DNA of 64,000 nt. Origin: Paracoccaceae bacterium. GTDB lineage: Bacteria > Pseudomonadota > Alphaproteobacteria > Rhodobacterales > Rhodobacteraceae. Position 1 is the stretch's first letter. Each line of letters begins with the position of its first letter. The stretch is from the NCBI GenBank assembly GCA_020425125.1, contig JAGQRV010000009.1:64248-128247 (forward strand), written 5' to 3'. Made by a program: the position numbers and the translations under genes. The notes beneath the pieces were generated by a model, which worked only from the letters and a program-made list of their open reading frames with translations, did not search any database and was not told the origin of the DNA. Shown in pieces: positions 1 through 64,000 of this stretch.

Positions 1-31
1 GGAAGAGGTGCTGGAGGCGCTTGGTGTGTGA
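1..31 (+). CDS. 3' end of an unidentified CDS (partial)
   Basis: The first bases read as an open frame ending in residues EEVLEALGV followed by TGA at 29-31. A GGAGG at 13-17 lies inside it and sits about 6 nt before the GTG start of the next gene, so the two genes overlap by 8 nt and are probably translationally coupled. Only nine residues are visible, so no function can be given. Confidence 0.45.
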   Translation, partial: EEVLEALGV

Positions 32-374
32 GCCCTTTCATCTGACTGCTCTGCTGTCCGAAGGATGGCGGCGTGCGACCTTCGAGCCGTTCCGCGACGG
101 AGTGGACATCAGCAATATCGTCGCCGGCGAGCCGGCCGTGGCCCTGCTGCGCTATGCGCCGGGCGCCGGGGTGCCGCGGCACCGTCATACCGGACTGGAA
201 ACCATCCTGGTCCTCGACGGCATTCAGTGTGACGAGCGGGGAAAATATCCGGCCGGAACCCTGATGCTGAACCCCGCGGGATCCGAGCACAGCGTCTGGT
301 CCGAGACCGGCTGCGTGGTGCTGATCCAGTGGGCCCGCCCGGTCCGCTTCCTGGATGCGGACTCGGATCGATGA
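24..374 (+). CDS. Small single-domain cupin protein, ChrR-like
   Basis: A protein of about 116 residues made of one cupin domain. The motif HRHTGLE (HxHxxxE) about one third of the way in, and a later GSEHSVW histidine, are the usual metal ligands of the cupin barrel. The arrangement resembles the C-terminal cupin domain of ChrR, the zinc anti-sigma factor of Rhodobacter ECF sigma factors, but the N-terminal zinc-binding anti-sigma domain is absent. It is therefore probably a stand-alone cupin, not a full anti-sigma factor. I chose GTG at 24 because GGAGG at 13-17 is well placed; TTG at 21 is also in frame. It overlaps the end of an upstream gene and may belong to its operon. Substrate or ligand is unknown. 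Confidence 0.7.
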   Translation: MCEPFHLTALLSEGWRRATFEPFRDGVDISNIVAGEPAVALLRYAPGAGVPRHRHTGLETILVLDGIQCDERGKYPAGTLMLNPAGSEHSVWSETGCVVLIQWARPVRFLDADSDR

Positions 375-530
375 TTTGGCGGGCAATTCGACGCCGAAGC
401 CGTCAACCGCGGGTGTACGGCAGCTCTCTCCGCTGAAACGGCGTATTGTCGAAATTTCTTGATTATGTGAGACGGAAAGGCGGGTCCCCCAGCGTATCAT
501 TGGGGTATGTTTGAATACGAGAGGATGGAT

Positions 531-1019
531 ATGGCCACTCCCATCGCCCGCGAGTCCTTCACTTCCCAGCAGAAGATCCTTCACTGGGCCGTCGTCGTGC
601 TGCTGCTGCTGCAGTATGTCGTGTTCGACGGCATCGGTTGGGCGTTCCGTGAATTGATGAAGACCGGAACGCATGTCTATACCAATACGGCCCTGGCGCA
701 CATGACGATCGGTATTCTGATCTTGCTGCTTGCGTCCTGGCGGATCGTGCTGCGCATCCGCGATGGCGTTCCGCCACCGCCCGAGGCGGAGCCGAATTTC
801 GGCCGGCTGGCGGGGAAGGTGACGCATGGGCTCCTGTATGTCTGCCTGTTCGCGTTGCCGGTCGTCGGGCTTGGCGCCTGGTTCCTGAAGTCGCGAACGC
901 TTGCCGAATTGCATGAGACCGGGACGAATGTGCTTCTGCTGCTGATCGGCATCCATATCGTGGCCGTCGCGGTTCACCAGTTCTGGTGGCGGACAGGTCT
1001 GCTCAGCCGGATGACCTGA
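531..1019 (+). CDS. Cytochrome b561 family protein
   Basis: An integral membrane di-haem cytochrome b of the bacterial CybB/YceJ group, likely passing electrons between the quinone pool and periplasmic acceptors. It shows four hydrophobic segments. Histidines suited to haem ligation are near the N terminus (QKILHWAVV), in the second helix (LAHMTIGI), in the third (THGLLYV) and near the end (IGIHIVAVAVHQFWW). The length of about 162 residues is typical for the family. The start at ATG 531 has GAGAGG six bases upstream; an ATG at 507 in the same frame would add eight residues but lacks a well-spaced ribosome site. It stands alone, convergent to the bzt operon. No partner gene shows what it serves. 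Confidence 0.85.
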   Translation: MATPIARESFTSQQKILHWAVVVLLLLQYVVFDGIGWAFRELMKTGTHVYTNTALAHMTIGILILLLASWRIVLRIRDGVPPPPEAEPNFGRLAGKVTHGLLYVCLFALPVVGLGAWFLKSRTLAELHETGTNVLLLLIGIHIVAVAVHQFWWRTGLLSRMT

Positions 1020-1020
1020 G

Positions 1021-1109
1021 CCAGCCTGGGCCTGGCCCGCACCTGATCCATTCGGTTCCCTGCGGGCGCCCTGGCTGACAGAATCAGGCAGCGGCCATGT
1101 CGCCGCTGC
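1021..1109. terminator. Hairpins between convergent genes, probable bidirectional terminator
   Basis: Two dyads fill the gap between the convergent cytochrome b561 and bztD genes. The first pairs GCCCGCA (1035-1041) with TGCGGGC (1061-1067), with outer CAGCC/GGCTG pairing. The second is a perfect 8-bp stem, GCAGCGGC (1088-1095) with GCCGCTGC (1102-1109), around a 6-nt loop. There is no clear U-run on either strand, so intrinsic termination is only likely from the position between convergent genes. Confidence 0.4.
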
Positions 1110-1139
1110 GACAGTCTGCTTGTGCCACGAGGTTCCCGG

Positions 1140-1946
1140 TCAGTGGCCGAGGATCTGGCTGAGAAACAGCTTCGAGCGCTCCGACTGCGGATTGTTGAAG
1201 AACTCGTATGGCGTGTTCTGTTCGACGATCTGTCCCTGATCCATGAAGATGACCCGGTTCGCGACCGCCTGCGCAAATCCCATCTCGTGGGTCACGCAGA
1301 GCATCGTCATGCCTTCCTCGGCAAGCTCGATCATCGTGTCGAGCACTTCCTTGATCATTTCCGGGTCAAGCGCCGAGGTCGGCTCGTCGAACAGCATGAT
1401 CCTCGGCCGCATGCAGAGCGACCGGGCGATCGCCACCCGCTGCTGCTGACCGCCGGACAATTGGCCCGGGAACTTGTTGGCCTGTTCGGGAATGCGGACC
1501 TTCCTGAGAAAGTGCATCGCGGTTTCCTCGGCTTCTTTCTTGGGAGTCTTGCGGACCCAGATCGGCGCCAGCGTGCAGTTCTGCAGGATCGTCAGATGCG
1601 GGAAGAGGTTGAAGTGCTGGAACACCATCCCGACTTCGGACCGGATCTTGTCGATGTTCTTCAGGTCCGAGCTCAGTTCGGTGCCGTCGACGATGATCTT
1701 TCCCTTCTGATGCTCCTCGAGTCTGTTGATGCAGCGGATCAGGGTCGACTTGCCAGAGCCGGACGGGCCGGCGATCACGATGCGCTCGCCGCGGTAGACA
1801 GTCAGATTGATGTCGCGCAGGACATGGAACTGGCCGTACCACTTGTTCATGCCTGTGATCTCGATGGCGACTTCGTCGCTGACGTGAAGCAGCTTCGGAT
1901 CGACGGTCTCGAGTTCGGACGCGTCAACGGGATGGGGTTCGGACAT
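1140..1946 (-). CDS. bztD: Polar amino-acid ABC transporter, ATP-binding protein (BztD/AapP type)
   Basis: The ATPase of a polar amino-acid importer (glutamate, glutamine, aspartate and asparagine in the Rhodobacter Bzt system). Walker [10 protein letters not shown] is at residues 60-68, followed by the Q-loop, the signature LSGGQQQR and Walker [10 protein letters not shown]. At 268 residues it has a 25-residue N-terminal extension before the ATPase core, as is usual in AapP/BztD. The start at 1946 has GGGAGG seven bases upstream. It is the last gene of the bztABCD operon, 10 nt after bztC. The family assignment is firm; the exact substrate range is inferred from the family. Confidence 0.93.
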
Positions 1947-1956
1947 GGACGCCTCC

Positions 1957-3261
1957 CTAGCGGTGATCGGTACGGAGCCGACGCTCCAGGTGTTTCGAAT
2001 AGACCGACATGCTGTAGCAGCAGATGAAGAAGATCAGCGCCACGAAGCCATAGAGCTCCCAGACGATGCCGTTCCAGTTGGAATCCGCGCGGATCGAGGT
2101 GACGAGCCCTATCGGATCCAGTAGGGCGATGATCGCCACGAGCGTCGTGTCCTTGAACAGGCTGATGAAGTTGTTGACGATGTTCGGGATCGATATCTTC
2201 AGCGCCTGTGGCATGATCACGAGCCGCATCGCCTGCCAGTAATCGAGACCCAGCGCATCGGCTGCCTCGTACTGGCCGCGAGGAAGGGCGGCGAGCCCGC
2301 CGCGGATGGTTTCGGCCATGTAGGCGGCCGAGAACAGGGTCACCATGATGATGACTCGCAGGATGATGTCGAAATTTGTGCCTGGCGGCAGGAAGATGTT
2401 GAGCAGGAACGAGGCGACGAGCAGCAGCGTGATCAGCGGCACGCCCCGGATGAATTCGATGAACCCGATGCAGATGGACTGGATGATGAAGAGGCCCGAC
2501 CGCCGGCCGAGCGCGAGCAGGACGCCTAGCGGCAGGGAAAAGGCGATGCCGGTCGCGCCGATCACAATGGAAAGCATGAAGCCGCCGAACCGCTTCGAGG
2601 CCACGGGCTCGAGCGTCAGGAAGGGCAGGATTGTCTCCAGCAGACCGGCGACCGGGCCTGCGAGGTAGAACCACCATATGAGCGTTGCCAGCACGCCGCC
2701 GATCAGCGCCAGAAGACTGCCGAAGCGCGGCCCGACGAGCCGGTGAACGAGCATGCCGACAAGGAAGCCCGCATAGACGCAGATCGGGAGCGCAAGCGAC
2801 CCGCCCCAGAGGAGCCAGTAGACGATGCCGGGAAAGGCAATCGAGAACCACAGCATCCGCCGGGGAACAGCGGAAAAGAGGATCGGGGCCAAAGCCGCGA
2901 GAAGGAGGACGAAGGACAGCGTCGGCCGCCAGTAGAGCTCGGACGGGTAGAAGCCGAACAGGAACTGCTTCCAGCGGTCGCGGATCACCGCGAAGCAGGC
3001 GCCGGTGGCATCCTCGCCCCAGCGCTGCGCAATCATTTCGCGGCATTCCCGCAGCGATCCGGCGTGCCAGACCGAATGCGCGAACCATGGCCAGAGATGC
3101 GCCAGCGCCAGGATGACGGCCGCTGCCGAGACGATGGTCAGGAAGGAGTTCAGGATGCTCGAGAACAGGTTCTCGCGTGCCCATCTGAGCGGACCGACCT
3201 GCGACGCGGGGGCAGGTTGCGGCGAGAGCATTTCGTGCCGGACAAAACTGACGTCGTGCAT
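1957..3261 (-). CDS. bztC: Polar amino-acid ABC transporter, permease (BztC/AapM type)
   Basis: One of two large permeases of the amino-acid importer. At 434 residues it is long for a HisMQ-type permease, as is characteristic of BztC/AapM: N-terminal hydrophobic segments and a periplasmic region precede the core domain. The permease core in the second half carries the EAA-type loop (around [21 protein letters not shown]) that contacts the ATPase. The start at 3261 has AAGGAG at proper spacing and lies one base after the bztB stop, so the two permeases are tightly coupled. It would form a heterodimer with BztB. Confidence 0.92.
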
Positions 3262-3262
3262 C

Positions 3263-4474
3263 TCAGCGCTCCTTCAGCGCGACCCGCGCATTGTACCAGT
3301 TCATCGTTCCCGAGATCAGCAGGCTGAGGATCAGGTAGAACCCCATGAGCAGGAGCATGCATTCCAGCTCGCGTCCGGTCTGGTTCATCGTGATCCCGCC
3401 CAGCGTCGCCCGGACATCGGCATAGCCGACGGCAATGGCGAGCGAGGAGTTCTTGGTCAGGTTCAGATATTGCGAGATCAGCGGCGGGATGATCACGCGC
3501 AGCGCCTGCGGCAGGATCACCAGGCTCATGATCCGCCCGGACCGGAGACCGAGGGCCGCTGCCGCTTCACTCTGGCCGCGGGAGATCGCCTGGATGCCTG
3601 CGCGCACCGCTTCGGCGATGAACGCGCCGGTATAGAGAGACAGCGCCAGGGTCAGGGCGATGAACGACTTGTCGAGAAATCCGCCGCCCTCGAAGTTGAA
3701 CCGCTGCAATTCGGGATAATCCAGCGAGATCGGCCGGCCCGCGATCTGATCGGCAATCAGCACGGGAAGGACGAAAAGGCCGAGCTTGATCCAGAAGGTC
3801 GGCAGGATCTGCCCGGTTGCATCCTGGCGCGCCTTGGCCCAGCGGCCGAAGACAAGGATGGCGATCACGGACAGAAGGAACGTTCCGACCACGATCTGCC
3901 ATCCCGGCCCGAAGATCGGCCAGGGGACGTAGACACCACGGTTGGTGACGGCGACAGAACCGAAGATCATCGACGCAGTGGCATTGTCACCCCGGAAGGC
4001 GGAAGGCGCCGGTGCCGTATCGGTGATGACCGCCATCGTGGCGAGGATCCACAGGAGCACCGGGATGTTGCGGAACCCGTCGACATAGACCGCCGCGAGG
4101 CGGGCGACGATCCAGTTGCGCGACAGGCGGAGCACACCCATCGTGACTCCGATCGCCGTCGCGAGCAGACACCCGACGAAGGCCACGAGAAGCGTGTTGA
4201 CGATCCCGACCAGGGCGGCGCGGGCGTGAGTGTCATCGTTGGTATAGGGGATCAGAGTCTGGCTGATGTCATAGCCGGCGCGCTGGCCCAGAAATCGGAA
4301 GCTGAAATCCTTGCCGAGGGCGGACAGGTTTTCGACCGTATTGTTGACCAGCCAGGCGGCGGCGCTCATCAGCGCGATCATTGCCACGACCTGGATTGTC
4401 AGCGAACGGTAGCGCGTGTCGTAGAGCAACATGCTCAGCCGAAACTGTTCGCGCGACACGTCGATACTTGTCAT
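3263..4474 (-). CDS. bztB: Polar amino-acid ABC transporter, permease (BztB/AapQ type)
   Basis: The second permease of the bzt importer, about 403 residues, with an N-terminal hydrophobic segment, a long periplasmic insert and the C-terminal HisM-like transmembrane domain. The coupling loop is seen at AISRGQSEAAAALGLRSG. I chose ATG 4474 because GAGG lies 8 nt upstream; an in-frame start at 4498 would add eight residues without a good ribosome site. It is separated from bztA by a gap holding a very stable hairpin (see 4534-4557). Pairing with BztC is known for the family. Confidence 0.92.
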   Translation of the reverse strand: MTSIDVSREQFRLSMLLYDTRYRSLTIQVVAMIALMSAAAWLVNNTVENLSALGKDFSFRFLGQRAGYDISQTLIPYTNDDTHARAALVGIVNTLLVAFVGCLLATAIGVTMGVLRLSRNWIVARLAAVYVDGFRNIPVLLWILATMAVITDTAPAPSAFRGDNATASMIFGSVAVTNRGVYVPWPIFGPGWQIVVGTFLLSVIAILVFGRWAKARQDATGQILPTFWIKLGLFVLPVLIADQIAGRPISLDYPELQRFNFEGGGFLDKSFIALTLALSLYTGAFIAEAVRAGIQAISRGQSEAAAALGLRSGRIMSLVILPQALRVIIPPLISQYLNLTKNSSLAIAVGYADVRATLGGITMNQTGRELECMLLLMGFYLILSLLISGTMNWYNARVALKER

Positions 4475-4533
4475 CGTCCACACCTCGGAAAGGGGCACCG
4501 TCGAGGTCGATACCGACCGTGCCGGAAACGGAT

Positions 4534-4557
4534 CGGCGCGCCGGGACCGGCGCGCCG
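4534..4557 (-). repeat. Perfect 11-bp stem-loop between bztA and bztB
   Basis: CGGCGCGCCGG (4534-4544) and CCGGCGCGCCG (4547-4557) are exact complements separated by GA. In the bzt transcript this folds just after the bztA stop codon. There is no U-run, so it looks less like a full terminator and more like an element that protects the bztA message from 3' decay or partly limits read-through, giving excess binding protein. Confidence 0.7.
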
Positions 4558-4571
4558 TGGTCTGATCGGGA

Positions 4572-5588
4572 TCAGCGGAACGGCGGCGAGTACTGGAGAC
4601 CGCCGTTGATCCAGAGCGCGTTCAGGCCACGCTCAATGTTCGCGGGCGTGCCTACGCCGATGGTTTCCGCGAAAATCTCGCCGTAATTCCCGTTGGCCGC
4701 GATCGCACGCTTGGCCCAGTCGGCGTCCAGACCCAGCATCCGGCCCAGATCGCCTTCGGTTCCGAGAAGACGACGAACTTCAGGGTTTTCGGACGAGCTC
4801 ATCTCGTCGATGTTCTTCTTGGTCACGCCATATTCTTCCGCGGCCACCAGCGCATTATAGGTCCAGCGCACGACGTCTGCCCATTCGTCGTCGCCCTGAC
4901 GCACGACGGGCCCCAGCGGCTCTTTCGAGATGATCTCGGGAAGGATGATGTAGTCCGCCGGGTTCGGATAGGTTCCGCGCTGGGTCGCGAGTTGAGACGC
5001 ATCCGTGGTGTAGGCGTCGCAGGCCCCGCCCAGGAACTGCTGGTCGGCTTCGGCCGGGGTCTGGATCGGCACCGGCTGATAGCTGATCCCCTGGGTCTTG
5101 AAGTAGTCGGCGAGGTTCAACTCGGTCGTTGTTCCGGTCTGGACGCATATCGTCGCGCCGTCGAGTTCCTTGGCCGAGGTCACGCCGAGATCCTTCCGCA
5201 CCATGAACCCCTGGCCATCGTAGTAATTGACGCCCGCGAAGGTGAATTTCAGGTCCACATCGCGGGTGAAGGTCCAGGTGGTGTTGCGCGGAAGAACGTC
5301 GATCTCGCCAGATGTCAGTGCGGTGAAGCGGGTCTCGCCAGTGGTCGGCACGAATTCGATCTTGTCCTGGTCTCCGAGGACCGCTGCCGCCACGGCCCGG
5401 CAGATCGCCACGTCGAAGCCTTGCCATCTCCCGCTGGAATCAGGGTAGGCGAATCCCGCGAACCCGGTATTGACACCGCATTTCAGGACATCGCGCCCCT
5501 TCACATCGCCAAGCGTTCCGGCTGTGGCGGCACCTGCTGCGAATGTGAGAAAGACGGCAGGTCCGATGAATGCTTTGATCTTGGTCAA
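4572..5588 (-). CDS. bztA: Polar amino-acid ABC transporter, periplasmic binding protein (BztA/AapJ type)
   Basis: The solute receptor that delivers polar amino acids to BztBCD. It has a clear Sec signal peptide (MTKIKAFIGPAVFLTFAAGAATA, cleaved after AGAATAG or nearby), then the family 3 binding-protein fold beginning GRDVLKCGVNTGFAGFAY. Ligand-lobe motifs such as GFDVAICRAVAAAVLG and LTSGEIDVL are present. At 338 residues it has the normal length. It is the first gene of the bzt operon and is followed by a strong stem-loop. AapJ/BztA is distinguished from shorter GlnH-type proteins by this length and by the partner permeases. Confidence 0.93.
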   Translation of the reverse strand: MTKIKAFIGPAVFLTFAAGAATAGTLGDVKGRDVLKCGVNTGFAGFAYPDSSGRWQGFDVAICRAVAAAVLGDQDKIEFVPTTGETRFTALTSGEIDVLPRNTTWTFTRDVDLKFTFAGVNYYDGQGFMVRKDLGVTSAKELDGATICVQTGTTTELNLADYFKTQGISYQPVPIQTPAEADQQFLGGACDAYTTDASQLATQRGTYPNPADYIILPEIISKEPLGPVVRQGDDEWADVVRWTYNALVAAEEYGVTKKNIDEMSSSENPEVRRLLGTEGDLGRMLGLDADWAKRAIAANGNYGEIFAETIGVGTPANIERGLNALWINGGLQYSPPFR

Positions 5589-5931
5589 CTCAGTTTACTC
5601 CTGCTGGTGGATATCACGCCCCGTTTCGTTGGGATGGCAGCAATTCTGGCGCCTGCCCTGCTGGGGCTTCAGGGGTCATTGCGACCCGGATACGAGAACC
5701 TTCCGAACTTCCCCGAGGTCCGTCAACTCTCCCGATGTTTTCGTTTCCCGCAATGCGGGAAAGAAGAGCACTCCTGCAATTTCGGGAGCGAGTCCCGCCA
5801 TGCTGAACCATGAATTAAGCGTAAAGTTTAGGCAAATCTTGCGGAGACACCACCCTTGAGTTTGTACGCCTGCGCGGAACCCGGGCAGTTTTAGAACTGC
5901 GCCAGCGCAATTCGGCCAGGTGTCCGGGCGG
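5589..5931 (-). promoter_or_regulatory. bzt operon upstream region with two inverted repeats
   Basis: No gene is seen in this stretch of about 340 bases. It should hold the bzt promoter, read on the minus strand. A perfect 8-bp dyad TTTCCCGC (5744-5751) / GCGGGAAA (5755-5762) with a 3-nt centre lies about 160 nt upstream of bztA. A second dyad CGGGA (5783-5787) / TCCCG (5793-5797) follows 20 nt further out. Either could be an operator or a leader hairpin. I could not pick out a convincing -35/-10 pair. Confidence 0.4.
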
Positions 5932-6279
5932 TCACTGGCTGCCGGTCTTAGATTGGAACCGGGCAATCAGGGCGTCGCAACTGGCGGCGCTTCCGGCCAG
6001 TTCCGAGACATCGGACGAGTCCGCGGACCCGGAAAGGTCTCTGGCGGCCCGTGCAAGCACCTGGTTCACCTGATCCGCGGTCAGGAGCCCTTCCTGCTGC
6101 GCGGCATGGACGACCGCACAGATGCCGGTGGCCAGCCCGGTTCCGGCGCCGACGCCGAGCAAGGCGCCCATACCGATCGACATCGCGACGAAGATTCCGA
6201 TCACCAGCCCCAGGATCAAGCCCAGCAGGCCCACTCCGACCTTGCCCAATTCAAATTCCTTCTTCGGCTGCGGTTTCAC
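5932..6279 (-). CDS. Small inner-membrane protein with glycine-rich helix, unknown function
   Basis: I do not recognise this 115-residue protein. A short charged N terminus is followed by a strongly hydrophobic, glycine-rich stretch of about 45 residues (residues 12-56, with repeated GxxxG spacing) that could form two close helices. A soluble, alanine- and serine-rich C terminus of about 60 residues follows (around GLLTADQVNQVLARAARDL). Its codon use matches its neighbours, which supports it being real. The GTG start at 6279 has no clear ribosome site; a TTG at 6249 preceded by AAGGA is an alternative and would begin just before the membrane stretch. Confidence 0.6.
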   Translation of the reverse strand: MKPQPKKEFELGKVGVGLLGLILGLVIGIFVAMSIGMGALLGVGAGTGLATGICAVVHAAQQEGLLTADQVNQVLARAARDLSGSADSSDVSELAGSAASCDALIARFQSKTGSQ

Positions 6280-6375
6280 GCAGGAAGGGCCGGGTACCTG
6301 AAACGCGGCGCGCCCCGTCCTTGTATGCGCATTCCATGCACTGACAGTATCTTGACCGACCGAGGCAAAGCGCCG

Positions 6376-6684
6376 TTACAGCCTACCTTCGTCGGTCAAG
6401 GACATGATTTCGGCAGTGGTTCCGTCGGCATAGCCGATGCAGCGCCAGCGAGCACGCTGCGCTCCCACGCCGGCGATCACCTCGGTGCCCGCCTGCGAGA
6501 AGCTCGAGTCGAGCAGCGTCACGTCGCCGTTTCCGGTTTCGCGGGTCACGTCCCTGAGACAGGCCTGTTCAGCCACATTCGGGGTGCCGCCGCCGGCCGA
6601 ACTGGAGCTGCCAGTATCCTCCATGCAGCCAGTCACTCCGGTCAGGGCCAGCGCGCTGCACCCGAGGGCAATAAGTCGTCTCAT
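6376..6684 (-). CDS. Small lipoprotein, unknown function
   Basis: A protein of about 102 residues. It starts MRRLIALGCSALALTGVTGC, a lipoprotein signal peptide whose lipobox LTGVTGC predicts lipid attachment at Cys20 and anchoring to a membrane. The mature part is short and has a cysteine pair (QACLRDV and RWRCIGY) that could form a disulfide in the periplasm. The start at 6684 has GGAGG nine bases upstream, so longer readings of the frame are unlikely. The function is unknown. It is colinear with the other small envelope genes at 5932 and 6838, but the gaps leave it unclear whether they are co-transcribed. Confidence 0.7.
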   Translation of the reverse strand: MRRLIALGCSALALTGVTGCMEDTGSSSSAGGGTPNVAEQACLRDVTRETGNGDVTLLDSSFSQAGTEVIAGVGAQRARWRCIGYADGTTAEIMSLTDEGRL

Positions 6685-6837
6685 CGTCGGAGTCCTCCAT
6701 TCCAGTGCTGATTGTGGTGCCGTACAGGCAGTACCGGTATCGAACTCGGCGCCGCGGCGGCGATCAAACGCTTGGTCAGGCGCCGCCATTCTCGGGCACA
6801 TCTGATCGGCACCGCAAAAGGCACGGGCCGGCAAGGC

Positions 6838-7263
6838 TCACATGATGGTCATGGAGAGGGTGTAGTGGACCGTCTTGCGGGTATCGGCGTCATTTCCCAT
6901 GAGATAGACGCGGATCGTGTAATCCCCGGACTGTGGCAACTTGATCGATCCAAAATCGCCGCTTGTCGAGCCGTTGAAGATCGCCACGTTATCGCTTTCG
7001 GGAGGAAGGATATTGAAATAGATCGTGCCATCTCCGTCGGTGCTGTCGATGGCGATCGCGACCGACATCGTCTGGCCCTTCTGTGCGCCAAGCACGTAGT
7101 CGGCGTATTCCTTGCCGGTGATGGCCCCCCGTGCAGCACCGTTGTCGTTTCCGTGTTCGAAATGAATGGCGGTTCGTGATTGCGCGGCGACCGTGCCCGG
7201 GCTGACCGACACGGATGTCGCGGCGACCGCAAGAATCGCGAGAGCGCGCAGGTCTCCGATCAT
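6838..7263 (-). CDS. Secreted small beta-rich protein, unknown function
   Basis: A 141-residue exported protein. Residues 1-31 form a Sec signal peptide ending TVAAQ. The mature domain has motifs such as DYVLGAQKGQTMSVAI, YFNILPPES, VAIFNGSTSGDF and GDYTIRVYLMGNDA. These resemble a widespread small periplasmic family, some members of which are labelled g-type lysozyme inhibitor-like and others mislabelled 'DNA breaking-rejoining protein'. I recall the family by its motifs only, so a role in envelope protection is a guess. The start at 7263 has GGAGAGGAG just upstream. It is divergent from the first hsp20 gene. Confidence 0.65.
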   Translation of the reverse strand: MIGDLRALAILAVAATSVSVSPGTVAAQSRTAIHFEHGNDNGAARGAITGKEYADYVLGAQKGQTMSVAIAIDSTDGDGTIYFNILPPESDNVAIFNGSTSGDFGSIKLPQSGDYTIRVYLMGNDADTRKTVHYTLSMTIM

Positions 7264-7705
7264 TGATTTCTCCTCTCCGGCGACTCGGTCCTTTCCGATA
7301 TCTACCACATTGCTTTCCGGGAAAGCCTGGAACCTGGCGAAGGCAGACGACCGGAATGGAATCTGACGGCCGGACAGCAAGGGCGACGAGACAGACCAAT
7401 CCACCGGCGCCGAAATTTCGTCTGAGCGCGGCCCAGACCTCTTGAAGCGCGGGGTTCTCCCTCCTTCATTTGAAGTGGAACGCCCAATCGGGGTTTCGAC
7501 ATCGAGCGACGGGCCCGGCAAGAGGAAGCGGGCCAGAGACGGTTTGCCCAGTGCGGGAGCCGGTTTCAGCCGTCGCAAGTCCGGTATCGGCCGTATTCCT
7601 GCGGCACGGTTCCTGTTCGATCGTCTCCCGGCGGGCGCGCACGCGGCAGGTCAGGGCCAGATGGCCGGCTGCCGCGCGCAGGGCAACCGAGGAAGGAGAC
7701 GACAT
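7264..7705 (+). promoter_or_regulatory. Divergent intergenic region upstream of the hsp20 cluster; weak heat-shock promoter candidate
   Basis: About 440 bases with no gene I can support. CTTGAA at 7441-7446 matches the -35 element of RpoH (heat-shock sigma) promoters. The only -10 candidate, CCTTCATT at 7463-7470, is poor and the spacer is 16 nt. If it is used, the hsp20 leader would be about 230 nt, long enough to hold an RNA thermometer, although I did not find a convincing one. The first hsp20 gene has GGAAGGAG at 7691-7698. Confidence 0.3.
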
Positions 7706-8134
7706 ATGCATTATCCCAGCACCTATGGCAGGCGGGACCCCTTCGCGCTGATGCGGCGCATGATGGCGGATCTCGACACCGGGTTCGGCGTGCGTCCGGG
7801 CTCGGTGCAGTTCCCGGCAGTGAATGTCTGGCAGAACGCCGAGGCCGTGGCGGTCACCGCCGAGCTTCCGGGCGTCGAAGCCGACGAAATCGACATCACC
7901 GTGAAAGAGAATGTCCTGACGCTTTCAGGCGAACGGAAGGCACCCGAGGTTGCGGAGGGCAGCCGGTGGCACCGGCGTGAACGCGGCTACGGCAAGTTCT
8001 CGCGCGCGATCCGGCTTCCGTTCGAGGCCGATGCGGCGAAGGTCGAGGCCCGCTTCACCAATGGCATCCTTCATGTCGTCATCGGCCGGCCCGATGAGGA
8101 AAAGCCGCGCCGGATCGAGATCAAGGCCGCCTGA
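7706..8134 (+). CDS. Small heat-shock protein, Hsp20/alpha-crystallin family (first of three)
   Basis: A 142-residue ATP-independent holdase that binds unfolding proteins in the cytoplasm. The alpha-crystallin domain runs from about residue 40 (VNVWQNAEAVAVTAELPGVEADEIDI) to the end. It has the ELPGV and TLSGERKAP strand motifs and the conserved FTNGILHVVIGRPD segment (the GxL signature). The short N-terminal arm MHYPSTYGRRDPFALMRRMM is typical of class A-like bacterial sHsps. Start ATG 7706 follows GGAAGGAG. It is the first of three hsp20 genes in tandem, 14 nt before the next, and is likely heat induced. Confidence 0.92.
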   Translation: MHYPSTYGRRDPFALMRRMMADLDTGFGVRPGSVQFPAVNVWQNAEAVAVTAELPGVEADEIDITVKENVLTLSGERKAPEVAEGSRWHRRERGYGKFSRAIRLPFEADAAKVEARFTNGILHVVIGRPDEEKPRRIEIKAA

Positions 8135-8148
8135 ACGGAGGAGATGAG

Positions 8149-8547
8149 ATGAGCACCGAAGTAACGGAACAGCTTGGGCACGGTCGCGGCGATGCCCCCG
8201 AATCCACCCGGCACAGCCGCGTCTTCCGACCTCTCACCGACATTGTCGAAGGCAAGGCCGGGGTCTCGCTCATGCTCGAGATGCCGGGCGTCGCCTCCGA
8301 GGACGTGGACATCACCTTGGATAAGCGCGTGCTGACGATCCGGGGCCAGGTGGCGCCGACGCGGCCCGCGAACCTCGATCTCGCCTATTCGGAATACGGC
8401 GAAGGCGACTACGAGCGGGCGTTCACGATGTCCGAGGATTTCGATCCCGAGCGGATCGAGGCCGAGCTTCGAAATGGCGTGCTGACCGTGACCCTGCCGC
8501 GTGCGGAGGCTGCGCAGCCGAAGAAGATCTCGGTCAAGGTCGCCTGA
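8149..8547 (+). CDS. Small heat-shock protein, Hsp20 family (second of three)
   Basis: A 132-residue sHsp with the alpha-crystallin domain from about residue 25 (FRPLTDIVEGKAGVSLMLEMPGV). It shows the VLTIRGQVAP strand and the LRNGVLTVTLPRAEAAQPKKI C-terminal strand. The IxI-type tail is weak (KISVKVA). Family members with this sequence pattern co-assemble with a second sHsp. It follows the first hsp20 by 14 nt with GGAG before the start, so all three genes are probably one transcript. The three proteins differ enough to suggest heteromeric holdase complexes, not recent copies. Confidence 0.9.
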   Translation: MSTEVTEQLGHGRGDAPESTRHSRVFRPLTDIVEGKAGVSLMLEMPGVASEDVDITLDKRVLTIRGQVAPTRPANLDLAYSEYGEGDYERAFTMSEDFDPERIEAELRNGVLTVTLPRAEAAQPKKISVKVA

Positions 8548-8574
8548 GCAGTATCACGCGAAAGCGGAGGACAA

Positions 8575-9069
8575 ATGATGCAGATGAAGGACCTGATACC
8601 CTGGGCGCGGAAGGAACACGCGTCTGACATGAAGGACCAGGACGACAATCCGATCTCCGCGCTCCAGCGCGAGATGAACCGGACGTTCGACAATTTCTGG
8701 AACCGGTTCGGCTCGGTCGACTGGCCCTTCGCGGGCGGCGAAGTGCGGTCCGATGTGGTCGCGACCGATGATGCCGTCGAGGTGTCGGTTGAATTGCCGG
8801 GTCTCGAGATGAAGGATCTGGAAGTTTCGGTTTCCAATGACCTTCTGACCGTGAAGGGAGAGAAGAAGATCGAGCGTCAGGACGAGAAGAAAGGCTATTA
8901 CCTGTCCGAGCGCAGCTATGGATCGATCTACCGCACGATTCCGCTGCCTCCGGGCGCGGATGGCAGAAAGGCCGAAGCCAGCTTCAAGAACGGCGTCCTG
9001 ACCATCCGGCTACCGCACTCCCCGGAAGCGCAGGCCAATGTTCAGCGCATCGAGGTCAAGAGTTCCTGA
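8575..9069 (+). CDS. Small heat-shock protein, Hsp20 family (third of three)
   Basis: A 164-residue sHsp of the longer IbpA/HspC-like group. An N-terminal arm of about 55 residues (DLIPWARK, ISALQREMNRTFDNFWNRFG) precedes the alpha-crystallin domain (VVATDDAVEVSVELPGLEMKDLEVSV). The extended SERSYGSIYRTIPLPPGAD loop and the FKNGVLTIRLPHS strand follow. GGAGG at 8566-8570 fits ATG 8578 slightly better than ATG 8575; the two starts differ by one residue. It ends the hsp20 operon. The region after it contains the remains of a protease gene. Confidence 0.92.
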   Translation: MMQMKDLIPWARKEHASDMKDQDDNPISALQREMNRTFDNFWNRFGSVDWPFAGGEVRSDVVATDDAVEVSVELPGLEMKDLEVSVSNDLLTVKGEKKIERQDEKKGYYLSERSYGSIYRTIPLPPGADGRKAEASFKNGVLTIRLPHSPEAQANVQRIEVKSS

Positions 9070-9225
9070 TCTGTGCGGCCCGGATCGGCGGCCACTACCC
9101 GCCGCTCCGGCCCAGGCGGTCGGGACGGGCCGCCGCCTCGCGGAATTGCGATGGCCCGCTTCTGGCAGGCCATCCTGCCCTTCCCTGTAATAAAAGGGCT
9201 CTGTCTACCTTCACTCCGAAGACCC

Positions 9226-9946
9226 ATGAATCGTTCTGTTCTCGTTCGCCTCTCGCTGATCACCCTCGCGTCGATGCCTGGACGCGCAACGCCGACGAGG
9301 TGCCGAGCGGCTCCGGTTCGGGCTTCGTCTGGGACGATGCAGGTCATATCGTGACCAACAACCACGTGATCGAGGGCGCGCGCGAGGCTGAGGTCCGGCT
9401 GGTCGACGGCCGCAGCTTTGCGGCGAGATTCGCGGGCTGATTCAGACCGAAGCGGCAATCAATCCGGGAAATTCCGGAGGGCCGCTGATCGACGGTGCCG
9501 GACGCCTCATAGGGGTGACCACGGCGATCTACAGTCCGTCGGGATTGAATGCGGGGATCGGCTTTGCTGTGCCGGTGGACACGGTGAACCGGGTCGTGCC
9601 CCAATTGATTGCGCATGGCCGGTACACACTGCCCTCCATCGGGATCACGGTCGATCCGCGCGCCGATGCGATGGTTGCCCGGGCGGGGCTTTCGGGCGCA
9701 ATGATTTTGGCCGTCGCATCGGGCAGCGAGGCGGAGCGCGCCGGGCTGAAGCCCGCGCAGCGGCGGTCTGACGGGTATATCGCCATGGGCGACCTCATCG
9801 CGGCGATCAAAGGCGAGCCGGTGCGCAATGCCGCCAAACTGAACGCTCTGCTCGACGACCACAAGCCCGGCGAGACCGTAACCCTGACAGCGGCCCATGG
9901 CGATCAGAAGCGGGACGTCAGACTGCACGTCGATGCCGGCACCTGA
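9226..9946 (+). pseudogene. Decayed HtrA/DegP-like S1C serine protease
   Basis: Fragments of one periplasmic trypsin-like protease with a PDZ domain lie in three reading frames. ATG 9226 opens a signal-peptide-like MNRSVLVRLSLITLAS. The frame then shifts at about 9273 to DAWTRNADEVPSGSGSGFVW, which continues through TNNHVIEGA with the catalytic His codon at 9363 and stops at 9438-9440. A third frame (from about 9427) resumes at IRGLIQTEAAINPGNSGGPL with the catalytic Ser codon at 9473 and runs through a PDZ-like region to 9946. The segment that should carry the catalytic Asp (HDLAVL region, roughly 75 residues) is missing. Two deletions or frameshifts thus inactivate the gene. It is next to the hsp20 operon, so it may once have been a partner quality-control protease. 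Confidence 0.8.
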
Positions 9947-9956
9947 CCTCAGCGCG

Positions 9957-11483
9957 TCAGGTACGCAGATCCGCGGGCAGCAGCGCCTCCGGGAGATTCT
10001 GGTAGCAGACTGGTCGCAGAAAACGGCGGATCGACAGCGTGCCCACGCTGGTCGCGCCGAAATTGGTGGAGGCCGGGTAGGGACCGCCATGGACCATCGA
10101 ATCGCAGACCTCGACGCCGGTCGGGAATCCGTTCGCGAGAATCCGCCCCACCTTGCGTTCGAGGATCGGCAGCAGGGCCGAAGCGGTACTGGTATCGCCG
10201 TCGTCCATGAGCAGCGTCGCGGTGAGCTGCCCGTGAAATGATTTCGCGATGTCAATCATGTCCGGAAGGTCCTTCACCCGAACGAGGATCCCGGCCGGAC
10301 CGAACATCTCTTCGGCCAGACCCGGATTGGCGAGCCAGTCCGCGCCCGAGACCTCGAACACGGCCGGCGCGCCGCAGCGCCGGGCCGCATCCGCCGGGGC
10401 GACCGTTGCGGTGACGCCTGCCACCGACGCCGTTCGTTCCACGCCGCGGGCAAAGGCGGTCGCGATCCCGTCCGTCAACATGGTCTGTTCTCCTGTTGCG
10501 GCCAATGCGGCTTGCGCTGCGGCGGCGAAAGCATCGCCCGCCGCGCCGGCGGGGAGGATCACCACGCCCGGATTGGTGCAGAACTGGCCGACGCCCATGG
10601 TCAGCGATCCGGCCCATCCCGCGCCCAGATCCGCGCCGCGGGCCGCCAGTGCGGCAGGGAGGACGAACACCGGATTGATCGACCCGAGCTCGCCGAAGAA
10701 CGGGATCGGCTCCGGCCGGGCGCAGGCGAGGTCGAACAGCGCCTTGCCGCCCCGGAACGATCCGGTGAACCCGACCGCGCGGATCAGCGGGTGGGTGACC
10801 AGTGCCGCGCCGGCCTCATTGGTGGCGGACTGCACGAATCCGAACGTGCCTTTGGGCATGCCGGTCTTTTCGATGGCCGCGGCGACTGCCTGCGCGACGA
10901 TCTCGCCCGTGCCCGGATGTCCCGGATGGCCCTTGACCACCACCGGACAGCCCGCCGCGAGCGCGGCAGCCGTGTCACCGCCGGCGGTCGAGAAGGCGAG
11001 CGGGAAATTCGATGCCCCGAACACACCTACCGGCCCGACAGGCCGTTCGATCAGCCGCAGATCGGGACGGGGCAGCGGCTGGCGGTCGGGAAGCGCCGGA
11101 TCGTGGCGGCGGTCGAGGTAGTCGCCCTTGCGGATATGCGCCGCGAACAGGCGGAGCTGACCGGTCGTGCGTCCGCGCTCTCCGTCGAGCCGGGCCTCGG
11201 GAAGCCCGGTCTCGGCAGAGCCGATCGCGGTGATCGCTGCTCCTCGGACTTCGATCTCGTCTGAGATGGCTTCGAGGAATGCCGCGCGCTCTTCGCGCGA
11301 CGTCCATCCGTAGAGCCCGAAAGCCGCTTCGGCGGCCTGTGCCGCGCGGTCGATTTCGGCTGCCCCACCCGAGGCAAAGTCGCGCTCCTTGCCTCGGGTG
11401 GGGGCCGAGCGGAATTGTCCCCCGCCACCGGTCCAGACGCCATCGATCAGGTGCTGTCCGGTAAGATTGGCAGTGTCGTACAT
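9957..11483 (-). CDS. 2-oxoglutarate semialdehyde dehydrogenase (aldehyde dehydrogenase family, NADP-type)
   Basis: A 508-residue aldehyde dehydrogenase of the 2,5-dioxovalerate (2-oxoglutarate semialdehyde) dehydrogenase group. It oxidises the last intermediate of oxidative pentose breakdown to 2-oxoglutarate in the cytoplasm. The general-base Glu265 is in FFGELGSINP and the nucleophile Cys302 is in VGQFCTNPG; both motifs are typical for this group. The cofactor region is around VGVFGASNFPLAF. It is the last gene of the chvE-ggu-sugar acid operon, 35 nt after the dehydrogenase. The neighbouring dehydratases make precisely the intermediate it would need, which supports the call. Confidence 0.88.
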   Translation of the reverse strand: MYDTANLTGQHLIDGVWTGGGGQFRSAPTRGKERDFASGGAAEIDRAAQAAEAAFGLYGWTSREERAAFLEAISDEIEVRGAAITAIGSAETGLPEARLDGERGRTTGQLRLFAAHIRKGDYLDRRHDPALPDRQPLPRPDLRLIERPVGPVGVFGASNFPLAFSTAGGDTAAALAAGCPVVVKGHPGHPGTGEIVAQAVAAAIEKTGMPKGTFGFVQSATNEAGAALVTHPLIRAVGFTGSFRGGKALFDLACARPEPIPFFGELGSINPVFVLPAALAARGADLGAGWAGSLTMGVGQFCTNPGVVILPAGAAGDAFAAAAQAALAATGEQTMLTDGIATAFARGVERTASVAGVTATVAPADAARRCGAPAVFEVSGADWLANPGLAEEMFGPAGILVRVKDLPDMIDIAKSFHGQLTATLLMDDGDTSTASALLPILERKVGRILANGFPTGVEVCDSMVHGGPYPASTNFGATSVGTLSIRRFLRPVCYQNLPEALLPADLRT

Positions 11484-11518
11484 CCTGTCCCTCGTTACGC
11501 TCCGCTCGATCTCGTGAA

Positions 11519-12460
11519 TCAGTCGTTGAACGGGGCCACGGTCAGCCGCCGACCCAACATGAAGGCATCCGCGACACGGACCAGGGGAGTGTCGTCCACG
11601 TCGCTGTCCCCGGCCGCAATCAGCGCGGCAAAGCGCGCATAGAGGCCCGGATACTCGCCCGGTCCGTCGACCGCCTGCGGGGCCCCGCCGACGGTCAGCC
11701 GCGCGCCGCCGTCGTCTAGGTCCAGCCGGCCATCCGCGGTGTCGACCGCGATCTGCCAGATCTCGCCACCCTCCTGGCGCCAGTCGAACTCCGCGGTCAC
11801 GTTCACCCCGTCAGGACCTTCGAAGGTCAGCGCCGCGGCGATGGGGGCGGCGCGGTTTTCGGGGAAGTGAAGCTCGGCGCCGGTCAGGTGAACCGGGGCA
11901 GGCAGGATCTCGGTCAGGATCGAGAGCGCATTGATGCCGGGATCGAAGACGCCGAGGCCCCCCGGTTCCCAGATCCAGGCCTGGCCCGGATGCCATTTGC
12001 GCACGTCTTCCTTCCAGTCGATTCGGACCGAGACGATCTTTCGGTCCCGGAGCCACGCCTTTGCCGGCGCCACGGCGTCGGCATGACGCGAATGCCACGT
12101 CGCATAGAGCGTGACGCCTTCTGCTTCGGCCATCTGGCGGAGCGTGCGGACCTCGGCAACGGTCGCGCCCGGCGGTTTTTCCAGCATCACGTGCCGGCCG
12201 GCCCGGATCGCTGCGGCAGCGGCCGCAAAGCGCACCTGCGGCGGCATGCAGAGCGAAACCGCCGAAACGTCCGGACGCGCGGCAAGAAGCTCCGCGAATT
12301 CGGCGAAATTCTCGATGGCTGGAATGCCGCCCGATCGGCTGACCGTTGCCGCCAGATCGAAGGCGTGGCTGCCGGAAATGGCCGGAACATGCTGGTCGCG
12401 GGCGATCTTGCCGACCCCGACAATGGCGATGCGGATGGGCGTCCCGTCAATGGCTGTCAC
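11519..12460 (-). CDS. L-arabinose / D-galactose 1-dehydrogenase (Gfo/Idh/MocA family)
   Basis: A 313-residue NAD(P)-dependent sugar dehydrogenase that would oxidise the free sugar at C1 to the lactone. The Rossmann motif IAIVGVGKIARDQHVPAI is at residues 12-29, the GFO signature lysine is in MLEKPPGATVAEV (EKP), and the catalytic-domain motifs WKEDVRKWHPGQ and WEPGGLGVFDPG follow. These motifs closely match the Azospirillum L-arabinose 1-dehydrogenase as I remember it; that enzyme also accepts D-galactose. Its start overlaps the end of the upstream dehydratase gene by 14 nt. The preferred sugar cannot be settled from sequence. Confidence 0.88.
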   Translation of the reverse strand: MTAIDGTPIRIAIVGVGKIARDQHVPAISGSHAFDLAATVSRSGGIPAIENFAEFAELLAARPDVSAVSLCMPPQVRFAAAAAAIRAGRHVMLEKPPGATVAEVRTLRQMAEAEGVTLYATWHSRHADAVAPAKAWLRDRKIVSVRIDWKEDVRKWHPGQAWIWEPGGLGVFDPGINALSILTEILPAPVHLTGAELHFPENRAAPIAAALTFEGPDGVNVTAEFDWRQEGGEIWQIAVDTADGRLDLDDGGARLTVGGAPQAVDGPGEYPGLYARFAALIAAGDSDVDDTPLVRVADAFMLGRRLTVAPFND

Positions 12461-14189
12461 GGGGCACCTCGTGGCCGCGGCGGCCTTTCAGGAAGTCGAA
12501 ATCGGCACCGGTCTCCGCGCCTTCCACATGCTCATGGAACAGCCGGGCATAGCCCGAAGCGGGTGCGTCGGTCACTGGCCGCCAGGCCGCAAGGCGTTCA
12601 GCCAGATCGGTGTCCGAAATATCGAGATGCAGCCGCCGCGCAGGAACGTCGAGCTCGATCATGTCACCCGTCCGCACGACCGCCAGCGGTCCGCCGACCG
12701 CCGCCTCCGGACTGGTATGCAGTACGACCGTTCCATAGGCGGTGCCGGACATCCGCGCGTCCGAGATCCGCACCATGTCGGTCACGCCCTTCCTGAGGAC
12801 CTTGGGCGGCAGGCCCATGTTGCCGACTTCGGACATGCCGGGATACCCCTTGGGGCCGCAGTTCTTGAGCACCATCACGCAATCTTCGTCGATGTCGAGA
12901 TCGTCGCAATTGATCTGCGCCTTGTAGTCGTCGATGTCTTCGAACACGACGGCGCGGCCACGATGCTTCATCAGATGCGGGCTCGCCGCCGACGGCTTCA
13001 GGACCGCGCCGTTCGGCGCCAGGTTGCCGCGCAGCACTGCGATACCGCCTGACGAGGTCAAGGCCTTTTCTGCGGGAAGGATGACGTCCTCGTTCCAGTT
13101 GACGGCATCCTTGACCTCGTCCCAGATCGGCCCGCCGGAAACCGTGAGCGCGTCGCGATTGAGCATCCCGGCCTCGCCCAGACGTTTAAGAACAACCGGC
13201 AACCCACCGGCATAGAAGAATTCTTCCATCAGGTACTTGCCCGATGGCATCAGGTTCACGATGGTCGGCACGTCGCGGCCCAGACGGTCCCAATCATCGA
13301 GCGTCAGGTCGACCTCGCAGCGTCCGGCCAGTGCCAGAAGATGGATCACAGCGTTGGTCGAACCGCCGATCGCGCCATTGGTGCGGACAGCGTTCTCGAA
13401 GGCCGCCCGAGTCAGAATGTCCGAGGGTCTCAGATCATCCTTGACCATCTGGACGATGCGCCGGCCGGTGAGCTGCGCCATCACCCGCCGCCGAGCGTCG
13501 ACGCCCGGAATCGCCGCGTTGCCCGACAGCGCCATTCCCAGCGCCTCCGCCATCGACGCCATCGTGGACGCGGTGCCCATGGTGTTGCAGGTGCCCGACG
13601 ACCGGCTCATCGCCTGCTCGGCCTCCAGGAAATCCGCACTGGTCATCCGGCCGGCCTTGATGTCCTCGCTCATCTGCCAGAGCGCAGTGCCGGACCCGAC
13701 GCGTTCGCCCCGGAACCAGCCGTTCAGCATCGGCCCGCCGGTCACCACGATCGACGGCAGGTCGGTGGAGGCCGCAGCCATCAGGAGGCTCGGCGTGGTC
13801 TTGTCGCAACCGACCAGCAGCACCGCACCGTCGATCGGCTGGGCGCGCATCACCTCTTCGACCGCCATGGCTGCGAGATTGCGATACATCATCGCCGTCG
13901 GGCGGAACGTGTTCTCGGATGCCGAGAAGACCGGTACTTCCAGGGGGAAACCACCGGCCTCCCAGACCCCGGCCTTCACCTTTTCGGCCAGCTCGCGCAG
14001 ATGGCCGTTGCAGGGGGTGAGATCCGACCAGGTGTTGAGAATGCCGATCACCGGACGGCCATCGAACAGGTCATGGGGGTAGCCCTGGTTCTTCAGCCAG
14101 CCACGATGATAGATATTGTCCCGCGACGTGCCGCCGTACCATTCCTGACTTCTGAGCTTGCGCGGCCAGTCGGCCTTCCGGAAAGTCAT
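12447..14189 (-). CDS. L-arabonate-type sugar-acid dehydratase (IlvD/Edd family)
   Basis: A 580-residue Fe-S dehydratase converting an aldonate to its 2-keto-3-deoxy acid. Cluster-ligand cysteines are visible at Cys60 (TPCNGH), Cys128 (VGCDKTTPS) and Cys201 (SGTCNTMGT), with the Lys130 of CDK being the usual carbamylated Mg ligand. The opening LRSQEWYGG is shared by the L-arabonate/xylonate/galactonate dehydratase branch, not by IlvD of valine synthesis. It lies between gguC and the sugar 1-dehydrogenase, 10 nt and -14 nt away, so its job in this operon is the second step of the oxidative pathway. Arabonate is the likeliest substrate; fuconate or galactonate are possible. Confidence 0.88.
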   Translation of the reverse strand: MTFRKADWPRKLRSQEWYGGTSRDNIYHRGWLKNQGYPHDLFDGRPVIGILNTWSDLTPCNGHLRELAEKVKAGVWEAGGFPLEVPVFSASENTFRPTAMMYRNLAAMAVEEVMRAQPIDGAVLLVGCDKTTPSLLMAAASTDLPSIVVTGGPMLNGWFRGERVGSGTALWQMSEDIKAGRMTSADFLEAEQAMSRSSGTCNTMGTASTMASMAEALGMALSGNAAIPGVDARRRVMAQLTGRRIVQMVKDDLRPSDILTRAAFENAVRTNGAIGGSTNAVIHLLALAGRCEVDLTLDDWDRLGRDVPTIVNLMPSGKYLMEEFFYAGGLPVVLKRLGEAGMLNRDALTVSGGPIWDEVKDAVNWNEDVILPAEKALTSSGGIAVLRGNLAPNGAVLKPSAASPHLMKHRGRAVVFEDIDDYKAQINCDDLDIDEDCVMVLKNCGPKGYPGMSEVGNMGLPPKVLRKGVTDMVRISDARMSGTAYGTVVLHTSPEAAVGGPLAVVRTGDMIELDVPARRLHLDISDTDLAERLAAWRPVTDAPASGYARLFHEHVEGAETGADFDFLKGRRGHEVPRDSH

Positions 14190-14199
14190 CTGCGGCGTC

Positions 14200-15192
14200 C
14201 TAGAGGGTGCGAACCTGGGTCAGTGCGGCCGGGCCGGGGCCAGTCGGGGCGTCAAGCGAGTTGCGCAGCGGCATCCCGAAGGGTTCGGCCGCGATCTCGA
14301 ACAGATCTCCGCCCTGGCACTGCACGCCGTCGCCGAACGACAGCGTCGCGGTCCCGAACATGTGCACGTGGACGTCGCCGGGCTGGCGGAAGATCTCGTA
14401 CTTGAAATGATGGTGTTCGAGGTTGGCGAGGCTGTGCGACATGTTCGCCTCGCCCGAGAGAAACGGCTTCTCGAAGATGATCTCGTTGCCGCGCCGGATG
14501 CGAGAGACACCCTCGACGTTGCGGGGCAGGTCGCCGACCAGAAGTTCGGGACCGATTGCGGCTGGCCTCAGCTTCGAATGCGCAAGGTAGAGGTAATTCT
14601 GCCGTTCCATCACGTGGTCGGAGAACTCGTTCGCCAGCGCGAAGCCGACCCGGAACGGGGTCCCGTCCGGGCCGATCACGTAGATCCCTGCGATCTCCGG
14701 CTCCTCGCCGCCATCCTCGGCGAAGTCGGGCGAGACGAGCGGTGCACCGGGAGCGACCAGCGCGGCACCGGTTCCCTTGTAGAACCATTCCGGCTGAACG
14801 CCTGCGGTTCCGGCAGGGGGTCGCCCGCCCTCAAGCCCCATCCTGAACATCTTCATCGAGTCGGTGTCCTCGGCGCTGGCCACCGCATGCATTGCCGCCC
14901 GTGTCGCAGCGGAGCCCAGATGCGTGAGCCCGGTTCCCGTCAGGTGAAGATGTGCCGGGTCGGGGTGCAGGATCGGCGGCAGCAGCCGGCCCTCGGCATA
15001 GAGGGCCTCCAGATCCACCGCGCCGTTCAGGCCGAGCGCGCCAATCCGGTCGTGCAGCGTCTCCCCCTCGCGCGCGCAGTCCATCGCGAGGTCATAGAGG
15101 CTCGCCGGGCTCAGGACTTCGAAGGCCTCCGTGCCGTCGCGGGCGACGACCTGAATGCGCCCGTCCCGCGTACGGTATTGAGAGAGCAGCAT
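14200..15192 (-). CDS. gguC: GguC / AraD1 family 2-keto-3-deoxy-sugar-acid dehydratase
   Basis: A 330-residue protein with the fumarylacetoacetate-hydrolase-like fold. Family members called AraD1 are proposed to dehydrate 2-keto-3-deoxy-L-arabonate to 2-oxoglutarate semialdehyde; members next to chvE-gguAB are called GguC. The metal-site glutamates are probably in AGIYVIGPDGTPF and GFALANEFSDH, and the FKYEIFRQPGDVHVHMFGTATLSF block near the end is typical of the group. It is encoded 4 nt after gguB and 10 nt before the arabonate-type dehydratase, exactly between transport and catabolism. The family is well recognised; the reaction is inferred from context. Confidence 0.87.
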   Translation of the reverse strand: MLLSQYRTRDGRIQVVARDGTEAFEVLSPASLYDLAMDCAREGETLHDRIGALGLNGAVDLEALYAEGRLLPPILHPDPAHLHLTGTGLTHLGSAATRAAMHAVASAEDTDSMKMFRMGLEGGRPPAGTAGVQPEWFYKGTGAALVAPGAPLVSPDFAEDGGEEPEIAGIYVIGPDGTPFRVGFALANEFSDHVMERQNYLYLAHSKLRPAAIGPELLVGDLPRNVEGVSRIRRGNEIIFEKPFLSGEANMSHSLANLEHHHFKYEIFRQPGDVHVHMFGTATLSFGDGVQCQGGDLFEIAAEPFGMPLRNSLDAPTGPGPAALTQVRTL

Positions 15193-15196
15193 CGCC

Positions 15197-16398
15197 TCAC
15201 CCCTTCTTCTTGTTCATGACGTCGAAGATGACCGCGGCGAGCAGAACCAGACCCTTGATGACCTGCTGCCAGTCGATGCCGATGCCGAGGATCGACATGC
15301 CGTTGTTCATCACGCCCATGATGAAGGCGCCGACCACCGCGCCGACGACTGTGCCGACGCCGCCCGACATCGATGCCCCGCCGATGAAGACCGCGGCGAT
15401 CACGTCGAGTTCGAAGCCGATCCCGGCCTTGGGCGTGGCGGTGTTGAGCCGCGCGGCAAAGACCAGTCCGGCCAGCGCCGACAGCATTCCCATGTTGGCG
15501 AAGGTCAGGAAGACCAGACGCTTGGCGTTGATCCCCGACAGCATCGCCGCCTTCTCGTTGCCGCCTATGGCATAGATGCGCCGGCCGATCGTGGTACGGT
15601 TGGTGACGAACCCGTAGATCGCGATCAGCAGCGCCATCACGATGAACACGTTCGGCAATCCGCGGAACCCCGCCATCAGCCAGCTCAGATAGACAAGTGC
15701 GGCGACCACGAGGAGATTGCGAACTGCGAAGAACGCGAAGGGCTCTTCCTCGATCCCGGCCTTGTGCTGGTGGTGCCGGGTCCGCACCGCCATCGCCAGA
15801 AGGCCCAGGGCCACCACGACACCGATCAGCAGCGAGAAGAGATTGAGGCCCTCGGCGCCGAAGATGTCCGGAATGAAGCCGGACGAAATCAGCTGGAATT
15901 GCCGCGGGAAGGGCCCGACCGACTGCCCGGCCAGCAGCCAGAGGGTCAGGCCCTTGAAGACCAGCATCCCGGCCAGCGTGACGATGAAGGACGGAATGCG
16001 GAAATAGGCGACCCAGAACCCCTGGGCCATGCCGATCAGAACGCCCACGCCGAGACAGGCGATTGCGGCAATCAGGTAGGGCACGTGCCAGTTGACGATC
16101 ATGACTGCCGCTAGCGCGCCGACGAAGCCCATCACCGATCCGACCGACAGGTCGATGTGCCCGGAGACAATCACCAGCAGCATGCCGATCGCCATGATGA
16201 CGATGTAGCTGTTCTGCAGCACGAGGTTGGTCAGGTTGACCGGCTTCAGGAGGATCCCGCCTGTCGCGACTTGGAAGAACGCCATGATCGCGACCAGCGC
16301 GAAAAGGATGCCGTACTGACGCAGATGGCCGCGCAGGAAGCTCCAGCTGCCTTTCGTCGGGGCGGCGGTATGGGTGGCTGCGGGGCTTGTGGTATCGG

Positions 16399-16402
<4 letters not shown>
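15197..16402 (-). CDS. gguB: Multiple-monosaccharide ABC transporter permease GguB/MmsB
   Basis: The membrane subunit of a sugar importer of the CUT2 (ribose/xylose) class, 401 residues with about 10 hydrophobic segments. Typical features are [19 protein letters not shown] in the third helix and [20 protein letters not shown] in the cytoplasmic loop that contacts the ATPase. GguB/MmsB proteins are longer than RbsC because of an insert in the middle, seen here as the charged stretch [19 protein letters not shown]. It overlaps gguA by 4 nt (ATGA) and is followed 4 nt later by gguC. It would act as a homodimer with GguA and ChvE. Confidence 0.92.
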
Positions 16403-17928
<1,526 letters not shown>

Positions 17929-17985
17929 GGCAGGCCTCGGCTTTCGGACAGGCGCCGCACGGGCGGCCGGGGAAGGCGAGGGACG

Positions 17986-18010
17986 CGCCGGGGCGGGGGA
18001 TGCCCCGGCG
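17986..18010 (-). repeat. 9-bp GC stem-loop between chvE and gguA
   Basis: CGCCGGGGC (17986-17994) and GCCCCGGCG (18002-18010) are exact complements around a 7-nt loop. The element lies about 12 nt after the chvE stop codon and has no U-run. As in other binding-protein operons, it probably stabilises the chvE message or partly stops transcription. Confidence 0.7.
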
Positions 18011-18021
18011 TTCCGGACGGA

Positions 18022-19098
18022 TCAGTTGGACTGGGTCTCGATCTGATCCTTGGTGTAGTAGCCGGAGCCTACCAGAACCTCTTCCCAATTGGCCTCGGTC
18101 ACCGGAACCGGCTCCAGCAGATAGGAGGGAACCACCTTGACGCCGTTGTCGTAGGTCGTGGTGTCGTTGATCTCGGGTTCCGACCCGGTCATCAGCGCAT
18201 TGACCATGCCGACGGTCACACGGGCCAGTTCGCGGGTGTCCTTGAAGATGGTGGAATACTGGTCGCCCCGAAGGATCGCCTTGACCGAGGGGATCTCGGC
18301 GTCCTGGCCGGTCACGATCGGCATCGCCATGTCGCCCGAGCCGTAGCCGACGCCCTTCAGCGAGGAAATGATCCCGATCGAGAGGCCGTCATAGGGCGAC
18401 AGCACACCCTGGATCTGCTTGTCGGTGTAGTTTGCCGACAGAAGATTATCCATCCGCGACTGGGCGACAGACCCGTCCCAGCGCAGCGTTCCCACCTTGT
18501 CCATGCCCATCTGTCCGGATGGGATTACGATGTCGCCCGCGTCGATCATCGGCTGCAGAACACTCATCGCGCCGTTGTAGAAGAAATAGGCGTTGTTGTC
18601 GTCGGGCGAGCCGCCGAACAGTTCGACGTTCCAGGGCTTCTGGTCGGGGAAGCGCGCCTTGAGTCCGTCGACCAGGGTGGTGGCCTGCTGCACGCCCACC
18701 TTGAAGTTGTCGAAGGTCGCGTAATAGTCCACGTCGCCGCTGTCGCGGATCAGGCGGTCGTAGGCGACGACCTTGATCCCCGCAGCATGGGCGTTCGCCA
18801 GCGCATTCGACAATGTGGTGCCGTCGATGGCGGCGATCACCAGCACGTTCACGCCCTTGGTGATCATGTTCTCGATCTGGGCGAGCTGGTTCGGGATGTC
18901 GTCTTCGGCGTATTGCAGATCGGTGTCGTATCCGGCCGCCTTGAACTGCTCGACCATGTTGGAGCCGTCGGAGATCCACCGGGCCGAAGACTTGGTCGGC
19001 ATGGCGATACCCACAAGCCCGGCGTCTTGGGCCAAGGCCGGCGCGGCGATCATGAGTGCAAGGGCAGTCGTCGCCAGAGCGCGTCTGGTGAAGTTCAT
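18022..19098 (-). CDS. chvE: Multiple sugar-binding periplasmic receptor ChvE
   Basis: A periplasmic sugar-binding protein of the CUT2 class, 358 residues, with a Sec signal peptide [23 protein letters not shown] and mature start [19 protein letters not shown]. The opening [12 protein letters not shown] and [18 protein letters not shown] are characteristic of ChvE, the receptor for galactose, arabinose, glucose and related sugars in Agrobacterium and Azospirillum. The start at 19098 has GGAGG upstream; longer readings in this frame are not credible. It is the first gene of the minus-strand operon and is divergent from a GbpR-like regulator, the arrangement known for chvE. Confidence 0.93.
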
Positions 19099-19271
19099 GG
19101 CATTCCTCCCTGTTCCTGTCTGCGGCCCGGTCGCGGCGCCCGGCTGCGGCTGGCTCGCATGGCACATGCGCTGGCAGCAGTGCTCTGCCGGGCGCGGATC
19201 GAATAGGCCTTGCCTGCTCATAGCAATCAAATCAGAATGCGGCGCTGCGATATGTCGAAAGAGATATAACA
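19099..19271. promoter_or_regulatory. chvE-gbpR divergent promoter region
   Basis: 173 bases between the oppositely oriented chvE operon and LysR-type regulator gene. LysR proteins normally bind such a spacer and control both sides. The AT-rich part (about 19219-19271) is next to the regulator start and should hold the promoters. I could not find an unambiguous T-N11-A operator. Confidence 0.45.
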
Positions 19272-20246
19272 ATGTCGGGACTCGACCTCCTGTCCGAAGT
19301 TGCCGGGTCGCGCGACGGCCTCGTCCGGCGCGGCTTGCGGTTTCCGCAGCTTCGTCTGCTCGTCGCGCTTCAGGAAACCGGCCAGGTTTCGGCGGCGGCG
19401 GCACAGATCGCGATGACCCAGCCGGCGGCCTCACGGCTTCTCGCCGATCTTGAGCGGGCGCTCGGAGCGAAACTCTACGAGCGCCATCCGAAGGGCGTTG
19501 TCCTGACCGATGTGGGTCAGCTTTTTGCGGAAAGGTCCCGGCAGGTGCTGCGGCTTCTCGACGAGGCCAGCGGCGAGATCGCGGAGATGACTCGCGGAAC
19601 GCAGGGCCAGGTGCATATCGGCAGCGTGACGGGCCCGGCGCTTGAACTCGTGCTTCCGGTGATCCGCGAATTGCGGGTGATCTATCCCAAGATCGAGGTT
19701 GCGGTTCAGGTCGACACCAGTGATCGGCTGGCCGAGGCGCTGCTGTCGCAGAACCTGGATTTCTACATCGGTCGTCTGCCCGACGATCTCGACGCCCGCT
19801 CGGTCACGCTGGAGCCGATCGCACCCGAGCCGGTGGCGCTGATCGTGCGGCTGGACCATCCGCTGGTGCGCAAGGGCCCGGTCGCGCTCAGCGACTGCCT
19901 TGCCTATGACTGGGTGATGCAGCCGAAAGGCGGATTGCTGCGGCGGACGGTGGAGACCTACCTGCTGGAAAACGGCTATGCGCCGCCGGCCCGCGTGCTG
20001 TCCACGTCCTCGCTCTTGCTCACGCTCGCGATCATCAGCGACACCAATGCCATCGCCCCGCTGGCGCGGTCCGCGGCCGATTTCTATGCGACGCGCGAAG
20101 GCCTCGGGGGACGGGTCCGGCGGCTCGACGTGGCCGGGGACATGGCCGTTCTGCCCTATTCCATCGTGCGCCGGCGCGACGCGGCGGATGCCCCGGCAGC
20201 CGCGCGGGTCCTGACCCTGATCCGCCGCAAGCTCGCGGATCGCTGA
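19272..20246 (+). CDS. gbpR: LysR-family regulator, GbpR-like
   Basis: A 324-residue transcription regulator. The winged helix-turn-helix is at residues 22-80 ([20 protein letters not shown], then [18 protein letters not shown]), and the ligand-binding domain runs from about residue 100 to the end. It is divergent from chvE, the setting of GbpR, the galactose-binding-protein regulator of Agrobacterium. It is therefore likely to activate or repress the chvE-ggu-sugar-acid operon in response to sugars. The start ATG 19272 has only a weak AAAGAG ribosome site. The LysR assignment is secure; the GbpR name rests on context and general similarity. Confidence 0.85.
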
Positions 20247-20355
20247 CCGCGCCCTGTCCGGCAAAGAAACCGCCCTACGCAACGGCACCAAAGGTTGTAG
20301 GGTCGCGCAGATGCGTATACCATCCGTTGCATCGACGCGATCTCGGAAACTGGCC

Positions 20356-20700
20356 ATGGATTTACTGGGACAGCCGCTCGGCTTCTTTGATTACCTGACC
20401 TTCGTTGCGATCATCCTCGGCCTCGTGGCGATCATGGCCGTGGTCATGTTCGTCATGGGCCTGCCAGGACGGATCGCGATCAAGCGCAATCACCCGCACG
20501 CCGAAGCCGTCAAGATCATGGGCTGGATGGGGTTTCTTGCGGTGGTGCCCTGGGTTCACGCCTTCATGTGGGCCTTCCACCCCTCGATGACGGTGGACAT
20601 CCGGCGCTTCCCCGAAGAGGAGCGCGAGGAGATCCTCAAGGAGATTGCCCGGCTCAAGGGCGAGACGGGCAACGCGCCCAAGGGCGGCGAGCATGCCTGA
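20356..20700 (+). CDS. yiaW: DUF3302 inner-membrane protein, YiaW-like
   Basis: A 114-residue protein with two transmembrane helices (residues 11-36 and about 55-73) and a charged C-terminal tail (FPEEEREEILKEIARLKGE). The pattern FDYLTFVAIILGLVAI ... LPGRIAIKRNHPHAEAVKIMGWMG matches the YiaW/DUF3302 family. These proteins are encoded with the YiaV membrane-fusion protein, as here (next gene 43 nt on). The role is unknown but probably to assist the YiaV channel. The start is chosen at the methionine before DLLGQPLG; an in-frame ATG at 20311 would add 15 residues. Confidence 0.8.
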   Translation: MDLLGQPLGFFDYLTFVAIILGLVAIMAVVMFVMGLPGRIAIKRNHPHAEAVKIMGWMGFLAVVPWVHAFMWAFHPSMTVDIRRFPEEEREEILKEIARLKGETGNAPKGGEHA

Positions 20701-20743
20701 GCACCGCACAGTGGCGGCCGGTTCCGAGTGGAGGATCTGAGCC

Positions 20744-21889
20744 ATGCTGATGGCCCTCGGCATCACGCTGTTCTACATCATCTTCATCTGGCTCATCTTC
20801 TTCAAGCTGCGGGTCCTGAAGTTCAACATCGTCTGGGGCGTTGTCTCTCTCTGGGTCGGCGCGCATTTCCTGCTGATCTTCCTCGTCACGCTGCGCTTCT
20901 ACCAGCCGTTCTCGCTCGACTCGCATACCGTGCGGCCGACCATCCAGATCGTGCCGCGGCTGCCCGAGCCGACGTTGCTGTCCGAAGTCCTCGTGCAGCC
21001 CAATACATTGGTGAAGAAGGGCGAGCCGCTGTACCGCTTCGACGACACCGTCTTCCAGCTCCAGGTCGAGCAGGCACAGGCGCAACTCGTCGCGGCCGAG
21101 CAGAACGCGAAGGTGCTTGTGCAGGATGTGGCCACGGCCAATGACGGCGTCGCACGCGCCCAGGCGCAGCTCGACTATGCAACGGCGCAGCAGGCGCGCT
21201 ACGAAAAGCTCGTCCCCCAGGGCGGCGGACGGCAGGACGAGCTTGACCGCTGGAATGCGCAGGTGATCGAAGATACCGCCGCACTCCACGAGGCGCAGGA
21301 CAACCTGACCAAGGCACAGTTGCAGCTCGATTCGACCATCGACGGCGTCAATACCGGCGTGGCCCAAGCCAAGTCGCAGCTAGCTCAGGCACAATACTTC
21401 CTCAAGAACACCACGATCCTCGCCCCCGAGGACGGCATGATCGTGTCGCAGCAGGCCGAGCCCGGGCTTGTTGTTGGAACGATACGCCTCGGCGCCATCG
21501 CGGCCTTCGTGACCAACGAGCAGCCCTACATGCTCGCGACCTTCCGGCAGCAGAACCTCAAATTCGTCCGGCCGGGACAGGAGGTCGAAGTCGCGCTCGA
21601 CCTCTATCCGGGCGAGATCCTGAAGGGCAAGGTGAAGGCGGTCTGGTGGGCGACCTCGCAGGGGCAGTTCCTGCCGTCCGGCCGGCTGCCTGAATTCGTG
21701 CTGCCGCGGCTGCCCGGCCATATCGCGGTCGAGATCACCTTCGACGCGCCCGACGCCCAGCTGATCCCGACCGGCGCCCATGCCGCCGTGGCGATCTATA
21801 CGGGCGGCGCGAAAAGCTTCGAATTCCTGCGGAGGATCAACATCCGGATCTATTCCTTCGGCAACTTCATCCGACCGCTGGACATCTGA
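20744..21889 (+). CDS. yiaV: HlyD/EmrA-type membrane-fusion protein, YiaV-like
   Basis: A 381-residue periplasmic adaptor. Unusually for HlyD proteins, two transmembrane helices precede the adaptor region (residues 4-22 and 29-50), as in YiaV. The barrel-sandwich (lipoyl) half (LLSEVLVQPNTLVKKGEPLYRFDD), a long alanine- and glutamine-rich coiled-coil hairpin (about residues 105-210) and the second lipoyl half (ILAPEDGMIVSQQAEPG) follow. It would join an inner-membrane component to an outer-membrane channel, and the outer-membrane factor is indeed the next gene. No inner-membrane pump is encoded beside it. Confidence 0.87.
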   Translation: MLMALGITLFYIIFIWLIFFKLRVLKFNIVWGVVSLWVGAHFLLIFLVTLRFYQPFSLDSHTVRPTIQIVPRLPEPTLLSEVLVQPNTLVKKGEPLYRFDDTVFQLQVEQAQAQLVAAEQNAKVLVQDVATANDGVARAQAQLDYATAQQARYEKLVPQGGGRQDELDRWNAQVIEDTAALHEAQDNLTKAQLQLDSTIDGVNTGVAQAKSQLAQAQYFLKNTTILAPEDGMIVSQQAEPGLVVGTIRLGAIAAFVTNEQPYMLATFRQQNLKFVRPGQEVEVALDLYPGEILKGKVKAVWWATSQGQFLPSGRLPEFVLPRLPGHIAVEITFDAPDAQLIPTGAHAAVAIYTGGAKSFEFLRRINIRIYSFGNFIRPLDI

Positions 21890-21921
21890 ACAACCGGGCA
21901 ACCGGAACGAGGGAGCAGGAG

Positions 21922-23511
21922 ATGGACGGGACGGCAGAGTGCGGGACGCAGTCCCGGCCGGGCGTATGGCGCGCCTTGGCCGCCACGGCACTCGGTGCCT
22001 CGCTGGCGGGCTGCGCGATGGTGGGCCCGAATTTCACGGCGCCGAAGACGCCGGAGGTCAAGGCCTGGATGGCCGCGAATACGCCAAGTCCGGACAGCGC
22101 GACCGGCCTGACCACCCGCAGTGCGCCGGTGACGGACTGGTGGAGGACCTTCAACGACAAGACCCTCGATGCGCTGATCGCGGAAGCCTACGCGCAGAAC
22201 CTGACGCTGCAGATGGCCGGATCGCGGGTTCTGCAGGCGCGGGCGCAACTCGGCATCGCCGCGGGCGAGCTCTTCCCCCAGTCGCAATCGGTGGGCGCCT
22301 CCGCGAGTCGCACCAAGGTCAGCGAGAACCTGCAATTCGTCAGCGACATCGAACGTTTCGTCGATCTCGATACGACCTTCGACACCCGCCAGATCGGCTT
22401 CGACGCGACCTGGGAGATTGACGTCTGGGGCGGCATTCGGCGCAACGTGCAATCGGCCGAGGCGAACCTGGTCGCTCAGGTCGCCAACTATGATGACGCG
22501 CTGGTCACGCTGACCGGCGACGTGGCCGCCGTCTATATCAACATCCGCGCGATCCAGGAGGCGCTGGTCATCACCCGGCAGAACGTCAAGCTGCAGGAAG
22601 ACGCGTTGAAACTGACCGAATTGCGGTTCCAGAACGGCGTGACAACCGACCTTGACGTGCAGCAGGCAACCGCGCTGCTGAACGACACGAGAGCGACCAT
22701 TCCGGCGCTCGAAAGCGATGAACAGCAGGCGAAGAATGCGCTTGCGGTGCTGCTGGCCGTGCCGCCGGAACAGATGAACGTGCGGCTTGGCAACACGGCG
22801 CGAATCCCGGTCAGCCGGGTGAAAGTGGGGGTCGGCATTCCAGCCGAGCTTCTGCGCCGCCGGCCGGATGTCCGCGCCGCCGAAATGGAGGCGGCGGCGC
22901 AGTCGGCCCAGATCGGCGTCGCCATCGCGCAGCTCTATCCGCAATTCGGGCTTGCCGGCGATATCGGCTGGCAGGCCAGCGGAGGGCGGAGCCTGTTTTC
23001 GGCGCAAAGCGTGGCCGGGTCCCTGACCCCTGGCGTTCGCTGGAACGTCCTCAATTACGGCCGGCTCAAGAACAATGTCCGGGCGCAGGACGCGGCGTTT
23101 CAGGGGCTGGTCGCGAACTACCAGAACACGGTGCTCGCAGCCTATGCCGAGGTGGAGAACGCCATGGTCGCCTATGCCGGGGCACGGCGCCAGGTTGCCT
23201 ATCTCAGCGACAGCGTGACCGCGGCGAAGAAGGCGGCGGACATCGCGATGTCGCAATATTCCGACGGCATCGCCGATTATCAGAGGGTGCTCGACGCGCA
23301 GCGCATGGCGCTCGGCGCCGAGGCCAAGCTGGTTCAGGCGCGCTCTGCGGTGTCGGAGAATCTGGTGGCGCTCTACAAGGCGCTTGGCGGTGGCTGGCAG
23401 ATCCGGGCGGGGCGCGAATTCCTGCCTGACGAGACACTTGCGGAAATGGCCTACCGCACAGACTGGGGCGATCTGCTCCAGAAAAACCCGCGCGGGACAA
23501 GCACCCAGTAG
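21922..23511 (+). CDS. Outer-membrane efflux lipoprotein, NodT/OprM (TolC-like) family
   Basis: A 529-residue outer-membrane factor. The N terminus has a lipobox, LGASLAGC, lipidated at about Cys32, then MVGPNFTAP, the standard opening of NodT-type lipoproteins. Two homologous repeats follow, with the classical motifs SRVLQARAQLGIAAGELFPQ, GIPAELLRRRPDVRAAE and YSDGIADYQRVLDAQR. These build the trimeric beta-barrel and alpha-helical tunnel. It follows yiaW-yiaV by 32 nt, so the three genes form an export module. It is about 30-50 residues longer than many family members, mainly at the C terminus. Confidence 0.92.
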   Translation: MDGTAECGTQSRPGVWRALAATALGASLAGCAMVGPNFTAPKTPEVKAWMAANTPSPDSATGLTTRSAPVTDWWRTFNDKTLDALIAEAYAQNLTLQMAGSRVLQARAQLGIAAGELFPQSQSVGASASRTKVSENLQFVSDIERFVDLDTTFDTRQIGFDATWEIDVWGGIRRNVQSAEANLVAQVANYDDALVTLTGDVAAVYINIRAIQEALVITRQNVKLQEDALKLTELRFQNGVTTDLDVQQATALLNDTRATIPALESDEQQAKNALAVLLAVPPEQMNVRLGNTARIPVSRVKVGVGIPAELLRRRPDVRAAEMEAAAQSAQIGVAIAQLYPQFGLAGDIGWQASGGRSLFSAQSVAGSLTPGVRWNVLNYGRLKNNVRAQDAAFQGLVANYQNTVLAAYAEVENAMVAYAGARRQVAYLSDSVTAAKKAADIAMSQYSDGIADYQRVLDAQRMALGAEAKLVQARSAVSENLVALYKALGGGWQIRAGREFLPDETLAEMAYRTDWGDLLQKNPRGTSTQ

Positions 23512-23607
23512 GGCGGTCCCGACCTTGCCGGTTCCGCGCTGAATGGCTGCAGGTACCAACCGTGGGCCGCGGAGTGGGATGCCGAGCCAGGCAATCCGTC
23601 TTTCTGA

Positions 23608-23626
23608 CATACTGGCATACTAGTCA
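23608..23626 (+). promoter_or_regulatory. AT-richer promoter/operator candidate upstream of uxuA
   Basis: CATACT occurs twice (23608-23613 and 23616-23621), followed by an ACTAGT palindrome, in an otherwise GC-rich gap about 80 nt before uxuA. Either CATACT could serve as a -10 element, and the short repeats could be an operator for a hexuronate regulator. There is no direct support beyond position and composition. Confidence 0.3.
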
Positions 23627-23695
23627 TCTAAGCTGGGGCCTGCTATCAGGAACGAGCGCGGGCAGCGGGCTGGCGCGGCGCGAAAGGCGTGAGCA

Positions 23696-24913
23696 ATGCG
23701 ACAGACCTGGCGGTGGTTCGGTCCGAACGATCTCGTCTCGATCGACGACATCCGCCAGGCAGGCGCCGAAGGGATTGTCACGGCCTTGCACCACCTGCCG
23801 ACCGGTTCGGTCTGGAGCCCGGCCGAGATCGCGCAGCGCCAGGCCGAAATTGACACCATGTCGGACGGGACGCCCTCCGGGTTGGGTTGGGTTGTCGTCG
23901 AAAGCCTGCCGGTGTCCGAGGACATCAAGAAGCAGCGGGGCGCCTGGCGGGAGCATGTGGCGGCTTATCGCGACAGCCTCTCACATCTTGCCGCGGCAGG
24001 CATCGAAATCGTCTGCTACAACTTCATGCCGGTTCTCGACTGGACGCGCACGGACCTTGCCTGGCGCCTGCCCAACGGGGCGACTTGCATGCGGTTCGAT
24101 CTGACGGATTTTGCCGTCTTCGACCTTTATCTTCTGGCCCGGAAAGGCGCGGCAGAGGACTATGACGAGGCCATAAGCGAAGCGGCCGCACGACGTCACG
24201 CGGGAATGACGGATGACGCCCGGCGCCTGCTGGGCCGTAACGTCGTCTTTGGCTTGCCCGGTGCGGCGGACCATTTCACCCTCGACGACGTGCGCGCGCA
24301 CCTGGCCCAGTACGCCGGGATCGACGCCGCCACGCTCCGGCAGCATCTGACCGATTTCCTCGAACTGGTCGTGCCCGATGCCGAACGGCTGGGCATCCGC
24401 CTCTGCTGTCATCCCGACGACCCGCCCTTCCCCTTGCTCGGACTGCCGCGCGTGATGTCGACCGAGGCGGATTATCGGGCGCTCGTGTCGGCGGTTCCAA
24501 GCCCGGCGAACGGCATCACCCTGTGTTCTGGCTCGCTTGGTGCACGGCCCGACAACGACCTGCCGGGAATGATGCGGCGGCTTGGCGCGCATGTGCATTT
24601 CCTGCATCTGCGCAATGTCGCACGAGAGAGTGCGGCAATCCGTGGCTCGTTCCACGAGGCGGAGCACCTTGGCGGCGACACGGATATGGTGGCACTGATT
24701 GCCGCGGCGCTGGCCGAGGAAACGCACCGGCACGGTGCGGGGCGGCCGGACTGGTCGATCCCGTTCCGCCCCGACCACGGTCAGGATATTCTCGACGATC
24801 TCGGTCGCAAGGCGCAGCCCGGTTACCCCGCGATCGGCCGGCTGAAGGGACTGGCGGAACTCCGCGGCGTCATCACCGCGCTGAGCCACCCGATGACCTC
24901 CGCCACGAGCTGA
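23696..24913 (+). CDS. uxuA: Mannonate dehydratase UxuA
   Basis: A 405-residue enzyme of the xylose-isomerase-like TIM-barrel superfamily that converts D-mannonate to 2-keto-3-deoxy-gluconate in glucuronate breakdown. The family opening MRQTWRWFGPND is present, as are the metal- and substrate-binding segments GIEIVCYNFMPVLDWTRTDL, IRLCCHPDDPPFPLLGLPR, CSGSLGARPDNDLP and VHFLHLRNV. The length is normal. No other glucuronate genes are adjacent (uxaC, uxuB and kdgK are absent here), so it acts with enzymes encoded elsewhere. Confidence 0.93.
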   Translation: MRQTWRWFGPNDLVSIDDIRQAGAEGIVTALHHLPTGSVWSPAEIAQRQAEIDTMSDGTPSGLGWVVVESLPVSEDIKKQRGAWREHVAAYRDSLSHLAAAGIEIVCYNFMPVLDWTRTDLAWRLPNGATCMRFDLTDFAVFDLYLLARKGAAEDYDEAISEAAARRHAGMTDDARRLLGRNVVFGLPGAADHFTLDDVRAHLAQYAGIDAATLRQHLTDFLELVVPDAERLGIRLCCHPDDPPFPLLGLPRVMSTEADYRALVSAVPSPANGITLCSGSLGARPDNDLPGMMRRLGAHVHFLHLRNVARESAAIRGSFHEAEHLGGDTDMVALIAAALAEETHRHGAGRPDWSIPFRPDHGQDILDDLGRKAQPGYPAIGRLKGLAELRGVITALSHPMTSATS

Positions 24914-25015
24914 CCGCCCGAATCGAGTGCAACTCTGTCTGTCTGCCTGAACACGCCGATCCGTGCGTTTTCGCAGGGTCAACCGTGCGAGATCGCAGCT
25001 TCGGGCGATTGAAAC

Positions 25016-25029
25016 ATAAGCCTGCTTAT
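25016..25029 (+). promoter_or_regulatory. Perfect dyad upstream of marR-emrAB, probable MarR operator
   Basis: ATAAGC (25016-25021) and GCTTAT (25024-25029) are exact inverted repeats around CT. They are set in an AT-rich patch 15 nt before the marR start and directly after TTGAAA (25009-25014), which could be a -35 box. The size and position fit a MarR-family operator that autoregulates the efflux operon. A convincing -10 box at standard spacing was not found. Confidence 0.6.
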
Positions 25030-25043
25030 ATTAACTGAAGCTC

Positions 25044-25529
25044 ATGAATGACAAGGCTCACGACTCACTCGGATTCCTGATCCACGACGCGGCGCGCTGG
25101 CTGCGACGGGAATTCGAGACGCGCGGCTCTCACCACGGTCTTTCCACCGCGCAATGGCGGCTGATCGTCATCGCCACCAAGGAAGACGGTGCCTCGCAGG
25201 CGCATCTGGCGGAATTGCTGGAGATCGAACCGATCAGCGTCTCGCGGCTCGTCGACCGGATGGAGCAGGCCGGGTGGGTCGAGCGCCGGCCGCATCCCTG
25301 CGACCGCCGCATCCGCATGGTGCACCCGACGCCGAAGGCGCGGGAAATCTATGACGAGATGCGTGCGATCGCCAACGAGGTCTACGACAGCGCGCTTCAG
25401 GGCATGTCCGCCGACGATCGCGCAGCCCTTCTTCACGGTCTCAGAACCGTCATCCGCAATCTCTCCGGCAGCGACGACGAAGCCGAATGCGCGACGCCGC
25501 TGCGCAAAGTCCAAGGTCACGCCCGATGA
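25044..25529 (+). CDS. MarR-family transcriptional regulator of the emrAB operon
   Basis: A 161-residue winged-helix regulator. The DNA-binding domain lies at about residues 35-100 (LSTAQWRLIVIATKEDGASQ, then LAELLEIEPISVSRLVDRME) and the wing has the conserved DRR motif (RRPHPCDRRIRMVHPT). Helices at both ends form the dimer interface. Its stop overlaps the start of the following emrA-like gene (ATGA), so repressor and pump are made together. A perfect dyad at 25016-25029 is the likely autoregulatory site. The inducing compound is unknown. Confidence 0.88.
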   Translation: MNDKAHDSLGFLIHDAARWLRREFETRGSHHGLSTAQWRLIVIATKEDGASQAHLAELLEIEPISVSRLVDRMEQAGWVERRPHPCDRRIRMVHPTPKAREIYDEMRAIANEVYDSALQGMSADDRAALLHGLRTVIRNLSGSDDEAECATPLRKVQGHAR

Positions 25530-26653
25530 ACGCGCAATCCTCGAATTTCGCCCAGACCATGACGGCAAGCGCCGAACAGGTCAAAGCGCCGCCGCGCCGC
25601 AAGCGGTGGCGTCGGATACTCCTGATGCTGGCGCTGCCGCTCGCGCTGGCGCTGGGAGGCGGCTATGTCTGGCTGACGGCCGGGCGGTATGAATCCACCG
25701 AGAACGCGAATCTTCAGCTTGCCCGCGTCGCAATCAGCGCCGAGGTCGGCGGCCGCATCGTCAACGTGGACATCAAGGACAGCGAGCCGGTAAAGGGCGG
25801 GGCGGCGATGTTCCGTGTCGACCCTGAGCCCTACAGGATTGCCCTGGAGCAGGCGGATGCCACATTGTCGGCAGCGCGGCTCAATGTCGAACAGCTGAAG
25901 GCCGCCTATGGCTCTGCGATTGCCAAGGCAAAGGTGGCGGCGGACGATGTTGCCTATTACCAGACCGATTACGACCGGCAGAAGGCGCTGAACACGAAAG
26001 GATTCGTGGCGGCTTCGGTCCTGGACGATGCCGCGCGTGCGTTGCACAACGCCGAGGAAAGCAAGATCGCCGCCGACCAGGCGGTGCAAAGCGCCAAGGC
26101 GGCCCTTGCCGGCAATCCCGAGGCTCCGGTCGACGCGCACCCGATGGTGCAGGAGGCTCAGGCCACGCGTGACCGGGCGGCCTATGACCTCGACCGGACG
26201 GTGGTGACCGCGCCCGCGGACGGGATCGTGGCGGAAGCGGGGTCGTTCCGGACCGGGCAATACGTCACCGCCGGAAGCCCGCTTTTCGTCCTCGTCGAGA
26301 CCGGCGAGACCTGGATCGAGGCCAATTTCAAGGAAACCCAGCTCACCCATATGGCGGCGGGGCAGTCCGCCAAGGTGGAGTTCGACACGTATCCGGGCCG
26401 CGATTTCGATGCCACCGTCCAGGCGATCGGCGCCGGAACGGGCGCGGAGTTTTCGGTCCTGCCGGCGCAGAATGCGACGGGCAACTGGGTGAAGGTCACG
26501 CAGCGCGTTCCGGTTCGCCTGACGCTGGACGAGAGCGAAACCGCCGGCATCAACGTGACCGGGATGAGCGCCAAAGTCACCGTGGATACCGGGGCCCGCT
26601 CGAAGCTTCCGGCCTTCATAGCCAACGCCGCCACGGCCCTGGCGGGGAACTGA
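25526..26653 (+). CDS. emrA: EmrA-type membrane-fusion protein of a multidrug efflux system
   Basis: A 375-residue periplasmic adaptor. It has one N-terminal transmembrane helix (residues 30-47, LLMLALPLALALGGGYVWL), lipoyl halves around VAISAEVGGRIVNVDIKD and VVTAPADGIVAEAGSF, and an alpha-helical hairpin between them. The conserved segment ETWIEANFKETQLTHMAAGQSAKVEFDTYPG is the EmrA/HlyD_D23 signature. The start ATG at 25526 overlaps the marR stop. It works with the DHA2 transporter encoded 11 nt downstream; an outer-membrane factor may be the one at 21922 or another elsewhere. Confidence 0.9.
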   Translation: MNAQSSNFAQTMTASAEQVKAPPRRKRWRRILLMLALPLALALGGGYVWLTAGRYESTENANLQLARVAISAEVGGRIVNVDIKDSEPVKGGAAMFRVDPEPYRIALEQADATLSAARLNVEQLKAAYGSAIAKAKVAADDVAYYQTDYDRQKALNTKGFVAASVLDDAARALHNAEESKIAADQAVQSAKAALAGNPEAPVDAHPMVQEAQATRDRAAYDLDRTVVTAPADGIVAEAGSFRTGQYVTAGSPLFVLVETGETWIEANFKETQLTHMAAGQSAKVEFDTYPGRDFDATVQAIGAGTGAEFSVLPAQNATGNWVKVTQRVPVRLTLDESETAGINVTGMSAKVTVDTGARSKLPAFIANAATALAGN

Positions 26654-26664
26654 CGGAGCCTGCC

Positions 26665-28206
26665 ATGGCCCAGGCCATTGCCCAGACATCAGGCGATGCG
26701 GCGGAGCCCAGCCGCGCGCTCGTCACGGCGTCGCTGATGCTCGCGACGATCATGCAGGTGCTCGACACCACGATTGCCAACGTGGCGCTGCCGTCGATGA
26801 CGGGCGACCTCGGGGCGTCGACCGATACGATCACGTGGGTGCTGACCTCCTATATCGTTGCCGCGGCGATCGCGACGCCGCTGACCGGATGGATGTCCGA
26901 CCGGTTCGGGCGCAAGCAGATCTTCCTGACGGCCACGGCAGGGTTCGTGGCGATGTCCATGGCCTGCGGACTGGCGTGGAACCTCAATTCGATGGTGCTG
27001 TTCCGGCTGCTCCAGGGGGTGTTCGGTGCCGCCATCGTGCCGCTTTCGCAGACTTTCCTGCTCGATGCCTATCCGCAGGAGAAGCACGGGCAGGCAATGG
27101 CGATGTGGGGCGCGGGCATCATGGTCGGCCCGATCATCGGCCCGACGCTGGGCGGCTGGCTCACCGAAAGCTACAACTGGCGCTGGGTGTTTTTCATCAA
27201 CCTGCCGGTCGGTCTGATCGCCTTTCTCGGTTCCAGCGTCTCGTTGCCGGCGGTCGCCAAGCGGGTCCGGCGCTTCGACTTCTTCGGCTTCGGCATGCTG
27301 GCCATCGCCATTGGCGCCCTGCAACTGATGCTGGACCGCGGCGGCGAGGTGGACTGGTTCAGCTCGCCCGAGATCTGGATCGAGCTGGGCCTGGCGGTCA
27401 GCGGTCTCTGGGTCTTCGTGATCCATATCCTGACCCACCATGACGCCTTCATCGACCCGCACATCTTCCGCGACCGGAATTTCGTCACCGGACTCGTGTT
27501 CATCTTCGTGGTCGGCGTGATCCTTCTGGCGACGCTGGCGCTGCTGCCGCCGATGCTGGCCGCGGTATTCAGCTATCCGACCATGACCACCGGTTTCGTC
27601 ATGGCGCCGCGGGGCGTGGGCACGATGATCTCGATGCTCCTGGTGGGCCGGCTAGTGCACCGGGTCGACGCCCGCTTTCTGGTGGCGACCGGGCTGGTCC
27701 TGACCGCCCTGTCGCTTCACATGATGACCGGTTTCTCGCCGCAGATGGACTCGCATCCGATCATCGTCAGCGGGGTGGTACAGGGGCTTGGTCTGGGTCT
27801 CGTCTTCGTGCCGCTCTCGACAGTGGCCTTTGCCACGCTCGAAGCGCGGTACCGCACGGACGCCACGGCGCTCTTCAGCCTGATGCGCAACATCGGATCG
27901 TCGATCGGGATCTCGGTGGTGACCGCGATGCTCGTCAAGAACATCCAGATCAACCACATGGAGATGAGCGCGGGACTGACTCCCTTCGACAGCGCACTTC
28001 GCGCGGCGCTGCCATCCGCAGCGTCGGGGGATCCCACCGCGCTGGCGCGTCTTGACGGGTTGGTCAACCAGCAGGCTCTGATGGTCTCCTATGTGGACGA
28101 CTTCAAGCTGATGCTGCTGGTCACGCTGGCCTCTCTCGCGCTCGTCTTCCTCCTGCGGGCTCCGAGGAAGAAGACCGCCGAAGCTCCGATGGCGGTCGCC
28201 GACTGA
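26665..28206 (+). CDS. emrB: DHA2-family MFS drug transporter, EmrB/QacA type
   Basis: A 513-residue proton-coupled drug exporter with 14 predicted transmembrane helices. Motif A is seen as GWMSDRFGRKQIF, and motif D-type LDTTIANVALPSM is at the first helix. The antiporter motif C appears as MVGPIIGPTLGGWL. It follows emrA by 11 nt and is probably regulated by the MarR protein. Substrates cannot be predicted. It ends in front of a perfect 10-bp hairpin facing a convergent gene. Confidence 0.92.
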   Translation: MAQAIAQTSGDAAEPSRALVTASLMLATIMQVLDTTIANVALPSMTGDLGASTDTITWVLTSYIVAAAIATPLTGWMSDRFGRKQIFLTATAGFVAMSMACGLAWNLNSMVLFRLLQGVFGAAIVPLSQTFLLDAYPQEKHGQAMAMWGAGIMVGPIIGPTLGGWLTESYNWRWVFFINLPVGLIAFLGSSVSLPAVAKRVRRFDFFGFGMLAIAIGALQLMLDRGGEVDWFSSPEIWIELGLAVSGLWVFVIHILTHHDAFIDPHIFRDRNFVTGLVFIFVVGVILLATLALLPPMLAAVFSYPTMTTGFVMAPRGVGTMISMLLVGRLVHRVDARFLVATGLVLTALSLHMMTGFSPQMDSHPIIVSGVVQGLGLGLVFVPLSTVAFATLEARYRTDATALFSLMRNIGSSIGISVVTAMLVKNIQINHMEMSAGLTPFDSALRAALPSAASGDPTALARLDGLVNQQALMVSYVDDFKLMLLVTLASLALVFLLRAPRKKTAEAPMAVAD

Positions 28207-28218
28207 CGGGCTGCCTCG

Positions 28219-28250
28219 GCCGGTCCGGCAGGCAGCGCCACCGGACCGGC
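28219..28250. terminator. Bidirectional terminator-like hairpin between emrB and GST
   Basis: GCCGGTCCGG (28219-28228) and CCGGACCGGC (28241-28250) are exact complements around a 12-nt loop, placed between the convergent emrB and glutathione S-transferase genes. There is no U-run, as is common in high-GC genomes. Confidence 0.6.
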
Positions 28251-28258
28251 GACATGCA

Positions 28259-28912
28259 TCAGAATTCCACTTCCAGTTCGATGATCTCGTCGGGCTCCTG
28301 CGCGGCCGCCTCGATCCACTCCTGCATCGGCGCCCAGTTGAAGATTGTCTCCGAATAGGCCTCGTACTCCGGTTCGAGTTCGACGGCGTACGTGCGGAAC
28401 CGGGTGCAGACCGGAGCGTACATGGCATCGGCCATGCTGGGTTCGCCGAAAAGAAACGGCCCGCCATAGGTGCCGAGACAATCGGCCCAGATCTCCTTGA
28501 TCCGCTGGATGTCGGGCCGCGCGCCCGAGAATACCTTGAAATGCTTGTGCCGCGCCCGGAGGTTCATCGGCAGGGCAGAACGCAGGTTGTGGAAACCAGA
28601 ATGCATCTCGCCCGAAACGGCCCGGCAATGCGCCCGCGCCTTGCGGTCTGCGGGCAGCAGACCCGCTTCCGGGACCACCTCGCTGAGATATTCGGCGATA
28701 GCCAAGGTGTCCCAGACCTCCACGCCGTCATGGCTCAGCCGCGGCACCCGCACCGAGGGCGAGAGCAGCAGAAGTTCCTGCCGGCTCTCGGGATCGTCGA
28801 TGTCCACCGGCTTCTCCTCGAAGTCGAGTCCCGCCATCTTGCAGAGCAACCAGCCGCGCAATGACCATGACGAATAATTTTTCGATGAAATTGTCAGCGT
28901 TGCCTTGGTCAT
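28259..28912 (-). CDS. Glutathione S-transferase
   Basis: A 217-residue protein with an N-terminal thioredoxin-like domain (LTISSKNYSSWSLRGWLLCKMAGLDFEEKPVDID, then RVPRLSHDGVEVWDTLAIAEYL, containing the cis-proline and the glutathione-binding Glu/Asp-Thr region) and an all-helical C-terminal domain. The SSxNYSSWSLR opening is characteristic of a proteobacterial GST subgroup of uncertain substrate, with Ser as the likely active residue. I chose ATG 28912 over the in-frame TTG at 28933. It is divergent from phaZ and convergent to emrB. Confidence 0.88.
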   Translation of the reverse strand: MTKATLTISSKNYSSWSLRGWLLCKMAGLDFEEKPVDIDDPESRQELLLLSPSVRVPRLSHDGVEVWDTLAIAEYLSEVVPEAGLLPADRKARAHCRAVSGEMHSGFHNLRSALPMNLRARHKHFKVFSGARPDIQRIKEIWADCLGTYGGPFLFGEPSMADAMYAPVCTRFRTYAVELEPEYEAYSETIFNWAPMQEWIEAAAQEPDEIIELEVEF

Positions 28913-28966
28913 TCTTGCGCTCACCCGTTCCAAACATTGCTATCCATACAATTCTGTCGCACTGCA

Positions 28967-28977
28967 GCATTGGATGC
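28967..28977. promoter_or_regulatory. Short dyad in the GST-phaZ divergent gap
   Basis: GCAT (28967-28970) and ATGC (28974-28977) form a small perfect dyad next to CTGCAG, in the 110-nt gap between divergent GST and phaZ. PHA regulators of the PhaR type bind GC-containing TGC-rich repeats, so this is a possible site; the evidence is weak. Confidence 0.25.
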
Positions 28978-29022
28978 ACGCGGATTCAGTGCCGCAGCGG
29001 GTGGCGACAGCCGGGGATGATC

Positions 29023-30234
29023 ATGCTCTACGCGTTTTATCAATATCAGGACGACTTGCTTGCCCCGTTGCGCTGGATCGCGGACCGCACCCGGCCCTCG
29101 GCGCTGCCGTTTCCGCGGCTGCCGGCGCAGGCGGTGCAGACCTGGGACGCGCTTCTTGAGATGGTCACCCGGTTCCGGCTTACCCACGAGCGGCCCGATT
29201 TCAGTATTACCTCGGTTCGGGTCGGCAACCGCGACGTGCCGGTGACCGAAGAGACCGCCCTGGAACTGCCGTTCGGCCGGATGATCCATTTCGCCAAGGA
29301 CATCGACACCGAGCAACCCAAGATTCTTGTGGTCGCGCCCTTGTCCGGGCATTTCGCAACCTTGCTGCGGGGCACGGTCGAGGTGCTTCTGCGCGACCAC
29401 GACGTCTATATCACCGACTGGAACAATGCGCGCGATGTGCCCGCCGATGCCGGCGAGTTCGGCGTGGAAGATTATGTCGAGTACCTGATCCGCTTCATCG
29501 AGACGATGGGCCCGGCGGGCAATGTCCTGGCGGTCTGCCAGCCTTGCGTGCAGACGCTGATCGCCGTTGCCGTCATGTCGCAGGAAAATAACCCCGCGAC
29601 ACCGCGCACGATGACGCTGATGGCCGGCCCGGTCGATACTCGCGAAAGCCCGACCGAGGTGAACAACCTGGCCAACGACAAGCCGCTCAACTGGTTCAAG
29701 GAGAACGTGATCGCGACGGTGCCCGGCAGGTACCAGGGGCAGGGGCGGCGGGTCTATCCGGGCTTCGTCCAGCTCTTTGCGTTCATGGCGATGAACATGC
29801 AGCGCCATCAGGAGGCACATCGCAAGCTGTTCCGCCATTTGGCCGACGGCAAGGACGAAGAGGCGCAGAAGATCAAGGAATTCTACGACGAATACTTCGC
29901 GGTGCTCGATCTCACCGAGGAATTCTATCTGGAGACGATCGAGCGAATCTTCCAGAAGGCCGAATTGGCCGAAGGCACCTTTACCTATCGGGGCCGGCTG
30001 GTCGATACCGGCGCGATCCGCAAGACGGCGCTTCTGACCGTCGAGGGCGGGCGCGACGACATCTGTTCGCTCGGGCAGACCGCGGCCGCGCACGACCTGT
30101 GCCGTTCGCTCCGCCCCCACCTGAAGCGCCATCACCTGCAGGCCAATGTGGGCCATTACGGTGTCTTCAACGGCAAGCGCTGGGAACGCGAGATCTATCC
30201 GGTTGTACGCAACATGATCCTCGCGATGGAGTGA
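29023..30234 (+). CDS. phaZ: Intracellular polyhydroxyalkanoate depolymerase PhaZ
   Basis: A 403-residue alpha/beta-hydrolase that mobilises stored PHB granules in the cytoplasm. No signal peptide is present, in line with the intracellular class. The opening MLYAFYQYQDDLLAPLRW and the segments TDWNNARDVP, LAVCQPCVQTLIAVA (with the nucleophile Cys of this class in place of the Ser lipase box), LMAGPVDTR and ANVGHYGVFNGKRW (catalytic His) match PhaZa1-type enzymes. GGGGA just before ATG 29023 sets the start. It is not next to phaC, phaP or phaR here. Confidence 0.93.
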   Translation: MLYAFYQYQDDLLAPLRWIADRTRPSALPFPRLPAQAVQTWDALLEMVTRFRLTHERPDFSITSVRVGNRDVPVTEETALELPFGRMIHFAKDIDTEQPKILVVAPLSGHFATLLRGTVEVLLRDHDVYITDWNNARDVPADAGEFGVEDYVEYLIRFIETMGPAGNVLAVCQPCVQTLIAVAVMSQENNPATPRTMTLMAGPVDTRESPTEVNNLANDKPLNWFKENVIATVPGRYQGQGRRVYPGFVQLFAFMAMNMQRHQEAHRKLFRHLADGKDEEAQKIKEFYDEYFAVLDLTEEFYLETIERIFQKAELAEGTFTYRGRLVDTGAIRKTALLTVEGGRDDICSLGQTAAAHDLCRSLRPHLKRHHLQANVGHYGVFNGKRWEREIYPVVRNMILAME

Positions 30235-30415
30235 CGCCGGCCCGCCGGCATCTGCCGACCGGAAATCCTCTCAAGTCACGCGACGGCATCTGCGCTTTCG
30301 CCTTCCCGGAAGGCGATTGATGCTTGCCGCCCCGTCGAGAGCGCGACACTCTGGCCAAAACAAGAGCCGACGGCCGCCGACGTCCCGCGGCCCGGCCACA
30401 TCCAGGGAGACCGCC

Positions 30416-32005
30416 ATGAAATCCACCAGTGCCCTCTTCTGCCTGGCCGCTGCCACCTTGCTGAGCGGCCCGGCACTGGCCAACACGCTGATCTATTGCA
30501 CGGAGGGCTCGCCGGAAGGATTCGATCCGGCCCCGTATACGTCGGGGACGACCTTCGACGCGTCGTCGAAGAACGTCTACAACCGTCTGGCCGAGTTCGA
30601 TCGCGGCACCACCGACGTCGTTCCAGGTCTTGCCGAAAGCTGGGATATCTCCGACGACGGCAAGACGGTGACCTTCCACCTGCGTCCGGGCGTCAAGTTC
30701 CAGACTACCGACTTCTTTACCCCGACCCGCGACTTCAACGCCGATGACGTGATCTTCAGCTTCGAACGTCAGCGCGACCCGGATCATCCCTACTACAACG
30801 TTTCGGGCGGAAGCTGGGAGTACTTCAACGGCATGTCGATGCCCGAACTGATCGAGTCGATCGAGAAGGTGGACGACATGACGGTGGTGTTCCACCTGAC
30901 CCGTCCCGAAGCGCCTTTCATTGCGGACATGGCGATGGATTTTGCCTCCATCATGTCGGCGGAATATGCCGATCAACTCATGCAGGCGGGTACGCCGGAA
31001 CTGTTGAACCAGCAGCCTGTCGGCACCGGCCCGTTCGAATTCGTCGCCTATCAGAAGGATGCGGTCATCCGCTATCGGGCGCATGACGAGTATTTTCACG
31101 GCAAGGCGCCGATCGACAATCTCGTCTTCGCGATCACGCCCGACGCGTCCGTGCGTTACCAGAAGCTCAAGGCGGGCGAGTGCCACGTGATGCCCTATCC
31201 GAACCCCGCGGATCTCGACGCGATGGAGTCCGATCCGGCCGTCAACCTGATGCATCAGGAAGGGCTCAATGTCGGCTATCTGGGCTATAACACCCGGATG
31301 CCCCCCTTCGACAATCCGAAGGTGCGCAAGGCGCTGAACATGGCGATCAACAAGGACGCCATCATCGACGTCGTGTTCCAGGGGGCAGGGACCAAGGCGA
31401 AGAACCCGATCCCGCCGACCATGTGGTCCTACAACGACGCGGTGGTGGACGATCCCTACGATCCAGAGGCCGCGAAAAAAATGCTGGACGACGAGGGCGT
31501 CACGGACCTCTCGATGAAGATCTGGGCGATGCCGGTGCAGCGGCCCTACAACCCGAACGCGCGCCGCATGGCCGAGATGATGCAGGCCGATTTCGCAAAG
31601 GTCGGCGTCAAGGCCGAGATCGTCTCGTATGAATGGGGCGAGTATCTGGAACGCTCGAAGGCTCTGGACCGTGATGGTGCGATCCTGATGGGCTGGACCG
31701 GAGATAACGGCGACCCGGACAACTTCCTGGCCGTGCTCTTGGGCTGCGACGCCGTCGGCGGCGCGAACCGGGCGCAATGGTGCTATCAGCCGTTCGACGA
31801 GCTGATCCAGAAGGCGAAGGTCGTGTCCGACAAGGCCGAGCGGACCAAGCTCTATGAAGAGGCGCAGGTTGTCTTCAAGGAACAGGCGCCCTGGGCGACC
31901 ATCGCCCATTCGGTCGTGTTCGAGCCGATCAGCCCCAAGGTGCAGGACTACAAGATCGACCCTCTGGGCGGGCACATCTTCTATGGCGTGAGCCTCTCCG
32001 AATAA
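30416..32005 (+). CDS. dppA: Dipeptide/oligopeptide ABC transporter, binding protein (DppA type)
   Basis: A 529-residue family 5 periplasmic binding protein with signal peptide MKSTSALFCLAAATLLSGPALA, then NTLIYCTEGSPEGFDPAPYTSGTTFDASS, which is nearly the classical DppA opening. The cysteine pair (Cys near mature residue 6 and the GCDAVGGANRAQWCYQ pair) and the WTGDNGDPDNFL motif are also DppA-like. Start is ATG 30416, 13 nt after AGGGAGA. It heads the dppABCDF operon and is followed by a stem-loop (32015-32045). Dipeptides are the likely substrate; haem or delta-aminolaevulinate, known extra substrates of DppA, are possible. Confidence 0.92.
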   Translation: MKSTSALFCLAAATLLSGPALANTLIYCTEGSPEGFDPAPYTSGTTFDASSKNVYNRLAEFDRGTTDVVPGLAESWDISDDGKTVTFHLRPGVKFQTTDFFTPTRDFNADDVIFSFERQRDPDHPYYNVSGGSWEYFNGMSMPELIESIEKVDDMTVVFHLTRPEAPFIADMAMDFASIMSAEYADQLMQAGTPELLNQQPVGTGPFEFVAYQKDAVIRYRAHDEYFHGKAPIDNLVFAITPDASVRYQKLKAGECHVMPYPNPADLDAMESDPAVNLMHQEGLNVGYLGYNTRMPPFDNPKVRKALNMAINKDAIIDVVFQGAGTKAKNPIPPTMWSYNDAVVDDPYDPEAAKKMLDDEGVTDLSMKIWAMPVQRPYNPNARRMAEMMQADFAKVGVKAEIVSYEWGEYLERSKALDRDGAILMGWTGDNGDPDNFLAVLLGCDAVGGANRAQWCYQPFDELIQKAKVVSDKAERTKLYEEAQVVFKEQAPWATIAHSVVFEPISPKVQDYKIDPLGGHIFYGVSLSE

Positions 32006-32014
32006 GGCATGATC

Positions 32015-32045
32015 GGGGATGCGGCGCGAAAGCCGCCGCGTCCCC
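32015..32045 (+). repeat. Stem-loop between dppA and dppB
   Basis: GGGGATGCGGCG (32015-32026) pairs with CGCCGCGTCCCC (32034-32045), 11 Watson-Crick pairs plus one G-U, with a loop that contains a GCGAAAGC tetraloop alternative. It starts 10 nt after the dppA stop and has no U-run. Confidence 0.6.
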
Positions 32046-32070
32046 TTCCGCTCGATAAGGCAGGATCGCC

Positions 32071-33078
32071 ATGCTGTCCTTCCTCGTTCGCAGGCTTCTG
32101 ACCTTCGTGCCCACCTTCTTCGGGGTCACGGTCATCGCCTTTGCGTTCATCCGGCTGCTGCCCGGCGATCCGATTGCCCTGCTTGCGGGCGAACGCGGCG
32201 TCTCGCCCGAGCGCCATGCCGAGCTTGCCAGGCAGTTCGGATTCGACCAGCCGCTCTGGCGCCAGTATCTCGACTATCTCTGGGGCATCCTGCACGGCGA
32301 TCTCGGGATTTCCTTCGTGACCAAGAAGCCGGTCCTGACCGAGTTCTTTACGCTCTTTCCCGCCACGCTGGAGCTGTCGCTGTGCGCCATCCTGCTGGCT
32401 GTCCTCGTCGGAATACCGGCCGGTGTCATTGCCGCCGTCAACCGCGGCAAGTTCTTCGACCAGGCGCTGATGACCACGGCTCTCGTCGGCTATTCCATGC
32501 CGATCTTCTGGTGGGCGCTGCTTCTGATCATCGTGTTCTCGTCGGGCCTGCACTGGACGCCGGTATCGGGACGGATTTCGCTGATGTATTTCTTCCCGAC
32601 ACCGACCGGGTTCATGCTGATCGACAGTCTGCTTTCGGGAGAAAAGGGGGCCTTCGCCTCGGCGGTCAGTCATCTGATCCTGCCGACCGTTGTGCTTGCC
32701 ACCATTCCGCTGGCCGTCATTGCGCGGCAGACCCGGTCGGCGATGCTGGAGGTCCTGAGCGAGGATTACGTCCGCACCGCGCGCGCCAAGGGCCTTTCGC
32801 CCTTCCGGGTGAACGGGATCCATGCGCTTCGAAACGCCCTCATTCCGGTCGTGACCGTGATCGGCCTGTCGGTCGGCACCCTGCTTGCCGGGGCGATCCT
32901 GACCGAGACGATCTTCTCCTGGCCCGGGATCGGCAAGTGGATGGTCGATTCGATCTTCCGCCGCGACTATCAGGCGGTGCAGGGCGGGCTGCTGCTGATC
33001 GCGGCGATCGTCATGATCGTCAACCTCACCGTCGATGTGCTGTACGGGCTCATCAACCCGCGGATCCGGAAAGGGTAG
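32071..33078 (+). CDS. dppB: Dipeptide ABC transporter permease DppB
   Basis: A 335-residue inner-membrane permease with six helices. The opening MLSFLVRRLLTFVPTFFGVTVIAFAFIRLLPGDP is characteristic of DppB/OppB. The cytoplasmic coupling loop is seen at YVRTARAKGLSPFRVNGIHALRNALIPVVTVIG. It pairs with DppC to form the channel. It lies 65 nt after dppA and 3 nt before dppC. Confidence 0.93.
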   Translation: MLSFLVRRLLTFVPTFFGVTVIAFAFIRLLPGDPIALLAGERGVSPERHAELARQFGFDQPLWRQYLDYLWGILHGDLGISFVTKKPVLTEFFTLFPATLELSLCAILLAVLVGIPAGVIAAVNRGKFFDQALMTTALVGYSMPIFWWALLLIIVFSSGLHWTPVSGRISLMYFFPTPTGFMLIDSLLSGEKGAFASAVSHLILPTVVLATIPLAVIARQTRSAMLEVLSEDYVRTARAKGLSPFRVNGIHALRNALIPVVTVIGLSVGTLLAGAILTETIFSWPGIGKWMVDSIFRRDYQAVQGGLLLIAAIVMIVNLTVDVLYGLINPRIRKG

Positions 33079-33081
33079 GGG

Positions 33082-33987
33082 ATGACCGATCAGATCGCCG
33101 AAGTCCCGGTCACCGCCACCGCCCCGCCGGGGCCGTTGAAGGAATTCTGGTCCTCGTTCCGCGAGAACCGCGGCGCGGTCTTCGGCCTGGCGATCTTCTT
33201 GATCTTCCTGTTCGTCGCCATCTTTGCACCGCTGATCGCGCCCTACGCACCCGACCAGCAGTTTCGCGAGCACCTTCTGCAGCCGCCGGCCTGGCAGGCG
33301 GGCGGCAGTTGGGAATTCCCGCTGGGCACCGACCCCCTGGGCCGCGACATGCTTTCGCGGCTGCTCAACGGCGCGCGCTATTCGTTCTTCATCGGCGTCG
33401 TGGTCGTTGGCATCGGTGCCTTCTTCGGCATCCTGATCGGCGTGATCGCCGGCTTTGCGCCGAAATGGGCCGACACGCTGATCATGCGGATCATGGACAT
33501 CGTGCTGGCCTTCCCCAGCCTGCTCCTGGCTCTGGTGCTGGTGGCGATCCTCGGGCCGTCCCTGATCAACGCGATGATCGCCATCGCAATTGTGCTCCAG
33601 CCGCATTTCGTGCGCCTGACCCGCGCCGCGGTGCTGACCGAGAAGAACCGCGACTACGTCACCGCCGCCCGCGTTGCAGGAGGCGGGCCGATCAGGATCA
33701 TGTTCCGCACCGTGCTGCCGAACTGCCTGTCGCCGATCATCGTGCAGGCGGCGCTGAGTTTTTCGACCGCCGTCCTTGATGCGGCGGCGCTCGGCTTTCT
33801 CGGCATGGGGGCGCAGCCGCCGACGCCGGAATGGGGGACGATGCTGGCCGAGGCGCGGGAATTCATCCTGCGTGCGTGGTGGGTGGTGACACTGCCGGGT
33901 CTCTGCATCCTGATCACGGTCCTGGCGATCAATCTGATGGGCGACGGGCTGCGCGACGCCCTCGATCCCAAGCTGAAGCGGGGCTGA
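33082..33987 (+). CDS. dppC: Dipeptide ABC transporter permease DppC
   Basis: A 301-residue permease with an N-terminal cytoplasmic tail and six helices. Typical DppC motifs are [23 protein letters not shown], the coupling loop [23 protein letters not shown], and [25 protein letters not shown]. It forms a heterodimer with DppB. Spacing of 3 nt from dppB and 2 nt to dppD indicates one transcript. Confidence 0.93.
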
Positions 33988-33989
33988 TC

Positions 33990-34979
33990 ATGGCGCTTCT
34001 GGAGATCCGCAACCTGTCGGTCGACTTCGCCACGGCGGGCGGGGTGCTCCATGCGGTGGACGGCGTGGATGTGACGCTGGACGCCGGCGACCTGATGGCC
34101 ATCGTGGGCGAATCGGGCTCCGGAAAGTCGGTCTCCATGCTGGCAATGATGGGACTTCTGCCCTGGACCGCGACGGTACGGGCCGATGCACTGCATTTCG
34201 ACGGCAAGGACCTTCTGACGCTCTCCGCCCGCGCACGCCGCTCGATCATCGGCAAGGACATCTCGATGATCTTCCAGGAGCCGATGTCGAGCCTCAACCC
34301 GTGCTTCACCATCGGCTTCCAGATCAAGGAAAGCCTGCGCTTCCACACGTCTCTCGACCGCCGGGCGCGGCATGCGCGCGCTGTCGAACTTCTCGAAAAG
34401 GTTGGCATCCCGGCGCCCGAGCAGAGGTTGAAGGCGTTTCCACACCAGCTTTCGGGCGGGATGAGCCAGCGGGCGATGATCGCCATGGCCCTTGCCTGCA
34501 CGCCGAAGCTCTTGATCGCCGACGAGCCGACGACGGCGCTTGACGTCACCATCCAGGCGCAGATCCTCGAGCTTCTCACCGAATTGCAGCGCACCACCGG
34601 AATGGCGCTGATCCTGATCACTCACGACATGGGCGTGGTCGCCGAGACGGTGAAGCGGGTCAGTGTCCAGTATGCGGGACAGAAGGTCGAAGAGCAGCCG
34701 GTCGAGGGGCTCTTCGCCGATCCACACCATCCCTATACCGCAGCCCTGCTTGCCGCCCTTCCCGAACGGGCGACCGACCGCCACCTGCCAACTATCCGCG
34801 GCGTGGTCCCCGGCCAGTACGACCGACCCCAGGGGTGCCTGTTCTCGCCGCGCTGCAAGTATGCCGATGCCCGCTGTCGGGCCGTCCGGCCCGTGCCTGC
34901 GGACGCGGAGATGGGAGGCGCGCTCTGCCACTATCCGCTGCTCGGCGGGGTGCCGCAGCACCGGGAGGCGTCGGCATGA
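33990..34979 (+). CDS. dppD: Dipeptide ABC transporter ATPase DppD
   Basis: A 329-residue ATPase with Walker A GESGSGKS at residues 40-47, signature LSGGMSQR, Walker [13 protein letters not shown] and the switch His in [12 protein letters not shown]. The C-terminal oligopeptide extension contains four cysteines ([14 protein letters not shown] ... CHYP), the known [4Fe-4S] motif of DppD/OppD proteins. It works with DppF. Its stop overlaps the start of dppF (ATGA). Confidence 0.93.
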
Positions 34980-35959
34980 GCGACCCGGTGCTGATCGCCC
35001 GCGAACTTACCCGGCACTACCAGATCAAGGGCGGGGCGTTTTCCAAGGATGCGACCGTCCGCGCAGTGAACGGAGCGAGCTTCGAGTTGCATCCGGGCCG
35101 CACGCTTGCCGTCGTCGGCGAATCGGGATGCGGCAAGTCCACGCTGGCCCGCATGGTCACGATGATCGAACCACCCACATCGGGCGAGCTGATCATCGGC
35201 GACCGGCCCATCGGCGACACCGGTGCAGCCGGCGACCGGGCGTTGCGGGCCATGGTGCAGATCGTCTTCCAGGACCCCTATGGATCGCTCAACCCGCGTC
35301 AGACGATCGGCCAGACGCTTATGGAGCCTCTGAAGCTGAACCGGCCGGATATCGGCGCTGCGGAACGCGAGAACCGTGCCCGCGAGATGCTGGGCTTCGT
35401 GGGCCTTCGCCCTGAGCATTTCGAGCGCTATCCGCACATGTTTTCGGGCGGACAGCGGCAGCGGGTGGCGGTGGCGCGCGCGCTGATGCTCGACCCGAAG
35501 ATCCTCGTTCTCGACGAGCCCGTCTCGGCGCTGGACCTGTCGATTCAGAGCCAGATCCTCAATCTTCTCGTGGATCTGCAGGATCGTCTGGGGCTCGCCT
35601 ACCTCTTCATCAGCCACGACCTGTCCGTGGTGCGCCACGTCGCCGACGAGGTGATGGTGATGTATCTCGGCCGCTCGGTGGAGCATGGCAGCAAGGACGA
35701 TCTCTTCGACCATCCCATGCATCCCTATACCCGCGCACTCCTGTCCGCGACGCCATCGGCGGATCCGCTCCGCCACCGCCAGCGCATCCGTCTGGCCGGA
35801 GAAGTTCCGTCGCCGCTCAACGTGCCGCCAGGCTGTCCCTTCAATCCGCGCTGCTGGCGTGCGACTGACGCCTGCAAGGCTGCCTTTCCGCCGGTCGTCG
35901 GTAATTCCGGCCACCGCGCAGCCTGCCTGCATCCGCTGGCCGTGGGCGAGAAGGTCTGA
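34976..35959 (+). CDS. dppF: Dipeptide ABC transporter ATPase DppF
   Basis: A 327-residue ATPase with Walker [10 protein letters not shown] at residues 48-56, signature [15 protein letters not shown], Walker [14 protein letters not shown] and the C-terminal Fe-S-type cysteine motif ([14 protein letters not shown] ... ACLHP). It is the last gene of the dpp operon, overlapping dppD by 4 nt. The start at 34976 gives the normal family length; longer readings of the frame do not fit. Confidence 0.93.
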
Positions 35960-36061
35960 CGGATATTTCGCATTTGGTCGACGCCGTCGGGCGGTAGGGC
36001 GACGTTCTGCGCCGGCTCGGGTTGCAGCGCGGCTTGCGCACGGCTGAACGGGTGTCGGCAT

Positions 36062-36080
36062 GGTTCGCCGTCGCCGAACC
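36062..36080. terminator. Small hairpin between convergent dppF and modC
   Basis: GGTTCG (36062-36067) and CGAACC (36075-36080) form a 6-bp stem in the 160-nt gap between the convergent dpp and mod operons. It is a modest terminator candidate. Nothing else recognisable lies in this gap. Confidence 0.3.
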
Positions 36081-36120
36081 CTTGGAGCTTCGTGTCGTGG
36101 CCAGATCGGTTCGGTCGATC

Positions 36121-37233
36121 CTAGCCGCTGCCTGCGCCGGTCACCACCGCGACGCCCTTGATCTGGGCGAAGACCGTCTGTCCGGTCGACAGGCCCAGCG
36201 TTTCCCAGGACCGCCGTGTCACCCGGACGAGAAGCCGTGCGCCCCGGCCGTTCTCGCCGAGCGCGACGACAGCCATGACCTGATAGGGGTCCTGCGCCGC
36301 GAACCCGACGATACGAGCGGACAAGACGTTGAGGATGGTAGTTTCGGCGGTGGGCTGCCGCGCCAGGCTCACGTCCGAAGCGGTGACACGGATCCGAAGC
36401 GGCGTACCGATCTCTCCGAATCGGCCGGGCACCATCAGGTCGGCGCCGTTCAGGCGCAGAACGGTCAGTCCGTAGGCCTCGTCGTGTCCCGCAACCGCCG
36501 CGCGCAGCGTCACCCCGGCCTCGGGCAGACGCGCGATGGGCAGGGCCGGATCGGATTGCAGCGCGTCGAGCGGACCGGCCGCATCGACCCGCCCGGCCCG
36601 CATCAGCACAAGATGGTCGGCGAGACGCTCGACTTCGGCAAGGTCGTGGCTGACATAGACGACCGGAATCGCAAGCTGGTCCCGAAGCCGTTCCAGATAG
36701 GGCAGGATCTCGTCGCGGCTGGCACGGTCAAGTGCCGATAGCGGTTCGTCCATGAGCAGGAGCCGCGGCTGCGCAAGCAGGGCGCGCCCGATCGCCACGC
36801 GCTGACGTTCGCCGCCCGACAGGTTGGCTGGCGTTCGGTCGAGCAAGCGGTCGAGCCCCAGAAGCCCGGCCACCTCGTCAAATTGCAGCTTCTCCTCGCG
36901 GCCCGAAGCGAGTGCGCGGGTCCGGCCGTAGTCGAGATTGCCGCGAACCGTGAGGTGGGCGAAGAGGCTCGCCTCCTGGAAGACGTAGCCGATCGGCCGG
37001 GTGTGCGCGGGCCGGAAGTGGGCCGCGTCCTGCCAGGTCTCTCCGGCAAAGGCGAGGTGCCCGTCCCGGATCCGGTGAAGCCCGGCGATGCAGCGCAGCA
37101 CCGTGGTCTTGCCGCAGCCGGACGGTCCGAACAAGGCGGTCACGCCGATTGCCGGTGCGGAAAAAACGACGTCGAGGCGGAAATCGCCGACCGGTCCGGC
37201 GAACCGGGCCGAGATCCCGTTCTCTGGCGTCAT
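36121..37233 (-). CDS. modC: Molybdate ABC transporter ATPase ModC
   Basis: A 370-residue ATPase with Walker [10 protein letters not shown] at residues 36-44, signature [15 protein letters not shown] and Walker [12 protein letters not shown]. The C-terminal 80 residues form the molybdate-binding (Mop) regulatory domain ([36 protein letters not shown]) typical of ModC, which lets cytoplasmic molybdate inhibit transport. Start ATG 37233 overlaps the modB stop by ATGA. It is the last gene of modEABC. Confidence 0.92.
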
Positions 37234-37898
37234 GGACGCTGTTCCCGTGACCGCCGCTCGATGAGCGAGACGGCAAGGATGACCGCAAACGCGAAGACGA
37301 CCATGCCGCCCGCGAGCAGATGGGCCTGCCGCCATTGCAGGGTCTCGACCATCTCGAGAACGGCAATGGACAGGACCTGTGTCTTGCCCGGAATATTGCC
37401 GCCAATCATCAGCACGACGCCGAACTCGCCGACCGTATGCGCGAAGCCGAGGACTGCTGCGGTCAGAAGACCTGGCCGCGCCAACGGAATCGCAACGGTC
37501 AGGAAGCGGTCTAGGGGCGAGGCGCCGAGCGTCGCGGCCACGTCAAGCGGGCGGTCGCCAATCGCTTCGAAGGCATTCCGGATCGGCTGGACAACGAAGG
37601 GCAGGGAAAAGACCACCGATCCGATGACGAGACCGGCAAACGTGAAGGCCAGCGACCGCGCGCCCCATGCTGCCGCAAGCACGCCGCCGGGCCCGTTCGG
37701 TCCAAGCGCGATCAGCAGGTAGAACCCGAGAACCGTCGGCGGCAGCACGAGAGGCAGAGCCACGAGCGCCGCCACCGCCTCCTTCCACCACACCCTGGAC
37801 CGTGCCAGCCACCAGGCCAGCGGCGTTCCCAGCACCAGCAGGACAGCGGTCGAAACCGCGGCAAGCTTGAGCGTGAGGAGAACCGGCGTCCAGATCAT
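37230..37898 (-). CDS. modB: Molybdate ABC transporter permease ModB
   Basis: A 222-residue permease with five to six helices, a homodimer in the complex. The opening [31 protein letters not shown] and the loop [35 protein letters not shown] (ATPase contact) are typical for ModB. It lies 10 nt after modA and overlaps modC. Unlike the other ABC operons of this window, no stem-loop separates it from the binding-protein gene. Confidence 0.93.
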
Positions 37899-37908
37899 CG
37901 GTCCCGCG

Positions 37909-38646
37909 TCAGGGCTCGACCGCGTAGCCGTAGCTTTCGACGATCTCTCGGGCTTTCGGCGTCTTCAGGAATTCAAGGAACGCAACCGCGGCCGGGTTAT
38001 CCGCCCCATGTGTCAAGAGAACTGCGTCCTGACGGATCGGATCGTAGAGCGACGGATCGACGATCCAGGCCGATCCGCCCCTCTCGCCCAGTTGTGCCCC
38101 GGCGACGAAGCCGATCTCGGCATTGCCGGTCGCCACGAACTGGAAGGTCTGGGTGATCGAACTGCCTTCGACGATCTTCGGGGCAAGCAAGTCATAGACT
38201 TTGAGGTTCTGCATGGCCTGAACCGCCGCGGCACCGTAAGGCGCGGCGTCCGGGTTGGCGATGGCGATCCGCGTCAGCTTCGGATCCAAAAGCGTTTCTT
38301 TCCCGGTGACCTGTCCTGTCTCGGCGCTCCACAGCACGAGCTGGCCGATTGCGTAGGTGAATTCGGTGTCCGGGACGCCGAATCCTTCGGTCGCGGCCAT
38401 CGCCGGGCGCTTCCTGTCGGCCGCAAGGAAGACGTCGAAGGGCGCCGCCTGGCTGATCTGGGTATAGAGTTGCCCGGTGGAGCCGAAGCTCAGAACCGCG
38501 TCATGGCCGGTCTCGGCCTTGAACGCTTCCGCAACGGCTTTGGCCGCATCGGTGAAATTGGCAGCTACGGCAATCTGCGTGGTCTCGGCCCCGGCAGAGC
38601 TGACGGCGAACGCGGCGATAATGACAGCAAGACAGCGGTGCATCAT
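37909..38646 (-). CDS. modA: Molybdate-binding periplasmic protein ModA
   Basis: A 245-residue periplasmic receptor for molybdate/tungstate. The signal peptide ends at about residue 20 (VSSAGAE). Characteristic motifs are [46 protein letters not shown] (oxyanion-binding Ser residues) and [14 protein letters not shown]. The ANFTDAAK opening and GSTGQLY loop place it in the ModA branch common in proteobacteria. It is 9 nt after modE and 10 nt before modB. Confidence 0.92.
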
Positions 38647-38655
38647 GATCCCGGC

Positions 38656-39447
38656 TCAATCGACGGCAAGAATGATGAAGGGGGCCTTGATCAACGCGGC
38701 CGCCGGCTTGCCGACTTCGAGCGCGAGGTCGGCGAGCGCCTCCATGGTGATGATGCTGGTCAAAGTCTTGCCGCCGCCGATATCGAGGCTGACCTCGGCA
38801 TTCACCGCACCCTTCTCGATCCGGGACACGCTGCCCTCGATGCGATTCCGCACCGACGTCTTCCGCCCTTCGTCGGCCTCGGTGAGGATGACGAAGGGCG
38901 CCTTGAAGAGCGCCGTGACGGGTTTTCCAACTGCAAGATCCAGATCCTTGACGCTTTCGCGGGTGATGATCGCCGCGAGGGTCACGCCATCCGTTACGTC
39001 GACCTTCACTTCCGCGTTGACGGCGCCGTCACGGATTTCGGAAACGGTGCCCCTGAGGGCGTTTCGTGCACTTGTCCGCATATGAATACTCCAGATCATG
39101 TCAGTTGCCGTAAGTCCGCTTCCCCCCAGATCGGCCCCGATGCGGTCGAAACTTCGGGCGATGTCGTCCTGAAGCCGGTGAAATGCGGTGATCAACCGCC
39201 GCCCGTCTTCGGTTAATGCGGCCCCGCCGCCGCTTCGCCCTCCCGGTCTTGCGTCGACCAGCGGGCGGCCAACCAGATTGTTCATTGCGGCCACGGCATC
39301 CCATGCCGCCTTGTAGGACAATCCAACTGCCCGCGCCGCGCCCGAGATGCTACCTTCCCGCCCGACCGCTTCGAGCAGCCGAATCCGTTCGCGCCCGACC
39401 GGCGCGGCATTCGGTGCGGAAAGCAAGACTTCGGGTTCGATGGGCAT
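38656..39447 (-). CDS. modE: Molybdate-responsive regulator ModE
   Basis: A 263-residue molybdate sensor. The N-terminal winged HTH of the LysR-like ModE type occupies residues 20-100 (RIRLLEAVGREGSISGAARAVGLSYKAAWDAVAAMNNLVG). Two tandem Mop domains follow (about 124-190, SARNALRGTVSEIRDGAVNAEV, and 195-262, SVRNRIEGSVSRIEKGAVNAEV), which bind molybdate at the dimer interface. It is the first gene of modEABC and has a perfect Mo-box 22 nt upstream, so it is expected to repress its own operon when molybdate is plentiful. Confidence 0.93.
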   Translation of the reverse strand: MPIEPEVLLSAPNAAPVGRERIRLLEAVGREGSISGAARAVGLSYKAAWDAVAAMNNLVGRPLVDARPGGRSGGGAALTEDGRRLITAFHRLQDDIARSFDRIGADLGGSGLTATDMIWSIHMRTSARNALRGTVSEIRDGAVNAEVKVDVTDGVTLAAIITRESVKDLDLAVGKPVTALFKAPFVILTEADEGRKTSVRNRIEGSVSRIEKGAVNAEVSLDIGGGKTLTSIITMEALADLALEVGKPAAALIKAPFIILAVD

Positions 39448-39468
39448 CAGCGACTCGGGCGATGGTGG

Positions 39469-39493
39469 CGCTATATCGTCGCACTATATAGCG
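39469..39493 (-). promoter_or_regulatory. Mo-box: ModE operator upstream of modEABC
   Basis: CGCTATAT (39469-39476) and ATATAGCG (39486-39493) form a perfect 8-bp inverted repeat with a 9-nt centre. This matches the known ModE site, two CGNTATAT-type half-sites in inverted orientation. It lies 22-46 nt upstream of the modE start, where bound ModE would block transcription. Confidence 0.85.
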
Positions 39494-39520
39494 GAATGCT
39501 GCAAGTGCAGCAGACATTCC
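39493..39520. repeat. Nested dyad next to the Mo-box
   Basis: An outer pair GGAATG (39493-39498) / CATTCC (39515-39520) encloses a perfect inner dyad GCTGCA (39498-39503) / TGCAGC (39506-39511). It begins at the edge of the Mo-box. It could be a second operator or a small hairpin at the start of a transcript. Confidence 0.4.
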
Positions 39521-39938
39521 GCCGCAGGCGAGAGCGCGGTTCCTGTCGGCAACATCCGTGACATGCACCGGATGATCGCCCGGGTCCGCAGGTTTTTACA
39601 GTCACGGCATCTGGACTTCGACTACAGGTGGTGTTTTCGTCTGCATCATTGCCGTCATGTACTCAGTTCCGATTTTCGGCGGCTCTTGGTGGACGCATGG
39701 GTTGCTTGACGGTTTCTCGCTCCTCGGTGCACGGAATGCTCCGGCCCCCATTCCGGGTTGGGCCAGTGGACTGCGGATCCGCGGCCGGGCACAGCCGGAG
39801 GAGCAGCGTCCCCGCATCTCGCCGTATCCCGCTGGTTTGGGGAGTTCGATCGATGCCAGTGCCTTCCACCCCCGATGTCCGCAAATGGACGCGGGCCCTC
39901 GTGTTGCCACCCATCCGGTCGGACAGAGGTCTTCGAAC

Positions 39939-40937
39939 ATGAGCGGCACCGTCCTGGTCACAGGCGGAGCGGGCTATATCGGTTCGCATGCCTGCAAGGC
40001 GCTGGCCGCCGCCGGATACACGCCGGTCACCTACGACAATCTGTGCATCGGCAATCGCTGGGCCGTACGCTGGGGTCCGCTCGAGATCGGCGATATCCGG
40101 GACAGCGCACAACTTGCATCGGTCATGAATCGGCACCGCCCCGTTGGCGTCATGCATTTCGCGGCGCTCACCCTTGTCGGCGAGTCGATGAGCGAGCCCG
40201 GGCTCTATTACCGCGTGAATGTCGGCGGCGCGCAGACCGTGATGGACGCGGCTCTGGCAGCCGGCATCCGCGCTTTCGTGTTTTCCTCGACCTGCGCGGT
40301 CTACGGCACGCCGCCGAAGCTGCCGATCACCGAAGCGACGCCGAAGACGCCGATCAATCCGTACGGCGCCTCGAAACTGATGGTTGAGCGGATTCTCGAA
40401 GACTACGACGTCGCGCACGGCTTCCGGTCCGCGGCATTGCGCTATTTCAACGCTGCCGGAGCGGATCCGGAAACCGAGATCGGCGAAGCGCGCGCGGTGG
40501 AGTCGCATCTGCTTCCGCTTGCGATGGATGCGCTTCTGGGGCGGAGGCCACCGCTGAACGTGCTCGGCACCGATTACCCGACCCCCGATGGCACGGCGAT
40601 CCGCGACTACATCCATGTCAGCGATCTGGCGGGCGCCCATGTCCGGGCGCTGGAGCGTCTTCTCGACGGGGCGCCGTCGTTTGCCTGCAATCTCGGCACC
40701 GGGTCGGGCCATTCGATCCGCGAAGTGCTCGACACGATCGCACGTGTCGCGGGGCGGGAAGTCCCGCACAAGTACGCGGCCCGCCGGCCCGGCGATGCGA
40801 CGGAACTCGTTGCCGACACGGCCCTGTCGCGGCAGCTCTTCGGAGAAGGGCTGACACCGCGCTCGGACCTCGACACGATCGTTTCAACGGCCCTCGCATG
40901 GCACCGGAGCGACCTTTACGCGCGGTTCTGGGGCTAG
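39939..40937 (+). CDS. galE: UDP-glucose 4-epimerase GalE
   Basis: A 332-residue NAD-dependent short-chain epimerase converting UDP-galactose to UDP-glucose, for galactose use or surface polysaccharide synthesis. The Rossmann motif GGAGYIG is at residues 9-15. The catalytic Ser/Thr (SSTCAVYG, residues 116-123) and Tyr142/Lys146 of the YxxxK motif are present. The RYFNAAGADP and DGTAIRDYIHVSDLA motifs are standard for GalE. It stands alone between modE and an MFS gene. Confidence 0.93.
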   Translation: MSGTVLVTGGAGYIGSHACKALAAAGYTPVTYDNLCIGNRWAVRWGPLEIGDIRDSAQLASVMNRHRPVGVMHFAALTLVGESMSEPGLYYRVNVGGAQTVMDAALAAGIRAFVFSSTCAVYGTPPKLPITEATPKTPINPYGASKLMVERILEDYDVAHGFRSAALRYFNAAGADPETEIGEARAVESHLLPLAMDALLGRRPPLNVLGTDYPTPDGTAIRDYIHVSDLAGAHVRALERLLDGAPSFACNLGTGSGHSIREVLDTIARVAGREVPHKYAARRPGDATELVADTALSRQLFGEGLTPRSDLDTIVSTALAWHRSDLYARFWG

Positions 40938-41022
40938 GGCGAACACCTCCCGCAGCCAGAAAGTGGGGGCCTCTGCAGGCTGACCCCATCGTCCCTCTGC
41001 CCGGCACCACAGCGCATGACCG

Positions 41023-42282
41023 TCAGGAGGCGCCGGGCCGGCCCGTCAGTTGCCGTATGTCCGGGGACCGCCAGCTTACAAGGTACAGCAGGATCGCGAG
41101 CGTCGCCGAAGCCGCAGCGATGAAGAACGGCAGGCGGATATTGACGTCCATGAGCCCGCCGCCGGCCAGCGACATCACGCCGCCGGCGAGGCAGAAGACA
41201 GCGATTGTCACGCCCATCACCCAGCCCTGGTCGTCCGCCCCGACCGCGCCGGAAAAGACGCCGATGATCGTCGGGTAGGCAACGCCGAAGAACAGGTAGA
41301 AGAAGAAGACCGGCACGAATGTCGCGATCGCCACTTGCAGCGACACGAAGGCCAGCGAGCAGCCGACCATGATCAGCAGGCATGCCAGAACGATCAGACG
41401 CTTGGCGACGTGCGCCTGAACCGGACCGATGAGGAGGGTCCCGGAAATCGCGATCGCCAGTCCGATCACCATCATGACGGCGCTGCCGCCCATGACGCCG
41501 AAGCCGAAGGCGGATGCCAGATAATTGTCGACGAACACGTAGAAGGTGACGTTGGCGATCATGAAGAAGATGTAGACCGGCATCAATCTGAGCACGATAG
41601 GGTGGTTGCGCACCTGCCAGAGACTGTCGATCACGTCGAGCGGGCGGAACACGAAGGGCCGGCGTTCGGTGCGCATGTCGTGGAAGAAGAAGATCACCAG
41701 CACCATCGTGAGCGCCACCAGCCCGAGAGCGGCATAGAGCGGCAAGCTGTAGCTGGCGATGGGGCCGATCAGGTTCTTGTCGGTAAGGATCCCGCCAATG
41801 ATCGGCCCGCCGACCAGACCGATGCTGACCCCGGTCAGGATCAGGCCCATGTTCCGGTCCCGCTCGGCAGGGTTGCGGCTGCCATCGACCATGGCTGCCT
41901 GCGCAATCGGCTGATTGCCGGCGGTGAACCCGGTAACGGCGCGGCCGAGGATCAGGAGCCACAGGCTGTTCATCGTCAGCGCCGCAATCGACAGCGCATA
42001 GCCGACCAGGGCGCCGCCAAGACAGATCAGAAGCGCCTTCTTGCGTCCGATCGCATCCGAAAGCTTGGCGATGTAGACGACGCCGAGAAACCAGGCGAGG
42101 AAGAACATCCCGATCACCAGACCGTAATCGAAATGGCGATCGTTCATCGACGTCGCTTCGGGAAGAAACCCTGCCGTCGGCTCCATGATCAGTCCGTTGA
42201 TGATCGGGAAGACCAGGCCTTGGCCGATCAGGTCCACGAAGACGACGAGCATGAGCGTGAACTTGGTGACCGGGGTCAGCAC
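41023..42282 (-). CDS. MFS transporter, TetA/DHA1-like
   Basis: A 419-residue major-facilitator protein with 12 predicted helices. Motif A is LSDAIGRKKALLICLGGALVG between helices 2 and 3, and motif C-like GLVGGPIIGGILTD follows in helix 5, which points to an antiporter. It belongs to the tetracycline-resistance-like DHA1 group, but the substrate is unknown. GTG 42282 is the start, preceded by GAGAGG. It is convergent to galE. Confidence 0.87.
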   Translation of the reverse strand: MLTPVTKFTLMLVVFVDLIGQGLVFPIINGLIMEPTAGFLPEATSMNDRHFDYGLVIGMFFLAWFLGVVYIAKLSDAIGRKKALLICLGGALVGYALSIAALTMNSLWLLILGRAVTGFTAGNQPIAQAAMVDGSRNPAERDRNMGLILTGVSIGLVGGPIIGGILTDKNLIGPIASYSLPLYAALGLVALTMVLVIFFFHDMRTERRPFVFRPLDVIDSLWQVRNHPIVLRLMPVYIFFMIANVTFYVFVDNYLASAFGFGVMGGSAVMMVIGLAIAISGTLLIGPVQAHVAKRLIVLACLLIMVGCSLAFVSLQVAIATFVPVFFFYLFFGVAYPTIIGVFSGAVGADDQGWVMGVTIAVFCLAGGVMSLAGGGLMDVNIRLPFFIAAASATLAILLYLVSWRSPDIRQLTGRPGAS

Positions 42283-42428
42283 GGCTTACCTCTCTGTCGC
42301 GTCAGGCCGAGTGCCGCTTCGCGAGGGCGGCGGTACCTCGGGTTGCGCGGATCGGAGCCTGCGTACGCCGCAGCACATGCGGCGTGATGCGGATCCGGTG
42401 CCGCCATAGGTCGCAATCCTGCACTGGT

Positions 42429-42632
42429 TCACTCTGCTTCGGCGGTGGCAAGGCGCCGGCGATACTCGTCCTCCATGCTTTCGATATGCGCCAGGACGGA
42501 CTCGAGCGCCTCGCGCTGGGATTCATCCTGACCCTCGTCGGTCCACTGGGCGAACTCCTCGCGCAGGATCTCAAGCACGTCGCAGGCGCCTCTCAGCTGC
42601 TCTGCCTCGTTCGTGTCTGCGTCGACTGTCAT
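42429..42632 (-). CDS. Small acidic helical protein, unknown function
   Basis: A 67-residue protein I do not recognise. It is acidic and almost wholly helical in appearance (DVLEILREEFAQWTDEGQDESQREALESVLAHIESMEDEYRRR split into heptad-like runs), suggesting a coiled coil or two-helix bundle. A strong GGGGGAG lies about 6 nt before ATG 42632, and codon use is like its neighbours, so it is probably a real gene. It has no obvious operon partner. Confidence 0.55.
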   Translation of the reverse strand: MTVDADTNEAEQLRGACDVLEILREEFAQWTDEGQDESQREALESVLAHIESMEDEYRRRLATAEAE

Positions 42633-42804
42633 CGGTCTCCCCCTCAAAGCCCGCGCATCGCGGGGTCCCTGATCCGATGCAACCCGACAGCGGCGCACCT
42701 GGCAAGCGTTTGCGACAGGTCAGCACCTCCCAAGGCTCCGGAACGCGCCGGGAGCCCCTCAAAACAAGTGCGAAATCTGCGTAATGCACAGCGTCTTGAA
42801 ATTG

Positions 42805-42818
42805 ATCAATCGTTTGAT
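42805..42818 (+). promoter_or_regulatory. Inverted repeat upstream of cecR, probable autoregulatory operator
   Basis: ATCAA (42805-42809) and TTGAT (42814-42818) are exact inverted repeats around TCGT, in an AT-rich patch 25 nt before the start of a TetR-type regulator gene. TTGAT also recurs directly (from 42803). TetR/CecR repressors usually bind such sites over their own promoter. Confidence 0.55.
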
Positions 42819-42842
42819 TAAAAGAATCGCGAGGAGGGCGAC

Positions 42843-43490
42843 ATGCGTGAATCACTGGACCACGGCGCCGCTGACGATACCCGCAGACGACTCGTGTCGG
42901 CGGCGCTGAAGCAGTTTGGCCGCCATGGCTTCACGGCGACCTCGACGCGCGCCCTTGCTGCCGAGGCGGGGACGAACATCGCCTCCATCGCCTACCATTT
43001 CGGCTCGAAGGCCGGGCTTTACCGCGCCTGCGGCGAACACGTGGCAGCCGCAATCACGGAGACAGTGGGCGCGCCGCGCGACCATGCCGGCTGCTCGCCC
43101 GCAGAGGCGGCCGAGCTTCTGGAGCGGATGATGCGCGCCATGGTCGGCTTCCTGTGCACGTCTCCCGCGGCCGACACGCTGGTTGCCTTCCTCCTGCGCG
43201 AAATGGCTGAACAGGGTGCGGCTCTCGACACCATCTATGGCAGTCTGATCGAGCCCAAGCACCGCGAACTCAGCGTACTCTGGGGGGCCGCGACCGGTCG
43301 GGACGCCGAAAGCGAAGCCGTGCGTCTCGCTGTCTTCGCGATGATCGGTCAGGTGGTCTATTTCCGCATCGGCAGACCCGTCGTGCAACGGAGGATGGGC
43401 TGGGACGACATCGGTCCGGCCGAGGCCGCGCGGATCGCCGACATTCTTGCGCGTAATCTGCGTGCCGCCATCAAAGGCCAGCGTCTATGA
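42843..43490 (+). CDS. cecR: TetR-family regulator, CecR (YbiH) type
   Basis: A 215-residue repressor. The N-terminal HTH is at residues 12-58 (DTRRRLVSAALKQFGRHGFTATSTRALAAEAGTNIASIAYHFGSKAGLY). The C-terminal ligand domain is of the DUF1956/CecR type (FLLREMAEQGAALDTIYGSLIEP; AVFAMIGQVVYFRIGRPVV). GAGGAGG precedes ATG 42843. Its stop overlaps the start of the next gene, an HlyD-type protein, the same gene order as ybiH-ybhG-ybhF-ybhS/R of E. coli, where CecR controls the exporter. Confidence 0.88.
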   Translation: MRESLDHGAADDTRRRLVSAALKQFGRHGFTATSTRALAAEAGTNIASIAYHFGSKAGLYRACGEHVAAAITETVGAPRDHAGCSPAEAAELLERMMRAMVGFLCTSPAADTLVAFLLREMAEQGAALDTIYGSLIEPKHRELSVLWGAATGRDAESEAVRLAVFAMIGQVVYFRIGRPVVQRRMGWDDIGPAEAARIADILARNLRAAIKGQRL

Positions 43491-44440
43491 TCGGATTCCT
43501 CTGCTCTCTTCCCGGCGCTGCGGCGCTGATCGCGGCCTGCGCCGTGCCGCCGCCGTTCGCCACCGGTTATGTCGAAGGCGAATATGCCCTCGTCGCACCG
43601 GTCGAAGTCGCACAGATCGACGAGATCATGGTGGATCGGGGCACGCGGGTGAAACCCGGACAGCCGCTGGCGCGCATGGAATCCCAGGACGCCGAGATCG
43701 CGCTGGCCCAGGCGGACGCGGCGCTGGCTCAGGCCAGGAGCCGCCTTGCGGATCTGCGGGAAGGCAAGCGCCCGGAAGAGATCGGCGTGATCGAGGCGAC
43801 CCTTGCTTCTGCCAAGGCCCAGGCGGACGAAGCCGACCGGGCGATGAAGCGTCTGGTCAGCCTGGCCGACCGTGGCGCCGCGACGCGGGCGGACAGCGAT
43901 GACGCGGTGACGGCCGCCGAGGTCGCACATGCCCGCGTGGCGGAGGCCGAGGCCCAGTTGGCCGTGGCCCGCCTGCCGGCGCGCCCCGACGAAATCGACG
44001 CTGCCGAAGCGAGCGTCGCCGAAGCCAAGGCGGCCCGCGACAGCGCGGCGTGGAAGCTCGACCAGCGCCACATCGCTGCGCCATCCGGCGGGACCATCTA
44101 CGACGTGATCCGGCATGCCGGCGAGATTGCCGGGCCCTCGGCGCCGGTTCTGTCGCTGCTGCCGGACGGCGCGGTGAAGCTGCGCCTCTATGTTCCCGAG
44201 ACCGCGATCTCGAACATCGCCCCCGGAAGCCGCCTTGAAGTGCATTGCGACGGCTGCCCCGACGGGTTGAGCGCACGCGTGATCTACATCGCGGACGGGC
44301 CCGAATTCACCCCGCCAGTGATCTATTCCCTCGAGAACCGCCAGAAGCTCGTCTACCTGATCGAGGCGCGGCCCGAGGACACTCTCTGGCTGAAGCCTGG
44401 CCAGATCGTCGATGTCGCCCTGCCGGATGACGGCAAATGA
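43487..44440 (+). CDS. ybhG: HlyD-family periplasmic adaptor, YbhG-like
   Basis: A 317-residue membrane-fusion protein. The N-terminal signal or anchor (GAAALIAACAVPPPFATGY) could be a membrane helix or a lipoprotein signal (Cys near residue 18). The lipoyl halves are VEVAQIDEIMVDRGTRVKPGQPLARMES and RHIAAPSGGTIYDVIRHAGE; between them is an alanine-rich coiled coil (about residues 65-185). It links the ABC exporter of the next two genes to the outer envelope. It overlaps the regulator gene by ATGA and the ATPase gene by 4 nt. Confidence 0.87.
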   Translation: MIGFLCSLPGAAALIAACAVPPPFATGYVEGEYALVAPVEVAQIDEIMVDRGTRVKPGQPLARMESQDAEIALAQADAALAQARSRLADLREGKRPEEIGVIEATLASAKAQADEADRAMKRLVSLADRGAATRADSDDAVTAAEVAHARVAEAEAQLAVARLPARPDEIDAAEASVAEAKAARDSAAWKLDQRHIAAPSGGTIYDVIRHAGEIAGPSAPVLSLLPDGAVKLRLYVPETAISNIAPGSRLEVHCDGCPDGLSARVIYIADGPEFTPPVIYSLENRQKLVYLIEARPEDTLWLKPGQIVDVALPDDGK

Positions 44441-45360
44441 ACGACCCCGCGATCGCGGTCGAAGGGCTGACCAAGCGCTTCGGCAGCAAGACGGTTGTCG
44501 ATGACGTGTCGCTGTCCGTCGCCCGGGGAGAGATCGCCGGGTTTCTCGGCCCGAACGGGTCCGGAAAGACCACGACGATCCGGATGATGTGCGGACTTCT
44601 TACCCCCGATGCGGGCCGGGGCCGGGTGCTGGGCCACGACATCCTGACGGAGGGCCGGGCGATCAAGCTCAGGGTCGGCTACATGACCCAGCGGTTTTCC
44701 TTCTACGAGGATCTGACGATCGAGGAGAATCTCGACTTCGTCGCCGGCCTCTACGGTCTGCGCAACCGGCGTCGGGTGGTGATGGAGACGCTCGAAGACC
44801 TCGGGCTTGCGACACGCCGGCATCAGCTGGCGGGCGCGCTGTCCGGCGGCTGGAAGCAGCGGCTTGCGCTGGCCGCGTGCCTGATGCACCGGCCCGACCT
44901 TCTGCTTCTGGACGAACCCACGGCCGGGGTGGACCCGAAAGCCCGCCGCGAGTTCTGGGACGAGATCCATGCGCGGGCCGCAGACGGGCTCACCGTGCTC
45001 GTCTCCACCCACTACATGGACGAGGCCGAGCGCTGCCACCGGATCAACTACATCGCCTACGGGAAACTGGTGGCCTCCGGCACCGTGGCCGAGGTGGTCC
45101 GCAATGCCGGGCTGACCACGATGCTCGTGACCGGTGCCCGGACCGCCGAAGCCGCGGCGCGACTGAAGGGCGCCCCCGGCGTGGAGCAGATCGCCCCGTT
45201 CGGCAACACGCTTCATGTCGTCGGCCGGGACGGCGCCGCGCTGGGGCGGACGGTCGCGGACGTTGCGGCCGGAACCGGCACCCATGCCGAGCCGGCGGAA
45301 ACAAGCCTCGAAGACGTGTTCATTCGCCTGATGGGCACATCGGAGGACAACATGCGATGA
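44437..45360 (+). CDS. ABC exporter ATPase, YbhF-like (single domain)
   Basis: A 307-residue ATPase of the drug/antibiotic exporter (DrrA/CcmA) class. Walker A GPNGSGKTT is at residues 38-46, the signature is LSGGWKQRLALAACL and Walker B is LLLLDEPTAGVDP. The C-terminal 80 residues form the usual regulatory tail. E. coli YbhF is a double ATPase of about 578 residues; this one has a single domain and matches its C-terminal half in style. It overlaps both neighbours by 4 nt, so stoichiometry is likely set by coupling. Confidence 0.88.
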   Translation: MNDPAIAVEGLTKRFGSKTVVDDVSLSVARGEIAGFLGPNGSGKTTTIRMMCGLLTPDAGRGRVLGHDILTEGRAIKLRVGYMTQRFSFYEDLTIEENLDFVAGLYGLRNRRRVVMETLEDLGLATRRHQLAGALSGGWKQRLALAACLMHRPDLLLLDEPTAGVDPKARREFWDEIHARAADGLTVLVSTHYMDEAERCHRINYIAYGKLVASGTVAEVVRNAGLTTMLVTGARTAEAAARLKGAPGVEQIAPFGNTLHVVGRDGAALGRTVADVAAGTGTHAEPAETSLEDVFIRLMGTSEDNMR

Positions 45361-46493
45361 CCCGCATCCTGTCCCTCGGACGGCTCTGGACGCTTCTCGT
45401 CAAGGAAACCATCCAGATGCGCCGCGACCGGCTGACCTTCGCCATGATGCTGGGAATTCCGCTGATCCAGCTCATGCTGTTCGGATTCGCGATCAACCTC
45501 GATCCCAAGCACCTGCCAGCGGCCCTTGTGGCCCCGACCCAGGACCGGTTCACCCGCGCCATGGTCACGGCTCTGGAACTGACCGGCTACTACCGCTTCA
45601 TCGCGCCCGACGCGACCGCCGCCGAAGCGGAAACGATGATCCAGCGCGGCGACGTGTCGTTCGTCGTCACCGTGCCATCGGACTTCGGCCGCCGAGTCGA
45701 ACGAGGGGATCATCCCCAGATCCTGATCGAAGCCGACGCCACCGATCCCGCCGTGGCGTCGGGCGCGATCTCGACGCTTGGCACCGTGGCGAGCGAGGCA
45801 TTGAGCCGCGAAACCGGCGACGAGGCCGACCGCGAGGCCGCGGCCGGTCAGGCGCTTTCGGTGGTGGTCCATCGCCGCTACAACCCGGAAGGCATCACCC
45901 AATACAACATCGTGCCCGGCCTTCTCGGCGTCATCCTGCAATTGACGATGGTGATGATGACCGCGATGGCGCTGACGCGCGAGACCGAGCGCGGCACGAT
46001 GGAAAACCTGCTGTCGATGCCGGCGACGCCGCTGGAGATCATGCTGGGCAAGGTCATGCCGTATCTGGCGGTGGGCGCGGTGCAGGTCGTCGTCGTGCTC
46101 ACCGCAGCCAAGGCGGTGTTCGGCGTGCCCTTCGTCGGGTCGCTGTGGCTGCTTCTCGGCGGCGTCCTGCTCTTCGTCCTCGCATTGGTGATCCTGGGCT
46201 ATCTGATCTCGACCGTGGCGCGGACGCAGATGCAGGCGATGCAACTGACCTTCTTCTTCTTCCTGCCGTCGCTGATGCTGTCGGGCTTCATGTTTCCCTT
46301 CCGGGGCATGCCCGGCTGGGCGCAGGCCCTGGGCGAGATTTTTCCGCTGACCCATTTCCTGCGGCTGATCCGGGGAGTGATGCTGAAGGGCGCGGACGCG
46401 GGAACGGTCGCGCAGCCGCTTGCGGCGCTCGCGCTCTTCGTCCTGCTGCTGGCCGCGGCGGCGCTCCTCAGGTTCCGCCGCACGCTCGATTGA
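45357..46493 (+). CDS. ABC-2 type exporter permease, YbhS/YbhR-like
   Basis: A 378-residue ABC-2 membrane protein. One N-terminal helix (LTFAMMLGIPLIQLMLFGFAINL) is followed by a large extracytoplasmic domain (about residues 45-170) and five further helices. The coupling segment TRETERGTMENLLSMPATPLEIMLGK and MLSGFMFPFRGMP are typical. E. coli has two such permeases (YbhS and YbhR); only one is present here, so a homodimer is likely. The start overlaps the ATPase stop (ATGA). Confidence 0.88.
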   Translation: MTRILSLGRLWTLLVKETIQMRRDRLTFAMMLGIPLIQLMLFGFAINLDPKHLPAALVAPTQDRFTRAMVTALELTGYYRFIAPDATAAEAETMIQRGDVSFVVTVPSDFGRRVERGDHPQILIEADATDPAVASGAISTLGTVASEALSRETGDEADREAAAGQALSVVVHRRYNPEGITQYNIVPGLLGVILQLTMVMMTAMALTRETERGTMENLLSMPATPLEIMLGKVMPYLAVGAVQVVVVLTAAKAVFGVPFVGSLWLLLGGVLLFVLALVILGYLISTVARTQMQAMQLTFFFFLPSLMLSGFMFPFRGMPGWAQALGEIFPLTHFLRLIRGVMLKGADAGTVAQPLAALALFVLLLAAAALLRFRRTLD

Positions 46494-46508
46494 GGCGCGG
46501 CGGCGCGA

Positions 46509-46994
46509 TCACTCCACCACCGGATCGACGATCAGCTCGTACTTGATCTGAAGATCCTTGGTCCCCTCAATCGGCGTCAGTCCGCCGCCGATCTGCGCGA
46601 TCCGCGCGGCAAGACCCTCGAAATCTCCGGTGCCGCTGTCCGGGACCACCACCCCGGAGCCATGGAACCCGCTCCCGTCCCAGGCTCCCGCCGACACGAA
46701 CTTGAACCCGCCATTCTCGCAGCCGAGATCGGTCGCAACCTGATAGATGCCCCAGGCGCCATCGTCCCGGGGGAAGAGGTTCTCGTGTATCTGCGCGACA
46801 CATCCATCCAGATCACCGCCCGACAGGGTGACGGGATATGTCACCGCGACCCCGTCCTTGGGCTGCTGATCGGCCGGTTGCTGCTCTGCCGTGCTGACCG
46901 ACGCGGTCGACCGCATGGTCTGGGCGGTCACAGGCGCGACCGCGCCCGCAGCTGCAAGAACAGATATCAAGACGGCAAATTCCTCGGGTCTCAT
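46509..46994 (-). CDS. Exported protein of unknown function
   Basis: A 161-residue protein with a Sec signal peptide (residues 1-25, ending APVTAQ). The mature part looks beta-rich (VAVTYPVTLSGGDLDGCVAQI, GAWGIYQVATDLGCENGGFKFVSAGAWDGSGFHGSG) and has two cysteines that could pair in the periplasm. The GDFEGLAARI segment recalls small beta-barrel families, but I do not recognise it. GGAGG sits just upstream of ATG 46994. It is divergent from nadA. Confidence 0.65.
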   Translation of the reverse strand: MRPEEFAVLISVLAAAGAVAPVTAQTMRSTASVSTAEQQPADQQPKDGVAVTYPVTLSGGDLDGCVAQIHENLFPRDDGAWGIYQVATDLGCENGGFKFVSAGAWDGSGFHGSGVVVPDSGTGDFEGLAARIAQIGGGLTPIEGTKDLQIKYELIVDPVVE

Positions 46995-47331
46995 CGATTC
47001 CTCCCCGGTTCACTCCGATCACTGATGCAATCGGACACCGTTTCCAAGGCAGGCGTTCGGGCCGCGGCCCAACGCCATCCGTGACATGCATCCGGTCTGG
47101 GAGGTTTGACGGAACGCAAACCGACCGAGCCGGTGCTGCGTACGTGCAAATGATGGTTACGACGGCACTCAATCTACGCGAACCGGAGGAGGGCAACAAT
47201 CACGGGGTTCGGCGCACGCGCCATTTCTGCCGGCTAAGCGTGCGAAAATTGCAGTCTCGTGCATTTCTTCTGGCGCTTTGCGCCTTCAATCACTAGATAG
47301 CCCCGGTCGGTTACCTTGGGGGGAGCCTGTC
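46995..47331. promoter_or_regulatory. Divergent gap upstream of nadABC
   Basis: About 340 bases with no gene I can support. It should contain the nad promoter. A short hairpin GGCGC (47272-47276) / GCGCC (47280-47284) lies 48 nt before nadA, and GGGGGGAG at 47318-47325 is a strong ribosome site for it. No clear NadQ, NrtR or NiaR operator was found. Confidence 0.35.
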
Positions 47332-48381
47332 ATGCTGGATGCTCTGAACCTGCGGTCCGTGCTGGCCGAACATTACGACCTTGCGCCGTCCGTCGAGGCG
47401 GCCGAGGCCACGCGCGACCTTTATGCGCGGATGGACCGCGTCGTTCCTCCTGCCGACTGGGCCGTTTACGCGCCGTACGTTCAGGCGATCAACGCGCTGA
47501 AAAAGCAGCGAAATGCCGTCATCCTCGCGCACAATTACATGACGCCCGAGATCTATCACGGCATCGCCGACGTGGTGGGCGACAGTCTGCAGCTTGCCAT
47601 CGCGGCGACAAGGGTCGAAGCACAGGTGATCGTGCAGTGCGGCGTTCACTTCATGGCCGAGACCTCGAAGGTCCTGAACCCAGAGAAAACGGTGCTGATC
47701 CCCGATCCGGCGGCCGGCTGTTCTCTGGCGGAATCGATCACGCCCGAAGGCATTGCGGAGATGCGTGCGAAGTATCCGGGCGCGCCGGTCGTCTCGTACG
47801 TGAATACGACCGCGGCGGTGAAGGCGGCGTCGGATATCTGCTGCACCTCGGCCAACGCATTGCAGATCGTGGATGCGATGGAGGGCGACACCGTCATCAT
47901 GACGCCCGACCGCTATCTCGCGCAGAACGTCGCTAAGCTGTCGAAGAAGAAGGTCGTCTGGTGGGACGGGTCGTGCATCGTCCACGAACTCTACACGGCC
48001 GAGGATCTGCGCGCCTATCGCGAGCATGATCCCGAGGTGAAGATCATTGCCCACCCCGAATGCACGCCGGACGTCGTGGCCGAAGCGGATTACACCGGCT
48101 CGACCAGCGGCATTGTCGACTGGGTGCATCGGCACAAGCCGAAGAAGGCGATGCTGGTCACCGAATGCTCGATGGCGGCCAATATCGCCGACGAACTGCC
48201 CGAGGTCGAGTTCGCCAAGCCGTGCAACATGTGCCCGTACATGAAGAAGATCACGCTCGAGAAGATCCTCTTTGCGCTCCACACCATGAGCGGCGAGGTC
48301 GAAGTCGATCCCGCGATCGCCGGAAAGGCACGGGTCGCGGTCGAGCGCATGATCGACCTCAGCCGATCGCTGGCGCGGTGA
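47332..48381 (+). CDS. nadA: Quinolinate synthase NadA
   Basis: A 349-residue [4Fe-4S] enzyme condensing iminoaspartate with dihydroxyacetone phosphate to quinolinate in NAD synthesis. Cluster cysteines are in QCGVHFMAETSK, in the central part, and in CNMCPYMKKITLEKI near the C terminus. Substrate motifs AHNYMTPEI, DSLQLA, and YVNTTAAVKA are present. GGGGGGAG before ATG 47332 sets the start. It heads nadABC, 22 nt before nadB. Confidence 0.94.
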   Translation: MLDALNLRSVLAEHYDLAPSVEAAEATRDLYARMDRVVPPADWAVYAPYVQAINALKKQRNAVILAHNYMTPEIYHGIADVVGDSLQLAIAATRVEAQVIVQCGVHFMAETSKVLNPEKTVLIPDPAAGCSLAESITPEGIAEMRAKYPGAPVVSYVNTTAAVKAASDICCTSANALQIVDAMEGDTVIMTPDRYLAQNVAKLSKKKVVWWDGSCIVHELYTAEDLRAYREHDPEVKIIAHPECTPDVVAEADYTGSTSGIVDWVHRHKPKKAMLVTECSMAANIADELPEVEFAKPCNMCPYMKKITLEKILFALHTMSGEVEVDPAIAGKARVAVERMIDLSRSLAR

Positions 48382-48403
48382 GCCATGGCGCGCGGCACCT
48401 GAC

Positions 48404-49978
48404 GTGACCCGCACGATAGCGACGGACCGCATCGTCATCGTCGGTGCGGGGCTCGGGGCGCTGTCCGCCGCCCTCAGGCTCGCCCCGCGCGGCGTGGTGA
48501 TGATCTCGCCCGAACGGCTGGGCGAGGGGGCGAGTTCTGCCTGGGCGCAGGGCGGCGTCGCGGCGGCGATGTCGGCGGGCGACAGTCCGGCGGCGCATGC
48601 GGACGATACGCTGAGGGCAGGGGCGGGGACGGTGGATCCGCTGGTTGCGGACTTCGTGACCGGCGAGGCACCGGACCGGATTCGCGACCTGACCCGGCTT
48701 GGAACGCCATTCGACCGCGATGCCAGCGGGAACTACGTCCTCAGCCGCGAGGCCGCCCACCGCTTCGCGCGGGTCGTCCGTGTCCAGGGGGACCAGGCCG
48801 GCCGGCGGATCATGGAGACGCTGATCGCTGCGGTGCGCCGGACGCCGTCGATCCAGGTCGTTGAAGGGGTGATGGCGTCGGGTCTTGAGACCGGAACCGG
48901 CGGAGTCACCGGTGTCCGGATCGAGGCGGCGGGCGAAACTTCGTCGGCGCCGGTGGTGCTTCGTGGCGCCGCCTATCTGCTGGCCGGAGGCGGCTCCTGC
49001 GGCCTCTACGCGCTGACGACCAACCCGCCGCGGATCCGGGGCGAAGTGATCGGCATGGCCGCGCGGGCAGGCGCGACGATCGCAGATGCGGAGTTCGTGC
49101 AGTTCCATCCGACCGCCATCGACGTGGGGCTGGATCCGGCCCCGCTGGCCACAGAGGCGCTGCGCGGTGAAGGCGCGACCCTCATCAACCGGCTGGGCGA
49201 GCGGTTCATGTCCGGGCTGCATCCCGATGCCGAGCTGGCGCCGCGCGACGTGGTGGCGCGGGCGATCTTCGATCAGACACGGCGCGGAAACCGGCCGATG
49301 CTCGACACGCGCGCTGCGCTCGGCGACGAGGTGGCCAGCCGGTTTCCCGCTGTCGCCCAGGCCTGCGTCCGCGCGGGGATCGACCCGGTGACGCAACCGA
49401 TCCCGGTGGCGGCGGCGGCACATTACCATATGGGCGGCATCGCCACCGGACCGGACGGCCGCGCCAGCCTCGGCAATCTCTGGGTCTGCGGCGAAGCGTC
49501 ATCGACCGGTCTGCACGGCGCCAATCGCCTGGCGTCGAACGGACTTCTGGAGGCGCTGGTCTATGCACGGACCTGTGCAGACGGCATCGCCGCCGCACTG
49601 GGCACCGCGGCGCCCGCGGCGGCCGAAATCGTCCCAGAGTTCGCCGCCGGCGGACGGCACCCGGACCCGGAAGCGGTGAACCAGCTGCGCCGCACGATGA
49701 CAGCAGATGTCGGCGTCGTCCGCAACGCCGCGGGCCTCAGACGCGCACTGCGAACGATTGCGGCTCTGGAAGCGGAGCATGCAGAGTGTCCCGCCTTTCT
49801 CAACATGACCGCGACCGCCACCCTGATCGCCGCGGCAGCGCTGATGCGCGAGGAATCCCGTGGCGGGCATTTCCGCGAGGACTTTCCCGAGCCGCGGCCC
49901 GAGCTGGCCCGCCGCAGCCGGCTGACCCTGGCCGACGCTCTGGCGCTGCGGGGCGAGCTGATGGACGAGGATGCATGA
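48404..49978 (+). CDS. nadB: L-aspartate oxidase NadB
   Basis: A 524-residue flavoenzyme producing iminoaspartate for NadA. The FAD-binding motif VIVGAGLGALSAAL is at the N terminus, and SSAWAQGGVAAAM is the NadB-specific stretch. The succinate-dehydrogenase-like active-site region includes EFVQFHPTAIDVG, HYHMGGIATG and GEASSTGLHGANRLASNGLLEALVY. It starts with GTG (48404) and has a weak ribosome site, so it probably relies on coupling to nadA. It overlaps nadC by ATGA. Confidence 0.94.
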   Translation: MTRTIATDRIVIVGAGLGALSAALRLAPRGVVMISPERLGEGASSAWAQGGVAAAMSAGDSPAAHADDTLRAGAGTVDPLVADFVTGEAPDRIRDLTRLGTPFDRDASGNYVLSREAAHRFARVVRVQGDQAGRRIMETLIAAVRRTPSIQVVEGVMASGLETGTGGVTGVRIEAAGETSSAPVVLRGAAYLLAGGGSCGLYALTTNPPRIRGEVIGMAARAGATIADAEFVQFHPTAIDVGLDPAPLATEALRGEGATLINRLGERFMSGLHPDAELAPRDVVARAIFDQTRRGNRPMLDTRAALGDEVASRFPAVAQACVRAGIDPVTQPIPVAAAAHYHMGGIATGPDGRASLGNLWVCGEASSTGLHGANRLASNGLLEALVYARTCADGIAAALGTAAPAAAEIVPEFAAGGRHPDPEAVNQLRRTMTADVGVVRNAAGLRRALRTIAALEAEHAECPAFLNMTATATLIAAAALMREESRGGHFREDFPEPRPELARRSRLTLADALALRGELMDEDA

Positions 49979-50829
49979 CCGACGGCTCCGCGGCACTGCC
50001 CGATCTGATGCTGGAACCTCTCGTGCGCTCGGCGCTTGCCGAGGATCTGGGCCATTGGGGCGACATCACGACCCGGACGGTCGTCCCCGAAGACACCCAC
50101 GCGGAAGCCTGGATCGTCGCCCGTGAGGACGGCGTTGTGTCGGGGATGCAGATCGCCCGGCTCGCCTTTCGCCTCGTCGATCCGGCGATCACCGTGGAAA
50201 CGGTAATCGCCGACGGCCAGCCTTGCGCAAAGGGCAAGACGCTGATGGCCCTGTCGGGGTCTGCCGCCGCAATTCTGACCGCCGAACGGGTGGCACTGAA
50301 CTTTGCCGGACGGCTTTCGGGAATTGCCACCCTGACGGCCGCCTATGTGGCTGAAACCCGTGGCACGGCCGCGCGGATCACCTGCACGCGAAAGACCACG
50401 CCTGGGCTGCGGCTGGTCGAGAAGATGGCGGTCCACCATGGCGGCGGTTTCAACCATCGCTTCGGGCTTTCGGACGCGATCCTGATCAAGGACAACCATA
50501 TCGCGGCAGCAGGGGGCGTGCGGCCCGCCCTTGCCGCCTGCAAGGCGCGCGCCTCCCACATGGTTCGGGTCGAGATCGAGGTCGACCGGCTGGATCAGCT
50601 TGCCGAGGTCCTCGAGGAGGGCGGGGCCGATGTCGTTTTGCTCGACAACATGGATACCGCCATGCTGAGCGAAGCAGTCGCGATGGTGGGCGGTCGACTG
50701 GTGACCGAGGCTTCGGGCAACATGACACTGGAGCGCATCGCCGAAGTGGCGGCAACCGGTGTCGGCTACATCTCGTCGGGCGCTCTCACCCATTCGGCTC
50801 GCACGCTCGATCTCGGCCTCGATTTCTGA
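49975..50829 (+). CDS. nadC: Nicotinate-nucleotide pyrophosphorylase (carboxylating) NadC
   Basis: A 284-residue quinolinate phosphoribosyltransferase, the third step of de novo NAD synthesis. Motifs are EDLGHWGDITTRTVV, ALNFAGRLSGIATLT, TRKTTPGLRLVEKMAVHHGGGFNHRFGLSDAILIKDNH split over the PRPP/quinolinate site, and EASGNMTLERIAEVAATGVGYISSGALTHS. It starts at 49975 overlapping the nadB stop and completes a nadABC operon. Confidence 0.94.
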   Translation: MTDGSAALPDLMLEPLVRSALAEDLGHWGDITTRTVVPEDTHAEAWIVAREDGVVSGMQIARLAFRLVDPAITVETVIADGQPCAKGKTLMALSGSAAAILTAERVALNFAGRLSGIATLTAAYVAETRGTAARITCTRKTTPGLRLVEKMAVHHGGGFNHRFGLSDAILIKDNHIAAAGGVRPALAACKARASHMVRVEIEVDRLDQLAEVLEEGGADVVLLDNMDTAMLSEAVAMVGGRLVTEASGNMTLERIAEVAATGVGYISSGALTHSARTLDLGLDF

Positions 50830-51006
50830 GCCGGGACGTGGCCCGCCGGAATCACGCGCGATCCGGGCAGATCACCAGCGCCGCACGGCTTCCCTTCGGT
50901 CAGGCCGCTTCCCTGAGCCCGCATGCCGCCCTATTCTGGAGAGGGGTGATCGGCCGCGCCTGACCGATCGGCGCGGAAGCCGCAAGTCCGACAAGAGGGG
51001 GCCGTC

Positions 51007-51417
51007 ATGACACGTCGCATTGCCATCAGTTTTGGCGCCGTCCAGGGCACCGCGGCCGGGCTCGGCCGGACGGGGCCGTTCAGCGTGATCGCCGACCGTC
51101 CGCAGGGCATCGCAGGCGGGGCCGGACTCGGCTTCAACGGGGCAGAGCTGTTGGCCGCAGCCTTGGGCGGCTGTTTCTGGAACGACCTTCACCATGTCGC
51201 TTATGCTGCGGGGGTGCCGGTGACCGTCGACACGGTCGACGCCGCGGTCGAACTGGCCGGCAATCCGCCGCGCATCGTGCGGGCCCAGGTCACGGCGCGT
51301 CTTTCCGGTGCGCCGGACAACACGCTTGCCGAGATCTTCGCCGCGGCGGAGGACGCTTCGACCGTCGCCAGTTCGCTTCAGCCGGCCTTCCCGGTCCATT
51401 TCGAGCGCCTGGACTGA
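51007..51417 (+). CDS. OsmC/Ohr-family protein
   Basis: A 136-residue protein of the OsmC fold. The FNGAELLAAALGGCFWNDLHHVAYAAG segment corresponds to the central helix that carries the first redox cysteine. The second cysteine of true peroxidases is not visible, so peroxidase activity is uncertain. It belongs to a divergent OsmC-like subgroup. GAGGGGG lies just before ATG 51007. It stands alone, convergent to the binding-protein gene at 51482. Confidence 0.75.
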   Translation: MTRRIAISFGAVQGTAAGLGRTGPFSVIADRPQGIAGGAGLGFNGAELLAAALGGCFWNDLHHVAYAAGVPVTVDTVDAAVELAGNPPRIVRAQVTARLSGAPDNTLAEIFAAAEDASTVASSLQPAFPVHFERLD

Positions 51418-51481
51418 GTTGTTTCCGCAGGCGCCCGGCCAAATCTGGCCGCGCACCCATCTGTTCATGCGGCGCCGGGTT

Positions 51482-53071
51482 TCAGGCGAACCACCAGCGT
51501 TCCATCCAGCGCTCGCCGTCGCAATCGTAGTTCGACGCGAACTTGCCGTGGGCGATCTTGCCACTGTTGGCGAAGACGAAATTGGCGAACATCGGCAGGA
51601 TGACGCCGGCATCGTCGCTCACCAGTGCCTGCATCTCGGCGCACATCTCTCGCCGCTTGGCCTCGTCAAGCTCGCCGCGCGCCTTCACCAGAAGCTCGTC
51701 GAAGCGCTCATTCGACCAGAACGAATCGTTCCAGGCCTGACCGGATTCGAATTCCGTCGTCAGGATCTGGTCCTCGGTCGGGCGACCGCCCCAGTAAACC
51801 GCGCAGAGCGGCGCCTTCAGCCAGACATCGGACCAGTAGCCGTCATTCGGCACCCGATTGACCTTGAGGTTGATCCCCGCCGGACCGCAGGCGGCCTGAT
51901 AGAGCTGCGCGGCGTCGACCGCGCCCGGAAATGCCGCATCGGCCGCCGACAGGGTGACGTCTAGCGTGTCGAGCCCCGCCTCCTTGAGGTGGAATTTCGC
52001 CCGGTCGGGATCATAGGGACGCTGTTCCAGGCTCGGGTCGTGGAAGCGGTAATTGGTACCGATCGGCTGGTCGTTGCCGATCGTGCCGTGACCGAACAGG
52101 ATCTTGTCGACCAGTGCCTGGCGGTCGATGCCGTACTTCATCGCCAGGCGGACATTTTTGTCGATATAGGGATCGGTGTCGCAGCGCATCGCGAAGCTGT
52201 AGAATTGCGGGCCGGCGATCGAGGCGATCTCGATCCCGGGACGCCGCCCCAGCAATCCCACTGTCTTCAGGTCGAGCTTGTCGATCGTGTCCACCTCGCC
52301 CGAGACCAGCGCCGTGGTCCGCGCGTTGAGGTCGATGACGGAGAGAAGCTCCACGCCGTCGAAGAAGCCACGCTCCTGCGTCCAGTCATTCTCGAAGCGC
52401 TCGAAGCGCGACGAGACACCGGGCTCGAAATCGAGCAGCTTGTACGGCCCGCAGCCGTCGCCCGACCGCCAGTCGATGCCGTCGCCGCCGGCAGGCAGGA
52501 TCCCCATGTGATAGTCCGCGAAGACGAAGGGGAAGTCGGCATTGCCGGTTTCGAGCTCGAAGACGACAGTGTCCTTGCCCTCGGTCGAAATTCCCGTGAT
52601 TCCGGAGAAGAGCGGCGCGGCGGCCGAGGTCGTCTTCTCGCCGCGGTGATGGTTGACCGATGCGACGATGTCCTCAAGCGACAGCGGCTTGCCGGAATGG
52701 AAGGTGACGCCCGGGCGGATCTTGAACCGCCAGATCCTGGCGTCCGGCGTGGCCTCCCAGCTTTCGGCCAGCGACGGCTCGACATTGCCGTCAGCTCCGA
52801 TACCGGTCAGGAACCCGTGCATCCCGTAGGACATGGCCACAGTATAGCCGTTGATGAACGTTCCCGGATCAAGCGTGTCGGTGGTCGAGCCGTGCCCTTT
52901 CGCGGCGCGGATCGTCCCGCCGCGTTTCGGCTCGGCCCGTGCCGCATGCGGAAGAAGTCCGGGGATCGCCCCGGCTGCGGTCAACGCGGTCGCTCCGCCC
53001 AGGAAGCCGCGGCGGGTTGCGCGCGGCGCTGCCGGTACAAGGAGCCGTCCGGTTTTCTTGATTGTCGTCAT
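51482..53071 (-). CDS. Orphan family 5 ABC binding protein with Tat signal
   Basis: A 529-residue substrate-binding protein of the peptide/nickel (DppA/NikA) family. The N terminus has a twin-arginine signal (ATRRGFLGG, residues 19-27, then a hydrophobic stretch ending ARA), so it is exported folded. Family motifs include RGGTIRAAKGHGSTTDTLDPGTF, LAESWEATPDARIWRFKIRPGVTFHSG and DGCGPYKL. No permease or ATPase genes are beside it. It is 84 nt downstream of a formamidase gene on the same strand, so the two may be co-transcribed. The ligand is unknown; peptide, amide or metal chelate are possible. Confidence 0.87.
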   Translation of the reverse strand: MTTIKKTGRLLVPAAPRATRRGFLGGATALTAAGAIPGLLPHAARAEPKRGGTIRAAKGHGSTTDTLDPGTFINGYTVAMSYGMHGFLTGIGADGNVEPSLAESWEATPDARIWRFKIRPGVTFHSGKPLSLEDIVASVNHHRGEKTTSAAAPLFSGITGISTEGKDTVVFELETGNADFPFVFADYHMGILPAGGDGIDWRSGDGCGPYKLLDFEPGVSSRFERFENDWTQERGFFDGVELLSVIDLNARTTALVSGEVDTIDKLDLKTVGLLGRRPGIEIASIAGPQFYSFAMRCDTDPYIDKNVRLAMKYGIDRQALVDKILFGHGTIGNDQPIGTNYRFHDPSLEQRPYDPDRAKFHLKEAGLDTLDVTLSAADAAFPGAVDAAQLYQAACGPAGINLKVNRVPNDGYWSDVWLKAPLCAVYWGGRPTEDQILTTEFESGQAWNDSFWSNERFDELLVKARGELDEAKRREMCAEMQALVSDDAGVILPMFANFVFANSGKIAHGKFASNYDCDGERWMERWWFA

Positions 53072-53155
53072 TGCTTCCTCCTGTTGTGACCGCACGAGAC
53101 CATGGCGCGGCGGACCTGGCAACCGCGCGGTCCCGGTTCGGCGTCAGCCCGGCCG

Positions 53156-54100
53156 TCAGTCAAAGACGGCATTGGGAAAATGGAACGACACGACCCAGTT
53201 CGGCGCATCGACGATCTCGGGGATCCGCAGGTCGGCGCAGGTCGACGCAAGCATGTAGGCATCGACTGCGGCCATCCCGTGCCGGGCGCCGAGCAGATCG
53301 ACCATCCCCGCGACCGCATCCCTCGCCGCCTGCATCAGGTCTGCTCCGATCCCCGTTGTCACCTCGTACCCTCGGACGTCCAGGTGGCGGGTCGCCGGGC
53401 CACGGGTCGAGAAGCGTGGGAAGGCCAACGGCGTCGCCTTGATGAGGTTGAAGGTCAGCGTGATCTCCATGGGGCTTTCGATGGCGGTGCCGCAGACCTC
53501 GCCGTCGCCCTGAGCCGCATGGGTGTCTCCGACCGAAAAGAGCGCGCCTTCAACCTCGACCGGCAGGTAGAGCGTGGTCCCGGCAGCAAGGTCGCGAATG
53601 TCCAGATTGCCTCCGACCCGCCGCGGCGGGATCACCGAATGGCGGCCCGGTTCGGCGGGCGCCACGCCCATCGTGCCGGCGAAGGGCTGTAACGGGACGC
53701 GCGCGCTGTCCGAAAACAGAGCCGGTGCCAGCGTGACCGGGTCATAGGACCAGAGCTTCAGTGCCGGCTCCGGGAACTGATCGGCCAGCAGGCCGAATCC
53801 CGGGATGTTGGCGGTCCAGCCGAACCCAGAAGGGACGAACGACTCGATCTCGACGACAAGGATGTCGCCCGGCATCGCGCCGTCCACGAAGATCGGGCCG
53901 GTCACCGGATTTGCCCGGCTGCTGTCGAGCGCCGCAACGTCAGCCGCGCTGCTCCTCGCCGTAATCTGGCCGCCCGATGCTTCGAGACAGACGAAGCTGA
54001 CCCGCTCGCCAGGTGCCACCTGTGCAACCGGGGGGATCGACCTGTCCCAGCCCAGATGTGTGTGACCGCTGTGGATCGTGCGATGGCCGCTTTGACACAT
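53156..54100 (-). CDS. fmdA: Acetamidase/formamidase family amidohydrolase
   Basis: A 314-residue member of the FmdA/AmdA family that hydrolyses formamide or acetamide to the acid and ammonia. Motifs include SGHTHLGWDRSIPPV near the start, GDILVVEIESFVPSGFGW, GVAPAEPGRHSVIPPRRVGGNLDIRDLAAGTTLYLPV and FSVGDTHAAQGDGEVCGTAIE, which carry the conserved metal/active-site residues of the family. It is divergent from the riboswitch-controlled guanidine operon. This suggests a shared role in recovering nitrogen from small C1-N compounds. Confidence 0.87.
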   Translation of the reverse strand: MCQSGHRTIHSGHTHLGWDRSIPPVAQVAPGERVSFVCLEASGGQITARSSAADVAALDSSRANPVTGPIFVDGAMPGDILVVEIESFVPSGFGWTANIPGFGLLADQFPEPALKLWSYDPVTLAPALFSDSARVPLQPFAGTMGVAPAEPGRHSVIPPRRVGGNLDIRDLAAGTTLYLPVEVEGALFSVGDTHAAQGDGEVCGTAIESPMEITLTFNLIKATPLAFPRFSTRGPATRHLDVRGYEVTTGIGADLMQAARDAVAGMVDLLGARHGMAAVDAYMLASTCADLRIPEIVDAPNWVVSFHFPNAVFD

Positions 54101-54325
54101 GGGACCCCATCCTGTTGCGCGTTTTCTGCGAACCTAGCCCAGTCGGCAGCGATCTGGCGAGCCGCGCAGGCGGGCCTTCGCCCCGGATTCCGCCGCATCG
54201 GCGCCCGAATTTCGGGCAAATGGCGAAGTTTGTGCAAGATTTTCCCGCGGACTCCGACACGGAACCGCCCAAGGCGCGGCTGGGGACTTGGCCTGTGCCG
54301 GCTCCGGATGCTTGTCTGCGGCTAG
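54101..54325 (+). promoter_or_regulatory. Upstream control region of the guanidine operon; palindrome and sigma-54-like promoter
   Basis: A perfect 15-bp palindrome GCCCGAATTTCGGGC lies at 54203-54217. Four bases on, TGGCGAAGTTTGTGCA (54221-54236) has the GG-N10-GC spacing of a sigma-54 promoter, though the -12 side departs from TTGCA by an inserted T/G pattern. If active, transcription would start at about 54247, roughly 80 nt before the riboswitch. Nitrogen control would suit the genes. The call is tentative. Confidence 0.35.
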
Positions 54326-54436
54326 CAGGGTACTTAGGGTTCCGCTCGCATCCGGCGAGGCCAGGTCCGAGAAGTGCCGCCAGGGTGGCAAATTCCACCT
54401 TGGTACACGGCGGGCCAAAATCCCGGGAGAGTACTG
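54326..54436 (+). promoter_or_regulatory. Guanidine-I riboswitch (ykkC)
   Basis: The conserved blocks of the guanidine-I aptamer occur in order: TTAGGGTTCCG (54334-54344), a short hairpin CTCGC/GCGAG, GGTCCGAGAAG (54364-54374), a hairpin GGTGG/CCACC (54385-54399), TACACGGCGGG (54404-54414) and CAAAATCCCGGGAGAG (54416-54431). The outer helix pairs GTACTT (54330-54335) with GAGTAC (54429-54434). Ligand is free guanidinium; this class normally switches genes on. It precedes a guanidine/urea-type importer and a guanidine-hydrolase-like enzyme, the gene set expected for it. Confidence 0.92.
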
Positions 54437-54498
54437 CGCCGGTCCATCCGCGCCACTTTCCTTGTTCCGCCCGCGGACCGGCGCCAGATCACGGGCGG
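54436..54498 (+). promoter_or_regulatory. Candidate riboswitch expression platform: two competing hairpins
   Basis: Hairpin A pairs GCGCCGGTCC (54436-54445) with GGACCGGCGC (54475-54484), a perfect 10-bp stem starting right after the aptamer. Hairpin B pairs CCGCCCG (54467-54473) with CGGGCGG (54492-54498), ending shortly before the ribosome site GGGGAG (54508-54513). The two cannot both form fully, because B's 5' arm ends next to A's 3' arm and its loop contains it. There is no U-run. Translational or Rho-type control is possible. Confidence 0.45.
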
Positions 54499-54520
54499 GA
54501 CGCGAATGGGGAGCCGAGAC

Positions 54521-55594
54521 ATGCTCAGAACCACCCTTTCCCTTTCCGCCCTCGCGATGGTGGCCGTACTCGGGCCGACCGCGCCGCCAGCCGCCGCGGA
54601 AGAGAAGACAGACTTCCGGGTCGCCTGGTCGATCTATGCCGGATGGATGCCCTGGGGCTACCTGCAAGAGAGCGGCATCATGGACAAGTGGGCCGAGAAA
54701 TACGGCATCCATGTCGAGATCGTGCAGATCAACGACTACGTCGAATCGATCAACCAGTACACGGCCGGCTCCTTTGACGGGGTGTCGGCGACCAACATGG
54801 ACACGCTGTCCATCCCCGCCGGAAGCGGCGTGGACACCACCGCGCTGATCGTCGGCGATTACTCCAACGGCAACGACGCGATCATCATCAAAGGCGACGG
54901 CGATCTGGCCAGCATCAAGGGCAGGCGGGTCAACCTCTTGGAACTCTCGGTGTCGCATTACCTGCTCGCCCGCGCGCTCGACACGGTCGGTCTGACCGAA
55001 TCGGATCTCGGCGGGGTGACGAACACGTCGGATGCCGACATGGTCGCCGCCTTCCAGACGCCCGATGTGGAAGCGGTCGTGACCTGGAACCCGCTGGTCT
55101 CCACCATCATGGAGGATCCGATCGCCAACGAGGTTTTCGATTCCTCGGACATCCCGGGCGAGATCATCGATCTGATGGTGGTCAACACCGAAACGCTCGC
55201 CGACAACCCGGCCTTCGGCAAGGCGCTGGTCGGCGCCTGGTACGAGGTGATGGGGCTGATGTCATCGGACACGGCCGACGGCATCGCCGCGCGGACCGCG
55301 ATGGCCGAGGCCTCGGGTACGGACCTGCCGGGCTACGACGCACAACTCTCGACCACGGCCATGTTCTACACGCCGGACGCCGCGGTCAGTTTCACCGAAA
55401 GCCCGGATCTGCCCCAGACGATGACCAACGTGGCGGGTTTCCTGTTCGACAAGGGCATCCTGGGGACCGGCGCGCCGAGCCCGGATTTTGTCGGCATCGA
55501 ATATCCCGGCGGGCTCGTCACCGGGGACCCGAACAACATCCGGTTCCGCTACGATACGACCTACATGCAGATGGCCGCCGACGGCGCGCTCTGA
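54521..55594 (+). CDS. Guanidine (or urea) ABC transporter, periplasmic binding protein
   Basis: A 357-residue exported binding protein of the NMT1/SsuA-like fold. The signal peptide (residues 1-28) ends PPAAAEE. The opening FRVAWSIYAGWMPWGYLQESGIMDKWAEKYGI and YTAGSFDGVSATNMD are characteristic of the family often labelled 'putative urea ABC transporter' next to urea-carboxylase genes. Given the guanidine-I riboswitch directly upstream and the guanidine-hydrolase-like enzyme downstream, guanidinium is the likely ligand. ATG 54521 follows GGGGAG by 7 nt; ATG 54506 is a less good start. A stem-loop follows the gene. Confidence 0.87.
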   Translation: MLRTTLSLSALAMVAVLGPTAPPAAAEEKTDFRVAWSIYAGWMPWGYLQESGIMDKWAEKYGIHVEIVQINDYVESINQYTAGSFDGVSATNMDTLSIPAGSGVDTTALIVGDYSNGNDAIIIKGDGDLASIKGRRVNLLELSVSHYLLARALDTVGLTESDLGGVTNTSDADMVAAFQTPDVEAVVTWNPLVSTIMEDPIANEVFDSSDIPGEIIDLMVVNTETLADNPAFGKALVGAWYEVMGLMSSDTADGIAARTAMAEASGTDLPGYDAQLSTTAMFYTPDAAVSFTESPDLPQTMTNVAGFLFDKGILGTGAPSPDFVGIEYPGGLVTGDPNNIRFRYDTTYMQMAADGAL

Positions 55595-55607
55595 CGCAAC
55601 CGGCAAG

Positions 55608-55628
55608 GGCTCCGTCCAGCGCGGAGCC
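55608..55628 (+). repeat. Stem-loop after the guanidine binding-protein gene
   Basis: GGCTCCG (55608-55614) pairs exactly with CGGAGCC (55622-55628) around a 7-nt loop, starting 14 nt after the binding-protein stop codon and before the permease gene. No U-run is present. Confidence 0.5.
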
Positions 55629-55656
55629 TGAACGCAACCCCGCCCAGACAGTGCCC

Positions 55657-56469
55657 ATGCGCCTCATCAACCGCACTCCGAGTCCCGCGCTGCGCGCCTT
55701 TCTGGTGCTGGTGCCCTTCGCGCTGGCTTTTGTGGTCTACCTCGTCGCGTCGGAGATACGGCTCGAAGCCAACCCCTCCGACCGGCTGCTGCCATCGCCC
55801 GGCACCATCCTCGACACCGCGGTATCGCTTCTGACCGTGCCTGACCGGCGCTCCGGCGCAATCCTGTTCTGGGGCGACACATGGGCGAGCCTGACCCGCC
55901 TGAGCCTCGGCGTCGGACTGGCCGCCGCGATCGGGCTGGTCTTTGGCATGCTGATCGGCCTTCTGCCCCATGTCCGCGCGACGCTGTCGATCTTCGTCGG
56001 CGTCCTGTCGCTGATCCCGCCGCTGGCGCTGCTGCCGATCCTCTTCATCACGTTCGGCCTGGGCGAGGTGTCGAAGGTCGTGCTGATCGTCATCGGGATC
56101 ACACCCTTTCTGATCCGCGACCTGTCGGGACGGGTGATGGAGATCCCGCGGGAGATGATCGTGAAGGCCGAAACCCTGGGCGCCTCCAGCCTCGTCATCG
56201 CGTTGCGGGTGGCCCTGCCGCAGGTGCTGCCGCGTCTCGTCCAGGCGATCCGGCTGTCGCTGGGACCCGCCTGGCTGTTCCTGATCGCGGCCGAGGCCAT
56301 CGCCGCCAACCAGGGCCTCGGCTACCGCATCTTCCTCGTTCGCCGCTATCTCGCGATGGACGTGATCCTGACCTATGTGCTCTGGATCACCTTCCTTGCG
56401 TGGGTGATCGACTGGCTTCTCAAGGCCGTTGCCCGGCGCGCCTTTCCCTGGACGGAGGTCAGCCCGTGA
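55657..56469 (+). CDS. Guanidine (or urea) ABC transporter, permease
   Basis: A 270-residue permease of the SsuC/TauC class with six hydrophobic segments. The coupling loop is IPREMIVKAETLGASSLVIALRVALPQVLPRLVQAIRL. The AAEAIAANQGLGYRIFLVRRYLAMDVILTYVLWI ending is typical of the urea/guanidine branch. ATG 55657 is taken as the start; GTG 55651 is in frame two codons earlier, and neither has a strong ribosome site. The stop overlaps the GTG start of the ATPase gene. Confidence 0.87.
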   Translation: MRLINRTPSPALRAFLVLVPFALAFVVYLVASEIRLEANPSDRLLPSPGTILDTAVSLLTVPDRRSGAILFWGDTWASLTRLSLGVGLAAAIGLVFGMLIGLLPHVRATLSIFVGVLSLIPPLALLPILFITFGLGEVSKVVLIVIGITPFLIRDLSGRVMEIPREMIVKAETLGASSLVIALRVALPQVLPRLVQAIRLSLGPAWLFLIAAEAIAANQGLGYRIFLVRRYLAMDVILTYVLWITFLAWVIDWLLKAVARRAFPWTEVSP

Positions 56470-57233
56470 GCTTCGTCGAGGTCGAGAACGTCTTCCAGAG
56501 CTACGGGGCGCGGCCGATCCTGGAACGGGTCAACGTCACCGTGAATCGAGGCGAGTTCATCTCCATCGTCGGCGCCTCGGGTTGTGGCAAGTCCACCTTC
56601 CTGCGTCTTCTTCTGGCGCAGGAGCAGCCCACACGGGGCAGCATCACCATCGATGGCCGGCCGCCCGCGCAGGAGCCCGACCGCACGCGCGGTGTCGTCT
56701 TCCAGCGCTATTCCGTCTTCCCGCACATGAATGTGCGCGACAACATCGTTGCGGGCGAGGCCTTCGCACGATCCTTCGGCCGTCTTTTCGGCTCGGAGCG
56801 CCGCGCTGCGCAGGAGCGCGCCGACGCGATGCTGGAACGGATCGGCCTGAACCATGTGGCGGATGCCTATCCCGCCACGCTGTCAGGGGGCATGCAGCAG
56901 CGGCTTGCGATCGGGCAGGCACTCGCGGCCAAGCCGCTGATCCTGCTTCTCGACGAGCCCTTCGGCGCGCTCGATCCCGGCACGCGCCTGTCGATGCACG
57001 ATTTCCTGATGCATCTGCGCGGCGAGATCGGCATGACGGTGTTCATGGTCACCCATGACCTCTCCGAAGGGTTCAAGCTGGGCGACCGGGTGCTGGTCTT
57101 CGACAAGCCACGCTGGGATCCGACCGATCCCGATGCGTATGGTGCCACAGTCACCTACGATTTCGACGCAAGGAACCGGGGCATCCCGTTCCAGACCATC
57201 ATGGAGGAAACCCATGTTCTTCGCCCCGTCTGA
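56466..57233 (+). CDS. Guanidine (or urea) ABC transporter, ATPase
   Basis: A 255-residue ATPase of the SsuB/TauB class with Walker A GASGCGKST at residues 36-44, signature LSGGMQQRLAIGQAL, Walker B ILLLDEPFGALDP and switch His in MVTHDLSEGF. A C-terminal stretch (VTYDFDARNRGIPFQTIMEETHV) is specific to this branch. GTG 56466 overlaps the permease stop. The following hydrolase gene starts 20 nt before this gene ends, so importer and enzyme are translationally coupled. Confidence 0.88.
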   Translation: MSFVEVENVFQSYGARPILERVNVTVNRGEFISIVGASGCGKSTFLRLLLAQEQPTRGSITIDGRPPAQEPDRTRGVVFQRYSVFPHMNVRDNIVAGEAFARSFGRLFGSERRAAQERADAMLERIGLNHVADAYPATLSGGMQQRLAIGQALAAKPLILLLDEPFGALDPGTRLSMHDFLMHLRGEIGMTVFMVTHDLSEGFKLGDRVLVFDKPRWDPTDPDAYGATVTYDFDARNRGIPFQTIMEETHVLRPV

Positions 57234-58458
57234 GCGCACGCGGTCGCACCACCCGGCGGATGCCCGCCGCCACGGAATGCGTGCACATCACCCGGATCTG
57301 ACCAAACTTGCCGGCTGGCGCGCGATGAAGGCGGAGGCGGAGCTGCCCGGCAACCGTTGGGACGAGGAGCGCCGCTGGGCGCTCCGCATGGGTCTGACTG
57401 GGGCGGATTCGATCAAAGACAAGTCGATCCCCACCTTCGCGCGGGGGGAATTGCCGCATTACGCCGGAATCAACACCTTCCTGAAGGCCCCCTATGCCGA
57501 GGACGTTCTGGAGGTCGCACATTACGACGCCACCGTGCTGGGCATCCCTTTCGACGGCGGCACGACCTATCGCCCCGGCACCCGGTTCGGCCCGCAGGGC
57601 GTGCGCAAGATCTCGGCACTCTACACGCCCTACAATTACGAGATGGGGATCGACCTGCGCGAACAGATGACGCTCTGCGATGCCGGCGACGTGTTCACCA
57701 TCCCCGCCAATATCGAGAAGAGTTTCGACCAGATCAGCCGGGCGGTCAGCCACGTCTTCAGCTCGGGCAGCCTGCCGATCATGATCGGGGGCGACCATTC
57801 CATCGGCTTTCCCTGTCTGCGGGGAATCGCCGAGTGCACGTCGAAGAAGATCGGCATCGTGCATTTCGACCGCCATGCCGACATCCAGGAAAAGGACCTG
57901 GACGAGCGGATGCACACCACGCCCTGGTTCCACGCCACCAACATGCCAAACGTGCCCGCGAAGAACCTGGTTCAGGTGGGAATCGGCGGATGGCAGGTCC
58001 CGCGCGAGGCGGTGAAGGTGGCGCGGGAACGCGAGACCAACATCATCACCATGGGCGACATGGAGAAGATGGGCATCGACAGGACCGCCGAAATGGCGCT
58101 GGAGATGGCCTGGGACGGCGTCGACATGGTCTACATCTCGTTCGACATCGATTCGATCGATTGCGGCTTCGTCCCGGGCACCGGCTGGCCCGAGCCCGGC
58201 GGCTTCCTGCCGCGCGAAGCACTTGCGCTGGCGTCGAAAGTCGCCGCCGAGGGCATCTGCGGGATGGAACTGGTCGAGGTCAGCCCGCCCTACGATACAT
58301 CCGACATCACGGCGCTGATGGGAACGCGGGTGATCGTGGACGTGCTCGGCTCGCTCGTCGCATCCGGCAAGCTCGGCGCGCACAAGTCGCATATCGACAA
58401 GCCGAAGTCCTTCCCGCACGGCGATTTCGAAGGCAGGAGGTGGTCCAATGCCACATGA
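57214..58458 (+). CDS. gdmH: Guanidine hydrolase (Ni-dependent, arginase/ureohydrolase fold)
   Basis: A 414-residue ureohydrolase-fold enzyme that would split guanidinium into urea and ammonia. Metal-ligand motifs are GGDHS (His195), DRHAD (Asp219, His221, Asp223) and SFDIDSID (Asp311, Asp313). The DRHxD form, in place of DAHxD of agmatinases and arginases, together with DLDERMHTTPWFHATNMPN, QVGIGGWQVPRE, FVPGTGWPEPGGFLPREAL and MELVEVSPPYDTSDIT closely follows the cyanobacterial guanidine hydrolase Sll1077 as I remember it. Many databases still call such proteins agmatinase. GGAGG sits 6 nt before ATG 57214. The riboswitch and importer support guanidine as substrate. The metal is inferred. 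Confidence 0.85.
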   Translation: MFFAPSERTRSHHPADARRHGMRAHHPDLTKLAGWRAMKAEAELPGNRWDEERRWALRMGLTGADSIKDKSIPTFARGELPHYAGINTFLKAPYAEDVLEVAHYDATVLGIPFDGGTTYRPGTRFGPQGVRKISALYTPYNYEMGIDLREQMTLCDAGDVFTIPANIEKSFDQISRAVSHVFSSGSLPIMIGGDHSIGFPCLRGIAECTSKKIGIVHFDRHADIQEKDLDERMHTTPWFHATNMPNVPAKNLVQVGIGGWQVPREAVKVARERETNIITMGDMEKMGIDRTAEMALEMAWDGVDMVYISFDIDSIDCGFVPGTGWPEPGGFLPREALALASKVAAEGICGMELVEVSPPYDTSDITALMGTRVIVDVLGSLVASGKLGAHKSHIDKPKSFPHGDFEGRRWSNAT

Positions 58459-58918
58459 CCATCCGCACCGGTCGGGGCCGTCCCGCGATCACCGGCAAGA
58501 CCATGCCCACCCCCACGGCCCCGGTCACAACCACGCTCAGCCCGGTCACCTGCACAGTCATCTCGCCCCGGAAGACGAGGCGGCCGAGCTTCAGATCCTG
58601 ACCGCACAATTCATCGACGGCTTCGTCCAAGCCTCTGACAAGACCGCCTATCTGCGGCTGTCCGGCGTACCGTTCGAGCGTCCCGGCAAGGGAGGCGCAA
58701 CCGCGCTCAAGCTGGTGGACGTGAGTCTTTCGACCGACTGGCAGGTCGGCACCGCGGCACCATCATTCGGCTCGCGCGAACTGAGTTACCTGCCATTTCC
58801 CGGATCGATGGTCCGAGAGCGCACGAACATGGCATTGATCTATGTCTCGATGGATGAGAAATCGCTGCTGGATATTCGAAGTTTTCTGAAGGCCCGGCTG
58901 GGCGGGACCGAAATCTGA
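58448..58918 (+). CDS. His-rich protein of unknown function, putative metal-delivery partner of guanidine hydrolase
   Basis: A 156-residue protein I do not recognise. The first 38 residues contain 12 histidines in HxH and HxHxH patterns (His3, 5, 7, 15, 19, 21, 23, 27, 29, 34, 36, 38), a typical nickel/zinc-binding tail as in HypB, UreE or SlyD. Residues 42-156 form a separate compact domain (ELQILTAQFIDGFVQASDK, then YLRLSGVPFERPG ... DVSLSTDWQVGTAAPSF) without a P-loop, so it is not a HypB-type GTPase. GGAGGTGG precedes ATG 58448. It overlaps gdmH by 11 nt. A nickel chaperone or storage role for GdmH is an inference from tail and position. Confidence 0.75.
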   Translation: MPHDHPHRSGPSRDHRQDHAHPHGPGHNHAQPGHLHSHLAPEDEAAELQILTAQFIDGFVQASDKTAYLRLSGVPFERPGKGGATALKLVDVSLSTDWQVGTAAPSFGSRELSYLPFPGSMVRERTNMALIYVSMDEKSLLDIRSFLKARLGGTEI

Positions 58919-58948
58919 GCGAGCCTGACCGGATCAAGACAGCCTCGT

Positions 58949-58969
58949 CGAAACTTCAAGAAAGTCTCG
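58949..58969 (+). promoter_or_regulatory. Imperfect dyad between the guanidine operon and the SorC regulator gene
   Basis: CGAAACTT (58949-58956) and AAGTCTCG (58962-58969) pair with one mismatch around a 5-nt centre. The dyad lies 30 nt after the His-rich gene, in the 200-nt gap before sorC. It may end the guanidine transcript or act as an operator for the next gene. Confidence 0.3.
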
Positions 58970-59120
58970 CAATAATCTGATATTGTTAATTGGTTTCAAG
59001 AAGCCTCTCTCGACACCCTGGCTGTCCGGGCAACGGCTTAGCACGTCAACGGATCCGAGATTTGCATCCGGCGCGAAATTCGGCCACGATCCCGTGACGT
59101 TGCCGCGCCGGACGCCGCCG

Positions 59121-60086
59121 ATGAACAAGCAGAAACTGCCAGACGTGGAGTCCACCCCGCTTGACGAGGCGGCGCGTGCCGGATGGCTCTACTACGTCGG
59201 CCAGAAGACACAGGACCAGATCGCGCGGGAGATGGGGATCTCGCGCCAGCGCGCGCAGCGTCTGGTGTCAAAGGCAATAGCCGAGCGACTGATCCGGGTT
59301 CGCCTCGACCACCGGCTTTCGACCTGTCTGGCGCTGGAGGCCGCGCTCACCGAGCGGTTCGACCTGCGGATGGCCCGAGTTGCGCCGTCGCTCGGTCCCG
59401 GGGTCGATCCTGTCCGCAGCGTCGCGCCGATGGCATCGGCAGAGCTGGAACGGATCCTGGCCACGCCGAACCCCCTCGTCATAGCGATGGGGACAGGGCG
59501 GATGCTGCGCGCCTCGATCGAGGAATTGCCCCAGATGGAATGCCCGCAGCACAAGATCGTCTCGCTGATCGGAAACATCGCACCTGATGGGTCGGCCTCG
59601 TTCTTCGACGTCATCATGCGGGTCGCCGACAAGACGCATGCGCCGCACTTCCCCATGCCCCTTCCCGTGATTGCGGCCACTACCGAAGAGCGGGATCTGT
59701 TTCATTCGCTAGCCCCGATCCGACGCGCGCGCGACCTTGCCAGCCGGGCAGACGTGACCTTCGTCGGGGTGGGACAGATGAGCGATACTGCGCCGCTCTA
59801 TATCGACGGATTCCTCGCCTACGACGATCTGCGCGCCCTGCAGGCGGCCGGTGCGGTCGGCGAGATGGTGGGCTGGCCTTTCGACGCCGAGGGCCGATAC
59901 ATCGATCTCGGTTCGGATTTCTGCGTCGCGGGGGTTCGGGTGACGCCGTCGGATGACACCCTGACCATAGCTGTGGCCGCCGGTCCGGCCAAGATCGCGG
60001 CAATCCGCGGTGCCCTTCGCGGCCGCCTGGCGAGCGCCCTGATCACCGACGAAAGCACGGCAAGCGCCCTGCTTTCGCTCTCGTGA
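59121..60086 (+). CDS. SorC-family sugar-binding transcriptional regulator of the polyol operon
   Basis: A 321-residue SorC/DeoR-like regulator. The N-terminal HTH spans residues 10-60 (DEAARAGWLYYVGQKTQDQIAREMGISRQRAQRLVSKAIAERLI). The effector domain from residue 65 has SorC motifs such as VIAMGTGRMLRASIEEL, KIVSLIGNIAPDGSASFFDVIMRVAD and DVTFVGVGQM. It is 107 nt upstream of an smo-type polyol transporter in the same direction, and three TGAG-type dyads lie between them, so it likely controls that operon. The start at 59121 has no strong ribosome site; longer upstream readings are not convincing. Confidence 0.88.
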   Translation: MNKQKLPDVESTPLDEAARAGWLYYVGQKTQDQIAREMGISRQRAQRLVSKAIAERLIRVRLDHRLSTCLALEAALTERFDLRMARVAPSLGPGVDPVRSVAPMASAELERILATPNPLVIAMGTGRMLRASIEELPQMECPQHKIVSLIGNIAPDGSASFFDVIMRVADKTHAPHFPMPLPVIAATTEERDLFHSLAPIRRARDLASRADVTFVGVGQMSDTAPLYIDGFLAYDDLRALQAAGAVGEMVGWPFDAEGRYIDLGSDFCVAGVRVTPSDDTLTIAVAAGPAKIAAIRGALRGRLASALITDESTASALLSLS

Positions 60087-60116
60087 GCACTCCGGGGGCA
60101 GACGCGCCAAAATTTT

Positions 60117-60175
60117 GAGTTGACTCCTTTAGCGTTATCATTGAGCATATGCTCATGGCTTGAGTAATTTCTCAA
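60117..60175 (+). promoter_or_regulatory. smo promoter region with three TGAG-type inverted repeats
   Basis: Three dyads share GAG/CTC arms: GAGT-TG-ACTC (60117-60126), the perfect palindrome TGAGCATATGCTCA (60142-60155), and TTGAG-N6-CTCAA (60160-60175). Centre-to-centre distances are about 27 and 19 nt. TTGACT (60120-60125) may be a -35 box, with GCATAT inside the middle palindrome as a weak -10. The set is a good candidate for the binding sites of the SorC regulator just upstream. Confidence 0.6.
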
Positions 60176-60193
60176 ACCAAAGGGAGGATACAC

Positions 60194-61513
60194 ATGACAC
60201 TACGCGCTCAGGCGCTGTGGGGGGCGTGCGCCATTGCCGCCCTCTCGACTGCCGCTGCCGCCGAAACAACCATCACCATCGCGACCGTGAACAACGGCGA
60301 CATGGTCCGGATGCAGGGCCTGTCCGACGAGTTCACCAAGGCGCATCCCGACATCAAGCTGGAATGGGTGACGCTGGAAGAGAACATCCTGCGCCAGCGG
60401 GTCACCACGGACATCGCCACGAAAGGCGGCCAGTACGACGTGATGACGATCGGCACCTACGAGGTTCCGATCTGGGCCAAGCAGAACTGGCTGGCACCGC
60501 TGACCGATGTGCCGGCGGATTACGATGTCGACGACCTGCTGCCTTCGATCCGCTCGGCGCTGTCCGTCGACGGCACGCTGTACGCGGCACCGTTCTACGG
60601 TGAATCCGCGATGGTGATGTATCGCAAGGACCTGGCAGACAAGGCCGGCGTCACGATTCCGGATCAGCCGAAATGGGACGACATCATGGCCGCCGCCAAG
60701 GCCATGACCGACAAGGGCAACGAGATCTACGGCATCTGCCTGCGCGGCAAGCCGGGCTGGGGCGAGAACATGGCCTTCATCACGGCGATGGCCAACAGCT
60801 ATGGCGCGCGCTGGTTCGACATGGACTGGAAGGCGCAGTTCGACAGCCCCGAATGGAAGGCCGCGCTCGACGACTACCTGTCGATGATGAACGAATACGG
60901 CCCGCCGGGCGCCTCGTCGAACGGCTTCAACGAAAACCTCTCGCTGTTCCAGACCGGAAAATGCGGCATGTGGATTGACGCCACGGTCGCCGGGTCGTTC
61001 GTGACCGACCCCGACAACTCGACCGTTGCCGACAGCGTCGCCTTCGCCCAGTTCCCGACGAAGGGCGACCTCGAAAACCATGGCAACTGGCTGTGGGCGT
61101 GGAGCCTCGCGATCCCGGCAACGACCGATGCGCCGGATGCCGCCAAGACCTTCGTTACCTGGGCGACCAGCAAGGCGTATACGGAACTCGTCGCGGAGAA
61201 GGACGGCTGGCGTGCCGCACCTCCGGGCACGCGGACCTCGCTCTATGAAAACCCGGACTATCAGGCCGCGGCCCCGTTCGCTGAAATGACCCTGAAATCG
61301 ATGAACGCGGCCACCCCGGATCATCCCTCGGTGCAGGAGACGCCCTACACCGGCGGTCAGTTCGTCGCGATCCCCGAGTTCCAGGGCATCGGCACCGCGG
61401 TTGGCCAGCAGTTCTCGGCGGCCCTAGCCGGTCAGGTCACGGCCGATCAGGCATTGTCCTCGGCGCAGTCCCTGACCGATCGCGAAATGAAGCGCGCCGG
61501 TTACCCCAAGTAA
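60194..61513 (+). CDS. smoE: Polyol (sorbitol/mannitol) ABC transporter, binding protein (SmoE type)
   Basis: A 439-residue family 1 periplasmic binding protein with signal peptide (MTLRAQALWGACAIAALSTAAAAE). Motifs TITIATVNNGDMVRMQGLSDEFTKAHPDIKLEWVTLEENILRQRVTTDIATKGGQYDVMTIGTYE split over the first lobe, and ALSVDGTLYAAPFYGESAMVMYRKDL, are characteristic of the SmoE/MtlE polyol receptors of Rhodobacter and Pseudomonas. GGGAGG precedes ATG 60194. It heads smoEFGK and is followed by an 11-bp stem-loop. Confidence 0.9.
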   Translation: MTLRAQALWGACAIAALSTAAAAETTITIATVNNGDMVRMQGLSDEFTKAHPDIKLEWVTLEENILRQRVTTDIATKGGQYDVMTIGTYEVPIWAKQNWLAPLTDVPADYDVDDLLPSIRSALSVDGTLYAAPFYGESAMVMYRKDLADKAGVTIPDQPKWDDIMAAAKAMTDKGNEIYGICLRGKPGWGENMAFITAMANSYGARWFDMDWKAQFDSPEWKAALDDYLSMMNEYGPPGASSNGFNENLSLFQTGKCGMWIDATVAGSFVTDPDNSTVADSVAFAQFPTKGDLENHGNWLWAWSLAIPATTDAPDAAKTFVTWATSKAYTELVAEKDGWRAAPPGTRTSLYENPDYQAAAPFAEMTLKSMNAATPDHPSVQETPYTGGQFVAIPEFQGIGTAVGQQFSAALAGQVTADQALSSAQSLTDREMKRAGYPK

Positions 61514-61527
61514 GCGTTCCTCCCGAA

Positions 61528-61555
61528 GGGGCCGGCGCCTGAGTGCGCCGGCCCC
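61528..61555 (+). repeat. Perfect 11-bp stem-loop between smoE and smoF
   Basis: GGGGCCGGCGC (61528-61538) and GCGCCGGCCCC (61545-61555) are exact complements around a 6-nt loop, starting 14 nt after the smoE stop. No U-run follows. It has the same position and style as the hairpins in the bzt, chv/ggu, dpp and guanidine operons. Confidence 0.7.
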
Positions 61556-61585
61556 CCGGTCCAGCCGAAAGACCCGGAGGCCCCC

Positions 61586-62458
61586 ATGGCTACCCAGCAT
61601 TCCCGTGCCGCGGCGCGGTTCATGATCTCGCCTGCCGTGATCCTACTCCTGGGATGGATGCTCATCCCGCTGATCATGACGCTGTGGTTCTCGTTCCAGC
61701 GCTACAACCTTCTGATGCCGGGACAAGGCGGCTTCGTGGGCTGGGAGAACTACTACTTCTTCTTCACCGATCCCGCCTTCGTCAGCGCAATCGTCAATAC
61801 GTTGATGCTGGTGCTGGGCGTGCTGATCATCACAGTCGTCGGTGGCATCCTGCTGGCGATCCTTCTGGACCAGCCGATGTGGGGGCAGGGGATCGTGCGG
61901 ATCCTCGTCATCGCGCCCTTCTTCGTGATGCCCACGGTCTCGGCGCTGGTCTGGAAGAACATGTTCTTCAACCCGGTGAACGGGCTCTTCGCACATCTCT
62001 TCAAGGCGATCGGGCTGCAACCGTTCGACTTCCTGGCACAGGCACCGCTCGCCTCGATCATCTGCATCGTCGCCTGGGGCTGGCTGCCCTTCGCCACGCT
62101 GATCCTTCTGACCGCGATGCAGTCGCTCGACAGCGAGCAACTCGAGGCGGCCGAGATGGACGGCGCGAGCGCGTTGGCGAAGTTCTTCTACATCGTGCTG
62201 CCGCACCTGTCGCGGGCGATCACCGTGGTGATCCTGATCCAGACGATCTTCCTGCTGTCGGTCTTCGCCGAAATCCTCGTGACCACTTCGGGCGGCCCGG
62301 GCGATGCGTCGACCAACCTGACCTACCTCATCTACAAGCAGAGTCTGCTGCAGTACGATGTCGGTCTCGGCTCTGCCGGTGGCGTGATCGCAATCATCCT
62401 TGCCAACATCGTGGCCATCTTCCTGATGCGCATGATCGGCAAGAACCTGGATATCTGA
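61586..62458 (+). CDS. smoF: Polyol ABC transporter permease (SmoF type)
   Basis: A 290-residue CUT1 permease (MalF-like) with six helices. The opening ARFMISPAVILLLGWMLIPLIMTLWFSFQRYNL and the coupling loop LEAAEMDGASALAKFFYIVLPHLSRA (EAA motif) are typical. It pairs with the next permease. It lies 72 nt after smoE, the gap containing the stem-loop. Confidence 0.92.
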   Translation: MATQHSRAAARFMISPAVILLLGWMLIPLIMTLWFSFQRYNLLMPGQGGFVGWENYYFFFTDPAFVSAIVNTLMLVLGVLIITVVGGILLAILLDQPMWGQGIVRILVIAPFFVMPTVSALVWKNMFFNPVNGLFAHLFKAIGLQPFDFLAQAPLASIICIVAWGWLPFATLILLTAMQSLDSEQLEAAEMDGASALAKFFYIVLPHLSRAITVVILIQTIFLLSVFAEILVTTSGGPGDASTNLTYLIYKQSLLQYDVGLGSAGGVIAIILANIVAIFLMRMIGKNLDI

Positions 62459-62460
62459 TC

Positions 62461-62586
62461 ATGACCCAAGTGCAGCCGATCCCCGCCCCGAACCCGCATG
62501 GCGCGCCACTGGCACCGGCATCACAACAGGCCCGCAGCCGGTTGTGCGCGTCCCACGGCACGTCCTGTCCCGAAGGAGCCTCATGA
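62461..62586 (+). other. Short open frame between smoF and smoG, doubtful coding
   Basis: ATG 62461, two bases after the smoF stop, opens 41 codons rich in proline and alanine (starting MTQVQPIPAPNPHG) that end exactly over the smoG start codons (TGA at 62584-62586). It could be a small coupling peptide, a remnant of a longer smoG N terminus in another frame, or chance. No ribosome site other than that expected from coupling is seen. Confidence 0.25.
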
Positions 62587-63416
62587 TGGCCCGTGCAGTC
62601 ACCAACCAACGCAAGTCGATCAATACGCTCATTGCGTGGGCGATCGGGTTCCTGATCTTCTTCCCGATCCTCTGGACGATCCTGACCAGCTTCAAGACCG
62701 AGGCCGAGGCCATCGCCTCACCCCCCTCGTTCCTCTTCTTCCACTGGAACCTCGACGCCTACCATGAGGTGCAGGAACGGTCGAACTACTTCCTGCACTT
62801 CTGGAACTCGGTGGTGATCTCGCTGGGATCCACGCTCGTCGGCCTCGCCATCGCGATCCCGGCAGCCTGGTCGATGGCCTTCGTTCCGGCGAAGCGGACC
62901 AAGGACGTCCTGATGTGGATGCTGTCGACCAAGATGCTGCCGCCGGTCGGCGTCCTGATCCCGATCTACCTGATCTTCCGGGACACCGGCCTTCTGGACA
63001 CTCGGATCGGTCTGGTGATCGTGATGACGCTGATCAACCTGCCGATCATCATCTGGATGCTGTTCACCTATTTCCGCGAGATTCCGGGCGAAATCCTGGA
63101 AGCCGCGCGGATGGACGGCGCCACGCTGCGCGACGAGATCATCCACGTCCTCACGCCGATGGCGGTCCCCGGCATTGCCTCGACCCTGCTGCTCAACGTC
63201 ATTCTTTCCTGGAACGAGGCGTTCTGGACCCTGAACTTGACCGCAGCCAAGGCGGCCCCCCTGACCGCCTTCATCGCCAGCTATTCCAGCCCCGAAGGCC
63301 TCTTCTACGCCAAGCTCTCGGCGGCATCCACGATGGCAATCGCACCGATCCTGATCCTTGGCTGGTTCAGCCAGAAGCAACTCGTCCGCGGCCTGACCTT
63401 CGGCGCGGTGAAGTGA
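62583..63416 (+). CDS. smoG: Polyol ABC transporter permease (SmoG type)
   Basis: A 277-residue CUT1 permease (MalG-like) with six helices. Motifs are LIFFPILWTILTSFKTEAEAIASPP near the start and the coupling loop ILEAARMDGATLRDEIIHVLTPMAVPGIAST. AAGGAG lies 5-8 nt before the paired ATG codons 62583 and 62586; the second gives the MARAV start usual in the family. It is 9 nt before the ATPase gene and forms the channel with SmoF. Confidence 0.92.
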   Translation: MMARAVTNQRKSINTLIAWAIGFLIFFPILWTILTSFKTEAEAIASPPSFLFFHWNLDAYHEVQERSNYFLHFWNSVVISLGSTLVGLAIAIPAAWSMAFVPAKRTKDVLMWMLSTKMLPPVGVLIPIYLIFRDTGLLDTRIGLVIVMTLINLPIIIWMLFTYFREIPGEILEAARMDGATLRDEIIHVLTPMAVPGIASTLLLNVILSWNEAFWTLNLTAAKAAPLTAFIASYSSPEGLFYAKLSAASTMAIAPILILGWFSQKQLVRGLTFGAVK

Positions 63417-63425
63417 GGAAAGACA

Positions 63426-64000
63426 ATGGGAAGCATCAAGCTTGAAAAAGTGACGAAGAGCTTCGGTGAGGTGAACGTCATCCCGCCGCTGGACCTGCAG
63501 ATCAACGAGGGCGAGTTCGTGGTCTTCGTCGGCCCTTCGGGCTGCGGCAAGTCCACGCTGCTCCGTCTCATCGCCGGACTCGAGGACATCACGTCCGGCA
63601 AGATCGAGATCGACGGCACGGACGCCACGAACCTTGCGCCGGCGCAGCGCCGACTTGCGATGGTGTTCCAGTCCTACGCGCTCTACCCGCACATGACGGT
63701 GCGCAAGAACATCGCCTTCCCGCTGAAGATGGCGGGCATGGAAAAGGCCGAGCAGGACCGCAGGGTCAACTACGCGGCCAAGGTGCTGAACCTCTCCGAC
63801 TACATCGACCGTCGGCCCGGCCAGCTTTCCGGCGGGCAGCGGCAGCGCGTGGCGATCGGACGTGCCATCGTGCGCGAACCTGCGGCGTTCCTGTTCGACG
63901 AACCGCTGTCGAACCTCGACGCGGCGCTCAGGGTCAACATGCGCCTGGAAATCTCGGAGCTGCACAACAACCTCAAGACCACGATGATCTACGTCACCCA
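63426..64000 (+). CDS. smoK: Polyol ABC transporter ATPase (SmoK type), 3' end beyond the window
   Basis: The first 191 residues of a CUT1/MalK-type ATPase, which is normally about 330 residues with a C-terminal regulatory (TOBE) domain not visible here. Walker [10 protein letters not shown] is at residues 36-44, the Q-loop is [13 protein letters not shown], the signature [15 protein letters not shown] and Walker [14 protein letters not shown]. The sequence stops at the switch region (MIYVTH). GAGG precedes ATG 63426. It is the fourth gene of smoEFGK; polyol dehydrogenase genes probably follow beyond the window. Confidence 0.92.

Follow-up and report, generated by a model that had tools for sequence, protein, structure and literature searches.

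How does a guanidine hydrolase that is predicted to depend on nickel obtain its metal when no hypA/hypB-like gene accompanies it? The question is raised by an operon in a 64,000-nucleotide stretch of DNA from a Paracoccaceae bacterium, which we refer to as the window. Nickel guanidinases were discovered recently, and for the Nitrospira inopinata enzyme the nickel loading, and the source of the metal where chaperone genes are lacking, are called unclear (PMC11410670). The guanidine hydrolase GdmH and metformin hydrolase are both described as nickel enzymes associated with nickel chaperones (PMC11399263, PMC11271267).

The aptamer and the gene layout

An earlier sequence-only reading of this DNA had placed a guanidine-I aptamer upstream of five overlapping or closely spaced genes at 54326-58918. 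Both parts of this claim are confirmed, and the range is correct to a few bases (Table 1). The search with the guanidine-I covariance model, set beforehand as a result that could overturn the reading, returned a significant match covering model positions 1-107, with no non-standard pairs marked. It is also the single RF00442 match in the whole genome (4.0 Mb, 109 contigs). Of the 80 named relatives, 76 match a pattern of the conserved guanidine-I blocks upstream of their operon. By homology the aptamer is guanidine-I, and it is predicted to bind guanidinium and to switch expression.

Table 1. Positions of the riboswitch, leader hairpin and operon genes in the window
Feature	Position	Strand	Support
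Guanidine-I riboswitch aptamer	54323..54431	+	RF00442, 81.7 bits against a gathering cut-off of 63, E 5.4e-13
5' arm of post-aptamer hairpin, GTTCCGCCCG	54464..54473	+	Recurrence of both arms in leaders
3' arm of post-aptamer hairpin, CGGGCGGGAC	54492..54501	+	Recurrence of both arms; just upstream of GGGGAG
ABC substrate-binding protein, probable guanidinium binder	54506..55594 (longest frame)	+	TIGR03427
ABC permease	55657..56469	+	PF00528, E 4.1e-17
ABC ATPase, GTG start	56466..57233	+	PF00005, E 3.2e-35
Guanidine hydrolase, GdmH/Sll1077 type, arginase fold, 414 aa	57214..58458	+	PDB relatives and residues
His-rich protein, 156 aa, proposed nickel-loading partner	58448..58918	+	Tracks GdmH; no named family

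The genes for the binding protein and the permease are separated by 62 nt, and the subsequent genes overlap by 4, 20 and 11 nt. The binding protein more likely starts at the ATG at 54521, behind a probable ribosome-binding site (GGGGAG, 54508-54513) that lies just 3' of the leader hairpin; the tblastn matches of several relatives start at residue 6. A neighbouring formamidase gene was rejected as a member of the operon, with relatives in only 2 of 105 loci.

Allowing up to one mismatch per arm, the two hairpin arms GTTCCGCC...GGCGGAAC occur together in 66 of 91 leaders, compared to 2 of 1,820 shuffled leaders. The hairpin at 54464-54501 is therefore a probable part of the expression platform. 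No terminator-like site turned up when the leader of the window's operon was scanned for such patterns, and TTTT is present in 21 of 75 leaders of relatives. We rejected an intrinsic terminator as the output of the riboswitch, since the scan detected none in the leader; what recurs there is the hairpin that precedes the ribosome-binding site. A single-strand fold of the entire leader disagreed with the aptamer structure and was set aside.

The hydrolase and the importer

The best PDB relatives of the enzyme are 7esr/7oi1 (560 bits) and 9fek (542 bits), which we take to be the guanidinases of Synechocystis and N. inopinata (PDB label: agmatinase 2); the next enzyme scores 177 bits. The arginase-fold motifs are GDHS at 193 and DRHAD at 219, and the ligand-like residues H195, D219, H221 and D223 are conserved among relatives. 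The specificity sites hold Thr and Trp, T97 and W305 in Synechocystis and T105 and W313 in N. inopinata, where H222 and E344 are named as well (PMC11410670). At the four positions reported for guanidine catalysis, mapped by hand through the PDB alignments at a fixed offset of 2, the window enzyme has T118, H234, W325 and E355. T118, H234 and E355 are each identical in 101 of 101 sequences and W325 in 100, the sole exception being a Thr in Embleya (L126). In the nearest paralogue in the genome (34% identity), GTQWRAG takes the place of the enzyme's GTTYRPG, and PGTGTP that of its PGTGWP.

These scores and residues support the earlier assignment to the Sll1077 type and place the enzyme with the guanidinases; it is predicted to hydrolyse guanidine and to be a nickel-containing, Ni2+-dependent enzyme. 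Database names read agmatinase, and the enzyme falls just below the agmatinase equivalog cut-off (169.4 against 174.3). An agmatinase or another guanidino-acid hydrolase is nonetheless extremely improbable given the gap in bit score (a comparison by score rather than by tree), the conserved specificity residues and the control of the operon by guanidine-I. We rejected the agmatinase reading on the scores, the specificity residues and the paralogue motifs.

The binding protein scores 531.8 bits against TIGR03427, 'putative urea ABC transporter substrate-binding protein' (cut-off 333.9). This name was presumably coined from urea-carboxylase neighbourhoods, in which the urea carboxylase is now read as a guanidine carboxylase. 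The name favours a true urea transporter that stands beside the hydrolase to recover urea, with guanidine entering by another route, as does the one GdmH operon (L145) in which no ABC genes were found in 16 kb. Against this, the binding-protein gene stands first behind the guanidine aptamer, and the ABC importer of Synechocystis has been assigned to guanidine (PMC12186494, PMC11410670). In addition, the binding protein has many carboxylates conserved among relatives, which suit a cation ligand without being diagnostic. We regard a urea transporter as very doubtful, and the importer is more plausibly specific for guanidinium.

Urease is encoded elsewhere in the window's genome and in all 15 other GdmH genomes. 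Synechocystis already provides an example of riboswitch, GdmH and ABC importer combined (PMC8390497, PMC12186494), so the core of the operon is of a known kind. The earlier reading had contrasted the operon with the carboxylase route; the arrangement is, however, not unusual. Novelty appears to lie in the last gene.

A His-rich protein that accompanies the hydrolase

The last gene encodes a protein with 12 His among its first 40 residues. The sequence-only reading had named it among the operon genes and assigned it no role; two annotated plasmid records call a protein of this kind hypothetical. In the AlphaFold model, the tail (residues 1-40) is disordered and the core (41-156) is folded with confidence, except for a highly conserved loop at about 101-121 that is predicted with low confidence. 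Over 81 family members, His makes up 43% of the N-terminal tail and 1% of the core, and the core is better conserved than the tail. One member (L012) retains the folded core with a tail reduced to a single His, so the His-rich tail is not strictly needed.

Neither Pfam (E ≤ 0.1) nor NCBIfam (E ≤ 0.01) yields a match for the window protein, and these searches do not place it with the HypA/HypB-type proteins (GhaA/GhaB). The 81 members gave only weak family matches, with neither HypA nor HypB among the families listed; a UreE model was matched by one member at E 0.87, which does not make the family UreE. No PDB fold matched the core at E ≤ 0.001. Relations to the COMM domain (best Foldseek E 0.23) and to PDB sequence profiles (best E 0.05) were not accepted. 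The listings of a literature search showed no account of a His-rich guanidinase partner, and an earlier mention is possible.

A relative of this protein is encoded downstream of GdmH in all 16 distinct GdmH genomes sampled. By draw, the pairing holds for 11 of 11 GdmH genomes among 385 of the class and for 7 of 7 among 398 of the phylum. It is also found in 79 of the 80 named loci, which are the best matches of 215 contig loci and hence biased to close relatives; the remaining locus is cut by the contig end. Among plasmids, all seven alphaproteobacterial records with GdmH carry a relative, and four GdmH loci outside Alphaproteobacteria have no His-rich protein within about 7 kb; the plasmid search returned 3 records for the window's His-rich protein and 11 for GdmH. 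In Sinorhizobium, where this search seemed to miss the family, a divergent relative is in fact present, with about 31% identity to the window protein. In the samples taken, the His-rich family is a near one-to-one partner of GdmH.

No member of the family was found in the 19 genomes of the class draw that have an over-cut-off TIGR03427 protein without GdmH, and in L145 the riboswitch, GdmH and the His-rich gene are kept without detected ABC genes. The His-rich family therefore follows the enzyme and not the importer.

Proposed nickel loading of the guanidinase

A His-rich, probably disordered metal-binding tail is also a property of HypB and UreE, with their His-rich ends, and of the Hpn-like proteins of Helicobacter. 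The core of the window protein, in contrast, matches no family searched. HypB is described as naturally His-rich (PMC11399263).

Our reading of the whole, which we consider probable, is a guanidine-induced nitrogen-scavenging operon that ends in a dedicated nickel-loading partner of the guanidinase. Guanidinium would bind the aptamer and switch on the operon, and the ABC importer would take up guanidinium. The nickel-dependent hydrolase would release urea and ammonia from it, and a urease whose genes lie elsewhere would then consume the urea. The tail of the His-rich protein, a putative Ni2+ binder, would gather and buffer Ni2+, and its conserved folded core would dock on the hydrolase and pass the metal to it. 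The protein would thus replace the cyanobacterial HypA/HypB-like pair GhaA/GhaB, without a GTPase. A dedicated loader is supported by the tracking of GdmH, by the His-rich tail and by the lack of detected HypA in 10 of 15 genomes of relatives with GdmH (a search for HypA only; PF01155 may miss GhaA). The HypA of the other 5 counts against it.

A protein that merely stores, buffers or detoxifies nickel, with no docking on or activation of the hydrolase, would account for the 43% His of the tail and its predicted disorder. It would fit less well with a core that is better conserved and persists in L012, whose tail has almost disappeared, or with a family that tracks GdmH and was found in no more than 14 of the 385 genomes of the class draw (a count that includes a likely spurious match, G281/L016, E 4.2e-4). 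We think this unlikely.

Alternatively, urease accessory proteins or HypA/HypB from elsewhere may load GdmH, and the His-rich protein may, for example, assemble or stabilise the GdmH hexamer. The accessory proteins could supply nickel, since all 16 GdmH genomes tested, including the window's, encode urease. HypA/HypB could contribute where present, as in the five genomes above and in the window's own, which encodes hypA/hypB beside hydrogenase-like frames. Near the operon, only one weak hypB match was found in 105 loci (L031, 29% identity), and it is probably UreG since a urease gene adjoins. The lack of detected HypA in 10 of the 15 GdmH genomes and a His-rich tail, unexpected for a pure assembly factor, count against this alternative, which we consider improbable.

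Work on related enzymes bears on the need for a loader. The N. inopinata guanidinase is active without known chaperones (PMC11410670), which counts against such a need. For metformin hydrolase, coexpression of MetAB did not raise activity in extracts, and a metAB knockout did not grow on metformin (PMC11271267).

Among known systems, Synechocystis sp. PCC 6803 sll1077-sll1082 (GdmH, GhaA, GhaB, ABC importer) shares the aptamer class, enzyme family, importer and a urease encoded elsewhere, and loads nickel with GhaA/GhaB (PMC8390497, PMC12186494, PMC10094980, PMC11410670). In the window, however, the importer genes come first, none of the five genes is hypA/hypB-like, and the enzyme is followed by the His-rich protein of an unnamed family. 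The comammox Nitrospira locus also combines a guanidine-I aptamer with a guanidinase, and nickel chaperones are reported absent nearby; it differs in having an APC permease instead of an ABC importer, and the available account of it mentions no His-rich partner (PMC11410670). In Aminobacter and Pseudomonas, the operons for metformin hydrolase likewise pair a nickel ureohydrolase with an accessory metal-loading unit, but they use hypA/hypB, a heteromeric enzyme and another substrate (PMC11399263). Guanidine carboxylase operons under guanidine-I/II share the ABC guanidine importer and riboswitch control, whereas their route is ATP-dependent carboxylation (PMC12186494).

The His-rich family may represent a new client-specific class of nickel insertion, and we give this further step an even chance. 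It would consist of a single small GTPase-free protein of unrecognised fold that evolved with the guanidinase in Alphaproteobacteria, makes HypA/HypB dispensable and docks on the enzyme through the conserved loop at about 101-121, modelled with low confidence. Because a single conserved candidate gene lies in the same operon, the question of nickel loading is testable in culturable relatives. If true, the reading would give a role to a protein that is annotated as hypothetical and that has 215 loci in the contig search.

The guanidine operon and its leader

The sequence-only reading had described a guanidine-I riboswitch followed by genes for a binding protein, permease, ATPase, arginase-fold enzyme and His-rich protein; its coordinates were correct, the observation is confirmed and the interpretation of riboswitch and enzyme is supported. 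In a covariance-model search the aptamer scored 81.7 bits (Rfam curated cut-off 63). It was the sole match at Rfam gathering thresholds within the 64 kb window and the only guanidine-I match in the whole 4.0 Mb genome. All five genes lie 3' of it on its strand, with a first gap of 62 nt and then overlaps of 4, 20 and 11 nt. For the binding protein, the ATG at 54521, seven bases past GGGGAG, is a likelier start than 54506, because several relatives' matches start at residue 6.

Features of the guanidine operon and its neighbours in the window
Feature	Position	Strand	Remark
Acetamidase/formamidase-family gene	53156-54100	-	PF03069; divergent from the operon
Guanidine-I aptamer	54323-54431	+	RF00442
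Leader hairpin arms	54464-54473 and 54492-54501	+	pattern recurrence among leaders
Substrate-binding protein	54506-55594	+	longest frame
Permease	55657-56469	+	
ATPase	56466-57233	+	
Arginase-fold enzyme	57214-58458	+	
His-rich protein	58448-58918	+	156 residues
SorC-type regulator, then binding protein and two permeases	58983-63416	+	PF04198 (regulator)

Scanning the stretch from aptamer to start codon gave no T-tailed terminator. A recurrent hairpin, GTTCCGCC...GGCGGAAC (often GGCGGGAC), lies 5' of the start codon, between aptamer and ribosome-binding site, and both arms, with at most one mismatch each, occur in 66 of 91 leaders versus 2 of 1,820 shuffled ones. The hairpin's 5' arm contains a second copy of the aptamer's GTTCCG, so the 3' arm could pair with either, and such competing pairings would control translation or Rho-dependent termination. 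The pattern suggests that the hairpin (54464-54501) is a non-terminator expression platform.

The formamidase gene has relatives in just 2 of the 105 loci; on the Rubrobacter indicoceani plasmid (L122) a formamidase lies near the guanidine hydrolase (GdmH) gene, with urease genes too. The SorC-type regulator, about 60% identical, also stands 3' of the guanidine operon in two relatives (L124 and L065). We take the genes after it, recognised by eye, to encode a sugar-type ABC binding protein and two permeases.

The hydrolase and the importer

In a phmmer search against the PDB, the enzyme scored 560 bits to 7esr/7oi1, 542 to 9fek and 177 to the next protein. The first two carry the PDB label 'agmatinase 2'; from alignment offsets, we take them to be the Synechocystis and N. 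inopinata guanidinases. Against the NCBIfam agmatinase model the enzyme reached 169.4, just below the cut-off of 174.3, which explains its usual name of agmatinase. According to PMC11410670, residues that matter for guanidine include Thr97 and Trp305 of the Synechocystis enzyme and Thr105, His222, Trp313 and Glu344 of the N. inopinata one. In the PDB alignments (residue offset 2 for both references), their equivalents are T118, H234, W325 and E355, unchanged in 101, 101, 100 and 101 of 101 sequences (the window's and 100 relatives). Scores and conserved residues together support the claim that the enzyme is a guanidine hydrolase. The lone W325 exception is an Embleya GdmH-like protein (L126, near 7001-8071; motif PGTGTP); with Thr replacing the guanidine-specificity Trp, it may act on another substrate. 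At the matching motifs, the nearest paralogue in the window's own genome (34% identity) has GTQWRAG and PGTGTP.

The binding protein clearly belongs to TIGR03427 (531.8 versus a cut-off of 333.9 bits), whose family name is 'putative urea ABC transporter'. The ABC importers of the Synechocystis and Pseudomonas loci are guanidine importers according to PMC12186494 and PMC11410670, and the earlier proposal that the window's importer carries guanidinium fits and is plausible from context. In one relative (G460; L145, 6856-8843, minus strand), the aptamer is followed directly by GdmH and the His-rich gene, and a search of the 16 kb stretch turned up none of the three ABC genes; either another importer must serve there, or none. 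On two Rubrobacter plasmids, the gene after GdmH encodes a sodium:solute symporter (L122, 6986-9774) or an annotated L-lactate permease (L123, 7013-9865), with no ABC importer in that place; both are possible alternative guanidine carriers.

The His-rich protein and its link to GdmH

The His-rich protein matched no Pfam or NCBIfam family, and 81 members scanned gave weak matches at most. The mean tail length at their N-terminus is 34 residues, of which 43% are His (6 to 26 per member), versus 1% in the core; 79 of the 81 have MPHD close to the start. In L012 hardly any tail is left. The dN/dS of 0.03-0.17 across 11 orthologue pairs points to purifying selection. AlphaFold2 on the 81 sequences (mean pLDDT 75.8, pTM 0.59) gave a disordered tail and a confident core, with predicted helices at 41-61, 65-71, 109-114 and 143-151 and strands at 77-80, 83-100, 122-133 and 138-142; Foldseek against the PDB returned nothing for this model at E <= 0.001. 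Confidence was low at residues 101-120 (block means 53 and 55), which contain five of the seven residues that are invariant across an alignment of 83 rows (G101, P105, Y114, P116 and P118) and may form a docking segment.

In a draw of 385 genomes of the class, 14 matched the His-rich protein. All 11 GdmH genomes (E <= 1e-90; window's included) had the match just 3' of GdmH, in the same five-gene order (Fisher's exact test, 11/0/3/371: 6e-19, treating genomes as independent, which is not quite true). Among the three matches without GdmH, G281 looks spurious, and G125 and G365 appear to hold broken remnants. In G365 (L037, 12018-12935), a guanidine-I aptamer, binding-protein residues 29-150 and the His-rich core are contiguous; permease, ATPase and GdmH are absent, and the His cluster is C-terminal instead of N-terminal. 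This is either an internal deletion or an assembly join. Because the weakest member (G107) stood at E 1.4e-6, a search with one sequence works close to its limit here, and further members could escape. A 398-genome phylum draw held seven GdmH genomes, all of the window's class and all with the match downstream; an eighth match, 30 C-terminal-region residues in a same-family genome without GdmH (L148, 8272-8361), appears to be left from an operon since lost. With two GdmH genomes common to both draws, the partner is present in 16 of 16 distinct ones. TIGR03427 was above cut-off in 30 of the 385 class genomes, 11 of them the GdmH genomes, and the His-rich protein was found in none of the other 19: it tracks the enzyme rather than the importer.

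Among the best 80 of 215 His-rich loci (genome_contigs scan), mostly marine Rhodobacteraceae by title, 79 have a same-strand GdmH 5' of the His-rich gene, at -7 to 440 nt (median 18); in L099, where none is visible, the sequence starts 47 bases before the match. Dropping permease matches below 40% and ATPase matches below 45% identity, the binding protein is within reach in 76, the permease in 77 and the ATPase in 78; L066 (14 kb) is another locus in which no ABC genes were seen. The aptamer's conserved-block pattern, with no match in 574 kb of shuffled sequence, occurs in 76 of these 80 (missing in L066, L086, L097 and L099, of which the last two are truncated) and in 90 of the full set of 105. 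Among class-draw loci, the aptamer of L030 stays below threshold (41.1 bits), L031 and L038 have none, and L034 begins too near the gene to show one. GdmH was found on 11 plasmids. A downstream member is present on all seven alphaproteobacterial ones; the Sinorhizobium members are only about 31% identical to the window's protein, and four of five were missed by its plasmid-wide search. On the four actinobacterial ones, neither the window's nor a Sinorhizobium query found a member within about 7 kb (E 1e-3).

Nickel supply and known systems

PMC8390497, PMC12186494 and PMC10094980 establish for Synechocystis an operon under guanidine-I control that combines GdmH with an ABC importer and two proteins for nickel delivery, so the window's unit is of a known kind; it differs in the accessory gene, here the His-rich protein. 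Synechocystis GdmH and metformin hydrolase are nickel enzymes with associated HypA/HypB-like proteins, and the two sources disagree on the effect of co-expression in a recombinant assay (PMC11399263, PMC11271267).

HypA was undetected in 10 of the 15 GdmH genomes besides the window's, each of which is 93% complete or better. The window's own genome encodes hypA and hypB on one contig (C79). We take the adjoining frames to be [NiFe] hydrogenase subunits. With these proteins as queries (E 1e-5), hypA was found in none of the 105 loci and hypB gave one weak match (L031), which is probably UreG. The five-gene order is the stronger observation, since GhaA/GhaB, the Synechocystis chaperones, may be too distant for such queries. 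Urease accessory proteins are a possible alternative source of nickel for GdmH. Urease itself would split the urea that GdmH is expected to release; its alpha subunit is encoded in the window's genome (contig C95) and in all 15 other GdmH genomes examined. Just 5' of the guanidine operon in L031 (2719-6206) lie a urease alpha match, overlapped by a ureB-associated sRNA family match, and a weak UreG-like match.

The literature searches, whose scope did not extend to the principal papers of 2017 and 2022, gave no description of a His-rich guanidinase partner, and nickel loading of the N. inopinata guanidinase is called unclear (PMC11410670). What is of lasting interest is this conserved His-rich protein, as yet unnamed, which partners a nickel enzyme and offers a testable answer to how guanidinases are loaded with nickel where HypA/HypB are missing.
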